Assembly (NCBI GenBank): GCA_029265615.1
Contig: JAJUIB010000013.1
Span: forward strand, 1-64,000
From: Spirochaetota bacterium
GTDB taxonomy: Bacteria > Spirochaetota > Spirochaetia > Treponematales > Rectinemataceae
DNA length: 64,000 bases
Reading direction: 5' to 3'
In this document: positions 1 to 64,000 of the stretch, piece by piece
Layout of the letters: each line of letters opens with the position of its first letter
Numbering within the stretch: the stretch's first letter is position 1
Notes under the pieces: generated by a model
Told to the model about the DNA's origin: nothing
Database searches by the model: none
The model's input: only the letters and a program-made list of their open reading frames with translations
Translations under genes and position numbers: made by a program

Positions 1-35
1 ACGAGCTCGATAAGTGCCATGCTTTCTTCGGCCAT
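1..35 (-). CDS. IS256-family transposase, N-terminal fragment (runs off window)
   Basis: Eleven codons are visible: MAEESMALIEL, starting at ATG 35-33 with a good ribosome binding site (GGAAGGAG, 9 bases upstream). This matches the usual N-terminus of Mutator-type (IS256) transposases, which open with a short acidic stretch followed by an ALIELL-like segment. The rest of the gene, including the DDE catalytic residues, lies to the left of the window, so activity cannot be judged. It is read away from the interrupted beta-galactosidase gene. Confidence 0.65.
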   Translation of the reverse strand, partial: MAEESMALIEL

Positions 36-140
36 CGTCGTGTCTCCTTCCGGTTTGTGTGGTTACTCACCAGCTTGGAGACCCTCGATGGCCTTTGTCT
101 ACCATCGACTCGCTTTTACACCACTACAGGGGACACTACC
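1..140 (-). mobile_element. IS256-family insertion sequence, one terminus only
   Basis: Only the end of the element next to its transposase start lies in the window. Read on the minus strand from about position 140, it opens with a terminus of the type common in Mutator/IS256 elements (GGTAGTGTCCCC followed by TGTAGTGGTG), then a leader of about 90 bases and a transposase start at 35. The boundary near 140 is placed where beta-galactosidase coding sequence resumes. The other end and the 8-9 bp target duplication expected of this family lie outside the window, so the boundary is inferred. Confidence 0.7.
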
Positions 141-1623
141 CCCCGCGCGGCTCAATGCGGCTTGGGGTAGCGTGTTCTGGGGCACGATTTTTTCGCGCTT
201 CGACCAGGTGCCGGTTCCCCGCGTGCAACCCTCAACCCGGCTAAGCCCGGCGCTCCTTCTCGATTACGACCGCTTCATGTCCGACTCGGCAATCGCTTTC
301 GCCGCGGCACAGGTGGCCGCTATCCGCCAAAGAGCCCGGCCGGAGGTTTTCGTCACCACGAACCTCTTCCCGCCGCCCCTTTCCAACGCGATCGACTTTG
401 AAGAGCTGACACGCGGCATGGATTTCGCCTCCTATGACAATTATCCGGTTTGGGGCGATCAAGATGCGCCCCTCCCCCACCAGTTCCAGGCCTTCGTCCA
501 TGCCTACCTGCGCGGCCTTTGCGGCAACAGACCCTTCACAATCATGGAGGAATTCTCCGGGCAACAGGGGCATGTCTGCCTCGGCTATCTTCCGCCCGAC
601 GGCCAGGTCGCCCTCTGGGCGACCCAGGCGATCGCACACGGCGCCAACAAGATCGTCTACTTTCGCGGCCGCACGGTTCCCTATGGCCAGGAACAGCTCT
701 GCTACGGCATTCGCGACTCGGACGACCACGAAACCGCGCGGGAAGGCGCCTTGATTGCCCAGGCGGCGCGCGCCAGGGCCGAGCTTGCGGACCTGGCCTC
801 GGTGCCGGTGCCTGCGGCGGCCTGCCTTGCGTACTCGAAGGATGATGCGCGGGTCTTGCGCGAGCAGTATCTGTCCAAGGGCCTCGTTCTTAAAGGGGCG
901 GAGTGGATGCAGGCGGGCTACGACCTTGAACTCGCGCGATGGTTCGCCCCATTTGCGACATTCAATGTCAACGCCGACGTGAAAAGCACCGCCTCGCTCG
1001 ACCTTTCACGCTACAAACTCCTCTCTCTCCCGCTCTACCAGATGGCCGATCCTGCCTTTGTCGCACGCATCGAAGACTGGGTCCGCTCGGGCGGCGTTCT
1101 CGTCTTGGGCTACCGCGCGGGCGCACGCGACCTGCGCAATTGGAATGTCGACCTGCCGCTCCCCGGCCTCTTTGCGAATCTTGCGGGAGTCCGCGTAAAT
1201 CGCTTCGAATCGCTCAACCTCACCAAAACGAGGCTTTCCATCCACGGGCTACCGCCCTTTTTGCCCACGCACGGGACCGTCTGGGCGGAGCTCCTTGAGC
1301 CGCAAGGCGCCACGCCCATCGCGTGGTACGCTGACCAAGCAAAGCACTACCGCGGTACGCCGGCCGTGACACTCAATCGCTACGGCGCGGGGCGAGTCTA
1401 CTATCTTGGCACGAGCCCCGACGAGGCCGCCATGTTCTTCCTCTACAGGCGGATCCTCCGCGATGCAGGCCTTTCACCCCGCTTCCTTGGCACACAGGTC
1501 GAGCTTGTCGAGCGCCGCAGTGAGAGGGGTGAGCGTCTACGCATCGTGCTCAATCACTCGCCGCGAGCGCGGCGTGTCCTCGGCACGCGCCTTGCACCCT
1601 GGGGCTGGGCGCTTGTGCGCTGA
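141..1623 (+). pseudogene. GH42 beta-galactosidase, 3' part, interrupted by IS256-family element
   Basis: The translation resumes at ARLNAAWGSVFWG, which is an internal GH42 landmark, and continues through LLLDYDRFMSDS and the nucleophile segment TIMEEFSG to a normal C-terminus (domain B trimerisation fold, then the C-terminal beta domain). About 490 residues are present; family members have about 650-690, so roughly the first 170 residues are missing here, including the part that normally carries the acid/base glutamate in the NE(Y/F)G-like motif. An open frame continues leftward through the element end to 19, but that stretch (about 40 codons) has no GH42 similarity and is IS sequence. The missing 5' part should lie beyond the IS to the left. 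The enzyme would hydrolyse terminal beta-D-galactosides; this copy should be dead unless the IS excises. Confidence 0.85.
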
Positions 1624-1661
1624 GTATCGGCGGCCCCTAGAGCCAACTAGGCGCGCGCCGC

Positions 1662-1667
1662 TATACT
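1662..1667 (+). promoter_or_regulatory. -10 element of a leaderless promoter for the TPR gene
   Basis: TATACT lies 7 bases before ATG 1675, so transcription should begin at or next to the start codon. There is no Shine-Dalgarno sequence and no clear -35. Confidence 0.5.
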
Positions 1668-1674
1668 CCTTTGC

Positions 1675-2238
1675 ATGGACACTCCCACAACGCTCAACGC
1701 CCGCGCCATCAACCTCTCCGATGCGGGCCGCTACGACGAGGCACTTGTAGCCTATGACGCCGCACTCGCGCTTGAACCAGACAACCCCAGCATCCTCTTC
1801 AACCGTGCCGAAACGCTGAGGCGCGCGGGTGACCTTGAGCGCGCGCAGGCGGATCTCGAGGCCGTCCTTGCAATCGAGGGGGAGTCACCGGACCTGCTCC
1901 TCGCCCTCGGGCTTGTCGCCTACGAAGCGGACGACTTCGACCGCGCCGAAGCGCACTACGAGCGGGCGCTTATCCTTAAGGCGGCGTATCCCGAGGCCTG
2001 GAATGATCTCGGCGTCGTCAAATTCCGCCGCGGGGACTACGCGGCCGCGCGCGAAGCCTTTGAAAAGGCAGTCGCACTCCGCGAGGACTACGCGGAGGCC
2101 TGGTTCAATCTGCGCGACAGCTACGAGGAGCTCGGCATGCATAGCGATGCACGGCGCGCCGCTTCGCGACTCCGCACGCTCTCGGGCGAGGCAGCGCCTG
2201 CGAGCGACACGGAAAAGCGACAGAGATCTCACAGATAG
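1675..2238 (+). CDS. TPR-repeat protein
   Basis: A 187-residue soluble protein made almost entirely of tetratricopeptide repeats. Four to five units are visible at about residues 5-38, 39-72, 73-106, 107-140 and 141-170, each with the W/L-G-Y/A-A-P pattern (for example GRYDEALVAYDAALALEPDN and GDYAAAREAFEKAVAL). It has no signal peptide or membrane segment, so it is probably a cytoplasmic scaffold; the partner is not apparent. The start at 1675 is chosen because a TATACT -10 sits 7 bases upstream, implying a leaderless message. It stands between the broken beta-galactosidase and a secreted nucleotidase without obvious operon links. The last 15 residues are polar and low in complexity. Confidence 0.85.
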   Translation: MDTPTTLNARAINLSDAGRYDEALVAYDAALALEPDNPSILFNRAETLRRAGDLERAQADLEAVLAIEGESPDLLLALGLVAYEADDFDRAEAHYERALILKAAYPEAWNDLGVVKFRRGDYAAAREAFEKAVALREDYAEAWFNLRDSYEELGMHSDARRAASRLRTLSGEAAPASDTEKRQRSHR

Positions 2239-2326
2239 ACGGCGCGATCGTCCTTTTCACACGGCGAAAGCGGGGATACAATAAATGTCCCCCTCGCGGG
2301 GGAAACGCCTACCTTTAGGAGGAATC

Positions 2327-4201
2327 ATGCGGAAAGCACACGCCTGGCGCATCGCACTCTTCGCGATCCTCGCCATCGGCCTCGCCTTCACTCCCGCCTT
2401 CGGCGCACCCAAGGACGGGAAGCCCGTCACCATCACCTTCATCGAGACCTCGGACATCCACGGCGCGATGTTCCCCTACAACTTCATCACCGCCAAGGAA
2501 TCCAAAACCTCGCTCGCCCAGGTCGCCACCCTTATCTCAGCCCAGCGCGCGCAGGCCGGCGCAAATCTCGTCCTTCTCGACAACGGCGACTCGCTCCAGG
2601 GGCAGCCGACCGTCTACTATTACAATTTCGAGAAGACCGACGTACCCCATGTCTGGGGAGAGGCGCTCAATTACCTCGGGTATGACGCGGTCGGCGTGGG
2701 CAACCACGACATCGAAGCGGGCCACCCCGTCTACGACAAGCTCTACAAGGAAACCAAAGCCGCCGTGCTCTGCGCCAACGCGGTCAAGGATGACGGGAGC
2801 CCCTACTTCACGCCTTACAAGGTCATTGAGCGGGCGGGCATCAAGATCGCTATTCTTGGTCTCATCACCCCGAAGATCCCCGACTGGCTGCCGCCGCAGT
2901 TTTGGACCGGCATGAGCTTTGAAGACATGGTGGTTTCCGCCAAAAAGTGGGTGCCAATCATCATGGAAAAGGAGAAGCCGGACCTCCTCGTCGGCCTCTT
3001 CCACGCAGGTGTCGACTACACCTACGGCGGCGTGACCAAAGACACACCGAAGAACGAAAACGCCGCCCAGCTCGTTGCCGAGCAGGTTCCCGGCTTCGAC
3101 ATGATCTTCGTCGGCCACGATCACCAGGGCTGGGAAGGCCTCGGCTACAACGTCGAGAAGAAGACCAAGGACTATGTCGTCCGCGGTCCCGACGGCAGAC
3201 AGGTGTTCATTTACGGCGCACTCAACGATGCCAAGAAGATCCCCGTCGTCAAGGCAACGCTCACCTGGGACAAGGCAAAGAAAGCCTACAACAAGGACAT
3301 CCGCGGCGTCCTCGTCGACATGGCCACCACCAAAGCCGACCCGGCGTTCATCGCCAAATTCCAGCCCGCCTATGACACGGTGAAGGCCTGGGTCGACCGC
3401 CCCGTCGCCAAGATGAACGGCTCAATCACGACCAAGGACTCGATGTTCGGCGACTCCGCCTTCGTCGATCTTATCCACCGCATTCAGCTCGAGCTCTGCG
3501 CCGACCCCGCGATGGGCCTCAAAAAGGCGGACATCAGCTTCGCCGCCCCGCTTGCGATGAACGCGACGATTCCCTCGAGCGCCGACGGAACCCTCTTTGT
3601 CCGCGACATGTTCAACCTCTATGTGTACGAGAACTTCCTCTACACGATGAGCATGACGGGCCAGCAGGTGAAGGATTTCCTCGAGTACTCCTACCAGAAT
3701 TGGTTCGCCACGATGCCGAACGAGGGCAACCACCTCATCGCCTTCGCGAAGGACAAGGACGGAAAGCTCGTCCAGGACGCGCGCACCGGCGCCTACACGA
3801 CGGCCACCCGCTACTACAACTACGACTCCGCAGCCGGCATCACCTATACGGTCGATGTATCGAAGCCCGCAGGCTCTCGCGTGACCATCACCGGCATGGC
3901 CGACGGATCCGCCTTCGATCCTGCAAAAACCTACTCGGTCGCGATCAACTCCTATCGCGGCCAGGGCGGTGGCGGACACCTCGAGCTGGGGGCCAAAATG
4001 CCCAAGGCCGACATCCTCGCAATGAAGAACGTCACGAGCGCAACCACGAAGGACCTTCGCTTCTATCTCCTCAAGTGGTTCGAAAAACAAAAGGACGCAG
4101 TAACGGTCGGCGCCCTCGGCAACTGGAAGGTTATCCCCGAAGACCTTGCCGCCCAGGGCAAGGCTGTGGACTTCCCGATTCTCTTCCCGCCTGCGAAATA
4201 A
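2327..4201 (+). CDS. Secreted 5'-nucleotidase / 2',3'-cyclic phosphodiesterase family metallophosphatase
   Basis: A 624-residue protein of the UshA/CpdB family, which removes phosphate from nucleotides or opens 2',3'-cyclic nucleotides in the periplasm. A signal peptide covers about residues 1-26, with likely cleavage after AFG. The metallophosphatase domain shows its metal-binding motifs in order: TSDIHG, LDNGDSLQG, GNHDIEAG, FHAGVDY and VGHDHQGW. The C-terminal substrate-specificity domain follows (about residues 340-600), with FAAPLAMNATIP and NSYRGQGGGGHLE, which fit the nucleoside-stacking domain of the family. The start at 2327 is fixed by TTAGGAGGA just upstream; an in-frame ATG at 2285 has no such site. 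The leader carries a short CCCCC/GGGGG hairpin. A strong terminator follows the gene, so it is monocistronic. The exact substrate cannot be told. Confidence 0.9.
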   Translation: MRKAHAWRIALFAILAIGLAFTPAFGAPKDGKPVTITFIETSDIHGAMFPYNFITAKESKTSLAQVATLISAQRAQAGANLVLLDNGDSLQGQPTVYYYNFEKTDVPHVWGEALNYLGYDAVGVGNHDIEAGHPVYDKLYKETKAAVLCANAVKDDGSPYFTPYKVIERAGIKIAILGLITPKIPDWLPPQFWTGMSFEDMVVSAKKWVPIIMEKEKPDLLVGLFHAGVDYTYGGVTKDTPKNENAAQLVAEQVPGFDMIFVGHDHQGWEGLGYNVEKKTKDYVVRGPDGRQVFIYGALNDAKKIPVVKATLTWDKAKKAYNKDIRGVLVDMATTKADPAFIAKFQPAYDTVKAWVDRPVAKMNGSITTKDSMFGDSAFVDLIHRIQLELCADPAMGLKKADISFAAPLAMNATIPSSADGTLFVRDMFNLYVYENFLYTMSMTGQQVKDFLEYSYQNWFATMPNEGNHLIAFAKDKDGKLVQDARTGAYTTATRYYNYDSAAGITYTVDVSKPAGSRVTITGMADGSAFDPAKTYSVAINSYRGQGGGGHLELGAKMPKADILAMKNVTSATTKDLRFYLLKWFEKQKDAVTVGALGNWKVIPEDLAAQGKAVDFPILFPPAK

Positions 4202-4229
4202 GCCCGCGCATACGGCGCAGAGGACCCAA

Positions 4230-4258
4230 GGCGGCGCCCGGCGGGCGCCGCCTTTTTT
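4230..4258 (+). terminator. Rho-independent terminator after the nucleotidase gene
   Basis: A perfect 10-bp stem (GGCGGCGCCC 4230-4239, GGGCGCCGCC 4243-4252) with a 3-base loop is followed by six T. Confidence 0.92.
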
Positions 4259-4415
4259 CTCCCTTGCCGAGAACACAGAAGGGCGGTATTTTTAAATTAC
4301 TAGTGGGGGAAGCCCGAGCGTTTCTCCGCTTCGGCGTCGCCCCTTGGGGGGACGCAAAATCGCACCGGGATCCCGCAGGGGCGGTTCCCGCATCTCGCTC
4401 CACAAGGAGGGGAAC

Positions 4416-4949
4416 ATGAAAAGCAACAGGACGTACATGGACATCGGCGCCATCCTCGACGAGGTCTTCGAGGCAGCAAAGGATTTTGGCGAAAAGATGA
4501 ACGAAGAGTTCGGCAAAGGCCCCTTCGGCTCAGGCGGTCCCAAACCATGGTTCGACATGGGGCAGGACGAAAATTGCGACTACTACCCCGCCTACTCCTA
4601 TCCGCCCATGAACATCTTCCTTGCGCAGGATCGGAGTATCGTCTTCGAATTCGCGCTCGCGGGCTTCGACGAACGCGACATCAGCCTTACCTTCCAGGGC
4701 GACTACATGGTCTTCGCGGCGCGCATCGGCCTCGGCGCCGTCCCCGAAGAAGGCGTCCGCTACATAAAGCGCCGCCTCAAGCTCAAAGACATCGAAAAGC
4801 AAAAATACTATGTGCCTGCGGACAAATTTGACCAGGAAAAGGTGAAGGCCGTTTTCAAAAACGGCATTCTCCGGGTGACCGTTCCCCCCAAGGAAGAGTC
4901 CGAATCGAACGAGGGCATCAGAATCGAAATCGTGAAAGACGGTGAGTAA
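4416..4949 (+). CDS. Hsp20 / alpha-crystallin family small heat shock protein
   Basis: A 177-residue ATP-independent holdase that binds unfolding proteins in the cytoplasm. The alpha-crystallin domain covers about residues 60-160, from NIFLAQDRSIVFEFALAGF to the hallmark NGILRVTVPPKEE (the A-x-x-x-N-G-I/V-L motif). The N-terminal arm of about 55 residues is rich in Gly, Phe and Asp, and the C-terminal tail is short and polar. ATG 4416 follows AAGGAGGGG; an upstream in-frame start at 4344 has no binding site and its extra residues are unlike the family. The gene stands alone, with a terminator on each side. No CIRCE element was seen upstream. Confidence 0.92.
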   Translation: MKSNRTYMDIGAILDEVFEAAKDFGEKMNEEFGKGPFGSGGPKPWFDMGQDENCDYYPAYSYPPMNIFLAQDRSIVFEFALAGFDERDISLTFQGDYMVFAARIGLGAVPEEGVRYIKRRLKLKDIEKQKYYVPADKFDQEKVKAVFKNGILRVTVPPKEESESNEGIRIEIVKDGE

Positions 4950-4969
4950 ACGCCGCCCCCGTAGATAGA

Positions 4970-4998
4970 AAGGGCCGCCCTTGGAAGGGGCGGCCCTT
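4970..4998. terminator. Hairpin between convergent hsp20 and anti-sigma genes
   Basis: A perfect 11-bp stem (4970-4980 and 4988-4998) with a 7-base loop lies 20 bases after hsp20 and 25 bases after the end of the convergent anti-sigma gene. The T tract is weak on both sides, so it may serve either direction. Confidence 0.65.
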
Positions 4999-5022
4999 GT
5001 GTTTGCGCTACAAAGCTTATCT

Positions 5023-5487
5023 TCAGGCGCTGTGCGCCCGGCCTGCGTGCCGTCTCAGCATCGCTCCGAATTCGTCAAGATGGCTCCCGATGAATACGGC
5101 GATGTAGACTGTAAGCACCAGGCCAAGGACGAGGGAAAGCGGCATCGCGTACCGCGGACCGAAGGCCTCTTTCACAAGATCGAATTCCTCGCCGAGCGGT
5201 ATAAGGGCCATGGAGAGCGCGATGACGAGGCCGGCGACAATCCAATCCCGGAGAAGCACGACGCGTCGCGGGCGCGGCGTAAGCCGTATCGCGGCCATCA
5301 CGCGCTCTTCAAGGATGGGGAGGCGTGGGTCCGCTTTGCCTGTCCGATAGGCGGAGATCGCCGCTGCCTCACGCTCGATGCGCGCGCGGCAGGCGTGACA
5401 GGCGGAAAGGTGCGCGCGGAGCGCAGGCCCCGGCCTTTCGCCTGCGTCGAGCCGATCATAGCGATCGAGAAAGATTTCACAACGCAC
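5023..5487 (-). CDS. Anti-sigma factor, zinc-finger membrane type
   Basis: A 154-residue partner of the sigma factor just upstream. The N-terminal anti-sigma zinc-finger-like segment (residues 1-45) holds an early Cys and the H-x3-C-x2-C motif (HLSACHAC). Two hydrophobic segments follow, at about residues 83-103 and 118-142, so the protein should sit in the inner membrane with its sigma-binding domain in the cytoplasm. The start is GTG 5487, placed after AAGGAGG and overlapping the end of the sigma gene by 11 bases (GTGCGTTGTGA), which implies translational coupling and fixed stoichiometry. The open frame extends farther upstream, but that part overlaps the sigma gene and has no binding site. 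The inducing signal is unknown. Confidence 0.8.
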   Translation of the reverse strand: MRCEIFLDRYDRLDAGERPGPALRAHLSACHACRARIEREAAAISAYRTGKADPRLPILEERVMAAIRLTPRPRRVVLLRDWIVAGLVIALSMALIPLGEEFDLVKEAFGPRYAMPLSLVLGLVLTVYIAVFIGSHLDEFGAMLRRHAGRAHSA

Positions 5488-6046
5488 AGTCCGCCTCCTT
5501 AAGATGGGAAAGACGCTCCCGCAAGAGCTTCTTCGCCCGGAACACATGCGACTTGATCGTGTTCACGGGGAAGCCGGTTATCTCTGCGATCTCCGCATAC
5601 GGAAGGTCGTAGAAAAAGTACAACTCGATGCACACAGCCTGCCGCTCTGGCAGTTCCGCCATCGCCGCGCGCACCGCACGGGCGGTTTCCGCACGCAGGT
5701 GTAACTCGTCCTCGCCGGGAGCCCCCTCGATTTCCATCTCGGGGTCCAGCCGGAACGCATCGCGCCGGCGCTGCTTCGCGTTGATAGCCGCGTTGTAGGC
5801 GATCCTGAGGAGCCAGGTGGAGAACTTCGCGTGCCCCTTAAAGCCGGCAAGCGCGAGGTAGGCCTTCACGAACACGTCCTGGGTAAAATCTTCCGCCTCC
5901 TCGGTGTCGCGGAAAAAACTCAGGCCGATCCGTTTCACGCGCCATGTGTGCCTGCGCACGAGCTCCGAAAAAGCCTCCGTGTCGCCGTCGAGGACGCGGG
6001 TTATAATCTCCTCGTCGGCAAGCTCGGCAAGCGACTTCTCCCTCAT
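5477..6046 (-). CDS. ECF-type RNA polymerase sigma factor
   Basis: A 189-residue sigma-70 family protein of group IV. Region 2 is at about residues 20-90 (FSELVRRHTW, then EAEDFTQDVFVKAYLAL and FSTWLLRIAYNAAIN, the -10-binding part). Region 4 is at about residues 125-180 (LPERQAVCIELYFFYDLPYAEIA broken by a turn, then GFPVNTIKSHVFRAKKLL, the helix-turn-helix for the -35). Regions 1 and 3 are absent, as expected. Its start overlaps the stop of the upstream DUF6249 gene by four bases (ATGA), and its 3' end overlaps the anti-sigma gene. The three genes form one operon, probably for envelope stress and possibly autoregulated; the promoter should lie between 6388 and 6525, but I could not identify it. 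Confidence 0.9.
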   Translation of the reverse strand: MREKSLAELADEEIITRVLDGDTEAFSELVRRHTWRVKRIGLSFFRDTEEAEDFTQDVFVKAYLALAGFKGHAKFSTWLLRIAYNAAINAKQRRRDAFRLDPEMEIEGAPGEDELHLRAETARAVRAAMAELPERQAVCIELYFFYDLPYAEIAEITGFPVNTIKSHVFRAKKLLRERLSHLKEADCAL

Positions 6047-6387
6047 CGAACGAGGGCGTGGTTCCGGACGCGGTAAAAGACGAGTAATCCTGCGCCGAGC
6101 GCAAGGGGAATGAGACCGCCAAGCAGGCTGTAGGTCACCCCATCCATCGCGAGGAAGAGTCCGGAGAGCACGGCCCCCACAAGCGCAAGCAGGATGCCGG
6201 CCAACAGGCAGAAGGTGTCGAGGTCGATGCGGAGCGGCTCATAGATGCCGCGCTCGATCATAAGCTTCTTTTCTCGGTGATTCCAAAGAATGTAAAAGAA
6301 AATCACCACGGAGCCCATGACGATGCCAACGATCGGAATGACAGCGATGATGATCTGGGCGGCGCCTGAGTACTGCTGAACGGACAT
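6043..6387 (-). CDS. DUF6249-like small membrane protein
   Basis: A 114-residue protein with three predicted membrane segments, at about residues 8-32 (IIIAVIPIVGIVMGSVVIFF), 57-79 and 82-106. Between the first and second lies a charged loop, HREKKLMIERGIYEP, typical of DUF6249 proteins, which often sit beside ECF sigma genes in Bacteroidetes and spirochaetes. Its function is not known. It is the first gene of the operon and is coupled to the sigma gene by an ATGA overlap. The ribosome binding site (AAGGGG) is 8 bases upstream. It may help sense or transmit the membrane signal, which is inference from position only. Confidence 0.75.
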   Translation of the reverse strand: MSVQQYSGAAQIIIAVIPIVGIVMGSVVIFFYILWNHREKKLMIERGIYEPLRIDLDTFCLLAGILLALVGAVLSGLFLAMDGVTYSLLGGLIPLALGAGLLVFYRVRNHALVR

Positions 6388-6525
6388 TGAAGACCCCTTT
6401 GGCTCATCTAGCGGACGGATCCCCGCCTCTTAGATGAGACACGCCGCAGCGCAGGCCGGTTGCAACCAAAAGCATACAAGGCCGGGGTGCTCTGGCGGCG
6501 GCATACGCCGAAAGCCCCCGCCACC

Positions 6526-6936
6526 TCACTTGAGCGAGCGTGTGGCGAGCACATCGATGCCGGTGCCGAGAGCGTCGGCAAGAACGACGGCACCACGCTC
6601 CACGGGAAGCTCCACTTCGAGCTCGTAGAGCCGGGCAAGCAGTTCCGGCACACGGTCCTTGGGAAAGGCCGCACTTGTCCTTACGGGCACGCGGCGCGGC
6701 GCATCGAGTGCCTGGCTTGCGGTCTCGGCCGCGGCACAAGACCGGTCTCCCGCACAGGGGCGGCTTACCCTGCAGGTCGCCGTCACCGTGCGCTTGGGCG
6801 CAAACAGCTCCTCGCGCGCGTAGGCCGCGCCGCGAGGGCAGCGATTGCCGCTTACGACAAGTTCGCCCTCGCCAGTGCGTTCGGCAACGAGGCGGCACCC
6901 CATGGGGCAGGTGATGCAAATGAGCTCCTGACGCAT
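6526..6936 (-). CDS. DUF1667 iron-sulfur-type protein of the glycerol-3-phosphate oxidation operon
   Basis: A 136-residue protein with two Cys pairs near its N-terminus (ICITCPMGC, residues 7-15, and GNRCPRGAAYA), the signature of DUF1667 proteins. These proteins regularly follow an FAD-dependent glycerol-3-phosphate dehydrogenase-like gene and an NAD/FAD oxidoreductase, as here. The Cys arrangement suggests a metal or Fe-S centre for electron transfer, but that is inferred. The start follows GAGGAGG, 11 bases after the preceding gene. It is the last gene of the operon; no classical terminator was seen in the 138 bases that follow, only an imperfect repeat around 6403-6437. Confidence 0.82.
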   Translation of the reverse strand: MRQELICITCPMGCRLVAERTGEGELVVSGNRCPRGAAYAREELFAPKRTVTATCRVSRPCAGDRSCAAAETASQALDAPRRVPVRTSAAFPKDRVPELLARLYELEVELPVERGAVVLADALGTGIDVLATRSLK

Positions 6937-6947
6937 GACAGCCTCCT

Positions 6948-8204
6948 CTACTGGATCGAGATTTCGAGCACCGAATCCGGCACCTGGAGCGCGGCCTCGA
7001 GCTCGGCGGGGCCCAGGGTCAAGCTGATCATCTCGGAGGGCTGGACGTGGCTCTTTTTCGCCTGGCGCACCACCTTGTTGTTGAGCTTCACCTCGAGGAG
7101 GGCGTCATTCTTCACGATAAGAGTCCGCAGGTAGAGCTTGTTGTCGCGAGAAGGATCGACCCGAGACTGATTCACATAGCGCACGTTGGGACCGGCTTTC
7201 ACCCGCACCTCCTTCGCTGGCCGCTTGCCTGAGAGCCATTCGGCGGCAAAAGCCCCGGCGCGCCGCGCCTCTTCGACGACAAAGTCGACAAGGTCGTGCA
7301 CATGGAGGACGTTGCCGCAGGCAAAGATGCCGGGAACGCTCGTCATAAGCGAGGAATCGACGATGGGGCCGTTCGTCATGGGATTGATTTCGACGCCCGC
7401 AGTCTTCGAAAGCTCGTTCTCGGGCACGAGGCCGACGGAAAGGAGCACCGTATCGCAGGGGATCTTGAAGGCCTTTTCCGTCATAAGGGCGCCGTTCTCG
7501 ATCGGCGTGATCTCCACCCCCTCCACCCGATCCTTGCCGTAGATATTCGTCGTGAGGTGCGAAAGGTAAAGCGGAATGCCGAAATCGTTCAGGCACTGCA
7601 CGATGTTCCGCGTCAGTCCCGAGGGATAGGGCAGTATCTCGACGACGGCATGCACCTTGCAACCGACCCAGCTCATGCGCCGGGCCATGATGAGACCGAT
7701 GTCGCCGGAGCCGATGATGACGACGTCCTTGCCGGGCACATAGCCCTCGATGTTGACAAGACGCTGGGCGAGCCCCGCCGTATAGACGCCGGCAGGCCGC
7801 GAACCAGGGATACGGATATTGCCGCGGTTCCGCTCCCGGCAGCCCATAGCGAGCACGACCGCCTTAGCGCGGATCCTGACGACGCCGAGCCCTGCGGAAA
7901 CGCAGGAGAGCACCTTTTCCGCGCCCTCGTTCTCGATCTCGATCACCGTCGTGCCGACAAAGGGCGTTATCGCGGTCTTGCGAACCTTCTCCTCAAAGCG
8001 TTCCGCGAACTCCGGCCCCGAAAGCTCCTCGTTGAACTCGATGAGGCCGAAGCCGTTGTGGACGCACTGCATGAGGATGCCGCCCAGGTGCCCCTCGCGC
8101 TCGATGACCGCGCAGGAGAGCCCCCGCGCGGCGAGCTCGAGCGCCGCTGCCATGCCCGCAGCGCCGCCACCGATGACGGCCGAGTCGAAGCGCATCTCTT
8201 TCAT
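6948..8204 (-). CDS. NAD(FAD)-dependent pyridine nucleotide-disulfide family oxidoreductase (GlpB-like role)
   Basis: A 418-residue flavoprotein. An FAD-binding Rossmann fold opens the protein (VIGGGAAGMAAALELA, residues 10-25), and a second nucleotide-binding fold lies mid-chain (VVIIGSGDIGLIMARRMSW). The FAD-closing motif GIFACGNVLHVHD is at about residue 300. No redox-active CxxC of the thioredoxin reductase kind is present. The C-terminal 110 residues contain the segment typical of the oxidoreductases found between glycerol-3-phosphate dehydrogenase and DUF1667 genes. It probably passes electrons from the dehydrogenase to NAD or a quinone. It is coupled to the upstream dehydrogenase by an ATGA overlap (8201-8204). 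Confidence 0.85.
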   Translation of the reverse strand: MKEMRFDSAVIGGGAAGMAAALELAARGLSCAVIEREGHLGGILMQCVHNGFGLIEFNEELSGPEFAERFEEKVRKTAITPFVGTTVIEIENEGAEKVLSCVSAGLGVVRIRAKAVVLAMGCRERNRGNIRIPGSRPAGVYTAGLAQRLVNIEGYVPGKDVVIIGSGDIGLIMARRMSWVGCKVHAVVEILPYPSGLTRNIVQCLNDFGIPLYLSHLTTNIYGKDRVEGVEITPIENGALMTEKAFKIPCDTVLLSVGLVPENELSKTAGVEINPMTNGPIVDSSLMTSVPGIFACGNVLHVHDLVDFVVEEARRAGAFAAEWLSGKRPAKEVRVKAGPNVRYVNQSRVDPSRDNKLYLRTLIVKNDALLEVKLNNKVVRQAKKSHVQPSEMISLTLGPAELEAALQVPDSVLEISIQ

Positions 8205-9640
8205 AGCTCGCCCCTCAGCACGGAGCTCCCCGAGCCCCGCTTCGTGATCTCGTCCCAGCTCATGCCGGTCTCGCGCATGATGATCTTAAGGATTTTGTAG
8301 GTGCAGAAGCCGCCCTGGCAGCGCCCCATCTGCGCCCGCGTGAAGTACTTGATTCCGTCGAGCGTCGTATGCCCGCGGCGGATCGCCTCGACGATTTCGG
8401 CCTCTGTGACGCGCTCGCAGCGGCAGACAATTTCGCCGTAGGAGGGATCCTTACGCACAAGCTCGTCGAGTTCAAAGGGCGAGAGATCCTTTGCCCGCGG
8501 GACTTTCCGCACAAAGGGGTCCCAGTCGGCCTTTTCGACAAGCTTGAGCCCCTCCTTTTTGAGAAGGTCCTTCACATACTCCCCGATGGCGGGGCTCGCG
8601 GTGAGCCCTGGCGACTGGATCCCCGCGACCTGGATAAAGGCGGGGGCCTTGCGCGATGGCTCGATGTAGAAATCCTCCTCGAGGCAAGGACGTAGCCCCG
8701 CGAAGCTGGTGATCACATCGGTCTCAGAGACCGAAGGGATCATGTTGCGGGCGCTCTTCAGGATCGTCTCGAGTTCGGCACGAGTGGTTGCAAGATCGGT
8801 CTTGTCCGGCACGACCGTCGCGGTCGGCCCGATGAGCACGGTTCCCTCAACGGTGGGAATGACGAGCATGCCCTTCGAAACGGAGGTCGGCACAGGGAAA
8901 ACCACGCGCTCAGGCTTGCACTTCGTCATCCGGTCGAGGAGGTAGTACTCACCCTTCCGCGCCTTAATCGCGAATTCCTCACCGCCGAAGATGCGGGAGA
9001 CCTCGTCCGCATAAAGTCCCGCCGCATTGACGACGTAGCGCGCCCGGATCGAGCGGCCATCCGTCGAACGGATCACCCAGCGCTCGCCCTCGCGCGAGGC
9101 GGTATCGACCTTGAAGGAGGTGAGGAGGCGGACGCCATTCTTCGTCGCGTTCTCCACGAGCGAAAACACGAAGCGGTAGGGTTCGACAATGCCGCCGCCG
9201 GGGGCGTACAAGCCGCCAACGCAATCGGCAGAGAGCTTAGGCTCAAGTTCAAGCATGCGCTCGCGGGAGCACATCTCGATGCCGATGACCCCGTTTTCGA
9301 CGCCCTGCATATAGAGCTGCTCGATGGGCCGCATCTCGTCTTCGTGCATCGCCGCGACGACAATGCCGCAGCGTTCGAAGGGGAAGTCGAGCTCCGCCTT
9401 GAGGCGGTCGAACATCATTGCGCCCTGGAGTTCAAGGCGCGCCTTAAGGTACTTTTTGTTGTGGTGAAAACCCCCGTGCACGATGCCCGAGTTCGCCTTC
9501 GAGGTGCCGAAGGAGACGTCGACCTCCTTCTCGATAAGAGCGACATCGAGCTCGTAAGCGGAGAGCCTGCGGGCGATGTTCGCCCCGCTCACGCCCGCCC
9601 CGATGATTGCGACATCGTAGGAATCGGAACCTGGTTTCAC
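8201..9640 (-). CDS. FAD-dependent glycerol-3-phosphate dehydrogenase-like protein with BFD [2Fe-2S] domain
   Basis: A 479-residue member of the DAO/GlpA-GlpO family. The FAD-binding motif is at residues 10-25 (VAIIGAGVSGANIARRL), and the FGTSKANSGIVHGG segment is typical of GlpA and L-2-hydroxyglutarate oxidases. The C-terminal 90 residues form a BFD-like domain with four Cys (CRCERVTEAEI, then GRCQGGFCTYK), ligands for [2Fe-2S]. The role is oxidation of glycerol-3-phosphate, or less likely another 2-hydroxy acid, in the cytoplasm or at the membrane. The start is GTG 9640 after GGGGAG. It is the first gene of the operon with the NAD/FAD oxidoreductase and DUF1667 protein, and its leader carries an inverted repeat at 9710-9739. 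Confidence 0.85.
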   Translation of the reverse strand: MKPGSDSYDVAIIGAGVSGANIARRLSAYELDVALIEKEVDVSFGTSKANSGIVHGGFHHNKKYLKARLELQGAMMFDRLKAELDFPFERCGIVVAAMHEDEMRPIEQLYMQGVENGVIGIEMCSRERMLELEPKLSADCVGGLYAPGGGIVEPYRFVFSLVENATKNGVRLLTSFKVDTASREGERWVIRSTDGRSIRARYVVNAAGLYADEVSRIFGGEEFAIKARKGEYYLLDRMTKCKPERVVFPVPTSVSKGMLVIPTVEGTVLIGPTATVVPDKTDLATTRAELETILKSARNMIPSVSETDVITSFAGLRPCLEEDFYIEPSRKAPAFIQVAGIQSPGLTASPAIGEYVKDLLKKEGLKLVEKADWDPFVRKVPRAKDLSPFELDELVRKDPSYGEIVCRCERVTEAEIVEAIRRGHTTLDGIKYFTRAQMGRCQGGFCTYKILKIIMRETGMSWDEITKRGSGSSVLRGEL

Positions 9641-9709
9641 GTTATTACTCCCCTCGCCGGACTGCCGCGCAGGTATACGATAGAGGCGCTCTGCACATGC
9701 CGGCTCGTT

Positions 9710-9739
9710 GGATGCGCACCGCGGGGTACCTGCGCATCC
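9710..9739. promoter_or_regulatory. Perfect inverted repeat in the leader of the glycerol-3-phosphate operon
   Basis: GGATGCGCA (9710-9718) and TGCGCATCC (9731-9739) are perfect complements around a 12-base centre. A TATACT -10-like element on the minus strand lies about 20 bases upstream of it, at about 9758-9763. It could be an operator or a leader hairpin. Confidence 0.4.
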
Positions 9740-9831
9740 CCTGCGGCTGCACCCATAGTATAGGGCCGATGGCGCCTCATGCGGAGGGGCAAATTGGAAA
9801 AATCATGCTCGCTTTCCTGCAATTTAAACGG

Positions 9832-9837
9832 TATAAT
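9832..9837 (+). promoter_or_regulatory. -10 element, leaderless promoter for DUF4143 ATPase
   Basis: A perfect TATAAT lies 11 bases before GTG 9849. No Shine-Dalgarno sequence is present, so the message should have a leader of a few bases or none. Confidence 0.6.
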
Positions 9838-9848
9838 TTCAAACTGCA

Positions 9849-11024
9849 GTGTTGATACAACGCCGTCTCCTCATCCGCATCCGCGAGCTCCTCAAAACCG
9901 AGCGCCTTATCCTTGTAGAAGGCCCGCCGAGGTGCGGAAAAACAACGCTCGCCGAACAGCTCCATCGGTCGGGCCCCGGAAGCATCCTCCTCGATGCACG
10001 CAGACAGGGGGCCGCACAGGCACTCGCCGAGCCATCCTTCGCGCTCGATGCCTTTCTCGCAGAAAGCCCCGCTGCTTTTGGCGCCCGCACCGTCATCGCT
10101 GACCAGGTGGGCATGGGGGAGGCGCAGGCTATCGCGGCATATCTCCGCGCGACGCCAGAGAGCGAGGCTGCGCGTGGGGGACTCCGCTTCGTCCTCTTTG
10201 GCGCCGCCTTCCCTCCCATCGAGGGCGCAGTGCGGCTTGAGCTCGGCCCCTTCGAGCTTTTCGAAGTCGGTCGCGCATCCCGCGCCCGTCACTGGCTTCG
10301 CGGAGGCTTCCCCGAGGCCTTCGGCGCCACAAGTGATCGCGACGCCTTCGCATGGCTCGGCCGCTACGCGGAGGCGATCGGCGCCGAGCGGTTTGCCGAG
10401 GCGGGCCTTCCCTGGGCGCCCGGCCGGACCCGCGCGCTCCTTGCCATGCTCGCCGAAGCGCACGGAACAGCGCTCAATGAAAACGCCGTGGCCCGTTCAC
10501 TCGGCGTTTCGCGGCCGACGGTTGTCCGCGCGGTGACGGCGCTCGAACGCATGGGCCTCCTCCGTCTTTTCCCCGCGCTCGGCGGAGAGAACTCGCACAA
10601 ACGGGTGTTCCGTTCCCCCACGCTCTATTTCCGCGACTCAGGCCTTCTCCATGCGCTCCTCGGCATCGCCAACGTCGAGGGGCTTCTTGGAAGTTCGCGG
10701 CTCGCCGCATCATGGGAGGGGTACGCGCTTGAGGCGATCCTCACGCGCCTTCCTGCGGATTTCCATGCGGGGCGATACCGAACCCAGGACGGTGCGGGGC
10801 TCGAGCTCGTCGTACAGCGCGCGGGGCGTCACCGCCTCGGCGCGGCGCTGTGCTGGTCGCGGCAGGGGCAACCAAGCCGCGGAGCGCAGATCGCCCGGCG
10901 CGACCTCGGCATCGAGGAGGCCTACCTCGTCTTTCCCGAGGGCGAGGAGCGCAGCCTCCCTTCGGGCTTCACCGCCCTGGGGCTCGAAGCATTCCTCGAA
11001 ACCGTACTTGAATCACGGCTGTGA
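9849..11024 (+). CDS. AAA-type ATPase with DUF4143 domain
   Basis: A 391-residue protein of the ATP-binding/DUF4143 family, whose cellular role is unclear. The Walker A motif is GPPRCGKTT, at about residues 25-33. The usual acidic Walker B (LFLDEIQ in relatives) is replaced by VIADQVGMGEA, so hydrolysis may be impaired. A winged-helix segment follows (NENAVARSLGVSRPTVVRAVTALERM broken into two helices, about residues 205-230), then the DUF4143 nuclease-like C-terminal part with DSGLLHALLGI and SWEGYALEAIL. Start codon choice is GTG 9849 or TTG 9852, because TATAAT is immediately upstream and there is no binding site. It stands alone, divergent from the glycerol-3-phosphate operon. Confidence 0.8.
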   Translation: MLIQRRLLIRIRELLKTERLILVEGPPRCGKTTLAEQLHRSGPGSILLDARRQGAAQALAEPSFALDAFLAESPAAFGARTVIADQVGMGEAQAIAAYLRATPESEAARGGLRFVLFGAAFPPIEGAVRLELGPFELFEVGRASRARHWLRGGFPEAFGATSDRDAFAWLGRYAEAIGAERFAEAGLPWAPGRTRALLAMLAEAHGTALNENAVARSLGVSRPTVVRAVTALERMGLLRLFPALGGENSHKRVFRSPTLYFRDSGLLHALLGIANVEGLLGSSRLAASWEGYALEAILTRLPADFHAGRYRTQDGAGLELVVQRAGRHRLGAALCWSRQGQPSRGAQIARRDLGIEEAYLVFPEGEERSLPSGFTALGLEAFLETVLESRL

Positions 11025-11049
11025 TCCGGCGCATGCACGCATGCGCGGC

Positions 11050-12519
11050 TTAGGAACGCCGCTCAATGACAAGAAGGCTCGCGTCATCGCCGGCATCGCG
11101 ATTGAGGACCGGCTCGCGGATCGCCGCAACGAATTCTTCAAGCTCGAGCGATCTCCGCTCGGCGATAAACCGGACGGTCTCGGCGACGAGACTTTCGGGC
11201 GAGGAAAGCGCTCCGACCGCCTCGATGAGCCCATCAGAGAGGAGAAGCAGGCGGTCGCCGGGGGCAAGCGAGCCTGAGAGCTCGGCAAGCGCGATCTCCT
11301 CAGTCACCCCAAGCGCCATGCCCTCGGAAAAGAACACCTCGGGCTCCTGGCCGGCACGCAGGGCAATAGCAGGGGGATGACCGGCCCGCGCGACGCTGAA
11401 CGACGCGTCTTCCAGGTCTATGACACAGAGAACTGCTGTGGAAAACACGGCCCGCGTGCCGGGGCTCCGCCCCAGATAGCGCGCATTGACCGCGGCAAGG
11501 AGGTCTGCAGCACCGAGCCTGCGGCCCTCCGCGCGCCCCACTTCCTCGGCCTCGCGGGCAACGGCCCGCACGAGGTCCCGGAACGAATACGCGACAAGCG
11601 CGGCGAACGCGCCATGGCCCATCACGTCGAGGGCATAGCAGATGGCCATATCCTCGGATAGGCGGATCACATCCACAAGATCACCCGTCCCCGAGGGGCA
11701 GGGGACAAGAAAGCCCGATGTGGCGAATCGTGGCGCAAGAACGTCGCCGGGAGGAAGAAGCGCCGCTATCGTCTCGTTGATAGCCACCGCCGAGGATTCG
11801 AGGAGCGCGCGCTCCCTGCAGCTCATGGAGTCGAAGACAACCAGGGTCCCGATTTCCCTCCCCTCGCGGAGGAAGAGCGGCTCTATCCGCACGGAAAACG
11901 ACTGACTTGTCCCATCGGCCGCAACGACGACACGCGAGCATTCTTCCTCGCGGCCACCCGCCAAATCGACAAAGCGCGATACCGATTCGCCGCGGATGCG
12001 CCCAATATCGTAAATCTTGAGTAGTGCAAGAGCCGCCGCGTTCGCATACACAATGCGCCCGTCAGGCTCAAGGAGCAGGGCTGGCGCACCGATGGCGTCG
12101 ACAAGCGGCTCGTTGTGCCTAAGGTTTTCCTCTGAATCGTCGGCACTCCGCGCCGACGAAATGGCCATCGCCACATTGACCGCAAGCTCTCGCTCGTTGA
12201 AGGGTTTGAGGAGATAGGCGGCAGGCCGAGTCCCCGCCGCCCGTGAAAGCGTCCTGTCGTCCGAATAGGCCGTAAGGTAAATGACCGGAATGCCGAATTC
12301 GGCCTTTGCCTGAAACGCCGCCTCAATGCCGTCGATCGACCCGTCGACGTGGATGTCCATGAGGAGGAGGTCAGGCCGGTAGCGGGCAACCGCCTCGACC
12401 ACCTCGTCCCCCGACGACAGCACCGCGGGCACCGCATAGCCCAGACGTTCGAGATACTCGCGGAGCTCCTCTGCGACAAGAATCTCGTCTTCGACCACAA
12501 GCACACTGTCTTTTTTCAT
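11050..12519 (-). CDS. Response regulator with REC, PAS-like and PP2C (SpoIIE/RsbU) domains
   Basis: A 489-residue cytoplasmic regulator. The receiver domain covers residues 1-120, with acidic pocket E10-D11, phosphoacceptor D55 (LLLMDIHVDG) and the conserved Lys in LLKPFNE. A PAS-like segment follows at about residues 140-230 (IGAPALLLEPDGRIVYANAA broken as usual). The C-terminal 220 residues are a PP2C-type phosphatase: SGTGDLVDVIRL, MGHGAFAALVAYSFRDLV, AGHPPAIAL and LLLLSDGLIEAV carry the metal-binding Asp and Gly residues. Such proteins dephosphorylate anti-anti-sigma factors or act on other Ser/Thr phosphoproteins. It lies 65 bases after the receptor kinase gene, which should be its phosphodonor. 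Its start has a strong site, AAGGAGG. Confidence 0.87.
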   Translation of the reverse strand: MKKDSVLVVEDEILVAEELREYLERLGYAVPAVLSSGDEVVEAVARYRPDLLLMDIHVDGSIDGIEAAFQAKAEFGIPVIYLTAYSDDRTLSRAAGTRPAAYLLKPFNERELAVNVAMAISSARSADDSEENLRHNEPLVDAIGAPALLLEPDGRIVYANAAALALLKIYDIGRIRGESVSRFVDLAGGREEECSRVVVAADGTSQSFSVRIEPLFLREGREIGTLVVFDSMSCRERALLESSAVAINETIAALLPPGDVLAPRFATSGFLVPCPSGTGDLVDVIRLSEDMAICYALDVMGHGAFAALVAYSFRDLVRAVAREAEEVGRAEGRRLGAADLLAAVNARYLGRSPGTRAVFSTAVLCVIDLEDASFSVARAGHPPAIALRAGQEPEVFFSEGMALGVTEEIALAELSGSLAPGDRLLLLSDGLIEAVGALSSPESLVAETVRFIAERRSLELEEFVAAIREPVLNRDAGDDASLLVIERRS

Positions 12520-12584
12520 ATCACGCCTCCTTGAGCGTGCCGTTTTTGAACTGTTGCCGCCGTGAAGCGCATCCCCCGTCGTTT

Positions 12585-14678
12585 TCAGTGTAGCGCAGCC
12601 TCGTGGGAGGTGGAAGGGGACCCAGGTTCCGCGCCTTGCGCAGGCAAGCGTAGCCTGAGCGTCGCTTTGGCGCCGGCGGCACGCGTGCCGGCGACGCCAT
12701 TCGCGACGCCATCCTCACTCCCGCCCGCCGCGCAGCCAAGAACGAGCTCGCCCCGGTGCTTGCGCGCGATACTCGACACGATCTTGAAACCGAGCGAGTC
12801 TGAGGCTCCGCGCAATCCAGCGGCAAGCAAGGCCTCCGGGAATCCGGGGCCGTCATCCTGCACCTCGACAACGAGCTCGTCGCCCTCGCGCCGCAGCGCG
12901 ACCATCGCCCCTCCCCCGCCCTGCGGAACGGCAGCATGCTTGAAAGCGTTCGAAACGAGTTCGGCAAGAGCGAGCCCGAGGTCGATGCAGAATTCCATGG
13001 GCGTGCGCAAATTAGCGACATCGGCGAGCACCTGCGTGCTCTGTCCCGCCCCGAAGGACCTCCCGAGCTGCGCGACGAGGTCGCGCACATACTCGCCCAT
13101 GTCGATGCTCTCCCCCGACGCAGACCCGTAGAGCTTTTCATGCACTAGGCTCACCGCCCTGATCCGCGCGCGTAGCGAGTCGAAGGATTCGAGAGCCGCG
13201 GGATTGGTCTGGCGGTTTGCCTGGAGGCCGACGATGCTCGACACGAGCTGCAGACTGTTTTTGACGCGATGGTGCATTTCGCGGAGGAGGGTCTCCTTTT
13301 CCCCAAGGAGGTCCTCGAGCTTAAGTTGCGCCTCCCGGTATCGCTCGATCTCTTCCTCGAGACGCAGGTTGGTCGCCGCAAGCTCGCGGGAGAGCGACTC
13401 CACCTCGTCGAAGGCAAGGATGAGTCTGCGGGCCTGGAGGACGCTCTGGGAAAGAAGAAAGAGCGCGATGGCGATGAACAGCACGGAGGTCCGCTGCACG
13501 AGGAACGAAGCGAAGAGAATCTCGATCGCCGCCGCGAGCCCGAGGCATATGCAGCCGAACAGCATACCGCCTGCGCCCTTGCGCTTATGGACGACCGCCC
13601 GGCCGTTTATGAAGATGAGCGCCGCAAGCATTGCGGTGATCGTCACAGGGTAGAAATACGGCATGCTTCCCGTAAGGAGAGGAAGCGGCGCCAAGGGGAT
13701 GAGCGCGGCGAAGGGGAGGAAAGGCGCAAGAAGAGCGATCTTGAGGCGGCGCGGCGACTCATCGGGAAAAAGGCTTGCGAAGTAGCAGATCGCGGCCGGG
13801 ACGGCAAGATAGGCGGTCACATATTCAAGGCGGATGAGAAGTTCAAAACTCGCACGCGGGAAGAGCTGGACAAAAAGATACTCGCCCGTGGTAATGCCGC
13901 GGAGCGCGATGGCGAGGGAAAGAAGGCCGAAGTACAGAAAACTCCGCTCCCTGGGCCTGAATGCATGGATCGCAAGCGCGTTGAGGGCAAAGACGATAGC
14001 CGCTGCGAAAAACACGAGGCTGCGCCGGTCCCGCGCACGCTTTGCCGCAAAAAGGGCTCCGGCGTCGCCAATCGTAAACGAGCGCCAGAGCCCGCCTGCC
14101 CGGTACTCGTGGTTCGACACCCTGATGACGATGTCGAGCAAGCCCGCGGGCGCGTCAACGCGCACGACGCCGGGGCGGTAGGCGGCCTCGGCGTTCTGCG
14201 CCTCGGTGCCGACGCGTCCCGCCCCGCCCACGAGCACTCCGTTAACCTCGAGCTCGAAGGCGGTGGCCACCGTCGTATAGCGGATGCCGAGGCCCTGCCG
14301 CGGCGCGCCCAGATTGACCCTGAGGCGATAGCTCCCCACCCCTCGGGCGCCACCGCCCGTCCCGCGTTCGCCCAGATTCCAGATCGCGGGCACGGTTTGG
14401 CGCAGGGCCCCCGACCAGTCATCGCTTGCAGAAAGAAGCCGCCCGGGCACAAAGAGCCACTCCCCATCGAGCTTGTACGTCGTTTTGGCGCCGAAGTCGC
14501 AACCTGCAAGATCAAGAAGGCCCCCTTCGGCCCGTAGCCTCCCCGCCGGCGGCGCTGCCGTTGACAGGGAGGCGCCGACAGGGAGGGGCACAAGGAGGGC
14601 GCAGACGAATACAATTCGCCGCGCCCATGCGGCGGCGAATGGCACGATTAGCCGCCGCTCCGCACGACCTAAGCCCAC
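12585..14678 (-). CDS. Membrane receptor histidine kinase: 7TMR-DISM sensor with HisKA_2-type kinase
   Basis: A 697-residue sensor. A signal segment (about residues 15-40) precedes a periplasmic jelly-roll-like 7TMR-DISMED domain (about 45-200), of the kind thought to bind carbohydrates. Seven membrane helices run from about 210 to 420 (for example LVFFAAAIVFALNALAIHAF). A short coiled coil leads to the HisKA_2 box MHHRVKNSLQLVSSIVGLQA with phosphoacceptor His near residue 470, then an HATPase with ELVSNAFKHA and VQDDGPGFPEAL. It starts at GTG 14678, overlapping the end of glycogen phosphorylase by 10 bases, and precedes the PP2C response regulator. The linkage to glgP suggests that it senses sugar or carbon-store status, which is inferred. 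Confidence 0.87.
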   Translation of the reverse strand: MGLGRAERRLIVPFAAAWARRIVFVCALLVPLPVGASLSTAAPPAGRLRAEGGLLDLAGCDFGAKTTYKLDGEWLFVPGRLLSASDDWSGALRQTVPAIWNLGERGTGGGARGVGSYRLRVNLGAPRQGLGIRYTTVATAFELEVNGVLVGGAGRVGTEAQNAEAAYRPGVVRVDAPAGLLDIVIRVSNHEYRAGGLWRSFTIGDAGALFAAKRARDRRSLVFFAAAIVFALNALAIHAFRPRERSFLYFGLLSLAIALRGITTGEYLFVQLFPRASFELLIRLEYVTAYLAVPAAICYFASLFPDESPRRLKIALLAPFLPFAALIPLAPLPLLTGSMPYFYPVTITAMLAALIFINGRAVVHKRKGAGGMLFGCICLGLAAAIEILFASFLVQRTSVLFIAIALFLLSQSVLQARRLILAFDEVESLSRELAATNLRLEEEIERYREAQLKLEDLLGEKETLLREMHHRVKNSLQLVSSIVGLQANRQTNPAALESFDSLRARIRAVSLVHEKLYGSASGESIDMGEYVRDLVAQLGRSFGAGQSTQVLADVANLRTPMEFCIDLGLALAELVSNAFKHAAVPQGGGGAMVALRREGDELVVEVQDDGPGFPEALLAAGLRGASDSLGFKIVSSIARKHRGELVLGCAAGGSEDGVANGVAGTRAAGAKATLRLRLPAQGAEPGSPSTSHEAALH

Positions 14679-17215
14679 CTCACGAGTCCCGCAACAAAGG
14701 GATCGACCAGGGCGGAGTGCCGGGGAAGGACGCGGAGCGCATAGCCCTGTTTTCCAGTCTCAAGGCAGGAAACCTTCACCCGATACTCCCATGCGCTTCC
14801 ATGGCGCTCCGTGGCTTCCATGACAAGGCGGTGTGGCTTCTCGATGGCGTCCTGACTCGAAAGCGGGCCGTAGTAGAGTTCCACCGCAACCTCGTCCGGC
14901 GTAAGGCCGCCGAGTTCGACCAAGGCGCTCGCCGTCACAACATCGCCGCGCTCCATCACGGGCCGCGCGTCGACCCGCAAATCGGAAACGGCGAGCGAGG
15001 GCCAGGCCCGCCGAGCCTTTTCCAGATAGGCCGCAAGTTCGCGGGCCGGGCCATAGCCCGCCTCCTTGAGCCGTCGCGCATTTTCGAGGGCCGGAAAGTA
15101 AAAGCGCTCGGAATACTCCTTGAGCATCCGGTGCGAAGAATATTCTTTCCCAACGACGCGCATGGATGCCTTCATCGTCTTGATCCACTCGCGCGGCAGA
15201 CCGTCGCGACCGCGCTGATAAAAGCGCGGCACGATCTCGCGCTCGAGGAGATCATAGAGCGCCTGGCTCTCGATGGCGTCCTGGAGCTCCTCATCGGCAT
15301 ACATCTCACCCGAACCGATGGCCCAGCCGATCGCAGGGCCGTGCTCCGCGTAGGCCTCCGCCCACCAGCCATCGAGTACGGAGCAGTTGAGGACACCGTT
15401 CATGCCCGCCTTCATCCCGCTCGTGCCGGAGGCCTCAAGCGGACGCCGCGGTGTGTTTAGCCAGACATCGGAACCCGAGGTGAGGTAGCGCGCCATCGTC
15501 ATGTCGTAATCCTCGAGGAAGACGATGCGGCTTTGCACCTCGTCCCGCCGGGAGAAGTGCACGAGCTCCTTGATGAGCTCCTTGCCTGGAAGGTCGTGTG
15601 GGTGCGCCTTGCCCGCAAAGATGATCTGCACGGGCCGGTCACGGTCCGAAAGCAGGCGGATGAGGCGGTCGGGATCGGCGAGAAGGAGGTTCCCGCGCTT
15701 GTACGTCGCAAAGCGTCGGGCAAAAGAAATGGTGAGCGCGTAAGGCGAAAGCGCATCCTCCGCGCGGAGGAGCGCCCCCTCGCCGGCGCCTGCACGGCGG
15801 GCGGCGCGTTTAATCCGGTCGCGGGCAAAGACGACAAGTCGTTCGCGCCGCCGTTCGTGCGTGCGCCACAGCTCCTCGTCGGAGATGCGGTCCATGCGCT
15901 CCCACATCTCGAGATTGGCCGGCTCGTCGTAAAACCGCGGCCCGAAGTACCGGTCGAGAAGCTCGAGCATGTTGTGCGACACCCAGGTGCGTGGATGGAC
16001 GCCGTTCGTCACGGAGCCGATCGGCACCTCAGCGACGGGGAGCCCCGGCCAAAGTCCCTTCCACATGGTGCGAGATACCTCGCCATGGAGGCGGGAAACG
16101 CCGTTCGCATAGGCAGAGAGCTTGAGCGCGAACACGGTCATGCAGAAGTGCTCGGCATGATCATCGGGTCGCTCGCGGCCCAGGGCGAGAAAGTCGTGCC
16201 AGGCGAGCCCCAGCTCCGCGGCCCAGGAGCGGAAGTACTTCTCCATGAGGTCGAGGCTGAAGCGCTCGTTGCCCGCAGGAACAGGCGTATGGGTTGTAAA
16301 AACGTTCGTCGCCATGACCGCCTGCGCCGCCTCGGCGAAGGAGAACGTGCGCTCATGCATGACTTCGCGAATCCGCTCGAGCGCGAGAAAGGCCGAGTGG
16401 CCCTCGTTCATGTGCGTCACGGCAACGTTGATACCGAGAGCGCGGAGCGCGCGGATGCCGCCCACGCCGAGGAGGAGCTCCTGACGGATGCGCGTTTCTT
16501 TGTCGCCGCCGTAGAGCGCCGCGGTGATCGTCCGCTCCTCGGGACCGTTCTCTTCGATGTTGGTGTCGAGAAGGTAGAGCGAGGAGCGACCAACCTTAAC
16601 CTCCCAGATCTGCGCCGCAACGAGACGCCCCGCCATCTCGACCGCGATCTTGACCGGCGCGCCGGACTGGTCGAGACAGCGGTGGACGGGCATATTGTAC
16701 CAGTCGTTCTCCGGATAGGACTCTTGCTGGAAGCCGTCAGGATTGAGGTACTGCTTGAAGTAGCCCTGACGATAGAGTAACCCGACGCCGACCAAAGGGA
16801 GCCCCATGTCGCTCGCCGTTTTCATGTGGTCGCCCGAAAGGATGCCAAGCCCCCCGGAATACGTCGGGAGCGATACATCGAGGCCGTACTCCATGGAAAA
16901 ATACGCGACGGTCTCTTCGCGGCTACCCTCGTACCAGGTTTCGCCCGCCCGATACCGCTGGAATTTGGCATAGACCTCCTTGAGCGCGGCAAGATAGGAG
17001 TCATCCTGCGCAAGCTCCTCGTAGCGCTCCTGAGAGACCATGCCGAGCATCTTTGCCGGGTTTTGAGCCGACTGAAGCCATACGTCGTAATCGAGGCGGA
17101 TGAAGAGCATAATCGCCTCGAAATTCCAGGAGAGCCACAGGTTGTGCGCAATCTCCTCAAGGGGCGCTAAAGCCTCGGGAATCTTCGGCTTGACGGTGTG
17201 GGTGATTATCTTCAT
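14669..17215 (-). CDS. glgP: Alpha-glucan (glycogen/maltodextrin) phosphorylase
   Basis: An 848-residue GT35 enzyme that releases glucose 1-phosphate from alpha-1,4-glucans, using pyridoxal phosphate. It is of the thermotogal/bacterial alpha-glucan phosphorylase type with an extra N-terminal domain (HNLWLSWNFEAIMLF, about residues 25-40). Visible landmarks are EYGLDVSLPTYSGGLGILSG (active-site entrance), NEGHSAFLALERI, the phosphate/PLP region RFATYKRGNLLL and the PLP lysine segment EASGTSGMKAGMNGVLN. ATG 17215 is chosen by alignment with the family start (MKIITHTVKP); an in-frame start at 17284 would add 23 basic residues. A promoter (TTGACT-N17-TAGGCT) and a 14-bp palindrome lie upstream. 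The 3' end overlaps the receptor kinase gene. Confidence 0.93.
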   Translation of the reverse strand: MKIITHTVKPKIPEALAPLEEIAHNLWLSWNFEAIMLFIRLDYDVWLQSAQNPAKMLGMVSQERYEELAQDDSYLAALKEVYAKFQRYRAGETWYEGSREETVAYFSMEYGLDVSLPTYSGGLGILSGDHMKTASDMGLPLVGVGLLYRQGYFKQYLNPDGFQQESYPENDWYNMPVHRCLDQSGAPVKIAVEMAGRLVAAQIWEVKVGRSSLYLLDTNIEENGPEERTITAALYGGDKETRIRQELLLGVGGIRALRALGINVAVTHMNEGHSAFLALERIREVMHERTFSFAEAAQAVMATNVFTTHTPVPAGNERFSLDLMEKYFRSWAAELGLAWHDFLALGRERPDDHAEHFCMTVFALKLSAYANGVSRLHGEVSRTMWKGLWPGLPVAEVPIGSVTNGVHPRTWVSHNMLELLDRYFGPRFYDEPANLEMWERMDRISDEELWRTHERRRERLVVFARDRIKRAARRAGAGEGALLRAEDALSPYALTISFARRFATYKRGNLLLADPDRLIRLLSDRDRPVQIIFAGKAHPHDLPGKELIKELVHFSRRDEVQSRIVFLEDYDMTMARYLTSGSDVWLNTPRRPLEASGTSGMKAGMNGVLNCSVLDGWWAEAYAEHGPAIGWAIGSGEMYADEELQDAIESQALYDLLEREIVPRFYQRGRDGLPREWIKTMKASMRVVGKEYSSHRMLKEYSERFYFPALENARRLKEAGYGPARELAAYLEKARRAWPSLAVSDLRVDARPVMERGDVVTASALVELGGLTPDEVAVELYYGPLSSQDAIEKPHRLVMEATERHGSAWEYRVKVSCLETGKQGYALRVLPRHSALVDPFVAGLVRWA

Positions 17216-17302
17216 GGACTGACCGCCTTGGGCTTGGCGCGCCGGGGCCCTGCCCGGCGGCCTCTCATGAGCTACGGAGCGCAACGCGCTTCTTCCGATC
17301 GA

Positions 17303-17331
17303 AGCCTAGTGGAGCGGCAGCCGCAAGTCAA
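17303..17331 (-). promoter_or_regulatory. Promoter for glgP
   Basis: On the minus strand, TTGACT (17326-17331) and TAGGCT (17303-17308) are separated by exactly 17 bases. The start would be near 17296, about 80 bases before ATG 17215. Confidence 0.6.
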
Positions 17332-17333
17332 GA

Positions 17334-17347
17334 ATAAACCGGTTTAT
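17334..17347. promoter_or_regulatory. 14-bp palindrome upstream of the glgP -35, candidate operator
   Basis: ATAAACCGGTTTAT is a perfect palindrome with the central CG and AAACCGGTTT core typical of LacI-family operators. It ends 3 bases before the glgP -35 element. Confidence 0.45.
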
Positions 17348-17425
17348 AAACAAGGCACAGCAAAACCTCGCAAGAAATTTGCGGGCCGCAAGCGGCCAAG
17401 TCGCATGCGGCCCCGCCGTGCGCGA

Positions 17426-18856
17426 TCAGATCTTGTCGATGAGCATCGAACACTTGCCCGAGGGGATGGGCAGGGTTTTTTTCTTCTTGCCGATGACGTT
17501 GATCGTAAAATAGTAGAGCTTTTCACTCTCCATGTGAATCTCCCAACCCCTTCCCGACTTGTTCGAGAGAATCGTGACCATGTTCCGCTTGAGCGACATA
17601 TTCTCAATGCCCATGATCTCGAGGTTGGGGATGATCCAATCAACGGTCTTCCGCGGCAGGGAGATATAGAGGCCGACGATGTTCTCAATCATAAGCGCAA
17701 TCGTCGAGAGGCCGGTGTAGGGCAGGAACTGCGGCCTGGGCCAGTCGGGCCGCTCGGCCCAGACCGCCTTGCCTTCGTTCTGCGGCTGATACGCCTCCCA
17801 GACGGTCGGCTTCTGGTTTTCGCCCTGGTTCTGGTGCATCGAATCGAGGACGAAATAGAGGTGGCGAATCGCACAGTCGCGGGCCATTTCGTATTGGTTG
17901 TATTTCTCAAGCCCCTTGATGACCATGTAAGTGAATGGCGGAACGACCGAACCACGAAAGCCGCCCCCCCGCTTGTCGTACTCAGGATGTGAGGCGGCGA
18001 GGGTGGGGAAAGGATGCTCAGTGCCGAACGCCGCGGGATCCTTGAGGTGCGCGATCATCCGCTCCGAGCGATCCTCGTTGGGAATCTCGGCGAGGAGCGG
18101 CCAGTAGCCGCCTATCGTCTTCGTGGGCACCTGGCGCTCGTCCTCATCGAGGTCGTAGTAGAAACCGTCCTCCGCGTTCCACATGAGCGAGTTGATGCGC
18201 GTCTTGAGGGAGAAGTAGGCACGCTTGAACTGGAAGGACGCTTCCTTGTCGTTAAGGATGTCGCCAAGTGCGGAAAGGTAGAGGGCGTTCATCGCCATCG
18301 CCGCGTTCCAGTCGGAGAAATACTTCACCTTCTCACGCGGCGAGTTTTCAAGTCCAGTCGCGGCGAGGGGCACGCCGTAGAGGCCGTTCTCCCGCTTGAA
18401 CGTCGCCTCCATCCACGCCCACTGACGCGTAAGCGCGGGCATGACGTCCTTCACGCGCTTTTTGTTCGCCGTTTTGTGGTAAAGGTTGTACTCCGCCCAG
18501 GCAAACAGCGGAAGCCCCAGCCCCTCGGGGTTGTCCGGCGTGAGAATTGGTTTGCCGGTCGCAAGGTCGTATTTCCAGCGGATCGCGCCGTTCTCTTCCT
18601 GGAGCGCATACAGCGCATCAAGGCCGTTCGAGGCGGCGTAGATACGGTTCGAATACACGAGAAAGAAGGAAGCAAAAACCTGCTCAAGCAGATCGAGCAC
18701 ACCCGAACCGGGATACTGGAAAAATTTCTGTTTCTCGAGGCCGCTACCCGGTCCCCCGGAGGCCCAATAGTCCGCGATCCATGCCCAGGTGCGATCATAG
18801 ATCTCGACGAAATCCTGATCGTAGAAATGCACGCGCGGAAAATCCCGTTTATTCAA
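17426..18856 (-). CDS. Trehalase/glucosidase-like glycoside hydrolase (MGH1-like, GH63/GH37 clan)
   Basis: A 476-residue (alpha/alpha)6-barrel enzyme. It has no signal peptide, so it should act in the cytoplasm on a glucosyl or mannosyl glycoside such as trehalose or mannosylglycerate. Recognisable parts are YAASNGLDALYALQEENG, the substrate-pocket segment FSDWNAAMAMNALYLSALGD with its likely catalytic Asp, GGYWPLLAEI, GGFRGSVVPPFTY and the WEAYQPQNEG segment with the likely general-base Glu. About 480 residues is the usual size of MGH1-like proteins. It is preceded by a strong promoter (18960-18988) and lies 210 bases before glgP, consistent with a storage-carbohydrate locus. The exact substrate cannot be read from the sequence. 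Confidence 0.8.
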   Translation of the reverse strand: MNKRDFPRVHFYDQDFVEIYDRTWAWIADYWASGGPGSGLEKQKFFQYPGSGVLDLLEQVFASFFLVYSNRIYAASNGLDALYALQEENGAIRWKYDLATGKPILTPDNPEGLGLPLFAWAEYNLYHKTANKKRVKDVMPALTRQWAWMEATFKRENGLYGVPLAATGLENSPREKVKYFSDWNAAMAMNALYLSALGDILNDKEASFQFKRAYFSLKTRINSLMWNAEDGFYYDLDEDERQVPTKTIGGYWPLLAEIPNEDRSERMIAHLKDPAAFGTEHPFPTLAASHPEYDKRGGGFRGSVVPPFTYMVIKGLEKYNQYEMARDCAIRHLYFVLDSMHQNQGENQKPTVWEAYQPQNEGKAVWAERPDWPRPQFLPYTGLSTIALMIENIVGLYISLPRKTVDWIIPNLEIMGIENMSLKRNMVTILSNKSGRGWEIHMESEKLYYFTINVIGKKKKTLPIPSGKCSMLIDKI

Positions 18857-18959
18857 GGACCAACCCCTTAGTCGCTTATAACGCGGCGCCCACAGCTTGC
18901 GCCAGACCGCATGATTCGCAAGCCTTTTCTATAATATGACAAGTTTGGGCTAGAATATC

Positions 18960-18988
18960 ACTATAATGTCGGCATCGCGCTTTGTCAA
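18960..18988 (-). promoter_or_regulatory. Strong sigma-70 promoter for the glycosidase gene
   Basis: TTGACA (18983-18988) and TATAGT (18960-18965) on the minus strand with exactly 17 bases between them. The leader would be about 95 bases. Confidence 0.75.
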
Positions 18989-19100
18989 ATTGAAACGCGA
19001 GCCTACTGCACAGAACAGAGTCACTTTCAGTATAGCATTAGTCATGCCTTTAGTGGGAAATTATCGCCTGATCTTTCTCTCATAAAACTCCCACCATGAC

Positions 19101-19128
19101 TTGACAATTGCGTAAAAAACGCTACCTT
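19101..19128 (+). promoter_or_regulatory. Promoter of the structured RNA locus
   Basis: TTGACA (19101-19106), 16 bases, then TACCTT (19123-19128). The start would be near 19135. Confidence 0.55.
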
Positions 19129-19134
19129 TGATCT

Positions 19135-19472
19135 TGCAAGGAGGAACGTCAGGCAGTGCGGCAACCCATTCGTGGGACCGCGGTTTTCCGACCCGAACGG
19201 ACGAGGAGGGCCTATATGGACACTCCGCCTGAGAGTTCCGGGCCGGCTTGAGGCCGGCCATCTGAGTGCGAGCGATTTTTTCGCGGACAAGCCCGTCAAG
19301 GGCGAGCCACGCAAGGGATGGGTCGAGCCTCGTGGGCTCGAGAATGCTTTTTTGAAGGCATTGCCTGTTACGGTGGTCCACAAAAGTATGAGGCCCGAGA
19401 GCCTCAGGCCGCGTAGCGGGGCGAAAAAGGGGGTCGGCGCATGGTTTTCCGCGTCGGCCCCCTAGCATTTTT
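19135..19472 (+). ncRNA. Candidate structured non-coding RNA of unknown family, about 340 nt
   Basis: This gene-free stretch has its own promoter and a strong terminator, and between them nearly every segment can fold. Visible stems are: a UUCG-capped hairpin at 19158-19181 (GCGG, CCCA, loop TTCG, TGGG, CCGC); a 7-bp stem at 19241-19247 with 19253-19259; short hairpins at 19291-19303, 19324-19340, 19390-19405 and 19409-19419; and a long-range 10-bp pairing of 19150-19159 with 19358-19367 (one G-U pair). The long-range pairing competes with a local hairpin at 19343-19362. I do not recognise RNase P, tmRNA, 6S or a known riboswitch. Frames crossing it (19172-19465 plus, 19061-19468 minus) look like chance. 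It could also be the attenuator leader of the gene at 19555. Confidence 0.55.
19429..19472 (+). terminator. Terminator of the structured RNA locus
   Basis: A 12-bp stem (19429-19440 with 19451-19462, two G-U pairs) with a 10-base loop is followed by TAGCA and five T. Confidence 0.85.
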
Positions 19473-19554
19473 AAACGGAGCCGACTAGGATGCGGACGCG
19501 TGGCGCGGCACCACGCGGTAAAGCGAAGGGCCGCACACGCCGATAGGGATAGCG

Positions 19555-19929
19555 ATGATTGTAACGCTCTTCAAAACCGGCAAGGACGGCAAGCTTCTCT
19601 ACTACACCGTCCATGACCGGCAGGCCAGCCTCATAAGCCCCTATGCGCTCACGCTCTCGTGGCGCGTGGGGAATGGCCGCGAGCGCTCGCGATTCTATCC
19701 CTTCGACTCGCTCGCCGAGATGGACAAGATGATCCGGGCCGTGCTCCAAAAACGTTTCAAAGACGGCTATCGGCTCCTTTACAGCTTTAGCCGCGATGCG
19801 CGCTGGAGCGAGCGCCTCGATCCCACAGAGGTGCGCCCCGCAAGCGAGCAAGCTCAGGAACAGGGCGGGAGGGGCGGCGGCCTTCTCGCACGAGCTGCGG
19901 AGGCGCACAAGCGGCTTGCAACCGGCTAG
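19555..19929 (+). CDS. Small conserved-type hypothetical protein
   Basis: A 124-residue protein that I cannot assign. The first 85 residues look like a compact folded domain rich in aromatics (MIVTLFKTGKDGKLLYYTVH, then SWRVG and FYPFDSLAEMDKMIRAVLQK); the last 35 are Gly/Ala-rich and probably disordered. It has no signal peptide or membrane segment. The layout resembles WGR-like or similar small beta domains, but the match is too weak to name. It follows the structured RNA terminator by 80 bases and is convergent with the sensory hydrogenase gene. No good ribosome binding site is visible before ATG 19555. Confidence 0.7.
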   Translation: MIVTLFKTGKDGKLLYYTVHDRQASLISPYALTLSWRVGNGRERSRFYPFDSLAEMDKMIRAVLQKRFKDGYRLLYSFSRDARWSERLDPTEVRPASEQAQEQGGRGGGLLARAAEAHKRLATG

Positions 19930-19944
19930 TGGCCTTCATGGACA

Positions 19945-21279
19945 CTATTCCTTGTCGAGCCCGGGCGGCTTGATCTCTTCGAGCGCAAGGAGCTTGCCGG
20001 CGAGCTCGCGCACGTTTTCCCGCAACTTGAAAATGCAGTCGGTAGGCGACGCAAGCCCGCGCACGACATCCTCTGCGAGCGCCTGACAGCTCGGAGCGCC
20101 ACAGGATCCGCAATCAAGCCCCGGCAGTGATGAGGCGAGAAGGTCCATCTCCTCCATCATGATCATCGCTTTGAGCATGTCCGGATCGAGGGCGAGCGCG
20201 CGCCGCGCGGCGGGCGGACGGGTCCAGGCAAGCTCGGCAAGGGAGGGAGCCTCATAGGGCGCGCGAGCCGCCCGCGGAGGCAGAGCTTCGGCGCGGTTCC
20301 GCAAGCGATTGCGGGCGATATATGGATTCTCGACGGTGAGCGGCCCGCCGACACAGCCCGCGGGGCAGGCGAGCGCCTCAATGTAGGCGACATCGTTGAG
20401 CTTTTCGTTTTCGAGCGCCTCGAGGACGCCGATGACTGCGGCGATGCCATCCACGGAGATCGAACGCCGCTCGCCCAGGGCATCTGCCTCCCCTTCGGTG
20501 CGCGCCCACTCGACGCCTGCACGGCCAGCCCGCGAAAGCGCCCGCTCGGGCGCCGTCCCTAGGACGCCGCGAAGCGGCACGTAAAGATCCTTAATGCCGA
20601 TGACACCGTCAAGCGCTGAACGTTCGTAGCCGACAGGCGCGCGAGCCGTCGTCACCTTGCCCGCGCAGGGGCTCACCAAAAAAGCGCCCACCCCCTCCTC
20701 GCCGCCATGGAGCCTTTCCTTCGCGATCCGGGCTGCAACCTCGACGGGAGGAAGCAGGGGCACAAGATGGGGTATGAGACTCGGGTAGCGAAGCTGGACG
20801 AGCTTGACGACTGCAGGGCATGCGCTTGAGATGAGCGGACGCGGCAAATCCGCGCGCTTCATGAGTTCCTGCGTCGCCGCCGTGACTATTTCGGCCGCTT
20901 CGGCGACCTCGAACACCTCATCAAAGCCCAGAGCAAGAAGCCCGGAAAGAAGCCGGTCGATCGACCAGCGTTCGTCGAATTGCGCGTAGAGCGCGGGAGC
21001 GGGGATCGCGATAGTGCGGCGGTAACCAGCGATGAGCGACAAGGGATCGGAAACGGCTTTTTTCGCACCGTGCGGGCAGGTTCTGATGCACTCGCCACAG
21101 TCGATGCACCGCTCATCGATAATCCGCGCACGGCCCTTGCGCACCCGGATTGCCTCGGTCGGGCACTTTTTTATGCAGGTGGTGCAGCCGACGCACTTTT
21201 CAGGCTCGAGGCGCACCGAATGCAGGCTCTTCGCCGCGTCGCTCCGGCTATCGAAACGCGGCCCGTCTGAGGGATTCAC
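19945..21279 (-). CDS. Sensory-type [FeFe]-hydrogenase-like iron-sulfur protein
   Basis: A 444-residue protein. Two ferredoxin clusters are at C29-C32-C35-C39 and C58-C61-C64-C68. A truncated [FeFe]-hydrogenase domain follows and keeps the four H-cluster cysteines in altered motifs: SSACPAVV (C154, usually TSCCP), SPCAGKV (C205, usually PCxxK) and ACPAGCVGG (C305, C309). A further Fe-S motif is near the C-terminus (LDCGSCGAPSCQALAED, then C about 17 residues on). This layout matches the sensory or non-catalytic group C/D hydrogenases rather than H2-producing enzymes. The start is GTG 21279, overlapping the ATP-binding protein stop (GTGA). With its two partners it probably senses H2 or redox state and signals through a phosphatase/kinase switch, which is inferred. 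Confidence 0.85.
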   Translation of the reverse strand: MNPSDGPRFDSRSDAAKSLHSVRLEPEKCVGCTTCIKKCPTEAIRVRKGRARIIDERCIDCGECIRTCPHGAKKAVSDPLSLIAGYRRTIAIPAPALYAQFDERWSIDRLLSGLLALGFDEVFEVAEAAEIVTAATQELMKRADLPRPLISSACPAVVKLVQLRYPSLIPHLVPLLPPVEVAARIAKERLHGGEEGVGAFLVSPCAGKVTTARAPVGYERSALDGVIGIKDLYVPLRGVLGTAPERALSRAGRAGVEWARTEGEADALGERRSISVDGIAAVIGVLEALENEKLNDVAYIEALACPAGCVGGPLTVENPYIARNRLRNRAEALPPRAARAPYEAPSLAELAWTRPPAARRALALDPDMLKAMIMMEEMDLLASSLPGLDCGSCGAPSCQALAEDVVRGLASPTDCIFKLRENVRELAGKLLALEEIKPPGLDKE

Positions 21280-21749
21280 ACCGAGCCCCCACGCACAGCC
21301 CCGCCACCAGGCCGCTCAGCCGCCGCAGGGGCTGAACCATCCAGCCTGATGAGGAGGCGAACCGTCGTTCCCCGCCCCACCTCGCTTTCGATCTCGAGGT
21401 TGTCCGCATTGCGCTTCATGTTCGGAAGCCCCATGCCTGCGCCAAACCCGAGTTCCCGTATCCACTCGGGCGCGGTCGAGTATCCTTCCGTCATGGCAAG
21501 TTCGATGTCCGGTATGCCAGGTCCCTCGTCCCGCAGCGTGAGCATGATGCGCTCGGGCGTGATATCCGCCTCGACGACACCACCACCCGCATGGATAACC
21601 ATGTTGATTTCCGCTTCGTACATGGCGACCGATGCGCGCTTCACCGCAGTCGGGTCTATGCCAAGCTGGCCCAGGATGCGCTTGACCTCGGCGGAAGCCT
21701 TGCCGGCCATGGTAAAATCGTCGCCCGGGACGGTGAAGCGGTATTTCAT
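21276..21749 (-). CDS. ATP-binding anti-sigma-factor-type (HATPase) protein
   Basis: A 157-residue GHKL ATPase of the RsbW/SpoIIAB type. Landmarks are VAMYEAEINMVIHAGGGVV (N box), TLRDEGPGIPDIELAM (G1, D-x-G-x-G-I) and FGAGMGLPNMKRNAD (G2 and lid). There is no phosphoacceptor His, so it would act as a Ser/Thr kinase or anti-sigma component. The start ATG 21749 lies 5 bases after the DRTGG gene stop; a longer open frame reaches 22163, but that part is an off-frame shadow of the DRTGG gene. It overlaps the downstream hydrogenase gene by four bases. The trio is commonly found near hydrogenases in anaerobic Firmicutes and spirochaetes. Confidence 0.87.
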   Translation of the reverse strand: MKYRFTVPGDDFTMAGKASAEVKRILGQLGIDPTAVKRASVAMYEAEINMVIHAGGGVVEADITPERIMLTLRDEGPGIPDIELAMTEGYSTAPEWIRELGFGAGMGLPNMKRNADNLEIESEVGRGTTVRLLIRLDGSAPAAAERPGGGAVRGGSV

Positions 21750-21754
21750 CGTCT

Positions 21755-22114
21755 TTAGCAGATTTCCCGCACGCCACCCTGACGAAGTCCCGCCTCGTAC
21801 AGGCGGCCACAGGCGAGGAACATCGAGTAGCGAGTCGATAAAAGGATCATCCCGTTCTCGCGCGCCATCTCGACCATATCCTCGCTCGGTATCTTGCCGC
21901 GCACGAAAACAACGACCCGGATGTCCATGAGATCGGCGGTCCGTATCGCCTGCGGATTTACGAGGCCTGTGAGGAGCACGACGCGCTCCTTGACAAAGGC
22001 CATAACGTCGCTCATGAGGTCGGCACCGCAGGCCGAGCCAACCTCGAGCCCAAGATCCGCCTCTCCCGTGATCACACGCGCGTCGAGGATTTCCACGATC
22101 TTGCCTACGGTCAT
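21755..22114 (-). CDS. DRTGG-domain protein
   Basis: A 119-residue single-domain DRTGG protein, a small alpha/beta fold found in phosphotransacetylases and beside sensory hydrogenases. Visible landmarks are [31 protein letters not shown], then the C-terminal [21 protein letters not shown], which carries a conserved Cys. DRTGG domains are suspected to bind nucleotides or small ligands. It is the first gene of the operon, followed at 5 bases by the ATP-binding protein. The start at 22114 follows GAGGGGG. Its role here is probably regulatory, since no enzyme domain is attached. Confidence 0.85.
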
Positions 22115-22203
22115 GAGCCCCCCTCAAGGCGCCAAGGATAGCACGGGCGGCCGCGCTCCTCAAGCCGCAGAGCGCGGCCTATTCATCAACGTATCGAATT
22201 CCG

Positions 22204-22230
22204 TCAAGTCATTCGCCCGTTCTCCGATAC
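22204..22230 (+). promoter_or_regulatory. Sigma-28 (FliA)-type promoter for flaB
   Basis: TCAAGTCA (22204-22211), 11 bases, then TCCGATAC (22223-22230) match the flagellar consensus TAAAGTTT-N11-GCCGATAA at 5 and 6 of 8 positions with exact spacing. Confidence 0.75.
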
Positions 22231-22237
22231 TCGGAAA

Positions 22238-22463
22238 AGAGAAGGCCCGGTGGGGCGGCGCGAGAAGCCGTTGGGGCGACCGCGTCTTTCGAGGACGGGT
22301 GGCCCCGCAAGCTATCGTCCCGATCGAACCTTTTCGAGCGTGCTCGCCGCGCGGCAAGGGACCCGCGCGGAGGACGCAAGCGGACCGGCGCCATGGAAGC
22401 GACGGCAAGGATGCCGCGCGCGGGGATAAACGCTCCGCGCGCCACCACGGAAAGGAGTACCGT
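22238..22463 (+). promoter_or_regulatory. Long structured 5' leader of flaB
   Basis: The gene-free stretch from 22115 to 22463 holds the flaB promoter and a leader of about 226 bases. Two strong GC hairpins are visible: CCGCGCGG 22347-22354 with 22363-22370, and GCGCGCGG 22416-22423 with CCGCGCGC 22435-22442, the latter just 10 bases before the ribosome binding site. The arms are similar enough to pair with each other, so alternative folds are possible. ACGGA and AAGGA next to the start resemble CsrA sites. Confidence 0.5.
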
Positions 22464-23324
22464 ATGATCATCAATCACAACCTCAGCGCTATGTTCGCCG
22501 ACCGTTCCCTTCGCTCCACCAACCTGAGCATGGAGAAGGGGATGGAAAAACTCTCTTCGGGTATGCGCATCAACCGCGCTGGCGACGACGCTTCGGGCCT
22601 CGCCGTTAGCGAAAAAATGCGCTCCCAGATTCGCGGCCTCGAGCGGGCCTCGAAGAACGCGCAGGACGGCATTTCCTTCATCCAGACGACGGAAGGCTAC
22701 CTCCAGGAATCCCAGGACATCGTCCAGCGGATCCGCGAGCTTGCAGTGCAGGCGTCCAACGGCGTCTACACCGCCGAAGACCGGATGCAGATTCAGGTCG
22801 AGGTCAGCCAGCTCGTCGACGAGATCGACCGGATCGCCAGCCATGCGCAGTTCAACGGGCTTAATCTGCTCACGGGCCGCTTCGCCCGCGAAACGGGCGA
22901 GAACGCCGTCACCGGTTCCATGTGGTTCCACATCGGCGCCAACATGGACCAGCGCGAGCGGATCTACGTCGGCACGATGACCTCCAAGGCCCTCGGTGTG
23001 CGGAACGTGGGAGACGACACTATCATCTCTCTCGAATCGCCCGACGGGTCGAACAGGGCCATCGGCACGCTCGACGCGGCCCTCAAGAAGATCTCCAAGC
23101 AGCGCGCCGATCTCGGCGCCTACCAGAACCGACTCGAACACGCGATTCGCGGTATCGATGTTGGCGCGGAGAACCTCCAGGCCGCCGAAAGCCGGATCCG
23201 CGACACGGACATGGCCAACGAGATGGTCAAGTTCACGAAGGACAAGATCCTCGCGCAGGCCGGCAACGCGATGCTCGCCCAGGCAAATCAGCAGGGTCAG
23301 CAGGTCATGCAGCTCCTCCAGTAA
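22464..23324 (+). CDS. flaB: Flagellin core protein FlaB
   Basis: A 286-residue flagellin, the usual length of spirochaete FlaB, which builds the core of the periplasmic flagellar filament. The N-terminal D0/D1 is clear ([54 protein letters not shown]) and so is the C-terminal D1/D0 ([52 protein letters not shown]). The short central part holds no large variable domain. ATG 22464 follows AAAGGAG. There is no signal peptide, as expected for flagellar type III export. It is transcribed alone from a sigma-28-like promoter and ends at a strong terminator. Confidence 0.97.
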
Positions 23325-23378
23325 GGTCCCTATCCCTTCGATCCCGCGGCCTAAAAAGGCGCGCGGGGGCGACGCGCG

Positions 23379-23412
23379 AAAGGCCCGTCCCGCAAGGGGC
23401 GGGCCTTTTTTG
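23379..23412 (+). terminator. Rho-independent terminator of flaB
   Basis: AAGGCCCG-T-CCC, loop GCAA, GGG-G-CGGGCC and then six T. Confidence 0.92.
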
Positions 23413-23418
23413 CGCCGG

Positions 23419-23447
23419 TTGCGCCGAATCACATCCCTGCGTATAAT
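23419..23447 (+). promoter_or_regulatory. Leaderless promoter for the 575-residue protein
   Basis: TTGCGC (23419-23424), 17 bases, TATAAT (23442-23447), then 8 bases to ATG 23456. No Shine-Dalgarno sequence. Confidence 0.7.
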
Positions 23448-23455
23448 CCCCCGCG

Positions 23456-25183
23456 ATGGACGCCCTCAGCCCCGAGACCCGGCGCGAGATCGTCCGGCGT
23501 GTGTTCCCCGAGCTCAGGTACGGGGGCGACCCGGACCTCGAGCGATACTTCGAACTCCGCAGGGCCGGCCGCCTTGCCGAGGCGCTCGCCCTCTACAACG
23601 GCCCCTTGCGCGCACGCTACCCCGTAGATTCAGAGCGCGTCCTCCTCCTCAGGCTCTACCGCGAGGGCGACCCCCGATGGCCCGAGCTCCAAGACCGCCT
23701 CATCCTTGCGCGTGGCGAAGCGCTCGCACAACGTATTTCGCGCGACATCGACCTCATCGTCGCGCCGCTCGAGCGGGCCGAGCTATCGAGCGCTTTCAAG
23801 GCGCTTGCCGCCGTGCAGGCGCTACTTTGCATCCTCCCTCGTGGCCAGGACGCGGCCCTCGCGGCCCTCGAACGTTATGCGGATTTCGCCCGCATCCTCC
23901 GCCACCGAGCACGCCAAGTCGAACGCGCGCGCGACCTCGTCAGAGAGTACCTTGAAATGTCGCGCGCAAGCGAACCCGATGAAACCGACTTCGTCGCACG
24001 GAGCGCCGCGCTCGAAGAGCGGCGCCGGGCCGCGGCCGATGGCCGACGCGCACAGGCCGGTTCGGGCGGCGCATCCACGACCGAATCCTACGACTTCATC
24101 GCGATGAGCGAGGCACGCGAAGCGCGAAAGCGTAAGGAGGAGGAGGAAGCACGCGCCCGCTTCTTCGACCTGTCGCGCCTCGAATTCTCGGCCGCCGACC
24201 GCGCGCGCATCGAGGCCGATGCCGGGATCGAGCGCAAGGAGGACCGCGTCCTCGCCTTTTGCTTCCGCTACTGGCGGGCCGTGGACGATCCGGCCTTCGA
24301 GCGCCTTGTCTTCCTCTATTCTAAAAAATACGGCACCCGGCACTATGCGATTTTTCGCGCGATCAAGGTGGGCCGCGCGCGCCGCTTTACCGACGACGAG
24401 ATACTCACCGCCGTCTCGACACTCATCTCCTCGGCCTACAGCTACTCGGTGCAGGGGGATCTCTATATGCAGGCCGCCTGGCGTCGCCTCAAGGCGGGCA
24501 TTGAGGAGGCGGAGCGGGCGCGCGCCGAAGCCCTGGCGCTGGCCGAAATCGGACGAGGACGGGCGCCTCGCTCCCGATCGGACGCCGCGCATGCGCCGCA
24601 CAACGTAGCGCCACACAGGCCTTCGGCCGAGGCCACGGCAAGGTCTGAGACAAAAAGGACCGAAGCCACCCTGCGTGGCGCGCAAAGAAGACCGCCGCGA
24701 GCGCAAAGCGGCGCACGCGCTGCGGCGCGCAAGACGGAAGCCGCAGCCCCCACCGCGAAAAAGCGGCTTGCGCCGCGCGAAACGGCGAAAGGCGGCACGA
24801 AGACCGCACATCCGCGACCATCAATCGTTCAAGCCCGCCGCGCCCCGGAAGCACTCCCCGAACTCCGCACCCCGCGCGGATCGGTCTCGGATCGCATACG
24901 CGCCTTGTCGGGCAAGGCCTACGACGTGTACAAGGAGCTTTTCCTCGAGCGCTCGCGCGATGCGATCCGCAGGGTGATCCTCGCAAGCAGGACGGGACCG
25001 CGCAGGCTCTTTGATACTTCAGCGAACGAGGCAGAGGACATCGTCTACGGCTTCATGACCGCGCACTACAACGATCCCTTCATGGATTGGGAGGGCTCGG
25101 AGGAACGTTCGCGCGTCGCCTCGCTCGGTTTCGAGCTTCCATCCCTCGACCCCGTCATCGAGACCTGGTTCCGCAGCCTTTAA
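23456..25183 (+). CDS. Unknown 575-residue protein, spirochaete type
   Basis: I do not recognise a family. Residues 1-165 form a helical domain (opening MDALSPETRREIVRRVFPEL) that looks like a repeat or scaffold fold. Residues 180-250 are highly charged and likely coiled coil. Residues 250-360 contain a second helical domain with FCFRYWRAVDDPAFE and SSAYSYSVQGDLYM. A long disordered Ala/Arg/Pro-rich linker runs at about 375-480. The last 90 residues (SDRIRALSGKAYDVYKELFL to the end) are folded again. No signal peptide or membrane segment is present, so it is cytoplasmic. It has a leaderless promoter and ends overlapping the convergent recR gene by four bases. Confidence 0.8.
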   Translation: MDALSPETRREIVRRVFPELRYGGDPDLERYFELRRAGRLAEALALYNGPLRARYPVDSERVLLLRLYREGDPRWPELQDRLILARGEALAQRISRDIDLIVAPLERAELSSAFKALAAVQALLCILPRGQDAALAALERYADFARILRHRARQVERARDLVREYLEMSRASEPDETDFVARSAALEERRRAAADGRRAQAGSGGASTTESYDFIAMSEAREARKRKEEEEARARFFDLSRLEFSAADRARIEADAGIERKEDRVLAFCFRYWRAVDDPAFERLVFLYSKKYGTRHYAIFRAIKVGRARRFTDDEILTAVSTLISSAYSYSVQGDLYMQAAWRRLKAGIEEAERARAEALALAEIGRGRAPRSRSDAAHAPHNVAPHRPSAEATARSETKRTEATLRGAQRRPPRAQSGARAAARKTEAAAPTAKKRLAPRETAKGGTKTAHPRPSIVQARRAPEALPELRTPRGSVSDRIRALSGKAYDVYKELFLERSRDAIRRVILASRTGPRRLFDTSANEAEDIVYGFMTAHYNDPFMDWEGSEERSRVASLGFELPSLDPVIETWFRSL

Positions 25184-25767
25184 AGCCTGACCCGCCCCCG
25201 GAACGAACGCGCGAGCGTCAGCCGATCCGCGTATTCGAGGTCCCCCCCCACAGGGATGCCCGTCGCGAGCCTCGTCACCTGCGCACCCGTCGGTTCAAGG
25301 AGCCGCTTAAGGTAGAGCGCCGTCGTGTCTCCCTCGACCGTGGGGTTCGTCGCAATGACAACCTCGCGCACCTCGCCGCCGCGAAGTCGCGCGACAAGGG
25401 CGTCGACGCGGAGCTGCTCGGGCCCCACGCCGTCGAGGGGAGAGATAAGGCCGCCGAGCACGTGGTAGAGTCCGCGGTACTCGTGAGCCCCCTCGATTGT
25501 GACGACATCCTGGGGCTGTTCAACGACGCAGATCGTCGAGCGGTCGCGGGCGGGGGATGCGCACACCGGACAGGGATCGCTTTCCGCATAGGATCCACAG
25601 ACCGAGCAGAAGCGGATCGCCGACTTAAGGCCGCGAATACGCTCCGCCAGCGCCTCAGCGTAGGCCTGGTCCGTCTTGAGGAGATGGTAGGCCACCCGGA
25701 GCGCGCTCTTTCTCCCAATGCCGGGTAGCCGCGTAAGAAGACCGACAAGCTCCTCCAGGGCCTTCAC
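25180..25767 (-). CDS. recR: Recombination protein RecR
   Basis: A 195-residue protein of usual length that works with RecO and RecF to load RecA on gapped DNA. Helix-hairpin-helix residues are at the N-terminus (LPGIGRKSALRVAYHLL), a C4 zinc finger follows (CSVCG, then CPVC at about residues 57-72), and the Toprim domain is next (ICVVEQPQDVVTIEGAHEY, then YHVLGG). A Walker-like C-terminal motif (ATNPTVEGDTTALYL) is intact. It overlaps the ybaB gene by four bases, in the widespread dnaX-ybaB-recR order. Confidence 0.97.
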   Translation of the reverse strand: MKALEELVGLLTRLPGIGRKSALRVAYHLLKTDQAYAEALAERIRGLKSAIRFCSVCGSYAESDPCPVCASPARDRSTICVVEQPQDVVTIEGAHEYRGLYHVLGGLISPLDGVGPEQLRVDALVARLRGGEVREVVIATNPTVEGDTTALYLKRLLEPTGAQVTRLATGIPVGGDLEYADRLTLARSFRGRVRL

Positions 25768-26096
25768 GAACCGCTCCCGAAAAACCCCGGCGGCAGGGGA
25801 AAGCCGCCGAGCCCCGAGGCGAGCTCTGCCTGAACCGCCTCGCGGACCTTCGCCGCCGCGTCGTTGTACGCGGCGCGGACAAGATCGCCTAAGAGCGCCG
25901 CATCGGGTGGATCGATTGCCTCGGGGGCTATCACGCAGGAGCGCATCTCGAGAGCGCCGTTGAGCGTTATGCGCACGAGTCCCGCGCCCGAGGACCCCGT
26001 CGCCTCGATCGCGGCCGTGCGACGCTTGAGCTCCTCGGCCTGAGCCTGAAGCGCCTGGGGATTTCTCAACATCTCGAAGAGTTCATTGAAGTTCAT
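25764..26096 (-). CDS. ybaB: YbaB/EbfC family nucleoid-associated protein
   Basis: A 110-residue dimeric DNA-binding protein. It shows the family pattern: MNFNELFEMLRNPQALQAQA with the N-terminal helix, the central strands (GSSGAGLVRITLNGALEMRS) and a C-terminal helix (LGDLVRAAYNDAAAKVREAV). The last residues are Gly/Pro/Phe-rich (GLGGFPLPPGFFG), as usual. In Borrelia the homologue EbfC regulates transcription. The gene overlaps dnaX by 14 bases and recR by four, so the three are translationally coupled. Confidence 0.94.
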   Translation of the reverse strand: MNFNELFEMLRNPQALQAQAEELKRRTAAIEATGSSGAGLVRITLNGALEMRSCVIAPEAIDPPDAALLGDLVRAAYNDAAAKVREAVQAELASGLGGFPLPPGFFGSGS

Positions 26097-27927
26097 CGCT
26101 TCCTCCCGTTTGCCGCTCTTTCACCCGCGAGCCTCGGAACACCCGTTCGACGATAGCGACGGGATCGGTAGTCTCCCCGACCATCGTAGCGTCCCCCTGT
26201 CCCGCCACGCGAGGCGCGGCGGCGGCTTCGGGGGCTTGAGCCTCGACACGTAGCTCGACCCGCAAGGGACGCCCCGCCGCCTCCGCCACCGCCTGCGAAA
26301 CGGCGGGGAGTTCGCCGCGGATGAGGCTTTCTTCCATCCCGCTCCTGAACGGCAACACCACGCGCTCGCCCTCGATGCGCCAGGGAAGGGATTTCCCGAG
26401 TCCGCTTTTGAGAAGCGGACTTGCGCGGCCAAGCGCGGCGATAACCGTTTCGCGGAGCGCCTCGGCGCTTGGGGAAGCGCCGCTCGGCACTTCGTCAGGC
26501 AGCACATTTCCGAACGGCGCGCCGTACGATGCCGATGAGCTTTGTGCGGAGCCTTGTTGCGAAAGCGCGGTCACCCTCTGAGTATCCCGAACGGCGGGCC
26601 CTAGAGGTGCCTGAGCCTCCGTAGCCCCGAGCGCGGCCGCCGCGAGACTCGAAAAGGCAGACTTCAGGCTCGTCGGTAGTTCAGCGTTTTTTTTTTCGCC
26701 TCCCATAGCGGTCGGCCCCTCGCCGCCCTCAGCGGCCGTGCTCTGAAGGGCCGCCTTGGCATCGGCCAAGGGCGCTTCGCCTGCGAGTTTCCGCCGGAGC
26801 GACGCCACGACGCGCGCAAGTTCGGATGGCGGCACATAGTCGCGGAGCCGCACGAGCCGCGCCACGACGAGCTCGAGCTCGAAGCGCGGATCGACGGTAA
26901 AGCGGATGTTGCGATGGAGTTCAAGGAGGCCCGCAAGCGCGCGCTCCACCTGCTCGGAGGAAAGCGCATCGAGCACCCTGCGGCTGTAGGCGTCGGGAGC
27001 CGCGCCGAGGAGCGATTCCCGCGCAATGCCGTTTTTGAGCAAAAGGAGCGCCCTGCAGTACTCGACCGCATCGACGACAGCCTGCTCGGGGGAAACGCCG
27101 CGCGCCAATATTGCGTCGAGCGCTTCGAGCGCCGCGCCAGCAGCCCCCTCCCCCGCGACGCAGGCCTCGAAAAGCGCATTCATCGCCTCGATGCCGACGA
27201 TGCCGAGTTTGTCACGTATTTTGGCGGCGGTGATGTGGCCTTCGGAGAACGACAGCACCTGATCGAAGAGCGTATAGGCATCGCGTGCCGAGCCCGCCGC
27301 CTCTTTGGCGATCCATACAAGGGCCTCGTCATCGACCGTGACGCCAAGCTCGGCGGCGGCAGTCGCAAGAAGCCGCTTGAGGATATCAAAGGGGACGAGA
27401 CGGAAGGCGAACTGCTGGCACCGGCTCTTGATCGTCGCCGGAACCTTGTGTAGCTCGGTGGTCGCGAAAATAAAAACGACGTAGGGCGGCGGCTCCTCGA
27501 TGGTCTTAAGGAGCGCGTTGAACGCGCTCATCGAGAGCATGTGCACCTCGTCGATAATGTAGACCTTGTAGCGCCCACCGTTTGGGGGGAAGAGAACCTC
27601 GTCCTTGATCTGTCGGACGTTGTCGACCGAGGTGTTCGAAGCGCCGTCGATTTCGATAACGTCGAGGGAGGAGCCTGCGCTGATCGCGCGGCAAGAGGCG
27701 CATTCGCCGCAGGGCCGCGCAGTCGGCCCCTTTTCGCAGTTGAGCGCCTTCGCAAGAATGCGTGCGGTACTCGTCTTACCGCAGCCGCGAGGGCCTGAAA
27801 ACAGGTAGGCGTGCGCGATGCGGGAGCTTTCAAGCGACGCCGAAAGGGCCGCTGCGACGAAGTCCTGGCCGGCGAGCTCCTCGAAGCCCCTTGGGCGCTT
27901 GCGGGTCGCGGTGATCTCGTAGGGCAT
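26083..27927 (-). CDS. dnaX: DNA polymerase III subunits gamma and tau
   Basis: A 614-residue clamp-loader ATPase. Walker A is GPRGCGKTS, a zinc-binding module has four Cys (CEKGPTARPCGECASC), Walker B is YIIDEVHML, and the SRC motif is IKSRCQQF. Domain III ends at about residue 370. A linker rich in Ala, Ser and Pro leads to the tau-specific domain that contacts the replicase. ATG 27927 is chosen because the family begins there (MPYEITATRKRPRGFEELAG) and because TACTAT lies 7 bases upstream; the longer open frame overlaps the SRP RNA. At 26687-26696 the coding strand has ten consecutive A, a likely slippage site for a shorter gamma product of 415 residues. Confidence 0.96.
   Translation of the reverse strand: MPYEITATRKRPRGFEELAGQDFVAAALSASLESSRIAHAYLFSGPRGCGKTSTARILAKALNCEKGPTARPCGECASCRAISAGSSLDVIEIDGASNTSVDNVRQIKDEVLFPPNGGRYKVYIIDEVHMLSMSAFNALLKTIEEPPPYVVFIFATTELHKVPATIKSRCQQFAFRLVPFDILKRLLATAAAELGVTVDDEALVWIAKEAAGSARDAYTLFDQVLSFSEGHITAAKIRDKLGIVGIEAMNALFEACVAGEGAAGAALEALDAILARGVSPEQAVVDAVEYCRALLLLKNGIARESLLGAAPDAYSRRVLDALSSEQVERALAGLLELHRNIRFTVDPRFELELVVARLVRLRDYVPPSELARVVASLRRKLAGEAPLADAKAALQSTAAEGGEGPTAMGGEKKNAELPTSLKSAFSSLAAAALGATEAQAPLGPAVRDTQRVTALSQQGSAQSSSASYGAPFGNVLPDEVPSGASPSAEALRETVIAALGRASPLLKSGLGKSLPWRIEGERVVLPFRSGMEESLIRGELPAVSQAVAEAAGRPLRVELRVEAQAPEAAAAPRVAGQGDATMVGETTDPVAIVERVFRGSRVKERQTGGSDELQ
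26687..26696 (-). promoter_or_regulatory. A10 slippage site in dnaX
   Basis: The coding strand reads GGC GAA AAA AAA AAC at residues 410-414. One extra A gives EKKKR and stop (415 residues); one fewer A gives a stop within 10 codons. Run and position (end of the ATPase region) match dnaX programmed slippage in other bacteria. Confidence 0.65.
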
Positions 27928-27951
27928 AGTGGCGATAGTAGCGTGAAAGCA

Positions 27952-27970
27952 CGGGGCGGTAAAGCGCCCC
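27952..27970 (-). terminator. Weak terminator-like hairpin after the SRP RNA
   Basis: On the minus strand GGGGCG, a 6-base loop and CGCCCC are followed by GTGCTTTC. The T tract is poor, so read-through into dnaX is plausible. Confidence 0.4.
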
Positions 27971-27980
27971 CTCAAGCGTC

Positions 27981-28081
27981 CGAAGCCAGGCGGTCTGCGG
28001 CACCGTCTCTTCCGCTTACCGTTGCTTCCTTCCGGACCTGGCGGGGTTGGGCGGCGCCCACGTGCGCAGTGCCTGGCTTCC
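27981..28081 (-). ncRNA. ffs: Signal recognition particle RNA (4.5S type)
   Basis: About 101 nt. The conserved Ffh-binding apical loop is exact on the minus strand: CCAGGTCCGGAAGGAAGCA, with the GGAA tetraloop and the asymmetric loop with AGCGG on the return strand. The ends pair over 10 bp (GAAGCCAGGC with GCCTGGCTTC). It lacks the Alu domain, so it is the short bacterial form. It works with Ffh and FtsY to target membrane and secreted proteins. It lies 24 bases after a serine tRNA and before dnaX, a common bacterial neighbourhood. Confidence 0.95.
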
Positions 28082-28104
28082 GACGTTCGAAGGGGATCGG
28101 ATTG

Positions 28105-28191
28105 CGGAGAGAGAGGGATTCGAACCCTCGGTACCGTTACCAGTACACACGACTTCCAATCGTGCACCTTCGACCGCTCGGTCATCTCTCC
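28105..28191 (-). tRNA. tRNA-Ser(GGA)
   Basis: An 87-nt class II tRNA with a 7-bp acceptor (GGAGAGA/TCTCTCC), T loop TTCGAAT in a GAGGG/CCCTC stem, anticodon loop TTGGAAG and a long variable arm. Discriminator G; CCA is not encoded. It reads UCC and UCU. Confidence 0.95.
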
Positions 28192-28246
28192 GAGATGGCG
28201 ACTTAGCTATTTTTACTTCCCCCTATTCCGGGGCGCGCACAACAAC

Positions 28247-28333
28247 CGGAGAGAGAGGGATTCGAACCCTCGGAACCCTGACGGGTTCAACGGTTTTCGA
28301 GACCGCCCGATTCAACCGCTCTCGCATCTCTCC
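28247..28333 (-). tRNA. tRNA-Ser(CGA)
   Basis: A class II tRNA with the same acceptor stem as tRNA-Ser(GGA), anticodon loop CTCGAAA, long variable arm and T arm GAGGG-TTCGAAT-CCCTC. It reads UCG. CCA is not encoded. Confidence 0.95.
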
Positions 28334-28342
28334 AATAAAAAA

Positions 28343-28416
28343 TGAGGCAAAGAGGATTCGAACCTCCGACCTTCAGATCCGCAATCTGATGCTCTATCCA
28401 GCTGAGCTATTGCCTC
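28343..28416 (-). tRNA. tRNA-Arg(GCG)
   Basis: A 74-nt tRNA with acceptor GAGGCAA/TTGCCTC, D arm GCTCAGCTGGATAGAGC and anticodon stem TCAGA/TCTGA around the loop TTGCGGA, so the anticodon is GCG (reads CGC and CGU). Discriminator A; CCA is not encoded. GCG is unusual, since bacteria normally use ACG edited to ICG. Confidence 0.9.
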
Positions 28417-28469
28417 ATGAAACCCGTCGCGGGACAACCCCGCATCGCCTATAAAAGAACCCTGCCCTT

Positions 28470-28486
28470 CCCCCGCTCGGCGGGGG
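28470..28486. repeat. GC hairpin in the tRNA spacer
   Basis: CCCCCGC, TCG, GCGGGGG within the 114-base spacer between tRNA-Arg and tRNA-Ser(GCT). It may guide processing of the transcript. Confidence 0.4.
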
Positions 28487-28530
28487 CCTCGATTCGAATC
28501 CCCCCATCGGACGGAAAAGGAAAACGGCAA

Positions 28531-28618
<88 letters not shown>

Positions 28619-28632
28619 AAATCGGCCACGTC

Positions 28633-28717
28633 CGGAGCGAGTGGGATTCGAACCCACGGCGCCTTTCGGCGCAACGGTTTTCAAGACCGTCACCATAGAC
28701 CACTCGGACACCGCTCC
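28633..28717 (-). tRNA. tRNA-Ser(TGA)
   Basis: A class II tRNA with acceptor GGAGCGG/TCGCTCC (one G-U), anticodon loop CTTGAAA, variable arm GCGCC/GGCGC and T arm GTGGG-TTCGAAT-CCCAC. It reads UCA and UCG. It is the first gene after the cluster promoter. Confidence 0.95.
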
Positions 28718-28734
28718 AGCGGTTGTGGTACCCC

Positions 28735-28763
28735 ACTTTACGGAAAAGGGCACCGCGTGTCAA
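28735..28763 (-). promoter_or_regulatory. Strong promoter of the Ser/Arg tRNA-ffs cluster
   Basis: TTGACA (28758-28763) and TAAAGT (28735-28740) on the minus strand with 17 bases between; the first tRNA begins 17 bases after the -10. Confidence 0.8.
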
Positions 28764-28836
28764 GGCATGCGGCCGCAGGAATCGCGCCACCCAGGCGGAA
28801 TTCCATCACGCCACCCGCCTCGCCGCAATGCGCGGT

Positions 28837-29325
28837 TCATTCGACCAGGTAGCGGCCTATTTCCTTGAGTTCCGGGATGCGGGAAAAAACTGGCGGCTTT
28901 AAGCCGGCCGCCTCTTTGTCGAGAGCGGCCACCTTCACATAGAGCTCGTTGAGGCGGTCGGCGAGTATCTGCAAGTTCGAGGCGAAATTGTTCACCGCCA
29001 TGTCGCGGAAAACCCGGTCGGCATCGGAAATCCGCTCCCCCGCCTGAGATTGAGACAGATACTTGAGATTGGGGCATATCTGCTTGCGCGCCTGGTAGAC
29101 AAAGCGCGCCATGGCCAGAATCTGGCCGTATAGTTCATCGAGGTGGTAGCCCTGGTAGCGGTAGTGGTCGCTCTTTTCGGTGAACTCCTCGATGAGATTC
29201 CAGGTTCCCGGATCTAGGCTCATCGACGAGATGGCACGGCGCGTAAAGCGGTTGGAGATGTTCTGGCGGAAATGTTCGCCCATCGCCTCGATGGCGGAGA
29301 ATATCTCGGGGTTCTTAAGTTGCAT
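28837..29325 (-). CDS. Unknown helical protein, spirochaete type
   Basis: A 162-residue soluble protein, mostly alpha-helical, that I cannot assign. Landmarks are MQLKNPEIFSAIEAMGEHF, DPGTWNLIEEFTEKSDHYRY, YHLDELYGQILAMARFVY and a C-terminal heptad-like stretch (LQILADRLNELYVKVAALD). ATG 29325 is preferred over the upstream start at 29427 because the first 34 residues of the longer frame are basic and low in complexity, and because TATACT lies 10 bases before 29325. It stands upstream of the tRNA promoter and is divergent from the solute-binding protein gene. Confidence 0.72.
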   Translation of the reverse strand: MQLKNPEIFSAIEAMGEHFRQNISNRFTRRAISSMSLDPGTWNLIEEFTEKSDHYRYQGYHLDELYGQILAMARFVYQARKQICPNLKYLSQSQAGERISDADRVFRDMAVNNFASNLQILADRLNELYVKVAALDKEAAGLKPPVFSRIPELKEIGRYLVE

Positions 29326-29453
29326 GTCAGGGGTCAGTATACCCCATCCGTGCAATCGGCGCCACCGGGGATTGCACCGATCCAATTCGTGAACCGCTCG
29401 CCGTCCCTCGCGGTTCTTGCGCGCCATGCCCGCCGCGGGCTATCGTGATGCAC

Positions 29454-30731
29454 ATGAAGCGCAGACTCACGCGCGCCCTCCTTGCGGCGGGCGTTCTTCT
29501 CGCCGTAGGCGCGGCGGCGCTCCTCGTCGCGCGGCTCGCTCCGCCTCCGGAGCCGCCGGCCGTCCTGTGGAGCGACGTGCCCGAACTTGCCCTCTATACG
29601 GAGCTTTTCAACGCCGCACAGAGCCGCTATCGCGTTGTCATCGAATACAAGACGGATCTACCGAGCGCACTCCGGGATAGCCGAACTCCCCCGGCGCTCG
29701 CCGTGGGCCGCTTCCTCAAGAGCCAGTCTGTCCGCGACCGCTTCCAGTCCCTCGACTACCTCTTCGGCGAGCTCCTTGTCGATCAGTCTGCCTTTTACCC
29801 CGAACTCCTCGCACTCGGCAACATCGAGGGGCGACAGCTCCTTCTCCCGGTCTCCTTCGACCTGCCCGCCATCATCTTCGCGCGCGGCGGCGAGGCATCG
29901 CCCAAAGACGGCTTTGTGCTCGGCGCCGACGAGCTTGTCGCAGCCGCATCGTTCAACAAAAAGAAGGGGGCCTCCTTCACCAGAATGGGCTTTTCGGCGC
30001 GCTGGAACACCGACTGTCTCGTCGTCCTTGCCGGAGCCTTCGGAGCAGCTTTCCGCGAAGGCAAGCCCCTAAGCTGGAGCGATGCGGGGCTCGCCGCCGC
30101 GATCGAACGGCTGCGCGCCATGAGCGCCACGGCAAACGGCTCAGCGGGCGCGGAAGATGATTTCCAGTTCAAATACCTCTACACGCCAGCCTACAAGTAC
30201 ATCGCGGAGGGCCGGGCGCTCTACGCCTACATGCGCGCATCGGAGTTCTTCCTCGTGCCGGAGGAAAAGCGATACCCCCTCGATTACCGCTGGCTCGCCG
30301 AGCGTGGCGCCGTCCCCGTCTCCGAAGGCGTCGTGTTCGCAGGCATTCCGCGCGCGGGAAAATCCAAAGCCGCGGCGGAGGCCTTCCTCAAATGGTTCTA
30401 CCGCGAGGAAAATCAGAAGGCCATGCTCGAGCGGGCGCGGACAAGCCGCGCACTCGAAGGCTCATTCGGCGTGGCAGGCGGCTTCTCGGCGGTGCGCGCG
30501 GTAAACGAGCGGGTCTTCCCGCTCTACTACCCCGCCCTCGTCGGCCATCTGCCGCCCGCGGACAGTCTTTCGCCGCCCAACATCCTTCCGAGCGACTGGC
30601 CCGCAATAAAGTCAACGGTGCTCGCGCCCTGGCTCCTTGAGGCGACCGCGCGCGAACAAAACCCGAAACAGAGCCCCTCGCAGGAACTCGGTGCGCGGCT
30701 TGCGGGCTATGCAAAGCGCGAACGGAAATGA
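29454..30731 (+). CDS. Extracellular solute-binding-like protein (ABC type, family 1)
   Basis: A 425-residue protein anchored by or exported through an N-terminal hydrophobic segment (about residues 5-27, RALLAAGVLLAVGAAALLVA). There is no lipobox Cys, so it may stay membrane-tethered. The fold follows family 1 periplasmic binding proteins: an opening beta segment with WSDVPELALYTELFNAA, the hinge region LPVSFDLPAIIFARGG, a ligand-cleft part (WNTDCLVVLAGAFGAAF) and the C-terminal KAAAEAFLKWFYREENQKAM. No permease or ATPase genes are adjacent, so the transported sugar or other ligand is unknown. Starts at 29445 (GTG), 29448 and 29454 are possible; TATCGT lies 7 bases before 29454, suggesting a leaderless message. 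Confidence 0.75.
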   Translation: MKRRLTRALLAAGVLLAVGAAALLVARLAPPPEPPAVLWSDVPELALYTELFNAAQSRYRVVIEYKTDLPSALRDSRTPPALAVGRFLKSQSVRDRFQSLDYLFGELLVDQSAFYPELLALGNIEGRQLLLPVSFDLPAIIFARGGEASPKDGFVLGADELVAAASFNKKKGASFTRMGFSARWNTDCLVVLAGAFGAAFREGKPLSWSDAGLAAAIERLRAMSATANGSAGAEDDFQFKYLYTPAYKYIAEGRALYAYMRASEFFLVPEEKRYPLDYRWLAERGAVPVSEGVVFAGIPRAGKSKAAAEAFLKWFYREENQKAMLERARTSRALEGSFGVAGGFSAVRAVNERVFPLYYPALVGHLPPADSLSPPNILPSDWPAIKSTVLAPWLLEATAREQNPKQSPSQELGARLAGYAKRERK

Positions 30732-30744
30732 GGTTCGACCGTTT

Positions 30745-31752
30745 TTAGGAGGACTCCCGCCCCTCCGCCGCGCGGATCCACCGCTCGAAGAGCAGGTCAA
30801 ACTCCGCGCAGCTTGCTGCCTTGACCGCCTCCGCGCGTAGCGCGGAGCCGGCCGCCGTGCCGCGCGTATATGAACAGAATTGCTTCCTAAATTCGACGCA
30901 GGCGTTCCGCTCGCCAAGAAAGCGCGCCGCCAGCGCAAGGTGTCGGCGCGCCGTCGCGGCGCGCTCCCGTACGTCGAGCTCAGGCGGCGGCAGGCCCTCA
31001 AGCAGTGCGCGCGCCTCGCAGAAGATGAAGGGGTTGCCCATGGCGCCGCGCGCCACCATCACCCCCGCGCAGCCCGTCTCCTCGAGCATGCGGCGCGCGT
31101 CCGCTGCAGAAAAGACGTCCCCCGAGCCGAAGACCGGCACGGGCAGAGCGGCCGCAAGTTGCGCGATCTCGGACCAGGAAGCCCTGCCCGAATACCCCAT
31201 GGCGCGCGTCCGCGCGTGAAGCGTCACCGCGGCGGCGCCGCCCTCAAGGGCGGCCTCGGCGACCTCCCTGAAATTGCGGCTCCCCTCGTCCCAGCCCGAG
31301 CGGATCTTCACCGTCACGGGCACGCCCGCAGCCCCGAGCACCCCTACCATCGCGCTGACGATGCGCCTGACAAGGCCGGGATCGCGCATGAGCGCCGAGC
31401 CGGCGCCGGACTTCACGATCTTGGGGACGGGACAACCGCAGTTGAGGTCGACCAACACGGGGCCAAAGCGTAGCACCAGCTCGGCCGCGCGGGAAAGGAC
31501 ATCGGGCTTCGAACCAAAAAGTTGGATCGCATACCGCGTTTCGTTTTCGGCCCTGGCCATGAGCGCCTCGGTCTTACCCGAGCCGCGCACGAGCGCCTCG
31601 GCGCTCACCATTTCGGTGAAGCAGAGGTCGGCACCTTCGTCGACACAGACCGAACGGAACGCGGCATCGGAATAACCCGCGACCGGAGCGAGGAAGAGAT
31701 TACCCGTAAGCTCGATGCCACCAACGCGCACGGGATGATGGTAATGGGTCAT
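30745..31752 (-). CDS. tRNA-dihydrouridine synthase
   Basis: A 335-residue FMN enzyme that reduces uridines in the tRNA D loop with NADPH. It shows the family landmarks: LAPVAGYSDAAFRSVC at the N-terminus, VDLNCGCPVPKIVKSGAGSA with the catalytic Cys, LHARTRAMGYSG and VFGSGDVFSAADARRML (FMN phosphate site), then GVMVARGAMGNPFIF. It resembles DusB more than DusA or DusC. The C-terminal helical domain continues from about residue 245. It follows tatD by 38 bases in the same direction and likely shares its transcript. No Shine-Dalgarno sequence is clear before ATG 31752. Confidence 0.92.
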   Translation of the reverse strand: MTHYHHPVRVGGIELTGNLFLAPVAGYSDAAFRSVCVDEGADLCFTEMVSAEALVRGSGKTEALMARAENETRYAIQLFGSKPDVLSRAAELVLRFGPVLVDLNCGCPVPKIVKSGAGSALMRDPGLVRRIVSAMVGVLGAAGVPVTVKIRSGWDEGSRNFREVAEAALEGGAAAVTLHARTRAMGYSGRASWSEIAQLAAALPVPVFGSGDVFSAADARRMLEETGCAGVMVARGAMGNPFIFCEARALLEGLPPPELDVRERAATARRHLALAARFLGERNACVEFRKQFCSYTRGTAAGSALRAEAVKAASCAEFDLLFERWIRAAEGRESS

Positions 31753-31790
31753 GACGCCGTTTGGCGGGCGATGCGACGCGCCCGCCTCCC

Positions 31791-32564
31791 CTAAGCCTGG
31801 ACGCGGAAGAAGCGGCAGGCGTTCTGATACACGGTCTCCGCGACCTCTTCGGGATCCATCTCAAGCATCTCGGCGAGAAAGGCGGCCGTCGAGGGAAGGT
31901 ACTCGGGCTTGTTGCGCTTGCCGCGGAAATCCGCCGGCACCATGAAGGGCGCCTCGCTTTCGAGAAGAATGCGGTCGAGCGGGAGAATCCGGACCGTCTC
32001 ATGCAGGTTGCGCGCGTTCCGGTATGTGAGATTGCCCGCGAAGGAAAAATACAGATTGAGCTCGAGCGCGCGCTCCGCGTATTCCGCATCCTCGGAATAG
32101 CAGTGAAGGACGCCGCCTGCAGGCGGCAGGCGGTCGCGGAGAATGTCAAGCACATCCTTGCCTGCCTCGCGGTTGTGAATGATGACCGGAAGGTCAAGCC
32201 GCGCCGCAAGTTCAAGCTGATCGATGAACAGCTCGATCTGGCTCTTCCGATCGCCAAATTTATGGAAATAATCGAGCCCGATTTCGCCAAGCGCGACGAC
32301 ACGGGGGAGCTTCGCGCCCTCCTCGATCGTCTTACGCCAATCGCGGCCGGGGTTCTGCACCTCAGAGGGGCTCACTCCGACGGCGTGATAGACGTGTTCG
32401 GCGGTCTTGAGGTTCTCATACACCGTCTTGAAGTCCATAAGGCTGTTGCAGATGCTTACAATCCGCGCCACGCCGGCCTGCTTGGCCTCCTGGCAAACCA
32501 AAAGCTGTTCGATCGGGTCATCGAAGATGAGCCCGATGTGGGCATGAGTGTCGAAGTAGCGCAT
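31791..32564 (-). CDS. TatD-family metal-dependent hydrolase (DNase)
   Basis: A 257-residue TIM-barrel hydrolase. The metal and active-site motifs are MRYFDTHAHIG, ALGEIGLDYFHKFGD, VIIHNREAGKD and GVLHCYSED. The last motif, usually ETDxP, reads LESEAPFMVP, so the conserved Asp is a Glu. ATG 32564 follows GGAAGACAG and matches the family start; the frame could extend to 32624, but the extra residues are not typical. A promoter (TTGACG-N17-TAAAAT) lies at 32716-32744. It acts as a 3'-5' nuclease or D-aminoacyl-tRNA deacylase in relatives; which one applies here is unknown. Confidence 0.9.
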   Translation of the reverse strand: MRYFDTHAHIGLIFDDPIEQLLVCQEAKQAGVARIVSICNSLMDFKTVYENLKTAEHVYHAVGVSPSEVQNPGRDWRKTIEEGAKLPRVVALGEIGLDYFHKFGDRKSQIELFIDQLELAARLDLPVIIHNREAGKDVLDILRDRLPPAGGVLHCYSEDAEYAERALELNLYFSFAGNLTYRNARNLHETVRILPLDRILLESEAPFMVPADFRGKRNKPEYLPSTAAFLAEMLEMDPEEVAETVYQNACRFFRVQA

Positions 32565-32715
32565 CTGTCTTCCGTTAGGCTTGGTGATGATGTGAATCCC
32601 GATGGGATACATGAAATGTAGCACGCCGCATTTCCGCCGTCAACACGAATAAATGACGGAGACTCCGGGGCGAGGCAGGGTGAGAAGCGTTTTCCACAGG
32701 GGAAACGCCGGAGGC

Positions 32716-32744
32716 ATTTTAGAAAAAAGCCCCACCCTCGTCAA
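32716..32744 (-). promoter_or_regulatory. Promoter of tatD-dus
   Basis: TTGACG (32739-32744) and TAAAAT (32716-32721) on the minus strand with 17 bases between, about 150 bases before tatD. It begins 8 bases after the end of lptB. Confidence 0.6.
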
Positions 32745-32752
32745 GACAAGGC

Positions 32753-33484
32753 TCACATGCGAAAAGACTCTCCGAGATATATCTTGCGCGCCGTCTCGCT
32801 CGCGAGTACCTCCTCCCGGTCGCCAGAAACGACGATGCGGCCCACGTTGATCACATGGGCACAGTGCGTTATGTCAAGCGTGTCCCGAACGTTGTGGTCC
32901 GTGAGGAGCACGCCGATACCGCATGCAGAGAGCCGTCGGACGATAGTTTTGATCTCGTGCACGGCGATGGGATCGATGCCGGCGAAGGGCTCGTCGAGTA
33001 GAAGGAACTTTGGCTCTATCGCAAGGGCCCGCGCGATTTCCGTCCTGCGGCGCTCGCCGCCTGACAGCGTGTAGGCAGGCTGCTTGCGGATCGCCGCGAT
33101 GCCAAACTCGTCAAGGAGTTCCTCGAGTCGAGTCGCGCGTTCGGCCCTCGACAAGTCGGGCCGCGTCTCCAACACCGCAAGCACGTTCTGCTCGACGCTG
33201 AGCTTGCGAAACACCGATGGCTCCTGTGGCAGATAGGCGATCCCAAGCCGCGCCCGCTTGTACATCGGAAGTCGCCCCAGGTCGATCCCGTCGAGCAGGA
33301 CGCTGCCCGCGCTCGGGCGAATAAAGCCGACAATCATGTAGAAGCACGTCGTCTTCCCCGCCCCGTTGGGGCCGAGAAGACCGGTGACCTCGCCGGTCTC
33401 CATGCAAAAGGAGACGTCGTCGACCGCCGCCTTGCGGCCGTAGAGCTTGCGGAGGGAGCGAACCTCGAGCACATGGCCGCTCAT
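32753..33484 (-). CDS. lptB: Lipopolysaccharide export ABC ATPase LptB
   Basis: A 243-residue cytoplasmic ATPase that drives lipid transport from the inner membrane by LptFG. Walker A is [13 protein letters not shown], the signature is [15 protein letters not shown], Walker B is [13 protein letters not shown], and the switch His follows in [10 protein letters not shown]. Length and sequence match LptB rather than amino-acid ABC ATPases. It is the last gene of pyrG-lptC-lptA-lptB and overlaps lptA by four bases. Many spirochaetes lack classical LPS; the system may move another glycolipid here. Confidence 0.94.
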
Positions 33485-34113
33485 TCGCCCTCCTTCGATT
33501 CGACACGGCCCCGGACCGCACCCTCGAGGCGGACCTCCTCGGTTTCCGTGTTGACGATAATCCGCGTTGCGCGATACTCGTCGCCGTCCTTGTAGACGGC
33601 CGGCGCGCCGGAGAGCTCGAGCTCTTTCGCAGATCGTCTGAACATTGCGTACTGCGCCCGGCAGGCAAGCCGATCCTTGAGAATGCGCACATTGACCTGA
33701 GCGAGCGTGAGCTCCATCTCGCCGTCGTCCTGAATCCAGTCCGCCTTGAGAAGGACGGCGTTTTTGCGATCCTCGAGCGCGGAGGGGCCCTCCATGAGTG
33801 AGAGTTTGCGCTTCCGGTCATAACTGAGGCGGGGGGTCTCGATTGCGATGCCGCGCTCTGAGTCAACGGCCGAGACAGCGCCCTCGCACACGATAAGGCT
33901 CCAATCCTCGCCCGAAATCTCGATCCGATCGGCGCTGATCGCAAGGCTACCGCTTTGCACCTTCGCCCGCCCCGCAAGCACAGTGCGTTCCTTACCCGCG
34001 GCGAGAACGCTTTCGACCCGATCCGCGGAAAAGCTGAACGGCTCAGCGAAGGCAGCCCCAGAGGCAAGGGCGAGGGCGAAAGCGAACGCCATGAGCGCGG
34101 ATTGCCGTCTCAC
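33481..34113 (-). CDS. lptA: LptA/OstA-like periplasmic lipid-transport protein
   Basis: A 210-residue protein with a signal peptide of about 23 residues (ending GAAFA) and an OstA beta-jellyroll (about residues 30-190), seen as repeated beta strands such as [20 protein letters not shown] and [20 protein letters not shown]. It would bridge LptC in the inner membrane to the outer membrane. It overlaps lptC and lptB by four bases each, so translation is coupled. The C-terminus is short and polar. Confidence 0.87.
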
Positions 34114-34757
34114 GGCCGCACTCCATCGGCGCCGACGGCTGATGCGTCCGCCGCCGCGTCGGCCGCCAGGACGGGCGCGGAGGCGTCAAGCACCACAAAG
34201 ACACCCTCGGTGGGTTCTCGGAAGGACACAGCGCGACGGCGCGCATCGGCCGAAAATCCCGCTCCCCTGATCCATGAGCCGTCGCCGCGACGAAGGCTCA
34301 CGGGGCGGTCGAGGCGGCTTTCGAGGCGCTTTGCCCGCGCATCCCAGAAAAGATACTCGGCCTCAAGGAGCGCATCCTCACGCCACGCATCGATACGGAT
34401 ATTCCCCGAAAGCTCCGCATCGCCGGACTCCGCATAGAGCACCGCCTGATCGGCACGTCCTGCGATCGCAAGCCCGCCCGTCGAGCGATCGAACTCGCGG
34501 AAGCTCACACGTGAGAGCACGGTGCATCGCGAGACCGCATAGTCCTCGGCGCACTCGGCGACAAGCTCGAAGATAAGCGCTCCTCCCTCGACGACATGGT
34601 GCGTAAACCCGCGAAAGACGAGGCGGGGCGCCTCAGGGCGCTCCGCAGAAGGGCCAAACCCATAGTCCAGGCTACAGCCCGCGAGAATCGCGGCGCCCAT
34701 AGTGGCGATAGCCGCGGCGAGCGCGGTTCTCCGTCGGATTGCCGCGCTACTTCCCAT
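34110..34757 (-). CDS. lptC: LptC-like lipoprotein
   Basis: A 215-residue protein with a lipoprotein signal: the hydrophobic core AIATMGAAILAGC ends in the lipobox LAGC, with Cys at about residue 28. Other LptC proteins usually have a transmembrane helix instead. The rest is a jellyroll-type fold (FRGFTHHVVEGGALIFELVA, SGNIRIDAWREDALLEAEYL). The last 30 residues are Ala/Asp-rich. The start ATG 34757 overlaps the pyrG stop by 11 bases (ATGGGAAGTAG), so it is translationally coupled. The open frame upstream of it is a pyrG shadow. Confidence 0.82.
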   Translation of the reverse strand: MGSSAAIRRRTALAAAIATMGAAILAGCSLDYGFGPSAERPEAPRLVFRGFTHHVVEGGALIFELVAECAEDYAVSRCTVLSRVSFREFDRSTGGLAIAGRADQAVLYAESGDAELSGNIRIDAWREDALLEAEYLFWDARAKRLESRLDRPVSLRRGDGSWIRGAGFSADARRRAVSFREPTEGVFVVLDASAPVLAADAAADASAVGADGVRP

Positions 34758-36354
34758 GCTCCACGCAGGCCGCGACAAAACTCGCGAAAAGCGGCGCTGC
34801 CGCAACGGGGCGGGACTTGAATTCGGGATGGAACTGCACTCCAAGCCCCCAGGGGTGCCCCGGCCATTCGCAGGCCTCGACAAGGCCACCATCCGGCGTG
34901 AGCGCGGCAACCCTAAGCCCCGCGGCCTCGATCTCCGCGCGATAGGCATTGGCAAATTCGTAGCGATGCCGGTGACGCTCGGAAATCCGCTCGGCGCCAT
35001 AAATCCGCCTGATGAGCGTCCCCTCCTTGAGCACCGAATCGCTTTTTCCAAGTCGCATCGTCCCGCCGTAGTTTTTCACGTCGACCTGATCCTCTAGAAG
35101 GCCCACGACCGGATGCGGCGTGTCGCGGTCAAATTCGGTCGAATGTGCATCGCTCCAGCCGAGAAGGTTGCGCGCAGCCTCGATCACCATGATCTGCATG
35201 CCGAGGCAGATGCCAAAATAGGGTTTTCCGGTTTCGCGCGCATACCGCGCCGCGCGAACCATCCCATCAACCCCGCGCTCGCCAAACCCTCCCGGCACCA
35301 GAATGCCATCCACCGCGCCCAACACGCCGTCAACGTCGGCGCTCTCGCCTTCGAGACGGCTTGAATCGATCTTGACGAGCTCGACCGCCGCCTCGTTCGC
35401 GATGCCGCCATGGTAGAGCGCCTCCCAGACCGACTTGTAGGCGTCGTGGAGCTCCATATACTTGCCGACCACGCCGATCCGCGCCCTTCGCCGCGGCTCG
35501 CGGAACTTACGGACCACCTCGCGCCATGCCTTGAGGTCTGCGTGGCGGCTCTCGATGTTCATTTTTTTGAGGAGGAAGGAATCAAGCCCCTGCTCATGGA
35601 AAAGAAGCAGAATTTCGTAGATCGTCGTCGGCACATCGTGCGCGGAGATGACCCCTTCGAACTCCACGTTCGTAAAACCTGCGATCTTGCGGCGTAGGCC
35701 CTCGTCGATTGGCTCCGCCGCGCGGAGCACCAAGGCATCCGGCTGGATGCCCACCTCCTGGAGCTCCTTCACCGCATGTTGCGTCGGCTTCGTCTTGAGC
35801 TCCCCGCCCGAGACCGTCGGCACAAGCGTCACATGCACCGAAACCGCGTTCTGACGTCCAAATTCATGGATGAGTTGACGCGCCGCCTCGAGAAAGGGAA
35901 TCGATTCCATGTCGCCGACTGTTCCGCCGACTTCGACGATGGTGATGTCGACCTCGGGATCCTTCCCCACCGCGAGGATGCGGCTCTTGATCTCGTCGGT
36001 GACATGTGGAATCACCTGAACCGTCCGCCCCAAAAAGCGCCCCTCGCGCTCCTTGTCGATCACCGCACGGTACACCTGGCCCGTGGTGATCGAGTTCGCA
36101 CGCGAAAGCGGGGAATTCGTGAATCTGCCGTAGTTTCCGAGGTCAAGGTCGGTTTCAGCCCCGTCGTCGGTGACGTAGACCTCGCCATGCTGGTAGGGGC
36201 TCATCGTCCCCGCATCCACATTGAGATAGGGGTCGATTTTCACCATGCGCACAGACAGGCCGCGCGCGTCCATGAGAGCGCCGATCGAGGAGGCCGCAAC
36301 GCCCTTGCCCAGGGAGGAGCAGACGCCACCTGTCACGAAGATGAGCTTCTTCAT
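34747..36354 (-). CDS. pyrG: CTP synthase
   Basis: A 535-residue enzyme that converts UTP to CTP with ATP and glutamine. The synthase domain opens MKKLIFVTGGVCSSLGKG and shows DPYLNVDAGTMSPYQHGEVY and the EVGGTVGDMES motif. The glutaminase domain has VPGGFGERGVDGMV, the nucleophile segment YFGICLGMQ and the catalytic His-Glu in GVQFHPEFKS. Length is standard. It overlaps yqeB upstream by four bases and lptC downstream by 11, so it belongs to a long operon of unlike functions. Confidence 0.98.
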   Translation of the reverse strand: MKKLIFVTGGVCSSLGKGVAASSIGALMDARGLSVRMVKIDPYLNVDAGTMSPYQHGEVYVTDDGAETDLDLGNYGRFTNSPLSRANSITTGQVYRAVIDKEREGRFLGRTVQVIPHVTDEIKSRILAVGKDPEVDITIVEVGGTVGDMESIPFLEAARQLIHEFGRQNAVSVHVTLVPTVSGGELKTKPTQHAVKELQEVGIQPDALVLRAAEPIDEGLRRKIAGFTNVEFEGVISAHDVPTTIYEILLLFHEQGLDSFLLKKMNIESRHADLKAWREVVRKFREPRRRARIGVVGKYMELHDAYKSVWEALYHGGIANEAAVELVKIDSSRLEGESADVDGVLGAVDGILVPGGFGERGVDGMVRAARYARETGKPYFGICLGMQIMVIEAARNLLGWSDAHSTEFDRDTPHPVVGLLEDQVDVKNYGGTMRLGKSDSVLKEGTLIRRIYGAERISERHRHRYEFANAYRAEIEAAGLRVAALTPDGGLVEACEWPGHPWGLGVQFHPEFKSRPVAAAPLFASFVAACVEHGK

Positions 36355-37241
36355 GGAACTTCAGTATCCCGGGCGCGGCCCTGAGTGTCAACCGCACCGA
36401 GTGCCCATGCGGCGCCCCGCATGAGGAGCGCCTCGAGGACGCCGCCCGCAATCGCGCGAGCCTTGTCCGAGATGGTGGCAGCGTCGACCGCGTCGCCGCG
36501 CGGATCGACGTCGGCGACCTTGAAGCCCACCGCAACCTCGCTGCCGCCGCGGATAAGCCCGCGAAGCCTGCCATCGAGGGGGGCAAGCACGACCGCCCGG
36601 GCACCGTCCCCCTCGACAGCCAGAATGGGCTCGCCGCGCCGCACGAGGGAACCGAGGGCGCAGAGCGTTTCTACACGACCTGCTATTGGCGCGCGGACGA
36701 CGCGCTCTCCGCCATAGCCGCCAATCATGCCCGGCACTCCCGTGTCCGCCTGCGCGGCCCCCGAAAGGATCACCCGTCCGAGATCGTGACCGCGATTGGT
36801 CTCGACCACTGCGTGCGCGTCCACACCGGCGATAAATCCGGGCCCAAGCGCAACGACGATCGGCGCGCGCTCTATACGCGTCCCCAGATTGCGCTTTGCA
36901 AGAATCGCATCGACCAGGGCGCAGGGGGCGATCGCGGACAGCGTCTCAGCCTCCGGATCGGCAAGCACGGGGACGCGGAGCGGCGCCACGGAAGCGAGGA
37001 GCTCCTCCACGCTTCCGACCCTATGCGCACGCACGCCCTCGACCTCGGCCCGCCCGTCGTACATGCACTCGGAGAGGGCGACCATGCGCCGTATGGCGGT
37101 GGGGCGCTCAACCTCGAGCGCCGCGACAAGAAAGCCCGAACGTGCAAGCCGCACGATGACACCGCTTGCAATATCGCCCGCGCCCCGGACCAGGACCAGC
37201 GGACGTGGGGTGAGTCCGGCACCCCCTGCCACAGGGATCAT
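36351..37241 (-). CDS. yqeB: YqeB-like selenium-dependent molybdenum hydroxylase system protein
   Basis: A 296-residue protein of the EF2563/YqeB family. The N-terminal part has a nucleotide-binding motif (LVLVRGAGDIASGVIVRLAR) and VDAILAKRNLGTRIERA. The central part has VALGPGFIAGVDAHAVVETN, with ILSGAAQADTGVPGMIGGYG. Such proteins occur only in genomes with labile-selenium molybdenum hydroxylases (xanthine dehydrogenase type), where they help supply the selenium cofactor. No hydroxylase gene is in the window. It is coupled to yqeC and to pyrG by ATGA overlaps. The role of each step in selenium insertion is not established. Confidence 0.88.
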   Translation of the reverse strand: MIPVAGGAGLTPRPLVLVRGAGDIASGVIVRLARSGFLVAALEVERPTAIRRMVALSECMYDGRAEVEGVRAHRVGSVEELLASVAPLRVPVLADPEAETLSAIAPCALVDAILAKRNLGTRIERAPIVVALGPGFIAGVDAHAVVETNRGHDLGRVILSGAAQADTGVPGMIGGYGGERVVRAPIAGRVETLCALGSLVRRGEPILAVEGDGARAVVLAPLDGRLRGLIRGGSEVAVGFKVADVDPRGDAVDAATISDKARAIAGGVLEALLMRGAAWALGAVDTQGRARDTEVP

Positions 37242-38095
37242 GCATTCACTCCCGCGAGGCGAATCCTAGCCTCCGATCGCGATGGTGGAGCCGCAAAAAC
37301 GAGCGACCGCAGAAGCCCCGCGCGGAGCGATCCTACGAAAAAGCGGGTTCCATTCACACGCGACCGCGCAAGTTCGCGGGCAAGCGATGCCGCGGCCCCC
37401 GCTGGTGCGACATCCTCCTGATTAAACAGCACGCAACGCTGAGCCGAAGGTGGCGTGCCTTTGAATAGTCCGTCGGGCGACTCGACAAGTGCCACAAGGT
37501 GACGCGCCTCGATAGGAGCGCCGAGGGGACAGGCGACAAGCGGGAAAAACAGCTCCGGCCGGTGGACGGTCGCGGCATCGGCGGGTTTGCCCAAGGAGGC
37601 GAGGCCAACAACGCCGATGACCAGGGTGGCGCACGCGGGTATGACTGGCTCATGCGCGGCGGGAGCCTTGATCGGAAGCCCGCGCGCGCCATCCGCCTCA
37701 ACGAGCACCATCTCCCAGCAGTCAAGGAATGCAGCGCCCCAGGAGGGGTCTATGCCGATCAGCTTGTCCTCTGCGCTCGCGCGGTCCGCGGCAACGATGA
37801 GAGGGCCGGAGACCGCAGGTCCCCCGCGCCCGCGGCCGCGAAGGCGCGAAAGAAGCGGCGCAGCCTCGGCGCGCGGACGTGCAAGGGCGGGCTCGAGCAG
37901 AAGGCCGGAGAAGCGGCGGCTCACCTCACTACGCGGGTCGCGCAGGTGCGTCGTCGTGGTCACCACGAGATCATCGGAACCAAGGGTCTCTGCAAGCGCA
38001 AAAAGGAGACTCGTCTTGCCGCCCGCGCCAACTATGGCGATCAGCCCGGCCTTCCTGTGGCCCATCAGGTCAAGAAGCGAAGCACCCAACGCCAT
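37238..38095 (-). CDS. yqeC: YqeC selenium cofactor biosynthesis protein
   Basis: A 285-residue P-loop-type protein. The GKT motif is near the N-terminus (LIAIVGAGGKTSLLFALAE), followed by VVTTTTHLRDP, the VLVEADGARGLPIKAPAAHE motif typical of YqeC, and VVGLASLGKPADAATVHRPE. ATG 38095 follows GGGGGGAG; the open frame extends to 38203, but those residues lack family similarity. It is the first gene of the yqeC-yqeB-pyrG-lpt operon. With yqeB it indicates a labile-selenium cofactor pathway. The promoter is not obvious. Confidence 0.88.
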   Translation of the reverse strand: MALGASLLDLMGHRKAGLIAIVGAGGKTSLLFALAETLGSDDLVVTTTTHLRDPRSEVSRRFSGLLLEPALARPRAEAAPLLSRLRGRGRGGPAVSGPLIVAADRASAEDKLIGIDPSWGAAFLDCWEMVLVEADGARGLPIKAPAAHEPVIPACATLVIGVVGLASLGKPADAATVHRPELFFPLVACPLGAPIEARHLVALVESPDGLFKGTPPSAQRCVLFNQEDVAPAGAAASLARELARSRVNGTRFFVGSLRAGLLRSLVFAAPPSRSEARIRLAGVNA

Positions 38096-38263
38096 ACGGC
38101 TCCCCCCGCGGGGCACCCGCCGGAGGCGGCACCACCCGCGGAGAGTGATACTGCAGACCAGGCCTGCCGTCAAGCTTCGTATCACAGGCCACGCGAGGCA
38201 CAAGCCGCGGCCGCGACTTTAGCCCGGTCACACGGATCTATTCAGTTCCAGCCATGGCAGGCT

Positions 38264-38722
38264 ATGCTCATAGGCGTGGACTACCGTATACGCGCCGAAG
38301 CCTATCTCGACGACGGCTACTTCACCGTCACCTGGTCGCCCTTTGCAAAGGCCGACAAATACGACATCGCCACGCGCGTGCCCGCGGTCGGGGGCATCGC
38401 GGAGCTCTACTTCATGGACAGGGAGGGGAAACTCAACCTTTTTTGCCTTCAGCGCTCCTGGTATGGAGGCCTCCGAGCCATGCTCCGCGAACGCTGCGAC
38501 GCCTCGCTCGAAAAAGACCCCTACCGCCTTTCGATCCTCGTCAAATGGCGCAATCGGATTTATTACCGCTACAGTTGCTCGGAATCCGCCGCAGACATGG
38601 CCGATGTCATGTTTTTCTTCATGCAAACCTATTCTCCAGGCACACGCGGCACCGAACATTCCGGCCGCTATGCGCATATCTTCCTGAAAGAGATCGATAG
38701 CGGAAAGCTCATCACAACCTAA
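38264..38722 (+). CDS. Small hypothetical protein
   Basis: A 152-residue protein of unknown function with a compact, aromatic-rich fold: DDGYFTVTWSPFAKADKYDI, RNRIYYRYSCSESAADMADV and FFMQTYSPG are the main landmarks. No signal peptide or membrane segment is present. The start could be ATG 38264 or GTG 38276; TATGCT at 38263-38268 lies 7 bases before the GTG, so a leaderless start there is possible. The open frame runs left to 37499, but that part is a shadow of yqeC. Its 3' end overlaps the convergent PAS protein gene by 11 bases. Confidence 0.72.
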   Translation: MLIGVDYRIRAEAYLDDGYFTVTWSPFAKADKYDIATRVPAVGGIAELYFMDREGKLNLFCLQRSWYGGLRAMLRERCDASLEKDPYRLSILVKWRNRIYYRYSCSESAADMADVMFFFMQTYSPGTRGTEHSGRYAHIFLKEIDSGKLITT

Positions 38723-39788
38723 CAGGCACACACAGCCGCGCACCGCCTGCGACCGCTCTCAGTTCCCCGCTCACGCGCCCCAACAGAAGCCGCGCCAGGC
38801 GGAAGTCATCCTCATTGATGACAAGTGCGCCCTCGATCAACGCACAAAGCCGTGCGTCTTCGGTCGCAAGCTCAAGACGCGCCGGCGCATCCGTCGCAAA
38901 GAGGACATCGGTCACCGCTATAGCGAAGGCGAGCGCCTCGTCAAGCCCGGCTTGGCCTTCGAGCATGTCGGTCCAGAGGTACCGCGCGCCCGCCTCAACC
39001 GCAACGCTCGCTCCCAGAGTCCGCGCAAATTCCGCAACATCCACGAGAGCCCTTCCCTGTTCATACCGCGCAGCGGCATAGGCAGCGGTGACCGCCGCAA
39101 TGCGCGCCGCCGCGCGCTGAGACCCTCGCACCGTTTCGTTGTCCCGCACGAGTGCACCGATGACTTGGAGGAGGTTCCCCAGCCGATCACGGAGCTCACG
39201 CGCAAGCTCCTCGCGTCCTGAGATCTCGCGGCTGAGCGCCTTGGCGCCTGCCACAAGCTCATCGGCGAGGCTGTCGACAAGCGCGCGAAGCTCGGCATTT
39301 CGCCGTGCAAGTTCCGCATTCGCCGCCCGAAGCTCCTCCCGGACCTCGGCAAGCGCGGTGACATCGTCAAGCAGAACAAGCGCATAGAGTGTTCCGCGAT
39401 AGCTTCGAAGCTTTGTTGTGAATCTGAGCTTTTTGCGGATCCGCCTCCCCTCGAGGACAAACTCCCGTTCAAGCTCCTCGCCATACGTGGACTGCCCTGC
39501 GGTGAAGGCAGAGACGATGCTCGCGCGGAGCGGGCAACTCGGACACTTCGAAGTGTGGCCACAATCGGTCCCCTCATCGAGCGGAAAGGCGCACCCGATC
39601 GCGTTGCCGCAGAGCTCGCCCAGAATCGCATCTTCCGGCCGATGGAACAAGGTCGTGAATGAGTTGTTAAAGTGCACAAGCCGCGTCTCGGAATCAGCAA
39701 GAAAGATAGCCGTCGTGAGGTGTTCATACAAATCGGCAAGAAATTCGTTCGACTCTTTGAGCTCCTCAACCTTGAGTTCCATCGCCAC
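38712..39788 (-). CDS. PAS-domain degenerate histidine kinase-like protein
   Basis: A 358-residue cytoplasmic protein. The PAS domain (about residues 20-145) carries five Cys in a short stretch, C60, C66, C76, C82 and C85 (CGNAIGC, DCGHTSKCPSC), which may bind a metal, Fe-S or heme, or act as a redox switch. A coiled coil (150-200) leads to a DHp-like helix where the expected HRVKNNLQVI motif reads DRLGNLLQVI, so the phosphoacceptor His is gone. The C-terminal part resembles an HATPase (AIAVTDVLFATDAPARLEL) but lacks clear G boxes. It probably acts as a pseudokinase. The start follows GGAGGTGGCG. Confidence 0.75.
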   Translation of the reverse strand: MAMELKVEELKESNEFLADLYEHLTTAIFLADSETRLVHFNNSFTTLFHRPEDAILGELCGNAIGCAFPLDEGTDCGHTSKCPSCPLRASIVSAFTAGQSTYGEELEREFVLEGRRIRKKLRFTTKLRSYRGTLYALVLLDDVTALAEVREELRAANAELARRNAELRALVDSLADELVAGAKALSREISGREELARELRDRLGNLLQVIGALVRDNETVRGSQRAAARIAAVTAAYAAARYEQGRALVDVAEFARTLGASVAVEAGARYLWTDMLEGQAGLDEALAFAIAVTDVLFATDAPARLELATEDARLCALIEGALVINEDDFRLARLLLGRVSGELRAVAGGARLCVPVRL

Positions 39789-39940
39789 CTCCTAGGCGTG
39801 CGCCGGTCTTCATTCCAATCCTAGCCCATGCCCACCGCTAGCGAAAGGTCGTGCCGCCTTTCGACAGGGCGGATCGGCCTAAACCCACGCGACAGGTACG
39901 CCGACACTACAAAGGTAAGGTAAAGGAGCGCGATAAAGCC

Positions 39941-40798
39941 ATGATCCGCGGCTGGTCCACCGGTGCGAGCGGCATGACCGCCCAGCAGATACGCCTTGAC
40001 GCCATTTCCAACAACCTCGCCAATGTCGACACTGAGGGCTACAAGCGCGACACGGCCGTCCACAAGGCCTTTGCCCAGCTTCTCCTTAGAAGGATGAACG
40101 ACGACGGCGTTCTCAAAAACCCTTTCGGTTCGGGAGACCTCGCCCCGGTCGTCGGCAAACTCGGGACGGGGGTCGAAACCAACGAACTCTTCACCGAGTT
40201 CGAACAGGGTGCGCTCAAGGAAACACAGAGCGATTTCGACCTTGCCCTCGAAGGCAAAGGCTTTTTTTGCGTCGAAACGCCCTTTGGCGAGCGGTACACG
40301 CGAAATGGCTCGTTTGTGCTCGGCAAAGAGGGTTTTCTCGAAACCAAGGAGGGCTACAAGGTTCTGGGCGAGAACGGGCCGATCATGATCAAGGAGAATA
40401 ACTTCAAGGTCGACAAAAACGGTGTCGTGTTTGTCGACCGCCGTTACCAGGACGACCCCTTTCGCCTTGTGTCGCGCGAGGAGAACACCTGGGAGGGGCT
40501 CGAACGCCTCGACGCCCTCAAACTTGTCGACTTCAAAAAAGACCGCTACATCGCCAAACAGGGCTCAAGCCTGTGGCGCGCCACGGAGGAATCAGGAGAC
40601 GCGCGGGTGCTTCCCGCAAACTCGCCGAGCGCCCGCCCGAAAGTCGAGCAGGGCTTCACCGAGGCGAGTAACGTCACCCCGGTGCTCGAAATGGTGCGGA
40701 TGATCGAGGTTAACCGCGCGTACGAGGCCAATCAGAAAACCATCCAGGCCGAGGACGCGATGCTCGGCAAACTCATCAACGAGGTGGCGCGCGTCTAG
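39941..40798 (+). CDS. flgF: Flagellar basal-body rod protein FlgF/FlgG family
   Basis: A 285-residue rod protein. The N-terminal motif is GWSTGASGMTAQQIRLDAI with SNNLANVDTEGYK, and the C-terminal motif is ASNVTPVLEMVRMIEVNRAY with NQKTIQAEDAMLGKLI. ATG 39941 follows AAAGGAGCG; the upstream in-frame start at 39851 has no site. It precedes flgG, in the order seen in treponemes, where the first gene is called flgF or flhO. It builds the proximal part of the rod linking the MS ring to the hook. No signal peptide, as expected for flagellar export. Confidence 0.92.
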   Translation: MIRGWSTGASGMTAQQIRLDAISNNLANVDTEGYKRDTAVHKAFAQLLLRRMNDDGVLKNPFGSGDLAPVVGKLGTGVETNELFTEFEQGALKETQSDFDLALEGKGFFCVETPFGERYTRNGSFVLGKEGFLETKEGYKVLGENGPIMIKENNFKVDKNGVVFVDRRYQDDPFRLVSREENTWEGLERLDALKLVDFKKDRYIAKQGSSLWRATEESGDARVLPANSPSARPKVEQGFTEASNVTPVLEMVRMIEVNRAYEANQKTIQAEDAMLGKLINEVARV

Positions 40799-40840
40799 CG
40801 CGGAGCGCCATTCGCCCCGTGGGGGCGCGGAGGATAGACC

Positions 40841-41635
40841 ATGGTGCGGAGTCTTTGGACCGCAGCGAGCGGCATGATCGGACAGCAGGCGTCGATCGAT
40901 ACGATTTCGAACAACCTTTCAAACGTGAACACCCCCGGGTTCAAGAAAGTCCGTGCAGACTTCGAGGACCTTATCTACCAGACCGTCCGCGTCGCTGGCA
41001 CACCGGCGACCGAGGACACGGTCGTCCCGGTTCCCGTCCAGATGGGCCACGGCGTCAAACTCGCCGCGACCCAGCGCCAGTTCCTCCAGGGAGCGCTCCA
41101 GAACACCGAAAACATCTCCGATCTCGCGATTCAGGGCGACGGGTTCTTCCGCATCCAGCTCTATGATGGAAGTTACGGCTACACGCGCGACGGGTCCTTC
41201 AAAATAGACTCGAACGGCCAGTTCGTCACCTCGAACGGCTACAAGCTCATGCCGGAGACCATTCTCCCCGAAGGCTTCATCCCTGAAACACTCTCCATTT
41301 CTCAGGACGGCCGTGTGTCCGTGAAGGTCCCCGGCCGCGATGATCCGATCGATGTCGGCCAACTTGAGCTCTACCGCTTCCCCAACCCCGTCGGCCTTAC
41401 CGCTGTCGGAGAAAACCTCTTCAAAGTCTCAAATGCATCGGGCACGCCGATCGCCGGCCGCCCGGGCTTCGACGGGATGGGCAAGACAATCCACAAGTTT
41501 CTCGAGATGTCCAACGTCTCAGTCGTCCGCGAGATGGTGTCGATGATCGTCGCCCAGCGCGCCTACGAGTTCAACTCCAAAGCCATCCAGACAAGCGACA
41601 ACATGCTCGGCACGGCGACATCACTTAAGCGGTAA
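40841..41635 (+). CDS. flgG: Flagellar distal rod protein FlgG
   Basis: A 264-residue protein of typical FlgG length. The N-terminus MVRSLWTAASGMIGQQASID with SNNLSNVNTPGFKKVRADFE, and the C-terminus MSNVSVVREMVSMIVAQRAY with NSKAIQTSDNMLGTATSL, are diagnostic. It forms the distal rod through the outer layers of the basal body. It lies 42 bases after flgF and about 125 bases before the rod-binding protein gene. The binding site (CGGAGG) is 9 bases upstream. The 3' end is partly duplicated just downstream. Confidence 0.95.
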   Translation: MVRSLWTAASGMIGQQASIDTISNNLSNVNTPGFKKVRADFEDLIYQTVRVAGTPATEDTVVPVPVQMGHGVKLAATQRQFLQGALQNTENISDLAIQGDGFFRIQLYDGSYGYTRDGSFKIDSNGQFVTSNGYKLMPETILPEGFIPETLSISQDGRVSVKVPGRDDPIDVGQLELYRFPNPVGLTAVGENLFKVSNASGTPIAGRPGFDGMGKTIHKFLEMSNVSVVREMVSMIVAQRAYEFNSKAIQTSDNMLGTATSLKR

Positions 41636-41689
41636 CAATCTAATGCGAGTGCCGTGCCGATGGCACGGCGACATCGCTTAAGCGGTAGC
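41609..41689. repeat. Direct repeat of the flgG 3' end
   Basis: The 28 bases at 41609-41636 recur at 41662-41689 with two mismatches, 53 bases on. The second copy begins inside a hairpin (GCCGTGCC 41651-41658, GGCACGGC 41662-41669). Confidence 0.7.
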
Positions 41690-41760
41690 GATACTACGGC
41701 ACGACTCCGTGACGGCGTCATGCACAACGGCGCCAGGATACAGATGAAACGAGGCACGTG

Positions 41761-42099
41761 ATGCAGATCGACAATGCGCTCTTACAGTATCAGTCGCGCC
41801 CTTTGCGCATCCCGACTTCGGCCGCCTCCGTGCAGGGCTCAGGCGCGCGCATCACCGATAGCCGCCCGATCGACCGCACAAGCCCCCTCTACGAGCAGTG
41901 CCGTGAGTTTGAATCGATTTTCGCCAAGATGATGCTCAAAGAGATGCGGAAAACCGTTGACAAGAGCGGCCTCGTCTCGGGCGGCTGGGCCGAAGATATC
42001 TTCCAGGACATGCTCGACGACGAATACGCGAAGAGCATGTCCGCATCCGCGAACTTCGGCCTCGCCGACCAACTCTACCGCCAGCTCGCGCGAGCTTAA
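41761..42099 (+). CDS. flgJ: Rod-binding protein, FlgJ N-terminal domain type
   Basis: A 112-residue protein with the rod-binding domain only: CREFESIFAKMMLKEMRKTV, then AEDIFQDMLDDEYAKSMSAS and FGLADQLYRQL. The C-terminal peptidoglycan hydrolase half of enteric FlgJ is absent, as in other spirochaetes, so another enzyme must cut the cell wall for the rod. It follows flgG in the same direction. The start ATG 41761 has a weak site (GAGG). The N-terminal 40 residues are polar. Confidence 0.87.
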   Translation: MQIDNALLQYQSRPLRIPTSAASVQGSGARITDSRPIDRTSPLYEQCREFESIFAKMMLKEMRKTVDKSGLVSGGWAEDIFQDMLDDEYAKSMSASANFGLADQLYRQLARA

Positions 42100-42133
42100 T
42101 CGCCGCCTGGCGAACGAGGGCATAAAGACATAG

Positions 42134-42649
42134 CTAAATGCCGATGCCGACTGCGAATCCGACAAAGAGAATGCCGCCCAAGACCCCCGTCCCCGCCACG
42201 GCAGGTGTGAAAATATAATCGGCCTGCACCTTGAACTCCGAGGCAAGAACATCTTGGAACTTTCTCTTAAAGACGACGACATCGAATCCGATGCCGCTCG
42301 TCAGTGAACCGACCGCGACAGCCGGCGCCGTGGAAGCGCCGGTCACCGTTCCCAAAGAGACGTTGAGCCGAACGCGGTCAAGGAGGCCGTAGTTCAGGCG
42401 AAGAAAACGGTAATCGGGAACAACCGTATTGTCACCGTCCAGAAACACAAATCCCGCGCTCATGGCTTCAGATAGCTGCACATTGACGGCAAACCGCGAG
42501 GCAACCGCCACATTCCCCGTGGTTAGATTGAAGGCCGGAGCATACCCATTATCGAACGAGAGGACCGAAAACACATCAGCAGCCGCGGCCCTCTGGACCG
42601 CCAAGCCCGCCACTGCGCAGGCGAGAAGCAGTGCCCGAATTCGTCGCAT
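42134..42649 (-). CDS. Secreted beta-rich protein, paralogue 1 of 2
   Basis: A 171-residue protein with a signal peptide (about residues 1-23, ending RAAAA). The mature part is beta-rich with Gly/Val and alternating strands (LNYGLLDRVRLNVSLGTVTG, SEFKVQADYIFTP) and ends in a glycine-hydrophobic stretch (GGILFVGFAVGIGI). This suggests a small outer membrane barrel or periplasmic beta protein. The function is unknown. It lies 15 bases after the paralogous gene and is convergent with the rod-binding protein gene. The similarity to its neighbour is in layout and in the closing residues rather than in a strong alignment. Confidence 0.7.
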   Translation of the reverse strand: MRRIRALLLACAVAGLAVQRAAAADVFSVLSFDNGYAPAFNLTTGNVAVASRFAVNVQLSEAMSAGFVFLDGDNTVVPDYRFLRLNYGLLDRVRLNVSLGTVTGASTAPAVAVGSLTSGIGFDVVVFKRKFQDVLASEFKVQADYIFTPAVAGTGVLGGILFVGFAVGIGI

Positions 42650-42664
42650 AAAAATCTCGCGTCC

Positions 42665-43162
42665 CTAGATGCCGAAGAGCATGGCGGTGGTGAAAACGAC
42701 CGATCCGCCCGACATTGCGGTCGTATCGAAGAGGTAGTCGATCTTCAGGCGCAGACTGGTGCTTAGACCTGCAAGAGTTTTCACGGGAACAAGCGTCGTA
42801 TATATGCCGAGTCCAGCCGCCGTATTCGCCCCCGCCTGCCCCACGTATATAGAAGCTCCAAGATAAGGAAGGATCGTATACGACAACCGTAAAGCATTGT
42901 AGGCGGTGAGCGGCGCGGTCGTGCCGATCTGTGTCGAAGAGATTCCCACCGAGAAATTGTCGGCAACCGCGATGCCAAGGGCGAAGGAACGGCCCGATAC
43001 GAGTGCACCATCCGAGAGTCTATAGCCGATCGGAAGGCCGAGCTCGAGCGAAAGTAGTTTCGTCTCGACGGAGGGAGACGCTGCGGGAACTGCCGCCTGG
43101 GCAGCTACCCCCACCCAGGCCACAAGAGCGAACACCACGAGGCACACAAGTCGACGCTCCAT
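42665..43162 (-). CDS. Secreted beta-rich protein, paralogue 2 of 2
   Basis: A 165-residue protein with a signal peptide (about residues 1-22, ending AQA). The mature part has the same arrangement as the next gene: Ser/Ala-rich start, ALGIAVADNFSVGISSTQIG, a Tyr-rich middle (LRLSYTILPYLGASIYVG), LRLKIDYLFDTT and a hydrophobic end (VVFTTAMLFGI). It is probably a small outer-membrane-associated beta protein. The function is unknown. It is the first gene of the pair. A hairpin (GCGGGC/GCCCGC, 43274-43290) lies between it and the upstream helicase-like gene. Confidence 0.7.
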   Translation of the reverse strand: MERRLVCLVVFALVAWVGVAAQAAVPAASPSVETKLLSLELGLPIGYRLSDGALVSGRSFALGIAVADNFSVGISSTQIGTTAPLTAYNALRLSYTILPYLGASIYVGQAGANTAAGLGIYTTLVPVKTLAGLSTSLRLKIDYLFDTTAMSGGSVVFTTAMLFGI

Positions 43163-43305
43163 AAAACCTCCAAAGCTCGATATCTATGCAAATCATCATC
43201 TGATCCCACCAGCGCTACTGTAGCTTCCCCCTGCGCGTAGCGCAACAGCGCTCGGTGGCTACACGCCCCCGCGTGCGGGCTCTCCGCCCGCTGCGCCACA
43301 AACCC

Positions 43306-45255
43306 CTACTCCTGCTTCTTCCTGAAAAGCCCCACGAGCCGGTCGAGAAGCCCCGGGGATTCGCGCGGCGCCGGAGAGGGGGTCGCGGTGGAAGCCTTAT
43401 CCAGCGCTGGCGGCCTGTCTGAGGCGCGCTGCGCCTCCGGGCGAAGCGCGCCGTGGCGCTTTGTCTTCTGGGCATTACCGGCCACACGAGCGGTTCCGCC
43501 ATCAGGACGCACGTGTTGCGGTCCGGCGGCTTTTCCCTTCTTCCCACGGAATGATTCGCGGGAATTTTCAAGGCCACGGCCGTATTTCTCGCGATAGAGC
43601 TTCATGCGCTCCTCCATCGGAAGGTCATACGGATTACCCGTTCCACGTCCCGCGATCTCGGTGGGCCCCGATGCGACCGGCGCGTGTTTCCGTGGTCGCG
43701 GCGAGCCCGTTTTTCGACCGCGCTCGGCTGCATGCGAATCATGACGCCCCTTGGGGTGACCGGCCTTGGCCTTTTCCGGGGCTACGGCGCGGCGCTTCTC
43801 GCCGCCTAAGAAACCACCTTCCCCCGTTCGCGAAGGCGCCTCGCCCAAAGAGCCGCCCGTGAGATCCGCGATGCGCTTGCGGATGTCGGGGGCGTTGTCC
43901 CGTTCACCGCGGCTACGGCCATCCTGAGCGCGCCGGCCTTCACGCGCAGGACGTGGTGCGCCTTCCATCCCCGCCTGCCGCGATGCGCCGACAGGCACCA
44001 AGCGGCCGACCTTCGCCCCTCCTTCCGAGCGGCCGCGCGCATCGCGCTCAAAACGCGGCCGCTCGAACATGAGCCCCTCGCTCGCGTCCTCCGCGGCAAG
44101 GAGCTCCGGCCCGACCTGGCGCGCGCCAAGCTTCGCGTCGATGTAGTCCTCAATCGCAGGGAGGCCGTACACGTAACGGTCGCAGGCGAGATTTATCACC
44201 CGCGCGCCGGGCGCCCCGCGGTCGAGCATCTCAAGTCGGCGCACATAGAGTTCTGGCTCAAGCGGAATATCATAATTAACAACTATCGGAAACTCGCCTG
44301 GAGCGAGGCCCTCGGCCCCGTCGTCGGTAAGCACGAGTACGCCCCCCGCAACCTCCTTGACGCCGTCGAGAATCGCGAATTTTCGCTCGGGAGGGAGCGC
44401 ACCGAAAATATACTCGGCGAAAACGCCGTTTTCACGGAGTCGGAGGGCAGACTCCTCGGCGCTCGCCTTGAGGTTGCAAAACAGGCACACGCGCTGCGGA
44501 TTCTCCCGCGCGCGCAGACCAAGCACAAATCGAAGCTTTTCCTCAGCAGTAATGTACCAGGTCTCGCTTGCAACGCTCTGCGCCTTCACAAGAGTTTCAG
44601 CGATCTCCACCTCGACGGGGTTATCGGCGAAATCCCAGGCCAGGCTCTTGGCCTTCACGGTGAGCTTGGAGGCGGCGACGATGGCGCGACGCTCCCAGGG
44701 CGGTAGAAGCGCGGCCGCAAGTCGACGCAACGTCTCAGAAGGAAGGTCGGCGAGGCGTTCGGCGCCATCAAGCACAAGAAACCCGAAGTCACGGAGGCGA
44801 AGAAGGCCCTGAGCCTGGGCACCAAGGAGCGATTCAGGCATACCTGCGACAAAGGCGGCATTAGGCGCGCCCTCCAGGACGGGCGCGGCAGCGGGCCCCT
44901 CGACGGCGCCCTCACCTTCCCCCGGGGGGGTAACAACGCAGGTCTCCAGGCCGAGGCCGCCTGCGATCACCCGCGCCGCCGCGGCAAGCCCTTCCGCTGA
45001 GGCACGGTCGGGAAGCACACACAGGATGCGGCGCGGTGGCGCCGCATCGTCCTCCGTCTGCCCTGCGGCGAGCCATTGAAGTGCGGGGAGCAGGAGCACC
45101 GCTTCGCGCCCCTCGGCAAGCGCAAGTTTCGCGCACACATTTTCACCGTCGACGACGGCCACCTTGAGCATCTTTTCGTGAAAAAGCGCCCGACTCCGAA
45201 ACGCCTCCATGCCGGCAATCAGCCGGTTATCGACACCCAATTGTCTGAAATCCAT
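43306..45255 (-). CDS. Catalytically degenerate DEAD-box helicase-like protein
   Basis: A 649-residue protein with the two-domain layout of an RNA helicase but with its motifs lost. The P loop is AEGRE instead of AxTGxGKT, DEAD is LDGAE, SAT is AAS, and the VHRxGRxxR motif is VRRLEMLDRG. The C-terminal domain still shows RVCLFCNLKASAEESALRL and GVLVLTDDGAEGLAPGEFPI, aligning with motif IV-V regions. Residues from about 400 to the end are disordered and rich in Arg, Gly, Lys and Ala, typical of RNA-binding tails. It probably binds RNA without ATP-driven unwinding. It starts at 45255, just after a candidate structured RNA. The start codon has a weak site (GAGCGGTG). Confidence 0.78.
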   Translation of the reverse strand: MDFRQLGVDNRLIAGMEAFRSRALFHEKMLKVAVVDGENVCAKLALAEGREAVLLLPALQWLAAGQTEDDAAPPRRILCVLPDRASAEGLAAAARVIAGGLGLETCVVTPPGEGEGAVEGPAAAPVLEGAPNAAFVAGMPESLLGAQAQGLLRLRDFGFLVLDGAERLADLPSETLRRLAAALLPPWERRAIVAASKLTVKAKSLAWDFADNPVEVEIAETLVKAQSVASETWYITAEEKLRFVLGLRARENPQRVCLFCNLKASAEESALRLRENGVFAEYIFGALPPERKFAILDGVKEVAGGVLVLTDDGAEGLAPGEFPIVVNYDIPLEPELYVRRLEMLDRGAPGARVINLACDRYVYGLPAIEDYIDAKLGARQVGPELLAAEDASEGLMFERPRFERDARGRSEGGAKVGRLVPVGASRQAGMEGAPRPAREGRRAQDGRSRGERDNAPDIRKRIADLTGGSLGEAPSRTGEGGFLGGEKRRAVAPEKAKAGHPKGRHDSHAAERGRKTGSPRPRKHAPVASGPTEIAGRGTGNPYDLPMEERMKLYREKYGRGLENSRESFRGKKGKAAGPQHVRPDGGTARVAGNAQKTKRHGALRPEAQRASDRPPALDKASTATPSPAPRESPGLLDRLVGLFRKKQE

Positions 45256-45278
45256 GTCACCGCTCGTAGGGAACTAAG

Positions 45279-45510
45279 ATGAAGCCCGCACTAAGGCGGG
45301 CCGGACGCCGGGTTCCGCGACGACGGAGAGGTCTTTACGAGGACACAGTGTCCCGTCCACACCACACGGCGTCGATGGCGATTTACCGCCTCAAGGACGC
45401 GCAGGCGGCCCCTTCCATCAAGCGCGCAGAAGTCGGCCGCTACCCCTTAAAGGCGCGACATCCTCATTGCACCGTCGGCGCCGTGCATTCAAACCCGGTA
45501 AAACATGATT
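45279..45510 (-). ncRNA. Candidate 6S-like structured RNA upstream of the helicase-like gene
   Basis: The 300-base gene-free stretch 45256-45555 holds, on the minus strand, a TATAAT at 45510-45515, about 230 bases of structured sequence and a terminator-like hairpin. Transcript ends can pair: CCGGGTT near the 5' end (45492-45498) with AACCCGG near the 3' end (45308-45314), then CGACGG with CCGTCG and GAGG with CCTC inward, giving the rod shape of 6S RNA at about the right size (185-190 nt). The final hairpin GCCCGC/GCGGGC (45283-45301) is followed by TTCATCTT. The identity is uncertain; it may instead be a leader of the helicase-like gene. Confidence 0.4.
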
Positions 45511-45555
45511 ATACTATGCCGCGCAAGAACGATGGAAGCGCAACGCACAAGGCCG

Positions 45556-46197
45556 TCAGGGGCGGACACTCCGAACAAAGACCGCGCCTTCCGCGCCCGC
45601 GGGAGTGGTTTCCACGAAGCCGAGGCGTTTCAAGTAGCGGCGATGAACTGGCACGGTGCCCCGGGCATAGAATCGAGCTTCCACGCCACCTGCGATATCC
45701 TTGGCTGCGGTCTCGAAAAAAAACTCTGCGCTCTTGTAATCCCTGTAGGCGGGAACGGCGTAGTCGAGTAACAAATCGAACACCCCCTCGCCCCGCCTGC
45801 GATAGATGACGAGCGAGGTGGGCACCATGTCGCGAAGGATAAACACCGCCTCCGCTCCCGCAAGTTCAGCAGGCGCGAATTCCGGGGCGTGCGCCTCGAT
45901 GTCCTTGCGGTAGAAGGAGAGGAACGCGGTAAGATAGGCGGAATCGACCGATGCGAGACGGAAGAGCGAAAATGCCGATGTCTCGAGCCTGAGGCGCGAA
46001 AGATACCAGGCATCGATAAGCACGATGAAAAGATTCACGAGAAAAACCGGCAGGGATTTAATGCCAAGCCCGTACAACGCGAAAAGGACCGATCCGCCCA
46101 GATTGATGAGCCTGAGGCGCTTCACGTTTTTCATCATGAGCGAGGCGGCGATAACGAGGCTCGCGACCGTGCCGAAAATTTCGAGGGCGGGCATCAT
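45556..46197 (-). CDS. YgjV-family membrane protein with GNAT-like C-terminal domain
   Basis: A 213-residue protein. The first 80 residues hold about three membrane helices (IFGTVASLVIAASLMMKNVK, INLGGSVLFALYGLGIKSLP, VFLVNLFIVLIDAWYL), as in YgjV proteins. The rest (about 95-213) resembles an N-acetyltransferase: MVPTSLVIYRR, FDLLLDYAVPAYRDY and the closing VHRRYLKRLGFVE. The combination suggests a membrane-anchored acetyltransferase; the substrate is unknown. The start ATG 46197 follows AGGAGGAATG. It stands alone, divergent from the NDH-2 gene. Confidence 0.8.
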   Translation of the reverse strand: MMPALEIFGTVASLVIAASLMMKNVKRLRLINLGGSVLFALYGLGIKSLPVFLVNLFIVLIDAWYLSRLRLETSAFSLFRLASVDSAYLTAFLSFYRKDIEAHAPEFAPAELAGAEAVFILRDMVPTSLVIYRRRGEGVFDLLLDYAVPAYRDYKSAEFFFETAAKDIAGGVEARFYARGTVPVHRRYLKRLGFVETTPAGAEGAVFVRSVRP

Positions 46198-46405
46198 TCC
46201 TCCTTGGGGCGGCGCATGGCCGCGCCGAGACCCGTATTCTTAAGCGAATTTTCCCCAAGCCGGTCAAGGGGCAACCTAGACCCACCATGCATAGGGCAAC
46301 TACAATAGTGTAGAACGCTTTCTTGACTTTTGCTCATATATCGTACAGAATTGATTGTCTAAAATCTCAAGCAGCGCACGATTTCTTGGCGAAGGAGATA
46401 CCCAC

Positions 46406-48394
46406 ATGGGCGAAAAGAAACGCATCCTGATCTTAGGCGGCGGCTACGGCGGCGTCTGGGCGGGGAAAATTCTCGAAAAGCGCTTCCGCAAGCGCCCGGA
46501 TGTCGAGATCACCCTTGTTGACAAAAAACCCTATCACACCCTCATGACGGAGCTCCACGAGGTCGCGGGGTGGCGCACCGAGCCAGAGTCGGTGCAGGTG
46601 AGCTTCCGGAAGATCTTCGGCGGCAAGCGCATCGAAATCGCGACCGACACGATTATCAACGTCGATTTTGAAAAAAAGGTCGCCATCTCCTCAGTGCGCG
46701 AGTATCCCTTCGACTACATCGTCGTCGGCGCCGGCGCAGAGCCTGAGTACTTCGGCATCCCCGGCGTGGCGGAAAACTCCTTCTCCCTCTGGTCGTTCGA
46801 AGACGCGATGCGGATACGCCACCACCTCGAGGAAACCTTTGCGAAGGCGGCGGCCGAACCCGATGTCGAACGACGCAAGCGACTCCTTACCTTTGTCGTT
46901 GCCGGCGCAGGCTTCACCGGGATCGAGATGATCGGTGAGCTTCTCGAATATCGCGACACGATGTGCCGCAAACTCTTCATCGACCCCAAGGAAACGCGCG
47001 TCATCTGCATCGAAGCCCTTCCCTCGATCCTGCCTATTCTGGAGGAGCCGCTCCGCGTCAAAGCGGAGAGCTATCTCAAAAGGGCGGGATGTGAGATCAT
47101 GCTCAACAGCGCCATCGTCGGCGCAGAAAAGGGCCGAGTTCTTCTCAAAGACGGCACAGCGGTCGAAACTAATACCTTCATCTGGACCTGTGGCGTCAAA
47201 GGTTCGTCCTTCGCGGGTTCGCTCGCCCTCCCCATGGGCAAACGAAACCGCATCGAATGCGACGAGGAGATGAAGTCGCCGAAATACCCCTACGTCTACG
47301 TTGTGGGGGACAATGCGGGGCTCATCCGAGACGGCAAGCCCCTCGCGCAGATCGTCGAGACGGCGCACTTTACCGCCGAAACGGCGGCGAAAAACATCAT
47401 CGCCGACATCGAGGGCGGCGAGCGCCATAAGTTTTCGCCCAACTACCATGGCGTCATGGTCTGCATCGGAAGCCACGTTGGCGTTTCGAACGCAGGCAAC
47501 ATGCAGACGAAGGGGTGGTTCGCGCTCTTCATCAAGCACTTCATCAACGTCTACTACCTTTTCAACATCGCCGGCTTCAATCAGGTCTGGGAGTACGTCA
47601 AACACGAGTTCCTTGATATAAAGGAACGGCGGTCATTCCTCGGCGGCTTCGTCGAGCACAAGGTCCGCTCCTATTGGATCCTCCTCCTCCGCGTCTGGCT
47701 CGGACTCATGTGGTTCATGGAGGGCGTCAACAAGATCGGCGAAGGCTGGCTCAACTTCGCGAAGGGCTCGAGCTCGGGCTGGATGTTCAGCCCCGGCGTC
47801 GTGCAGGCAGGCATCAAAGTCGCCGAGGCGACAAGCGCCGCTTCAGCCTCAGGCGAATGGGCAGCGTCTGCGGCCGAAGCGGTCGCGGCAAGTAGCGCTG
47901 CTTCTGGCGGTGCCGCCCAAGCCGTCGCCGAAACCGTGACCGCCGCGACCGCGGCAGCAGGCCAGAGCGCGGAAGCGGCCACGCAGACCTTCGCCAAGGT
48001 CTGGGATCTCACGAGGCCCATCATCGATCCGAATTCGCCCTTCGCAAAATGGTTCCGCTCCATCTTTATGGACGGCATTTTCGCCTACCTGCCCTTCCAG
48101 GTCATGCAGGTCATGGTCGTCGTCATGGAGATGGGCATCGGCCTTGCCTTGATGGGCGGCTTCCTCACCTGGTGGGCGGCGGCCGCGAGCATCGCGATGG
48201 TCTTCCTCTTCACCTTCAATGGTATGTTCGCCTGGGACCAGGCTTGGTTCCTCTTCGCCGCGATCGTGATGCTCGGCGGGGCAGGACGCGCCTTCGGCCT
48301 CGACTACTGGGTCGTCCCCTTCTTCAAAAAACGCTGGAACGGCACGAAATTCGCCCGCAAGTGGCACTTTTACGCCGACGATCCAAGCAAATAA
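46406..48394 (+). CDS. Type II NADH dehydrogenase fused to a DoxX-like membrane domain
   Basis: A 662-residue fusion. Residues 1-400 are an NDH-2 flavoprotein: FAD motif ILILGGGYGGVWAGKIL, NADH motif FVVAGAGFTGIEMIGELLEY, and FAD closure VYVVGDNAGLIRDGKPLAQI. Residues 425-655 carry about four membrane helices of the DoxX kind (YWILLLRVWLGLMWFMEGVN, MQVMVVVMEMGIGLALMGGF, MFAWDQAWFLFAAIVMLGGA). An Ala/Glu-rich insertion of about 60 residues lies within the membrane domain at about 475-540. It would oxidise NADH and reduce quinone without pumping. ATG 46406 follows AAGGAG. It lies before a polyprenyl synthase, which may supply the quinone tail. Confidence 0.86.
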   Translation: MGEKKRILILGGGYGGVWAGKILEKRFRKRPDVEITLVDKKPYHTLMTELHEVAGWRTEPESVQVSFRKIFGGKRIEIATDTIINVDFEKKVAISSVREYPFDYIVVGAGAEPEYFGIPGVAENSFSLWSFEDAMRIRHHLEETFAKAAAEPDVERRKRLLTFVVAGAGFTGIEMIGELLEYRDTMCRKLFIDPKETRVICIEALPSILPILEEPLRVKAESYLKRAGCEIMLNSAIVGAEKGRVLLKDGTAVETNTFIWTCGVKGSSFAGSLALPMGKRNRIECDEEMKSPKYPYVYVVGDNAGLIRDGKPLAQIVETAHFTAETAAKNIIADIEGGERHKFSPNYHGVMVCIGSHVGVSNAGNMQTKGWFALFIKHFINVYYLFNIAGFNQVWEYVKHEFLDIKERRSFLGGFVEHKVRSYWILLLRVWLGLMWFMEGVNKIGEGWLNFAKGSSSGWMFSPGVVQAGIKVAEATSAASASGEWAASAAEAVAASSAASGGAAQAVAETVTAATAAAGQSAEAATQTFAKVWDLTRPIIDPNSPFAKWFRSIFMDGIFAYLPFQVMQVMVVVMEMGIGLALMGGFLTWWAAAASIAMVFLFTFNGMFAWDQAWFLFAAIVMLGGAGRAFGLDYWVVPFFKKRWNGTKFARKWHFYADDPSK

Positions 48395-48520
48395 ACCCGT
48401 CATTGGCGGTCCCCACGCAGGCGGGACCGCCAATGGCACTCCGGGGGCTCCGATACCCTTGCCTCCCCGGAATACACGACGAAATTCCTGTGATCGCACA
48501 CGACGAGGACACGCACGTTC

Positions 48521-49510
48521 ATGACGGATTTCTGGAACGATTCCCCAGGCCTTGCCGAAGCCTTAAGCTCCGTTGCCGCGATCATGCGGGAGAGCCTAAG
48601 GAGCACGGATTTTCCGATAGAGGATGCGGTCGCCTCGATCATCGAATCGAACGGCAAAATGCTCAGACCGGCACTCGTCCTCATCGGCGCACGCTTCGGC
48701 AGAGGCGGCATGGAGTCTCGCATCCTGCCGCTTGCAGCAGCGATCGAACTGCTCCATGTGTCCACGCTTGTCCACGACGACGTGCTCGACGAAGCGGAGT
48801 TGCGCCGCGGCATACCGACTCTTCACACGCGATTCGGTGCCAAAGAGGCGGTGCTCGCGGGCGACTGGCTCTTTGCGCGCGCCTTCCTCCTCGCCGCCGA
48901 AAGCGCAAGCCCCGCAAACGCAAAGGCTCTGGCGCGGCTCGTGAGCGCGATCTGCGCTGCCGAGATTAAGCAGGATATGGACAAGTGGAGCTACTCGGCA
49001 AGCCGCCGCGGTTATTTCCGCAAAATCGCCGGAAAGACCGCGGCACTCTTCTCGCTCGCCCTCCACGTAGGCGCCGCCGAGGCAAAGGCCCCCGCCCCGG
49101 TCGCCGAGCGCCTGCGGCGCGCTGGGTACAATCTCGGCATGGCCTTCCAGATTCTCGACGATATCCTCGACTTCGAATCGAGCGCGGGCGTGATGCGCAA
49201 ACCCGTCGGCCGCGACATCGCCGAGGGCCTGTGCACCCTGCCGCTCATCCATGCGCTCCGCGTAGACGAGCACGGCGTCCGCGCACTGCTTTCGGCCCTG
49301 TCGCGCGAGCGCGACGGCGCCGCGCAGATGGAGCCGGCCGTCGCGGCGGTTATTGCGCGCACCGTAAGCCTCGGCGGCGTCGACGCCGCGCGACGCGATG
49401 CCGCCCGTTTCACCGCACGCGCCGAGGCCGAGATCGCACGGCTCCCCGCCACGCCCGCGCGCGACGAACTCAGCAGGCTTTCCTCGCGCCTCCTTTCGCG
49501 GCTATACTGA
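48521..49510 (+). CDS. Polyprenyl diphosphate synthase
   Basis: A 329-residue all-helical prenyltransferase. The first aspartate-rich motif is LVHDDVLDEAELRRG, where the usual DDxxD is DDVLD. The second is FQILDDILDF. The KMLRPALVLIGA motif near residue 47 binds diphosphate. Small residues before the first Asp motif (ELLHVSTL) fit a long-chain product such as octaprenyl diphosphate, used for quinone or lipid carriers. It follows the NDH-2 fusion and precedes mntP by 9 bases. No strong binding site is visible; the promoter may lie in the 126-base gap after the NDH-2 gene. Confidence 0.87.
   Translation: MTDFWNDSPGLAEALSSVAAIMRESLRSTDFPIEDAVASIIESNGKMLRPALVLIGARFGRGGMESRILPLAAAIELLHVSTLVHDDVLDEAELRRGIPTLHTRFGAKEAVLAGDWLFARAFLLAAESASPANAKALARLVSAICAAEIKQDMDKWSYSASRRGYFRKIAGKTAALFSLALHVGAAEAKAPAPVAERLRRAGYNLGMAFQILDDILDFESSAGVMRKPVGRDIAEGLCTLPLIHALRVDEHGVRALLSALSRERDGAAQMEPAVAAVIARTVSLGGVDAARRDAARFTARAEAEIARLPATPARDELSRLSSRLLSRLY
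49503..49508 (+). promoter_or_regulatory. -10 element, leaderless promoter for mntP
   Basis: TATACT lies 10 bases before ATG 49519, inside the last codons of the preceding gene. No Shine-Dalgarno sequence, and no room for a Mn riboswitch. Confidence 0.5.
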
Positions 49511-49518
49511 GCCCCGCC

Positions 49519-50112
49519 ATGCTCACCTACTTCCTCGTCGCTCTTGGTCTTTCGATGGACGCTTTTGCCGTTTCCGTATCGAGTGGCATCTGCATCCCGC
49601 ACATGCAAACTCGCTACGCGCTTCGCGCGGCGTTCGCATTTGGACTCTTTCAGTTCCTCATGCCCATTTTCGGCTGGCTCGCCGGCGGCGCCTTTCGCGC
49701 CTATATCGAGGGCTTTGACCACTGGATCGCCTTCGCCCTCCTCGCCCTCGTCGGCGGCAAGATGCTCATCGAGTCGCGCGAGATTGCGGACGAGGCCTCC
49801 TGCGACGATGCCGCTTCAGGCGGCGATAGGAAAAAGCGGAGCATCCTTGATCTCGGCGGGCTTCTCATCCTCGCGGTCGCCACAAGCATCGATGCACTCG
49901 CGGTTGGACTTTCGTACAGCATGCTCGGCGCACCCATCCTCGGCCCAGCCGCCATCATCGGCCTTGTAACCTTCGCGCTCTGCCTCGCGGGCTGCGAATT
50001 CGGGCGGCGCATCGGCACGCGCTTCGAACGGTGGGCGGAAGCCGCAGGTGGCATCGTCCTTGTCGCCATCGGTCTTAAGATCCTGGTCGAGCACCTCATC
50101 AAGGCGGTCTAA
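49519..50112 (+). CDS. mntP: Manganese efflux pump MntP
   Basis: A 197-residue inner membrane exporter with six hydrophobic segments in two repeats. The two conserved acidic motifs are LGLSMDAFAVSVSSG (residues 9-23) and ATSIDALAVGLSYS (about 125-138), whose Asp residues bind Mn(II). The loop between the halves is polar and Cys/Asp-rich (SCDDAASGGD). ATG 49519 is chosen because family proteins start there and a TATACT lies 10 bases upstream. The open frame extends left to 48985, but that is a shadow of the prenyltransferase. It is followed by a gap of about 200 bases before copA. Confidence 0.93.
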   Translation: MLTYFLVALGLSMDAFAVSVSSGICIPHMQTRYALRAAFAFGLFQFLMPIFGWLAGGAFRAYIEGFDHWIAFALLALVGGKMLIESREIADEASCDDAASGGDRKKRSILDLGGLLILAVATSIDALAVGLSYSMLGAPILGPAAIIGLVTFALCLAGCEFGRRIGTRFERWAEAAGGIVLVAIGLKILVEHLIKAV

Positions 50113-50259
50113 GACCGCGACTCAAACTACACCGCCGCGAACGCTGCCTTAATATTCTCCACGAGGAGCTACACAGCCGCGAGCCCTGCGCGGAGTCACA
50201 CGAGCGTGCCCCAGCCCTCCGGAGATTCGCCCACATGGCGCACCCACACCGCGCATGAG

Positions 50260-50302
50260 GAGACATATTTCCGGGAATGCAGTATATTAAATAAGTAATA
50301 TA
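50260..50302 (+). promoter_or_regulatory. copA promoter overlapped by a dyad, candidate copper-responsive operator
   Basis: GAGACA (50260-50265), 17 bases, TATATT (50283-50288). The -10 is inside a perfect dyad: TATATTA 50283-50289, AATAAG, TAATATA 50296-50302. A repressor bound here would block the promoter. Nothing else is seen between 50113 and 50259. Confidence 0.5.
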
Positions 50303-50319
50303 TAAGACCGGGAGGAATA

Positions 50320-52650
50320 ATGATCCAGGCAAAACGCCTTCCCCTGCGCGGCATGAGTTGCGCCGCCTGTGCGCGGGCGATCGAACGCGCCGTGGGCAAA
50401 CTCGAGGGGATCGAGGCGGCGAGCGTCAACTTTGCGACCGAAAAGCTTGATCTGCGCTTCGATGATGAGCGGCTCAGCCTCGACGCCGTGCGTAGAGCGG
50501 TGGAGGAGGCGGGCTACGGCATCGCAGATGAGGCGTCGAAAGCCGTCGATGAGCATCGCGCCGCGGGGGAAGAGGAGCTCAGGTCGCTACGCAGGCGGCT
50601 TATTCTTGCCGCGGTTTTTACCCTACCGCTTCTCTACGTCGCGATGGGCTCGATGCTGGGGCTGCCTTTCCCAGCTGCATTCGCCCCCATGAAGGCGCCG
50701 CTCCGCTTCGCCCTCCTTGAGCTTGCGCTCGTCCTCCCGATCGTCATCGCCGGACGCCGTTTCTATATTTCAGGCCTCCGTGCCGCACTCCACCGCGCAC
50801 CAAACATGGACAGCCTCATAGCACTCGGAACGAGCGCCGCCTTCGCCTATAGCCTCTGGTCCACCTGGCGCATCAGCCGAGGCGATCACATGGCGGTGGA
50901 ACAGCTCTACTATGAAACGGCCGGCGTCATCATCACGCTCATTCTCCTTGGAAAAAGCCTCGAGGCCCGTAGCAAGGGCAGGACCTCGGAGGCGATCAAA
51001 CGACTCATGGGGTTGAAGCCAGCCACCGCAACCCTCTGTGCTGCGGGAAGGGAGTACGAGCTCCCCGTCGAGGAGCTCGAGGTAGGCGACATGATTCTCG
51101 TGCGTCCCGGCGAGCGCATCCCCGTGGATGGCGTCATCGTCGAAGGCTCAAGCGCCGTGGATGAGTCGATGATCTCAGGCGAATCGATCCCTATCGACAA
51201 GGGACCGGGAGACGTCGTCGTGGGCGGTAGCGTCAACACGCACGGCTCCTTCAGTTTTCGCGCCACGGCCGTCGGCGCCGACACAGCCCTTGCGCGCATC
51301 GTGCGGCTTGTCGAAGACGCGCAGGCCGCGAAAGCGCCCATCGCCGCCATCGCCGACCGCGTGTCGGGCTGGTTTGTGCCGGCGGTGCTCCTCGTCGCCC
51401 TCCTCGCAGCAGGACTCTGGCTCGCCTTCGGCGAAAGTCTCTCCTTCGCGCTCACCGTCTTCGTCGCCGTGCTCACCATAGCCTGCCCCTGTGCCCTCGG
51501 TCTTGCCACACCGACGGCCATCATGGTCGGCACGGGACGCGGGGCCGAACTCGGAGTGCTCTTCAAATCCGGCGAGGCGCTCGAAACGGCACAGGCCGTC
51601 ACAACGGTCGTCCTCGACAAGACCGGAACGATCACAACGGGCAAACCGGAGCTCACCGACCTCATTCCGCGAGCCGACATCCCGCGCGCAAGGCTTCTTG
51701 CAGTTGCCGCAGCTGCGGAAAAGGCATCCGAACATCCCGTCGGCGAGGCAGTGGTCCGCGCCGCAGCCGCGGAATCGCTTGAGCTACCGCGGATCGAATC
51801 CTTCACCGCACTGCCGGGACGCGGCATCGAAGCCGTTCTCGCCGCTGATGCCAGCACCGCGATACTCTGCGCGGAAGAGGCCAAGGCCACAGACCAGGAG
51901 ACGCGCCGCATCCTGGTCGGCACCGCGCGGCTCATGACCGAGCGCGGAGTCGCTCTTGACGAGTTTGCCGCAGCGGCTACCCAGCTCGAGGCGGCAGGCA
52001 AAACTACGCTCTTTGTCGCTCTGGGGCGAAGGGTGATCGGCCTTGCCGCCGTCGCCGATGAACCAAAGCCGACAAGTGCCGCTGCGGTCGCGGAACTCCA
52101 CGCGCTCGGCCTCGAAGTGGCGCTCCTCTCCGGCGATAGCCGCCGCGCCGCCAACGCGGTCGCTCGGCGTGTCGGCATCGACACGGTTCTCGCCGAAGTG
52201 CTTCCAGAGGGCAAAGAGGCGGAAATCACCCGGCTCAAGAAAGCCGGAAAAAAAGTCGCCATGGTGGGCGACGGCATCAATGATGCGCCTGCGCTCGCCC
52301 GCGCGGACCTCGGCATCGCCATCGGAACCGGCACCGATGTCGCAATCGAGAGCGCCGACCTCGTCCTCATGAGCGGCGACCTTCTCGAAGTGCCGAAGGC
52401 GGTGGCGCTCTCGCGCGCCGTGATGCGAACCATAAAACAGAACCTCTTTTGGGCCTTCGGGTACAATGTGCTCGGCATACCGATAGCCGCCGGCCTGCTC
52501 CACGTCTTTGGCGGGCCGCTCCTCAATCCGATCATCGCCGCCGCCGCGATGTCGCTCAGCTCGGTGTCGGTGGTGAGCAACGCGCTCCGCTTGCGCCGCT
52601 TCGGTCGACAGCGACTGGAGCGGCAAAGCCCCGGGGGAAAGAGGCCGTAA
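50320..52650 (+). CDS. copA: Copper-translocating P1B-type ATPase
   Basis: A 776-residue inner membrane pump. One N-terminal heavy-metal domain carries the metal motif MSCAAC (residues 8-13). The A domain has [13 protein letters not shown], the metal site in helix 6 is [11 protein letters not shown] (CPC), the phosphorylation motif is [12 protein letters not shown], the class-specific [10 protein letters not shown] has the HP pair, and [19 protein letters not shown] closes the P domain. Transmembrane helix 7-8 residues YNxxxxP ([13 protein letters not shown]) and SS ([15 protein letters not shown]) match copper selectivity (Cu(I) efflux). The start follows GGGAGGA. It is a single gene with a dyad at its promoter. 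Confidence 0.95.
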
Positions 52651-52657
52651 AAAGGCC

Positions 52658-52684
52658 AAAAAAAGGCGGTCCTTGCGGACCGCC
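52658..52684 (-). terminator. Terminator of the grpE-dnaK-dnaJ operon
   Basis: On the minus strand, GGCGGTCC/GGACCGCC (8-bp stem, 4-base loop, 52665-52684) is followed by seven T (52658-52664). Confidence 0.9.
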
Positions 52685-52711
52685 ACCAGTCTTAAGTGCT
52701 CGCGTGCTGTG

Positions 52712-53845
52712 TCAGTTTTTGAGATCCTGGAGCCGAATCGGCCGCGGTGCGGCGTCCTCGCCCTCGACCGCGCGGAGCTCCTCGAGTAGCTCGCGGCCGC
52801 GCCGCGACAGACGCTCAGGCACCCGGACGACTACCTTAAGATAGAGGTCGCCGCGCCGTCCCGACGATGAGGGGACGCCTTCGTCACGCACGCGGAGCAT
52901 GCGGCCGTTTTGGACGCCGGCGGGGATCGTCACCTTGATCTTCTTCTTCTCGATGGTCTCGAAGGTGATTTCACCACCCAGGGCCGCGGTCGCAAGCCCT
53001 ATGGGAAGCGCGCAATACAGATCGTTGCCCTCTCGTTCGAAATACTCATGGGGCCGCACCCGAATAAAGACATAGAGGTCCCCCGGCGGGCCGCCATTCG
53101 GACCGACATCGCCCTGGCCGGGAATCACCACACGCTTCCCGTCCTCGACTCCGGGCGGGATGGTCACCTTGATCTTCTGCTTTTTCTTGGCGAGCCCCGT
53201 CCCATCGCAATCGCGACAGGGGCGCTCGATGGTCGAACCTTCTCCGTGACAGGTCGGGCAGGGCTGGGCGATGGAAAAGAATCCCGAACTCCGACGCACC
53301 TGGCCCGAGCCCTGACAGGTCGGACAGACGCGGCGCCCCGAGCCGTCGGAAGAACCAGTGCCGCCGCAGCTACGGCAGGCATCATGACGCGAATAGCTGA
53401 TCTCCACCGCCGTGCCGAACACGGCATCTTCAAACGAAAGCTCAAGGTCATAGCGCAGATTCGAACCGCGCGCAACCCGGCCCCGATCGCCGCCGCCGCG
53501 GCGGCCCCCGCCACCGAAGAAGGAATCGAATATGTTGGAAAAATCGCCAAAGCCGAAAATGTCCTCGAAGTCCTTGAAAACCGAGGAGAAATCCTGTGCG
53601 CCGCCTGAACCGCCCATGCCCTCGACCCCGGCAAACCCGAAGCGGTCGTAGGCACTCCGTTTTTCGTCGTCGGCGAGCACTTCGTAGGCTTCGGTCGCCT
53701 CCTTGAAGCGCTCCTCCGCGGCGTGATCGCCCGGGTTTTTATCGGGGTGATTCTGGATCGCGAGTCGGCGATAGGCCTTTTTTATGTCGTCCTTGCTGGC
53801 GTTCTTGTCGACGCCCAGGACCTCGTAATAATCGCGCTTGGCCAC
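52712..53845 (-). CDS. dnaJ: Chaperone DnaJ
   Basis: A 377-residue Hsp40 of type I. The J domain has the HPD motif (NHPDKNPGD, about residues 32-40), then a Gly/Phe-rich linker ([20 protein letters not shown]), a zinc domain with four CxxCxGxG repeats ([32 protein letters not shown]) and the C-terminal substrate-binding and dimer part. It stimulates the DnaK ATPase. It lies 78 bases after dnaK, in the order grpE-dnaK-dnaJ. A terminator follows. The start has GGGAG upstream. Confidence 0.97.
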
Positions 53846-53923
53846 GTGGGCTCCCTACGATGCCACGAGGCGGACGCGAAGCGCCGTGCGGTCGCACGGC
53901 TTCGCGCCGCCCTCAGCGTGGAT

Positions 53924-55837
53924 CTATTTCTTCTCTTCCTCGTCTACGACGCGGTAGTCCACATCGTCAGCGGACCCCTGCGCAGGACCTTCCGAAGCGG
54001 CGCCAGAGGGGCCGGCTCCTTGCGCGCCGGTGGGACCGGCGTTCTTGTAGATCTCCTCGGAGAGCTTGTACTGCGCCTGCTTGAGGGCCTCGGTCTTCTG
54101 GCGGATGAGGTCGACATCCTGGCCTTCCATGGCCTTCTTGAGCTCGGCGAGCGCTGCCTCGATTGCGGATTTCTCTGCCTGCGGCACCTTGTCGCCGTAC
54201 TCCTTAAGCGCTTTCTCGGTCTGATAAACGAGGCTGTCAGCTTCGTTCCGCGCCTCGGCGCGCTCGCGCTCCCGCTTGTCTTCGGCGGCGTGCGCCTCAG
54301 CCTCCTTCACCATCCGATCGATGTCGGCGTCGTTAAGCCCGGACGAAGCCTCGATGCGGATCTTCTGCTCCTTGCCCGTGCCAAGATCTTTGGCGCTGAC
54401 ATGCACGATGCCGTTCGCATCGATATCAAAGGTCACCTCGATCTGCGGCACACCGCGCGGCGCAGGCGGAATGCCCACAAGATCGAAGCGGCCGAGCGTG
54501 CGGTTCTGCGCCGCCATCTCGCGTTCGCCCTGGAGTACGTGGATGGAAACAGCGGTCTGCCCATCGGCCGCGGTGGAGAATATCTGGCTCTTGCGGCAGG
54601 GAATGGTCGTGTTCCGCGGGATAAGACGAGTCATGACGCCGCCGAGAGTCTCGATGCCGAGGGAGAGCGGCGTGACATCGAGGAGTAGCACGTCCTTTAC
54701 GTCGCCGCCCAGAATGCCGCCCTGAATGGCGGCGCCCACGGCGACGGCCTCGTCGGGGTTAACGCCCTTCGAGGGCTCCTTGCCGAAAAGATCGCGGACG
54801 ATCTGCTGAACCTTGGGGATGCGGGTGGAGCCGCCGACGAGAATGACCTCGTCCACCTGCGCCGCGGTAATTCCGGCGTCGGCTAGAGCTTTTTTGCAGG
54901 GCTCCTTCGAGCGCTCAAGCAGATCATCGATCATGCGCTCGAAGGCGGCGCGGGAGAGGCTCTTCTGCAGGTGCTTCGGCCCCGAAGCGTCCGCGGTGAT
55001 GAAGGGCAGGTTGATCTCGGTCTGCTGGACGTTGGACAGCTCGATCTTCGCCTTCTCGGCGGCTTCCTTGAGGCGTTGAAGCGCCATCTTATCCTTGGAG
55101 AGATCGATGCCTGTGTCCTTTTTGAACTCCTCGACGAGCCACTGCATGATGCGGGCATCGAAGTCGTCGCCGCCCAGGTGCGTGTCGCCGTTTGTCGATT
55201 TGACCTCAAACACACCCTCGCCCAGCTCGAGGATGGAAATATCGAAGGTGCCGCCGCCGAGATCGTAGACGGCTATCGTCTTCTCCTTCTTTTGATCCTT
55301 GTTGTAGCCATAGGCGAGGGATGCGGCCGTCGGCTCGTTGATAATGCGCTTGACCTCGAGGCCCGCGATCTTGCCCGCATCCTTCGTCGCCTGCCGCTGC
55401 GCGTCGTTGAAGTAGGCGGGCACAGTGATGACCGCCTCGGTGACGGGCTCGCCGAGATAATCCTCCGCGGTTTTCTTCATTTTCTGGAGGATGAAGGCGC
55501 TGATCTCCTGAGGGCTGTAGGCCTTGCCCGCAATGTCGACGCGGACGTCGTTCCCGTTGTCGATAACCTTGTAGGGCACGAGCTTGATCTCCGCCCCGAC
55601 CTCGCTATAGCGCCGACCCATGAAGCGCTTAATCGAGTAGACCGTGTTCTCCGGGTTGGTGATCATCTGGTTTTTCGCGGGCTGGCCGACGACACGCTCG
55701 CCCTTGCCGGTGAAACCGACGATCGAGGGGGTGGTGCGCTGCCCCTCGGAGTTGGCGATGACGAGAGGCTCCCCGCCTTCCATCACGGCGACACAGGAAT
55801 TGGTGGTTCCAAGATCGATTCCGATTATCCTACCCAT
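53924..55837 (-). CDS. dnaK: Chaperone DnaK (Hsp70)
   Basis: A 637-residue Hsp70 of standard length. The ATPase domain shows [17 protein letters not shown] at the N-terminus, [14 protein letters not shown] and [17 protein letters not shown]. The substrate-binding domain follows ([18 protein letters not shown]), then the helical lid, and it ends in an EEEKK-type acidic tail ([14 protein letters not shown]). ATG 55837 follows AAGGAGCGG. It lies 27 bases after grpE. No CIRCE element was found in the region upstream of grpE, so the regulation is not the HrcA type as far as can be seen. Confidence 0.98.
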
Positions 55838-55864
55838 ACATCCGCTCCTTGTTCTCTCGAAGTA

Positions 55865-56557
55865 TCAGTTCGTGGTGACGGCCGCATCCTCGCCGGCCGA
55901 AGGCGGGCCCAATTCGGCAGCCGTAGCAGGCGTGGCCCCCTCGCCCGGTGCGGGGGCAGGCATCTGCACACGCACCTTGGCGCTTCGAACGACACGGTCG
56001 TGCAACTTATAGCCGGGGAGGAACTCCTCGACTACGGTCGGCTCAGAAACTGGCCCCGGTTCCGCGGCGATCGCCTCATGGATATTGGGGTCGAAAATCG
56101 CCCCGACACACTCAAGCCGCGTAAGGCCGTACTTGCTCTCGAGCGTCTGCCCAAGCTGGCGACGGATCAAGACAACGCCATCATGGAGTGTCGCATAATC
56201 CTGCGCATGCTCGGCGCTGGCGACCGCCCGGTCAAAATCGTCAAGGACGGGCACAAGATCGCCAAGGAGTCCCGCGTTCGCGTATTTAAGCGACTCGTCG
56301 CGCTCGCGAAACATGCGCTTGCGGAAATTCTCGTAGTCCGCGAGCTTGCGAAGATACTGATCCTTAAGCGAGGAATTCTCTTCGACGAGGGCCGCTTCGC
56401 GCGCCTCAAGAGCGGCGACGCGCGCGCGGAGAGCCTCGAGTTCCGCCGACTGATCGGCTTGAGGCGTCTCGGGCGCCGCAGGGGCAGGGGTTTCTGCCGC
56501 GGCGGCATGCTCGCGGGGAGATACCTCGGTGTGGCGCTCATGGTGCTTCGTTGACAT
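55865..56557 (-). CDS. grpE: Nucleotide exchange factor GrpE
   Basis: A 230-residue protein. The N-terminal long helix begins near residue 45 (LEALRARVAALEAREAAL, then KDQYLRKLADYENFRKRMF), the typical GrpE motif, and leads into the beta domain that opens the DnaK nucleotide site (VGAIFDPNIHEAIAAEPGP, then VEEFLPGYKLHDRVVRSAKV). The first 40 residues and last 30 are Ala/Pro-rich and disordered. ATG 56557 follows AGGTGG; the longer frame to 56677 lacks a site. It is the first gene of the operon. Confidence 0.95.
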   Translation of the reverse strand: MSTKHHERHTEVSPREHAAAAETPAPAAPETPQADQSAELEALRARVAALEAREAALVEENSSLKDQYLRKLADYENFRKRMFRERDESLKYANAGLLGDLVPVLDDFDRAVASAEHAQDYATLHDGVVLIRRQLGQTLESKYGLTRLECVGAIFDPNIHEAIAAEPGPVSEPTVVEEFLPGYKLHDRVVRSAKVRVQMPAPAPGEGATPATAAELGPPSAGEDAAVTTN

Positions 56558-56882
56558 TGATCCACCTATTATGTCGGTCTTCCCCCGCAGGCGGGAAGAG
56601 TCCGCTATGTATCGATAAGGTAATAATCCGGCGATGAACGCGTCAACTCGCAGCCACCGCAGGATCTCGCTCCACACTGGGTAGCACGCGCTCGCCTGCC
56701 ACCCCTTAAAACCTCGTGCGCCCCTGCACAGTCCCGCCTGTTACCGAAGCGAGGCTTCGGGGTTTTAACGGTGCCCCGGCGCGAGCTTACGTGATGAGCC
56801 TCCATGCACTCCTCGGCGCAAAGGCACAAAAGCGATCGCTGTAGGCACGCTTTATGCTATTATATATTACGCTCATACATCC
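56558..56882 (-). other. Gene-free grpE leader region
   Basis: About 325 bases without a convincing gene. They hold a TTCCC/GGGAA hairpin (56580-56597) close to grpE, a CCGAAGC/GCTTCGG hairpin at 56744-56760, and AT-rich sequence near 56850-56880 with the likely grpE promoter. No CIRCE was seen. Confidence 0.5.
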
Positions 56883-56910
56883 TTGACAATCGGCCAGGGT
56901 CACCTAAATT
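56883..56910 (+). promoter_or_regulatory. rpoN promoter, back to back with a grpE promoter
   Basis: TTGACA (56883-56888), 16 bases, TAAATT (56905-56910) reads toward rpoN. The reverse strand offers TTGTCA (56884-56889) with TATATA 17 bases on (56861-56866) toward grpE, so the two -35 elements overlap. Confidence 0.5.
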
Positions 56911-56937
56911 TGAGATAGCAGTCCTTTGGAGGAAGCG

Positions 56938-58314
56938 GTGCAGCTTCAGAAGCCCGCGCTTGTCGCGGAACAGCGCCAAAAGCTCAGCCCTCAGATGCTC
57001 CAGTCCATCAAGCTCATGGCGATGCCGCTTCAAGAGCTTAAGGAGGAGATACAGGCGGAACTCGAGGCAAACCCCGCACTGGAGGTGCTCGAGGACAAAT
57101 CGACGGTATCGCTCGAGAGCCTGCCTGAGCGCGACGAACGGGACGAAGAGGTCAACGACGTCTTTGAAAACAGCTCCGACCCGGGTTTTGCCGCTCGCTC
57201 TGCCACCGACGATGATTCGAAACGTATGTTCATCGAAGGGGCGATCACCCGCGCGGAAACACTCCAAGAACACCTCCTCTGGCAGCTTCGCCTCCAGCCG
57301 ATCGACGAAGCGCGGCGTGCCATAGGCGAGGCGCTTATCCAAAATCTCGACGATGACGGCTTCCACAAAGTAGATCCCGCCGCCCTCCTCCCCGATGCAC
57401 CCGGCGCCGTGGTTGCGGACATGCTCACCCTCGTCCGCAGCCTCGAGCCGCAGGGCACCTGCGTCGCCGATTTCCGCGAGAGCCTCCGCGTGCAGGCGGA
57501 GCTCAGCCCCGGAGCGCCCCTCGCGGCAATCGCCATGCTCCGCGACCACATCGACCTCCTCGAAAAAGGCAAGCACACCGAGCTGCAAAAAAGGCTCAAA
57601 CTCGGCGACGAGGAGTTCCGCGAGGCGCTCTCGTTCATCAAAGGCCTATCCCCCTTCCCCGGCCGCGCGTACTCGACCGAAGAGCCGCGCTATGTCGTGC
57701 CGGATCTCCTCGTCAAACTCAAAGACGGCGACTTTGTCATTGTCATCAATGACGAGGAGTTCCCCGTGCTCGGCATCGACCCCTTTTTTGACCGGCTCGC
57801 CGAAAAAAAAGGCGGGGACCGGGCGACGGGAGCCTATGTCCGCGACAATATCAAACGGGCGAAGTTCTTCATCCGGAGCATACAGCAGCGCAACCAGACC
57901 CTACTCAAGGTCGCTCGCGCCGTGGTGGAATTCCAGCGCGCATTTTTTGCGCGCGGCCCCAAGTACCTTGCGCCGCTTACCCTCAAGGATGTCGCCGCCG
58001 AGATTGGCGTGCACGAAACGACGGTATCCCGCATCGCGCACAAAAAGTACGTCCAGACCGACTGGGGCGTCTTTGAACTCCGCTACTTCTTTACGAATTC
58101 CATATCCGGCGCAGGTTCTTCTGGTTCGCGTTTCTCCAAAGAAGGGGTAAAACAAGTTATCAAGGAGATCATCGAGACCGAAGACGCCTCGCTCTCGGAC
58201 CGCGACATCGCCGAGCTTCTTGCGCGGCGCGGCATCAAGCTTGCGCGGCGAACGGTTGCCAAATATCGGCAGGAGCTCGACCTCGATTCGTCGTTTGGCC
58301 GTAAACGGCCATAG
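56938..58314 (+). CDS. rpoN: RNA polymerase sigma-54 factor
   Basis: A 458-residue sigma-54. Region I is Gln/Leu-rich (LSPQMLQSIKLMAMPLQELK, then EEIQAELEANPALEV), which binds activator and blocks opening. Region II is acidic and short. The core-binding region spans about residues 100-300 and the helix-turn-helix is at about 345-375 (TLKDVAAEIGVHETTVSRIA). The RpoN box ends the protein with ARRTVAKYRQEL. GTG 56938 is chosen because GGAGGA lies 8 bases upstream; the in-frame TTG 56926 is part of that site. It opens the run rpoN-hpf-hprK-ptsH-ntrY-ntrX-lexA. Confidence 0.96.
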   Translation: MQLQKPALVAEQRQKLSPQMLQSIKLMAMPLQELKEEIQAELEANPALEVLEDKSTVSLESLPERDERDEEVNDVFENSSDPGFAARSATDDDSKRMFIEGAITRAETLQEHLLWQLRLQPIDEARRAIGEALIQNLDDDGFHKVDPAALLPDAPGAVVADMLTLVRSLEPQGTCVADFRESLRVQAELSPGAPLAAIAMLRDHIDLLEKGKHTELQKRLKLGDEEFREALSFIKGLSPFPGRAYSTEEPRYVVPDLLVKLKDGDFVIVINDEEFPVLGIDPFFDRLAEKKGGDRATGAYVRDNIKRAKFFIRSIQQRNQTLLKVARAVVEFQRAFFARGPKYLAPLTLKDVAAEIGVHETTVSRIAHKKYVQTDWGVFELRYFFTNSISGAGSSGSRFSKEGVKQVIKEIIETEDASLSDRDIAELLARRGIKLARRTVAKYRQELDLDSSFGRKRP

Positions 58315-58421
58315 ACCTGGGCGACGCCCGGCCCCCGGGGCCGTGGTTTTTGGCCGACCGCCTGAGTAACCGCCCTGCATGGGGCGTGCGAGGCGGCGGC
58401 CGTAAGCTTAAGGAGGTATGC

Positions 58422-58712
58422 ATGACCGTCGACGTCCGTTCCGTCCACTTCACCCTGAGCGATGCGAGCAGGGACTACCTCGACAAAAAACTCGAGCGGA
58501 TCGGGTACGCGGACGACAAGGTCGTCGATCTCATTTTCGTTTTCACGAAGGAAAAAGACTTCAAACTGGAGGCGACCGTCAATTTCCGCTGGGGCACGCA
58601 GGCGCATGTGGTGGAACACGAGCTCGACGTGAACCCGGGCATCGACAAGCTCATCGATCGGCTCGAGCAGAAGATCACCAAGGAAAAGGAAAAGGTACAG
58701 GAAAAACGCTAA
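58422..58712 (+). CDS. hpf: Ribosome hibernation promoting factor (short form)
   Basis: A 96-residue HPF/RaiA protein. The fold and motif are clear: VDVRSVHFTLSDASRDYLDK, then the central strand KDFKLEATVNFRWGTQAHVV and a basic C-terminus (DRLEQKITKEKEKVQEKR). It binds the 30S decoding centre in stationary phase and blocks translation. ATG 58422 follows TAAGGAGG. It lies between rpoN and hprK, as in many bacteria where rpoN is next to hpf and PTS-related genes. It lacks the long C-terminal dimerisation domain. Confidence 0.95.
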   Translation: MTVDVRSVHFTLSDASRDYLDKKLERIGYADDKVVDLIFVFTKEKDFKLEATVNFRWGTQAHVVEHELDVNPGIDKLIDRLEQKITKEKEKVQEKR

Positions 58713-58761
58713 GCCGCTACGCTCGTAGCGTGCTTTTAGCGCGCATTTTTGCTCAATCTCA

Positions 58762-58795
58762 GCGCGGCCCCGGAGCCCTTAGACCGGGGCCGCGC
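58762..58795 (+). terminator. Strong GC hairpin between hpf and hprK
   Basis: A perfect 12-bp stem (58762-58773 with 58784-58795) and a 10-base loop, but only three T follow. It may end or attenuate the rpoN-hpf transcript. A weaker hairpin with TGCTTTT lies at 58715-58737. Confidence 0.55.
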
Positions 58796-58831
58796 GCTTT
58801 CCAGGCCTATCACGGGGGCGCAGGGGGTTGT

Positions 58832-58860
58832 TTGCGCTGCGGCCCGTTCCGTAGTACACT
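58832..58860 (+). promoter_or_regulatory. Leaderless promoter for hprK
   Basis: TTGCGC (58832-58837), 17 bases, TACACT (58855-58860), then 11 bases to ATG 58872. No Shine-Dalgarno sequence. Confidence 0.6.
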
Positions 58861-58871
58861 CTTTCGCGACG

Positions 58872-59861
58872 ATGGAAGAGCAACGCTTTACGGTTCTCGA
58901 TCTTCTCGATCTCGACCTTAAGGAGCAGAACGCCCTCGGCCTCCGCTGCATCGGTGGCAGAAAGGGCCTGCCCCGCGAGATCACCGTACCCGACTTGAAT
59001 CGACCGGGACTTGCGCTTTCGGGCTTCTTCGAGTCCTTCGCATGGCAGCGTATTCAGATATTCGGCCGGGGGGAAAACGCCTTTATAAAAAAACTGGAGG
59101 ATGAGAATCGGATTGACAGCTTCGAAAAGCTCTTTTCCTATCCCATCCCCGCCTGCATCTTCACCCATAACCTCGCGCCGGGACGCAACTTCTTCCGACT
59201 TGCCGAGGCGGCCGACTGCCCCATCCTCCAGACCGATCTTTCCTCTTCCGAGTTCACAAGCCGCGTCCTCAGGGTGCTCGCGGACATCTTCGCCCCCAAA
59301 GCCTCGCTACACGGGGTCCTTGTCGAGGTGTACGGTATCGGCATACTTCTCGTCGGCGACTCGGGGGTCGGCAAAAGCGAAACCGCCCTTGAGCTCATCG
59401 AGCGAGGGCACCGCCTCGTCGCCGACGATGTCGTGGATATCCGCTGTGTGAACGGCTCCATCCTCATGGGACAGGGTGCAAACAAGGTGATTGGCCATCA
59501 CATGGAGATCCGCGGTCTTGGGATTATCAATGTCACCCACCTGTTCGGTGTCGGCGCGATCCGCGACAAAAAACAAATTCAGCTCGTCTGCACGCTCGAG
59601 GAATGGGACCCGGACAAGGTGTACGACCGCATCGGCACGGAGGAGCGGACGACCGAGATACTCGGTGTGCGCATCCCCGAACTCGTCATCCCCGTGAAAC
59701 CCGGCCGGAACATCCCCATTATCGTAGAAACCGCTGCGATGAACGAGCGGCTTAAAAAAATGGGCTATCATTCCGCAAAGGAATTCAACCAGAACATCCT
59801 GCGGTGGCTTGAAAGCGAAAACGCGCGCGCCGCCTATTTCAACCGCGATGAGTACCTCTAG
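58872..59861 (+). CDS. hprK: HPr kinase/phosphorylase
   Basis: A 329-residue enzyme that phosphorylates Ser46 of HPr with ATP or pyrophosphate and reverses it with phosphate. The N-terminal domain covers residues 1-130. The kinase domain has the P loop GDSGVGKSETALELIERGH, then LVADDVVDI with the catalytic Asp, and the HprK signature MEIRGLGIINVTHLFG. The C-terminal KPGRNIPIIVETAAMNERLK is typical. ATG 58872 is chosen by family alignment and because TACACT is just upstream. It lies 45 bases before ptsH, so the pair should be coexpressed. HprK/HPr without a PTS transporter here suggests a regulatory role. Confidence 0.95.
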   Translation: MEEQRFTVLDLLDLDLKEQNALGLRCIGGRKGLPREITVPDLNRPGLALSGFFESFAWQRIQIFGRGENAFIKKLEDENRIDSFEKLFSYPIPACIFTHNLAPGRNFFRLAEAADCPILQTDLSSSEFTSRVLRVLADIFAPKASLHGVLVEVYGIGILLVGDSGVGKSETALELIERGHRLVADDVVDIRCVNGSILMGQGANKVIGHHMEIRGLGIINVTHLFGVGAIRDKKQIQLVCTLEEWDPDKVYDRIGTEERTTEILGVRIPELVIPVKPGRNIPIIVETAAMNERLKKMGYHSAKEFNQNILRWLESENARAAYFNRDEYL

Positions 59862-59906
59862 GGGCGCGCACGGCGCCACCGTAAGTCGAATGACCAGGAA
59901 GGCCCT

Positions 59907-60173
59907 ATGACCGAGCGTAACGTGACCATCAAGAACCGCGCGGGCATCCACGCACGGCCCGCCGCCCTTATCGTCCAGACCTCGAGCAAGTTCGCCTCGC
60001 GCATTTGGCTTGAAAAAGGCGAAGACAAGATCAACGCAAAATCCATCATGGGCATCATCACCCTGGGCGCGAGCTTTGGCACACCCATCCGCATCCTCGC
60101 GGAGGGCGCCGACGAGGAGGAGGCGGCGGCCGCAATCGAGCGCCTCTTCGAAAGCCGCTTCGAGGAGGAATGA
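59907..60173 (+). CDS. ptsH: Phosphocarrier protein HPr
   Basis: An 88-residue protein. The His15 site is in GIHARPAALIVQ and the regulatory Ser46 site is in NAKSIMGIITLGA, so it can be phosphorylated by enzyme I and by HprK. Length and helix pattern are normal. The start follows AGGAAGG. It overlaps the ntrY gene by four bases (ATGA), which couples it to the two-component genes. No PTS permease gene is in the window. Confidence 0.96.
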   Translation: MTERNVTIKNRAGIHARPAALIVQTSSKFASRIWLEKGEDKINAKSIMGIITLGASFGTPIRILAEGADEEEAAAAIERLFESRFEEE

Positions 60174-61981
60174 ACCGAGGCGGGCGGGGCAGGAATTCCC
60201 GCGCGGAACAAGGCGGCTCCGAGTTTCACGAGCTCGTCGAGGCAGGCCAGGGAAGCCGCACCAATCTTATTGCTGCCACACTCGTCTACCTCATCGCCGC
60301 GACCGGGCTCTTCGTCTACGCGCGCCGCGTGCTCATCGAGGCGCCCGCCTTTCCCCCGCCCGAGGAGCGCCTTCCCCTCGTTCTGCTCGGCATTCTTCCC
60401 GCGAGCCTCCTTGCTTTTTTTGCGGTCAAGCTCCGCGCGCTCGTAGCCGATGCGCGCAGGCGGCGTTATGGCGCCCGCCTGCGGCTAAAGCTCGCAGCCT
60501 TGTTCGCCGCCGCGATTCTCGCGGCCTCGCTCCCCCAGGCCGGCATCCTGCTGTCGCTTGCACGAGCGGCGCAGGCCTCCGCCGCCTCGGACGAGGTGCG
60601 GCGCGGCCTTGCCCGCGGCCTTACGCTGCTCCTCTCGTACTACGATGAGGATCTTGCGCGCCTCGAAAATATCGCGAAGCACGAGCTACCTGCGCTCGCG
60701 AGGGGGCGCCTTCCCGCACAGGCGGACCGCGTTCTCGAGTCGCTTCGTGCGCGCGAGCCGCGCATCGATGCGCTCGAACTCTTTTCGAATGGCGAAAGTG
60801 CGGCCTTTGCGGGGGCGCCCGCGGCGCGGCTTTTGCGCGCCCCTGCAGCGGCGGCACCAGGAGCCCTCCCCGCAAGCGCAGGCGGTGGGACCACCCGATT
60901 CCGCTACCTCGTCCCCTGGGGGACGGGGGGCGACGCCCTCGTCCTCAGCTTGCGCCTGCCCGATGGTTTTGACGAAACGGCGGAAGCGCTGACGCAGGGG
61001 AAGCGTCAGACCGAACTCCTCGCCGCTTTCTCACCACGCTGGGCCAAGCTGCTCTTTCTCGTCTACCTACTCCTCGTTGCGCCCCTCCTCCTTCTCGCCC
61101 TGCTTTTCGGACTCGCCGCATCCGAGCTCATCGCAGCTCCGCTCTCCTCGCTTGAAGCCGCAACCCGCCGCATCGCGGCGGGCGACCTGTCCTTGCGCCT
61201 CCTTGCAAAACCGGGCGATGAAATCGGACGCCTTATCGCATCCTTTAATGCGATGCTCGGCGAAATCGAACGCTATCGCACAAACGAACTCCGCCGGGAA
61301 AAAATCGACGCATGGAAGGACATCGCGCAGCGACTCGCGCATGAGCTCAAAAATCCGCTCACGCCCATACGGCTCGCCGCGGAGCGGCTACTTCGCCTCG
61401 CCCAAAGCGATCCTGAGCGCGCGCTCGAGGTGCTTGCGCCCTCGGCGCTCGCGATCATCGCAGAGGTAGAGGGCATGGATGCGCTTCTCTCGGACTTCCG
61501 TTCCTTCGCAGCCCTCCCCGAGCCCGCCTACGACTGGACCGAACTTCGACCCCTCGTCGAAGAAGCTGTTGCCCTCTACGAAGCTTCGTATCCAGATGTC
61601 AGCTTTATCCGAAGCGGCGTGCCTCAGGGCATCGTCCTCCGCGTCGATCGCGCGCAGATCAAACGCGTCCTTACGAATCTTTTTTCGAACGCCCTCGACG
61701 CGATGAACGGCAAGGGGAGCCTCGAAATTCGCGCCGAGCTTGTAACAACGGCGGAATCGAGGTATTGTAGGCTCCTAATCAGGGACGATGGCTGCGGCGT
61801 GCCAGCCGGGCTTCGCGAGCGCGTATTCACGCCGTATTTCACCACCAAGGCCTCCGGCACGGGGCTCGGCCTTTCAATCGTCGAACGCATCGTCACGGAC
61901 CACGGCGGCTTTGTCCGCATGGAATCTGAGGAGGGCGTCGGGACCTCCCTGTATATCGACCTTCCCGTGGCGGGCGTCTAG
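60170..61981 (+). CDS. NtrY-type membrane sensor histidine kinase
   Basis: A 603-residue kinase. Membrane helices are at about residues 30-50, 65-85 and 105-130 and again at 285-310 (LLFLVYLLLVAPLLLLALLF), with a periplasmic or membrane-proximal part between. HAMP follows (LIAAPLSSLEAATRRIAAGD), then a PAS-less linker, the HisKA box LAHELKNPLTPIRLAAERLL and the HATPase (LFSNALDAMN, RDDGCGVPAGL, GTGLGLSIVERIV). This is the NtrY arrangement. It is coupled to ptsH upstream and lies 52 bases before its NtrX/NtrC-like regulator. The sensed signal is not known; nitrogen status or envelope state are options. Confidence 0.88.
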   Translation: MNRGGRGRNSRAEQGGSEFHELVEAGQGSRTNLIAATLVYLIAATGLFVYARRVLIEAPAFPPPEERLPLVLLGILPASLLAFFAVKLRALVADARRRRYGARLRLKLAALFAAAILAASLPQAGILLSLARAAQASAASDEVRRGLARGLTLLLSYYDEDLARLENIAKHELPALARGRLPAQADRVLESLRAREPRIDALELFSNGESAAFAGAPAARLLRAPAAAAPGALPASAGGGTTRFRYLVPWGTGGDALVLSLRLPDGFDETAEALTQGKRQTELLAAFSPRWAKLLFLVYLLLVAPLLLLALLFGLAASELIAAPLSSLEAATRRIAAGDLSLRLLAKPGDEIGRLIASFNAMLGEIERYRTNELRREKIDAWKDIAQRLAHELKNPLTPIRLAAERLLRLAQSDPERALEVLAPSALAIIAEVEGMDALLSDFRSFAALPEPAYDWTELRPLVEEAVALYEASYPDVSFIRSGVPQGIVLRVDRAQIKRVLTNLFSNALDAMNGKGSLEIRAELVTTAESRYCRLLIRDDGCGVPAGLRERVFTPYFTTKASGTGLGLSIVERIVTDHGGFVRMESEEGVGTSLYIDLPVAGV

Positions 61982-62033
61982 GCCCCGCCCTGCGGGAAAG
62001 ATCGGCGACGCGAAGGAGCCTTGAGCAGGACCC

Positions 62034-63422
62034 ATGGCAAGCATCCTGGTGATCGATGACGAGGCGGGCATCAGAAACGCCGTCCGGGGCATCCTCGAAG
62101 ACGAGCGCTACAGCGTGCTCACGGCCGAGGACGCCCTCGTCGGTCTAGAGCTCCTTGAACACGAACGCATCGACCTCGTCCTGCTTGACGTGTGGCTACC
62201 ACGCATGGGGGGCCTCGAGGCGCTCACCGAGATCAAAAAACTCCGCCCGGGCATCGAGGTGATCGTCTTCTCGGGCCACGGCACGATCGACATGGCCGTC
62301 CGCGCCATCAAGCTCGGCGCCTTCGATTTTATCGAAAAGCCGCTCTCGATCGACCGCCTCCTCACCGCCTGTCGAAACGCGCTTGAGCTCAGCGCCCTCC
62401 GCGCCGAAAATAGGCGACTTAAGGGCGGGGAAGGCATCCTCTGCGAAAAGCTCGTCGGCGACTCGGCGCCCATGGCCGCAGTGCGGGCCCTCGCCGACCA
62501 AGCGGCGGCATCCGAGGCGCGCGTCCTCATCACGGGCGAGAACGGCACGGGCAAAGAGCTCGTCGCGCGCTATATCCACCTCAAAAGCCGTCGCGCAAGC
62601 GGCCCCTTTATCGCCCTCAATTGCGCGGCGATTCCGGAAACCCTCATCGAGAGCGAACTATTCGGCCACGAAAAAGGCGCCTTCACCGACGCCGTAAGCG
62701 CGCGACGCGGCCGCTTCGAGGCCGCCCACGGCGGGACGCTCTTTCTCGACGAGGTCGCCGACCTCTCGCCGGCGGCACAGGCGAAGCTCCTCCGGGTTCT
62801 CCAGGAAATGCGCTTCGAGCGACTCGGGTCCGAGGAAACCATCGAAGTCGACGTCCGGGTGCTCGCGGCGACAAACAAGGACATTGCCAGAGAGATCGCC
62901 GAAGGCCGCTTCCGCGAAGACCTCTATTTCCGCCTCGCCGTCGTGCCGATCCACATGCCGCCCTTGCGGGAGCGGCGTTCCGACATCCCCGACCTCTGCG
63001 CCTGCTTCCTGGCGGCGGCGGGAGACGGCCGCTTGATTGCCCCCGATGCGCTCGCTGCCCTCGCGGCGCGCGAGTGGCCGGGAAACGTGCGTGAGCTTAA
63101 AAACGCCGTCGAACGCCTCAGAGTGCTTTCGGACTGTAACCCCATCACCGCCGCCGAGGTTGAGCGGGTGCTCGGCGGCGGCGCAGCGCCGAGCACCGCA
63201 GCATCAAATGCCGCAGCACCCACGGGTAGCGCTGATGCCCTGTCGAGCCGCTACCTCAGCCTCGGGCTCCAGGCGGCCAAGGAACTCTTTGAGCGGGACT
63301 ACCTCGTGCACAAGCTCAAGGAAAATGGCTATAATATCTCGAAGACGGCGGAGGCGATCGGGGTGTACCCGAGCGGTCTTCACGCCAAGATCAAGAAACT
63401 CGGAATCGAGCAAAAGCCATGA
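62034..63422 (+). CDS. Sigma-54-dependent response regulator (NtrC/NtrX family)
   Basis: A 462-residue activator. The receiver has phosphoacceptor D52 (LVLLDVWLPRMGG). The AAA+ domain shows Walker A GENGTGKELVARYIH, the sigma-54 contact loop GAFTDA (the usual form is GAFTGA) in HEKGAFTDAVSARRGRFEAA broken at the loop, Walker B GGTLFLDEVADLS and the arginine finger region RFREDLYFRLAVVPI. The C-terminal DNA-binding helix is NISKTAEAIGVYPSGLHAKI. It follows the NtrY-like kinase and works with the rpoN product encoded 5 kb upstream. It overlaps lexA by four bases (ATGA). Confidence 0.92.
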   Translation: MASILVIDDEAGIRNAVRGILEDERYSVLTAEDALVGLELLEHERIDLVLLDVWLPRMGGLEALTEIKKLRPGIEVIVFSGHGTIDMAVRAIKLGAFDFIEKPLSIDRLLTACRNALELSALRAENRRLKGGEGILCEKLVGDSAPMAAVRALADQAAASEARVLITGENGTGKELVARYIHLKSRRASGPFIALNCAAIPETLIESELFGHEKGAFTDAVSARRGRFEAAHGGTLFLDEVADLSPAAQAKLLRVLQEMRFERLGSEETIEVDVRVLAATNKDIAREIAEGRFREDLYFRLAVVPIHMPPLRERRSDIPDLCACFLAAAGDGRLIAPDALAALAAREWPGNVRELKNAVERLRVLSDCNPITAAEVERVLGGGAAPSTAASNAAAPTGSADALSSRYLSLGLQAAKELFERDYLVHKLKENGYNISKTAEAIGVYPSGLHAKIKKLGIEQKP

Positions 63423-64000
63423 AAAGCCTGACCCAGCGCCAGCAGGAAGTTCTCGACTTTATCGCCGGCTTTGTCGAGGATCATGCCTATCCGCCCACCA
63501 TCCGCGAAATCGCGGACCGCTTCGACATCTCGGTGAAGGGCGCCTACGACCATGTGAAGGCCCTCGAAAAAAAGGGTAAGCTCAAGCTGGGGGAAAATCG
63601 CTCTCGGGCGCTCGAAATCGTCGCAAAAGAGCGCCCCGAGCGCAGCGTCATCGACCTGCCGCTTCTTGGCGCGGTCGCCGCGGGTAAGCCCATTCTCGCC
63701 GACGAGAATTTCGCAGGCACCGTGCCTGTGCCGGCGGAACTAGTGCGCCATGCACCCTGCTTCGCGCTCACCGTCCGCGGCGACAGCATGAAGGATGCGG
63801 GCATTTTCAACGGCGACATCGCGATTATCGAAGAGCGCCAAAGCGCCGACAACGGCGAGATCGTCGTCGCGATGCTCGACGATTCGGTGACACTGAAGCG
63901 CTTTTTCCGCGAGAACAACCGCGTCAAGCTCGTCGCAGAAAACGCGGCGTACTCCCCCATCTACACCCAGGATGTCCGCATCGTCGGACGCCTCCGGGGC
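63419..64000 (+). CDS. lexA: SOS repressor LexA, truncated by the window end
   Basis: 194 codons are visible with no stop before the window ends; the family length is about 200-210. The N-terminal winged helix is TIREIADRFDISVKGAYDHV with LEKKGKL. The self-cleavage Ala-Gly is in GAVAAGKPI, the catalytic Ser in TVRGDSMKDAG and the Lys in DSVTLKRFFRE. It represses SOS genes and is inactivated by RecA. The start overlaps the ntrX-like stop (ATGA), so it is translationally coupled to the sigma-54 regulator, an unusual position. No LexA operator was recognised next to it. Confidence 0.95.
   Translation, partial: MKSLTQRQQEVLDFIAGFVEDHAYPPTIREIADRFDISVKGAYDHVKALEKKGKLKLGENRSRALEIVAKERPERSVIDLPLLGAVAAGKPILADENFAGTVPVPAELVRHAPCFALTVRGDSMKDAGIFNGDIAIIEERQSADNGEIVVAMLDDSVTLKRFFRENNRVKLVAENAAYSPIYTQDVRIVGRLRG

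Follow-up and report, generated by a model that had tools for sequence, protein, structure and literature searches.

A candidate stand-alone RNA gene of spirochaetes carrying a conserved Met-(Asp/Glu)-x-Pro-Pro micro-ORF

Introduction

Positions 19101-19472 of the DNA analyzed here (the window, 64,000 nucleotides of a spirochaete contig) hold a densely structured locus upstream of a small conserved gene that begins at position 19555. Is this locus an RNA gene in its own right or an attenuator of that gene, two alternatives that the initial annotation had left side by side, and what could the RNA do? Our leading interpretation, held at slightly less than even confidence, is a single-copy stand-alone small RNA gene whose central working part would be a translation-aborting micro-ORF, with the ribosome switching an RNA that acts in trans.

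Results

Organization of the locus

The predicted elements follow one another on the plus strand in the order promoter, structured leader, Shine-Dalgarno (SD) sequence, micro-ORF, hairpin, further hairpins, and terminator (Table 1). The promoter was read as in the initial annotation, with TTGACA at 19101-19106, a spacer of 16 nt, and TACCTT at 19123-19128; since the second hexamer matches in only three of six positions, it was not listed by a simple promoter scanner. Promoters of the same type (TTGAnn or TTGCnn, N16-18, TAnnnT) occupy the equivalent position in nearly all relatives. The previously described 12-bp terminator stem is formed by 19429-19440 and 19451-19462 and is followed by a T-run. 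Across copies, the predicted RNA comprises approximately 250-340 nt and is longer in some genomes of family f1. These signals support a stand-alone RNA gene with its own, putative transcript.

Two larger ORFs, 19172-19465 on the plus strand and 19061-19468 on the minus strand, were rejected: the 97-aa frame over the locus has no Pfam match, and large indels occur among relatives. Elsewhere in the window, positions 27981-28718 of the minus strand encode four serine tRNAs (GGA, CGA, GCT, TGA), one arginine tRNA (GCG), and the SRP RNA.

Table 1. Predicted features of the RNA locus and of the adjacent gene
Feature	Position	Strand	Basis and conservation
Sigma70-type promoter TTGACA-N16-TACCTT	19101-19128	+	Sequence; equivalent upstream of relatives
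Predicted transcript, about 340 nt	19135-19472	+	Start predicted from promoter; promoter/terminator geometry; MFE z -4.4
5' strand pairing with micro-ORF codons 4-8 (19227-19239), closing the start region	19143-19154	+	Pair probabilities 0.95-1.0
5' hairpin CCCA-UUCG-UGGG	19165-19176	+	Retained as CCCA[U/C][U/C]CGUGGG by several copies of f1 and f4
SD sequence GGAGG, predicted mostly paired	19205-19209	+	Found in each of the 44 copies, once as GGGGG; 4-9 nt spacing
Micro-ORF, 11 codons and TGA, MDTPPESSGPA	19216-19251	+	M-(D/E)-(N/T/A)-P-P in 44 copies; early in-frame stop
Hairpin GGCCGGCU-UGA-GGCCGGCC, beginning at +26 of the micro-ORF	19241-19259	+	Register shared by relatives
f1-typical 3' domain: AAGGGAUGGG, hairpins 19323-19341 and 19343-19362	19313-19363	+	Covariance model R1, three covarying pairs, one match per genome in ten f1 genomes with gene 19555
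Long hairpin CCUGUUACG/CGUAGCGGG	19364-19420	+	MFE; relatives have an equivalent hairpin with another sequence
Intrinsic terminator	19429-19472	+	Sequence; terminator equally placed in relatives
Sigma28-like promoter of gene 19555, TAAA-N16-GCCGATAG (outside the RNA)	19519-19546	+	Pattern match
Neighbouring conserved gene 19555 (outside the RNA)	19555-19929	+	No Pfam match

Distribution of the RNA

A DNA search combined with the orthologues of gene 19555 yielded 13 loci, all with the RNA between a divergently transcribed glycoside hydrolase gene and the 19555 orthologue, and an order-wide protein search brought this set of neighbourhood copies to 16. All 16, chosen without the use of a motif, have a promoter and an SD-preceded M-x-x-P-P frame. 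The combination of SD, start codon, and Pro-Pro was then scanned for in 394 genomes of the order, which gave further copies in families f4 and f5 outside the neighbourhood of gene 19555, and a relaxed scan of f3, apparently the Treponemataceae, gave 17 more; reversed-pattern controls had 2 to 5 matches each, versus 27, 8, and 21 in the motif scans. No convincing copies outside the order were found by motif scan of 326 genomes of the phylum. The resulting 44 copies, some of which come from incomplete MAGs, belong to four families (f1, f3, f4, and f5) of one spirochaete order, apparently the Treponematales.

Covariance model R1, built on the two 3' hairpins, matches once in each of the ten f1 genomes containing gene 19555, and the 20 f1 genomes lacking this gene also lack the RNA by this search. 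The remaining R1 matches are weak (20-26 bits) and were discarded; L086, inspected as an example, has no such RNA. With the upstream gene as an anchor, the RNA was absent from the equivalent interval in g25, g22, and G041. It is missing from many genomes of the order and is thus not essential to the order as a whole. Probably, the RNA dates far back in the order, is carried as one copy by each genome that has it, and has repeatedly been lost.

On the minus strand, the glycoside hydrolase gene of the window is preceded by a strong, divergently oriented promoter at 18960-18988 (TTGACA-N17-TATAGT), and a similar TTTGTCAAA...TATA stretch is seen upstream of this gene in relatives.

Fold of the RNA and the variable 3' domain

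The dense structure claimed earlier for the locus, including its UUCG-capped 5' hairpin, was recovered: the minimum free energy is -160.8 kcal/mol (z -4.4), and none of 100 shuffled sequences was equally stable. Closing helices GGAAC/GUUCC similar to those of the window are visible in several f1 relatives. In the predicted ensembles, the SD sequence has a mean unpaired probability of 0.23, its preferred partner being CUCC of codons 3-5, and the start codon is more open (0.51).

A 10-bp pairing of 19150-19159 with 19358-19367 had been proposed as one state of a long-range switch. The ten complementary pairs do exist, but the helix is not predicted to form: its probability is about zero and the fold containing it is 8.9 kcal/mol worse, because its 5' strand pairs with the micro-ORF instead (Table 1). 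The pairing is not kept in relatives, so the two-state switch finds support neither in ensemble folding nor in comparison. With an assumed ribosome, and only then, the helix appears in the window RNA (probability 0.09-0.11 with the ribosome at codons 4-5, 0.89 at codon 7); under the same assumption it is absent from most relatives.

Covariation supports helices in two families. For f5, 13 of 27 pairs are changed on both sides, versus 5.1 +- 1.5 in shuffles (0 of 500), and for f1 the R1 alignment has three covarying pairs in the 3' hairpin; in f3 the signal is weaker (5 of 30 pairs, with a covariation term close to zero). The 3' domain differs from family to family, yet within a family it covaries, pointing to a structural role or to a partner specific to the lineage. 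One alternative to our interpretation starts from this domain: the RNA could be a trans-acting base-pairing or protein-binding small RNA with the 3' domain as the effector, and the ORF could be secondary or a dual-function add-on. Besides the covariation, this is favored by L152 of family f5, where an RNA located just downstream of the gene match on the minus strand retains promoter, 3' domain, and terminator without the micro-ORF, so that the RNA can exist without it. However, the 3' domain differs across families, and the constant parts are the ORF start and its hairpin. We regard this explanation as unlikely, though it deserves more weight than the others considered below.

The micro-ORF

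The initial annotation saw no convincing protein at the locus, which proved incomplete: the SD sequence and the conserved micro-ORF had been missed, and together they are the most conserved part of the RNA across the order. ATG is the start codon in 40 of the 44 copies, GTG in two, and TTG in two, both replacements occurring in genus g17. Codon 2 encodes Asp (22 copies) or Glu (19), and codon 3 Asn (18), Thr (17), or Ala (8); an acidic residue is often found at codon 6 as well. Codons 4 and 5 are Pro in all 44 copies, with third-base entropies of 0.94 and 1.53 bits, respectively, versus zero at the first two bases. At codon 4, CCG (34), CCC (8), and CCA (2) are used and CCU, the best complement to the SD sequence, never; at codon 5 the third base is free (CCT, CCG, CCC, or CCA). 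Codons 7-8 are not conserved, and the length varies from 8 to 28 codons. In 28 copies the search patterns imposed part of this conservation; the 16 neighbourhood copies were under no such constraint.

The frame closes early, at a median of 10 and a maximum of 23 codons after the Pro-Pro, versus medians of 33 and 22.5 in the other frames; short-frame selection among the motif matches favors early stops, but the 16 neighbourhood copies are free of it, and in all of them the micro-ORF is closed within 20 codons. The start-codon swaps, the third-base-only variation of the Pro codons, and the early frame closure all argue for translation. At the same time, the Pro codons are complementary to the SD sequence, so part of their conservation could act at the RNA level. 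A programmed frameshift at the Pro-Pro and the hairpin was rejected, as neither +1 nor -1 has a conserved long frame.

A hairpin lies in a fixed register to the micro-ORF. Its 5' end falls at +24 to +29 from the start codon in 37 of the 44 copies, 29 of these at +25 or +26, whereas 24% of shuffled controls have a hairpin start in this interval; the register was defined by the strongest simple hairpin nearby in a simple-stem search, and the counts are not independent since the sequences are related. The mean energy of the register hairpin is -11.1 kcal/mol, versus -6.1 kcal/mol in shuffles, that is, approximately 5 kcal/mol more stable. The stop codon may be anywhere from +27 to +87, hence it is the start codon, not the stop, that fixes where the hairpin lies. 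Counted from the first nucleotide of the codon in the P site, the toeprint edge of a ribosome is approximately 15-16 nt away; an edge at +25/26 would therefore mean that the P site is occupied by codon 4, and one at +28/29 that it is occupied by codon 5.

Could the locus simply be a small mRNA for a functional micropeptide M(D/E)xPP..., with a structure that merely protects the message? The conserved translation signals are consistent with this, and in genus g74 the remaining residues also show partial similarity (RRxTG). This similarity, however, coincides with the hairpin CGCCGGAGAGAAACCGGCG, the micro-ORF of f5 ends before the hairpin, and beyond codons 5-6 both residues and length (8-28 aa) are free. 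Conservation of only the first five residues makes a functional peptide unlikely, and we consider this explanation clearly improbable. Still less probable is the opposite extreme, in which GGAGG...CUCCNCC is an untranslated structural hairpin and a pure RNA motif. The predicted pairing of the SD sequence mainly with CUCC of codons 3-5 agrees with it, but the avoidance of CCU at codon 4, the GTG and TTG starts, the alternation of Asp and Glu, and the early in-frame stops do not.

Genes adjacent to the RNA

The product of gene 19555 (consensus YYTxHDRQPxLxxPYALTxAWRxGxGRERE) occurs in 32 of the 394 genomes of the order and has no relative among solved structures in PDB. The gene is preceded by TAAA-N16-GCCGATAG, which we take to be a sigma28-type (flagellar-type) promoter, and its start codon is located 8 nt past GCCGATAG. 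The pattern T(A/C)AA-N15-16-[G/T]CCGAT was found in 11 of 20 orthologues, and most of the others show just the CGATA box. Some orthologues (in L035/L052, L036, L038, and L057) are at other genomic places and have no RNA immediately before them; the GCCGATA box that is usual for the gene was likewise not seen in three of these (L036, L038, and L057).

In copies away from gene 19555, the next gene is a radical SAM gene, or the neighbours are convergent, including an RRM-type and a chemotaxis-receptor-like gene as judged by eye from translations. The RNA is followed by the radical SAM gene (CxxCPRxCGxNRNxGE) in many f3 and some f5 genomes (L102, L103, L134, L136, L138-L143, L150, and L151), and where the flank was read, the upstream gene is conserved and ends like TLTxLMxxLVSRGxLD.

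An attenuator or leader of the downstream gene, as had been suggested for gene 19555, would agree with the ten f1 genomes in which the RNA is always directly upstream of and codirectional with the gene, and with the other 20 in which neither is present. This role is nevertheless scarcely tenable: a sigma28-like promoter of its own usually lies between the terminator and the gene, and orthologues in L045, L046, and L050 have no RNA, which makes dependence of the gene on read-through from the RNA promoter improbable; in addition, many RNA copies are found next to different genes or to convergent ones. The other suggestion, a new stand-alone RNA, is borne out by the promoter and terminator of its own, the lack of an Rfam match (see below), the presence in four families as a single copy per genome, and the variable next gene, which is convergent in several lineages.

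Comparison with known RNAs

No match at the gathering threshold of Rfam (release 15) was obtained at the locus or in 20 related loci, in accord with the initial annotation; below the threshold, the locus has only matches with chance-level E-values. An earlier description of the RNA was not found in open-access full texts (supplements not covered). A tmRNA is similar in size class and has an internal ORF, but the tRNA-like domain is absent here: ARAGORN found no tmRNA at the locus, nor does the locus match RF00023, and the tmRNA of this genome is on contig C21 (127 bits).

A CsrB-like sponge RNA binding CsrA/RsmA is the least credible alternative: although GGAGG and AUGGA are conserved and ANGGA is mildly enriched outside these (83 versus 55 +- 8), GGA is not enriched (243 versus 254 +- 11), and the ANGGA sites are more paired than average (0.26 unpaired versus 0.38), unlike the many ANGGA motifs in hairpin loops of CsrB/RsmZ-type RNAs.

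The dual-function small RNAs SgrS/SgrT and RNAIII are likewise stand-alone, with their own promoter and terminator and a short ORF in a structured RNA. The spirochaete RNA shares this organization as far as its sequence signals go, but the peptides of SgrS/SgrT and RNAIII are functional and conserved, whereas here only M-(D/E)-x-P-P is conserved (residues 1-5) and the length varies.

The uORF candidates odc1, uORFC-8-2, and ilvB also have conserved SD, start, and stop within covarying stems, but they are defined by a constant downstream gene, which the spirochaete RNA does not have; none from Treponema is described in the survey texts (PMC8632094, PMC11109978).

The closest architecture is that of the enterobacterial MgtL, MgtP, and MgtQ, tiny ORFs with an acidic codon 2 and/or early prolines within alternative stem-loops (PMC8092293). 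With acidic and proline residues near the start, as in MgtQ and MgtL, the ribosome aborts and the RNA refolds; with Asp2/Glu5, for instance, translation of MgtQ aborts and RNA folding changes (PMC8092293). Near-start stalling or destabilization of the ribosome is the signal in these systems (PMC8092293), whereas here such pausing is only proposed. The likeness is one of architecture: the Mgt ORFs belong to operons of Mg2+ transporters, where they lie in leaders or between genes, whereas the spirochaete RNA ends at a terminator. It has the short ORF with early acidic and proline residues in a structured RNA, and the genes downstream differ or are convergent. The RNA may thus work like a translation-aborting leader ORF yet is no member of that class as defined, since it has no constant downstream gene.

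Discussion

The locus combines transcription signals of its own, a conserved architecture, covarying helices, and a hairpin in a fixed register, and it has no constant downstream gene. As judged from sequence, the Met-(Asp/Glu)-x-Pro-Pro start and the hairpin look like an arrangement built for a ribosome to pause or fall off soon after starting.

According to the interpretation that we favor, the RNA would be produced from its own promoter, and a ribosome would bind GGAGG, initiate at AUG (or GUG or UUG), and reach the Pro-Pro within five codons. When codon 4 or 5 occupies the P site, the leading edge of the ribosome would lie approximately where the stable hairpin begins, at nt 25-27. Given the early Pro-Pro, the acidic codon 2, and this hairpin, the ribosome may pause or drop off near the start. 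At consecutive prolines, short nascent chains are more prone to peptidyl-tRNA drop-off, which EF-P relieves (PMC8934632). In E. coli, stalling at TPP and APP can be weak, and TPPP is a weak staller (PMC4176338); the hairpin may compensate for such a weak Pro-Pro context.

Without a ribosome, the start region would be closed by pairing of the SD sequence with codons 3-5 or of the 5' strand with codons 4-8; a ribosome would open it, and loss of the ribosome would let it close again. Translation could thus set the state of an RNA acting elsewhere, the presence or loss of the ribosome switching the fold, stability, or availability of this RNA, with a possible regulatory role in trans. No conserved trans-acting seed was found in the RNA.

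More speculatively, the RNA may represent a class that catches and releases ribosomes, in which the start site, the Pro-Pro drop-off, and the registered hairpin form a sensor of early elongation that switches a trans-acting RNA and not a downstream gene. We consider this generalization rather doubtful; as a part of it, EF-P activity, charged tRNA-Pro, Mg2+, or the ribosome state would be candidate inputs.

The annotation of the locus is corrected to a conserved, predicted transcription unit that has no gene call by size and belongs to none of the RNA families searched. If the proposed mechanism is true, translation-aborting micro-ORFs, hitherto known as cis-acting leaders, would extend to a free-standing RNA gene, and such a gene would have been kept in several families of an order with few characterized small RNAs.
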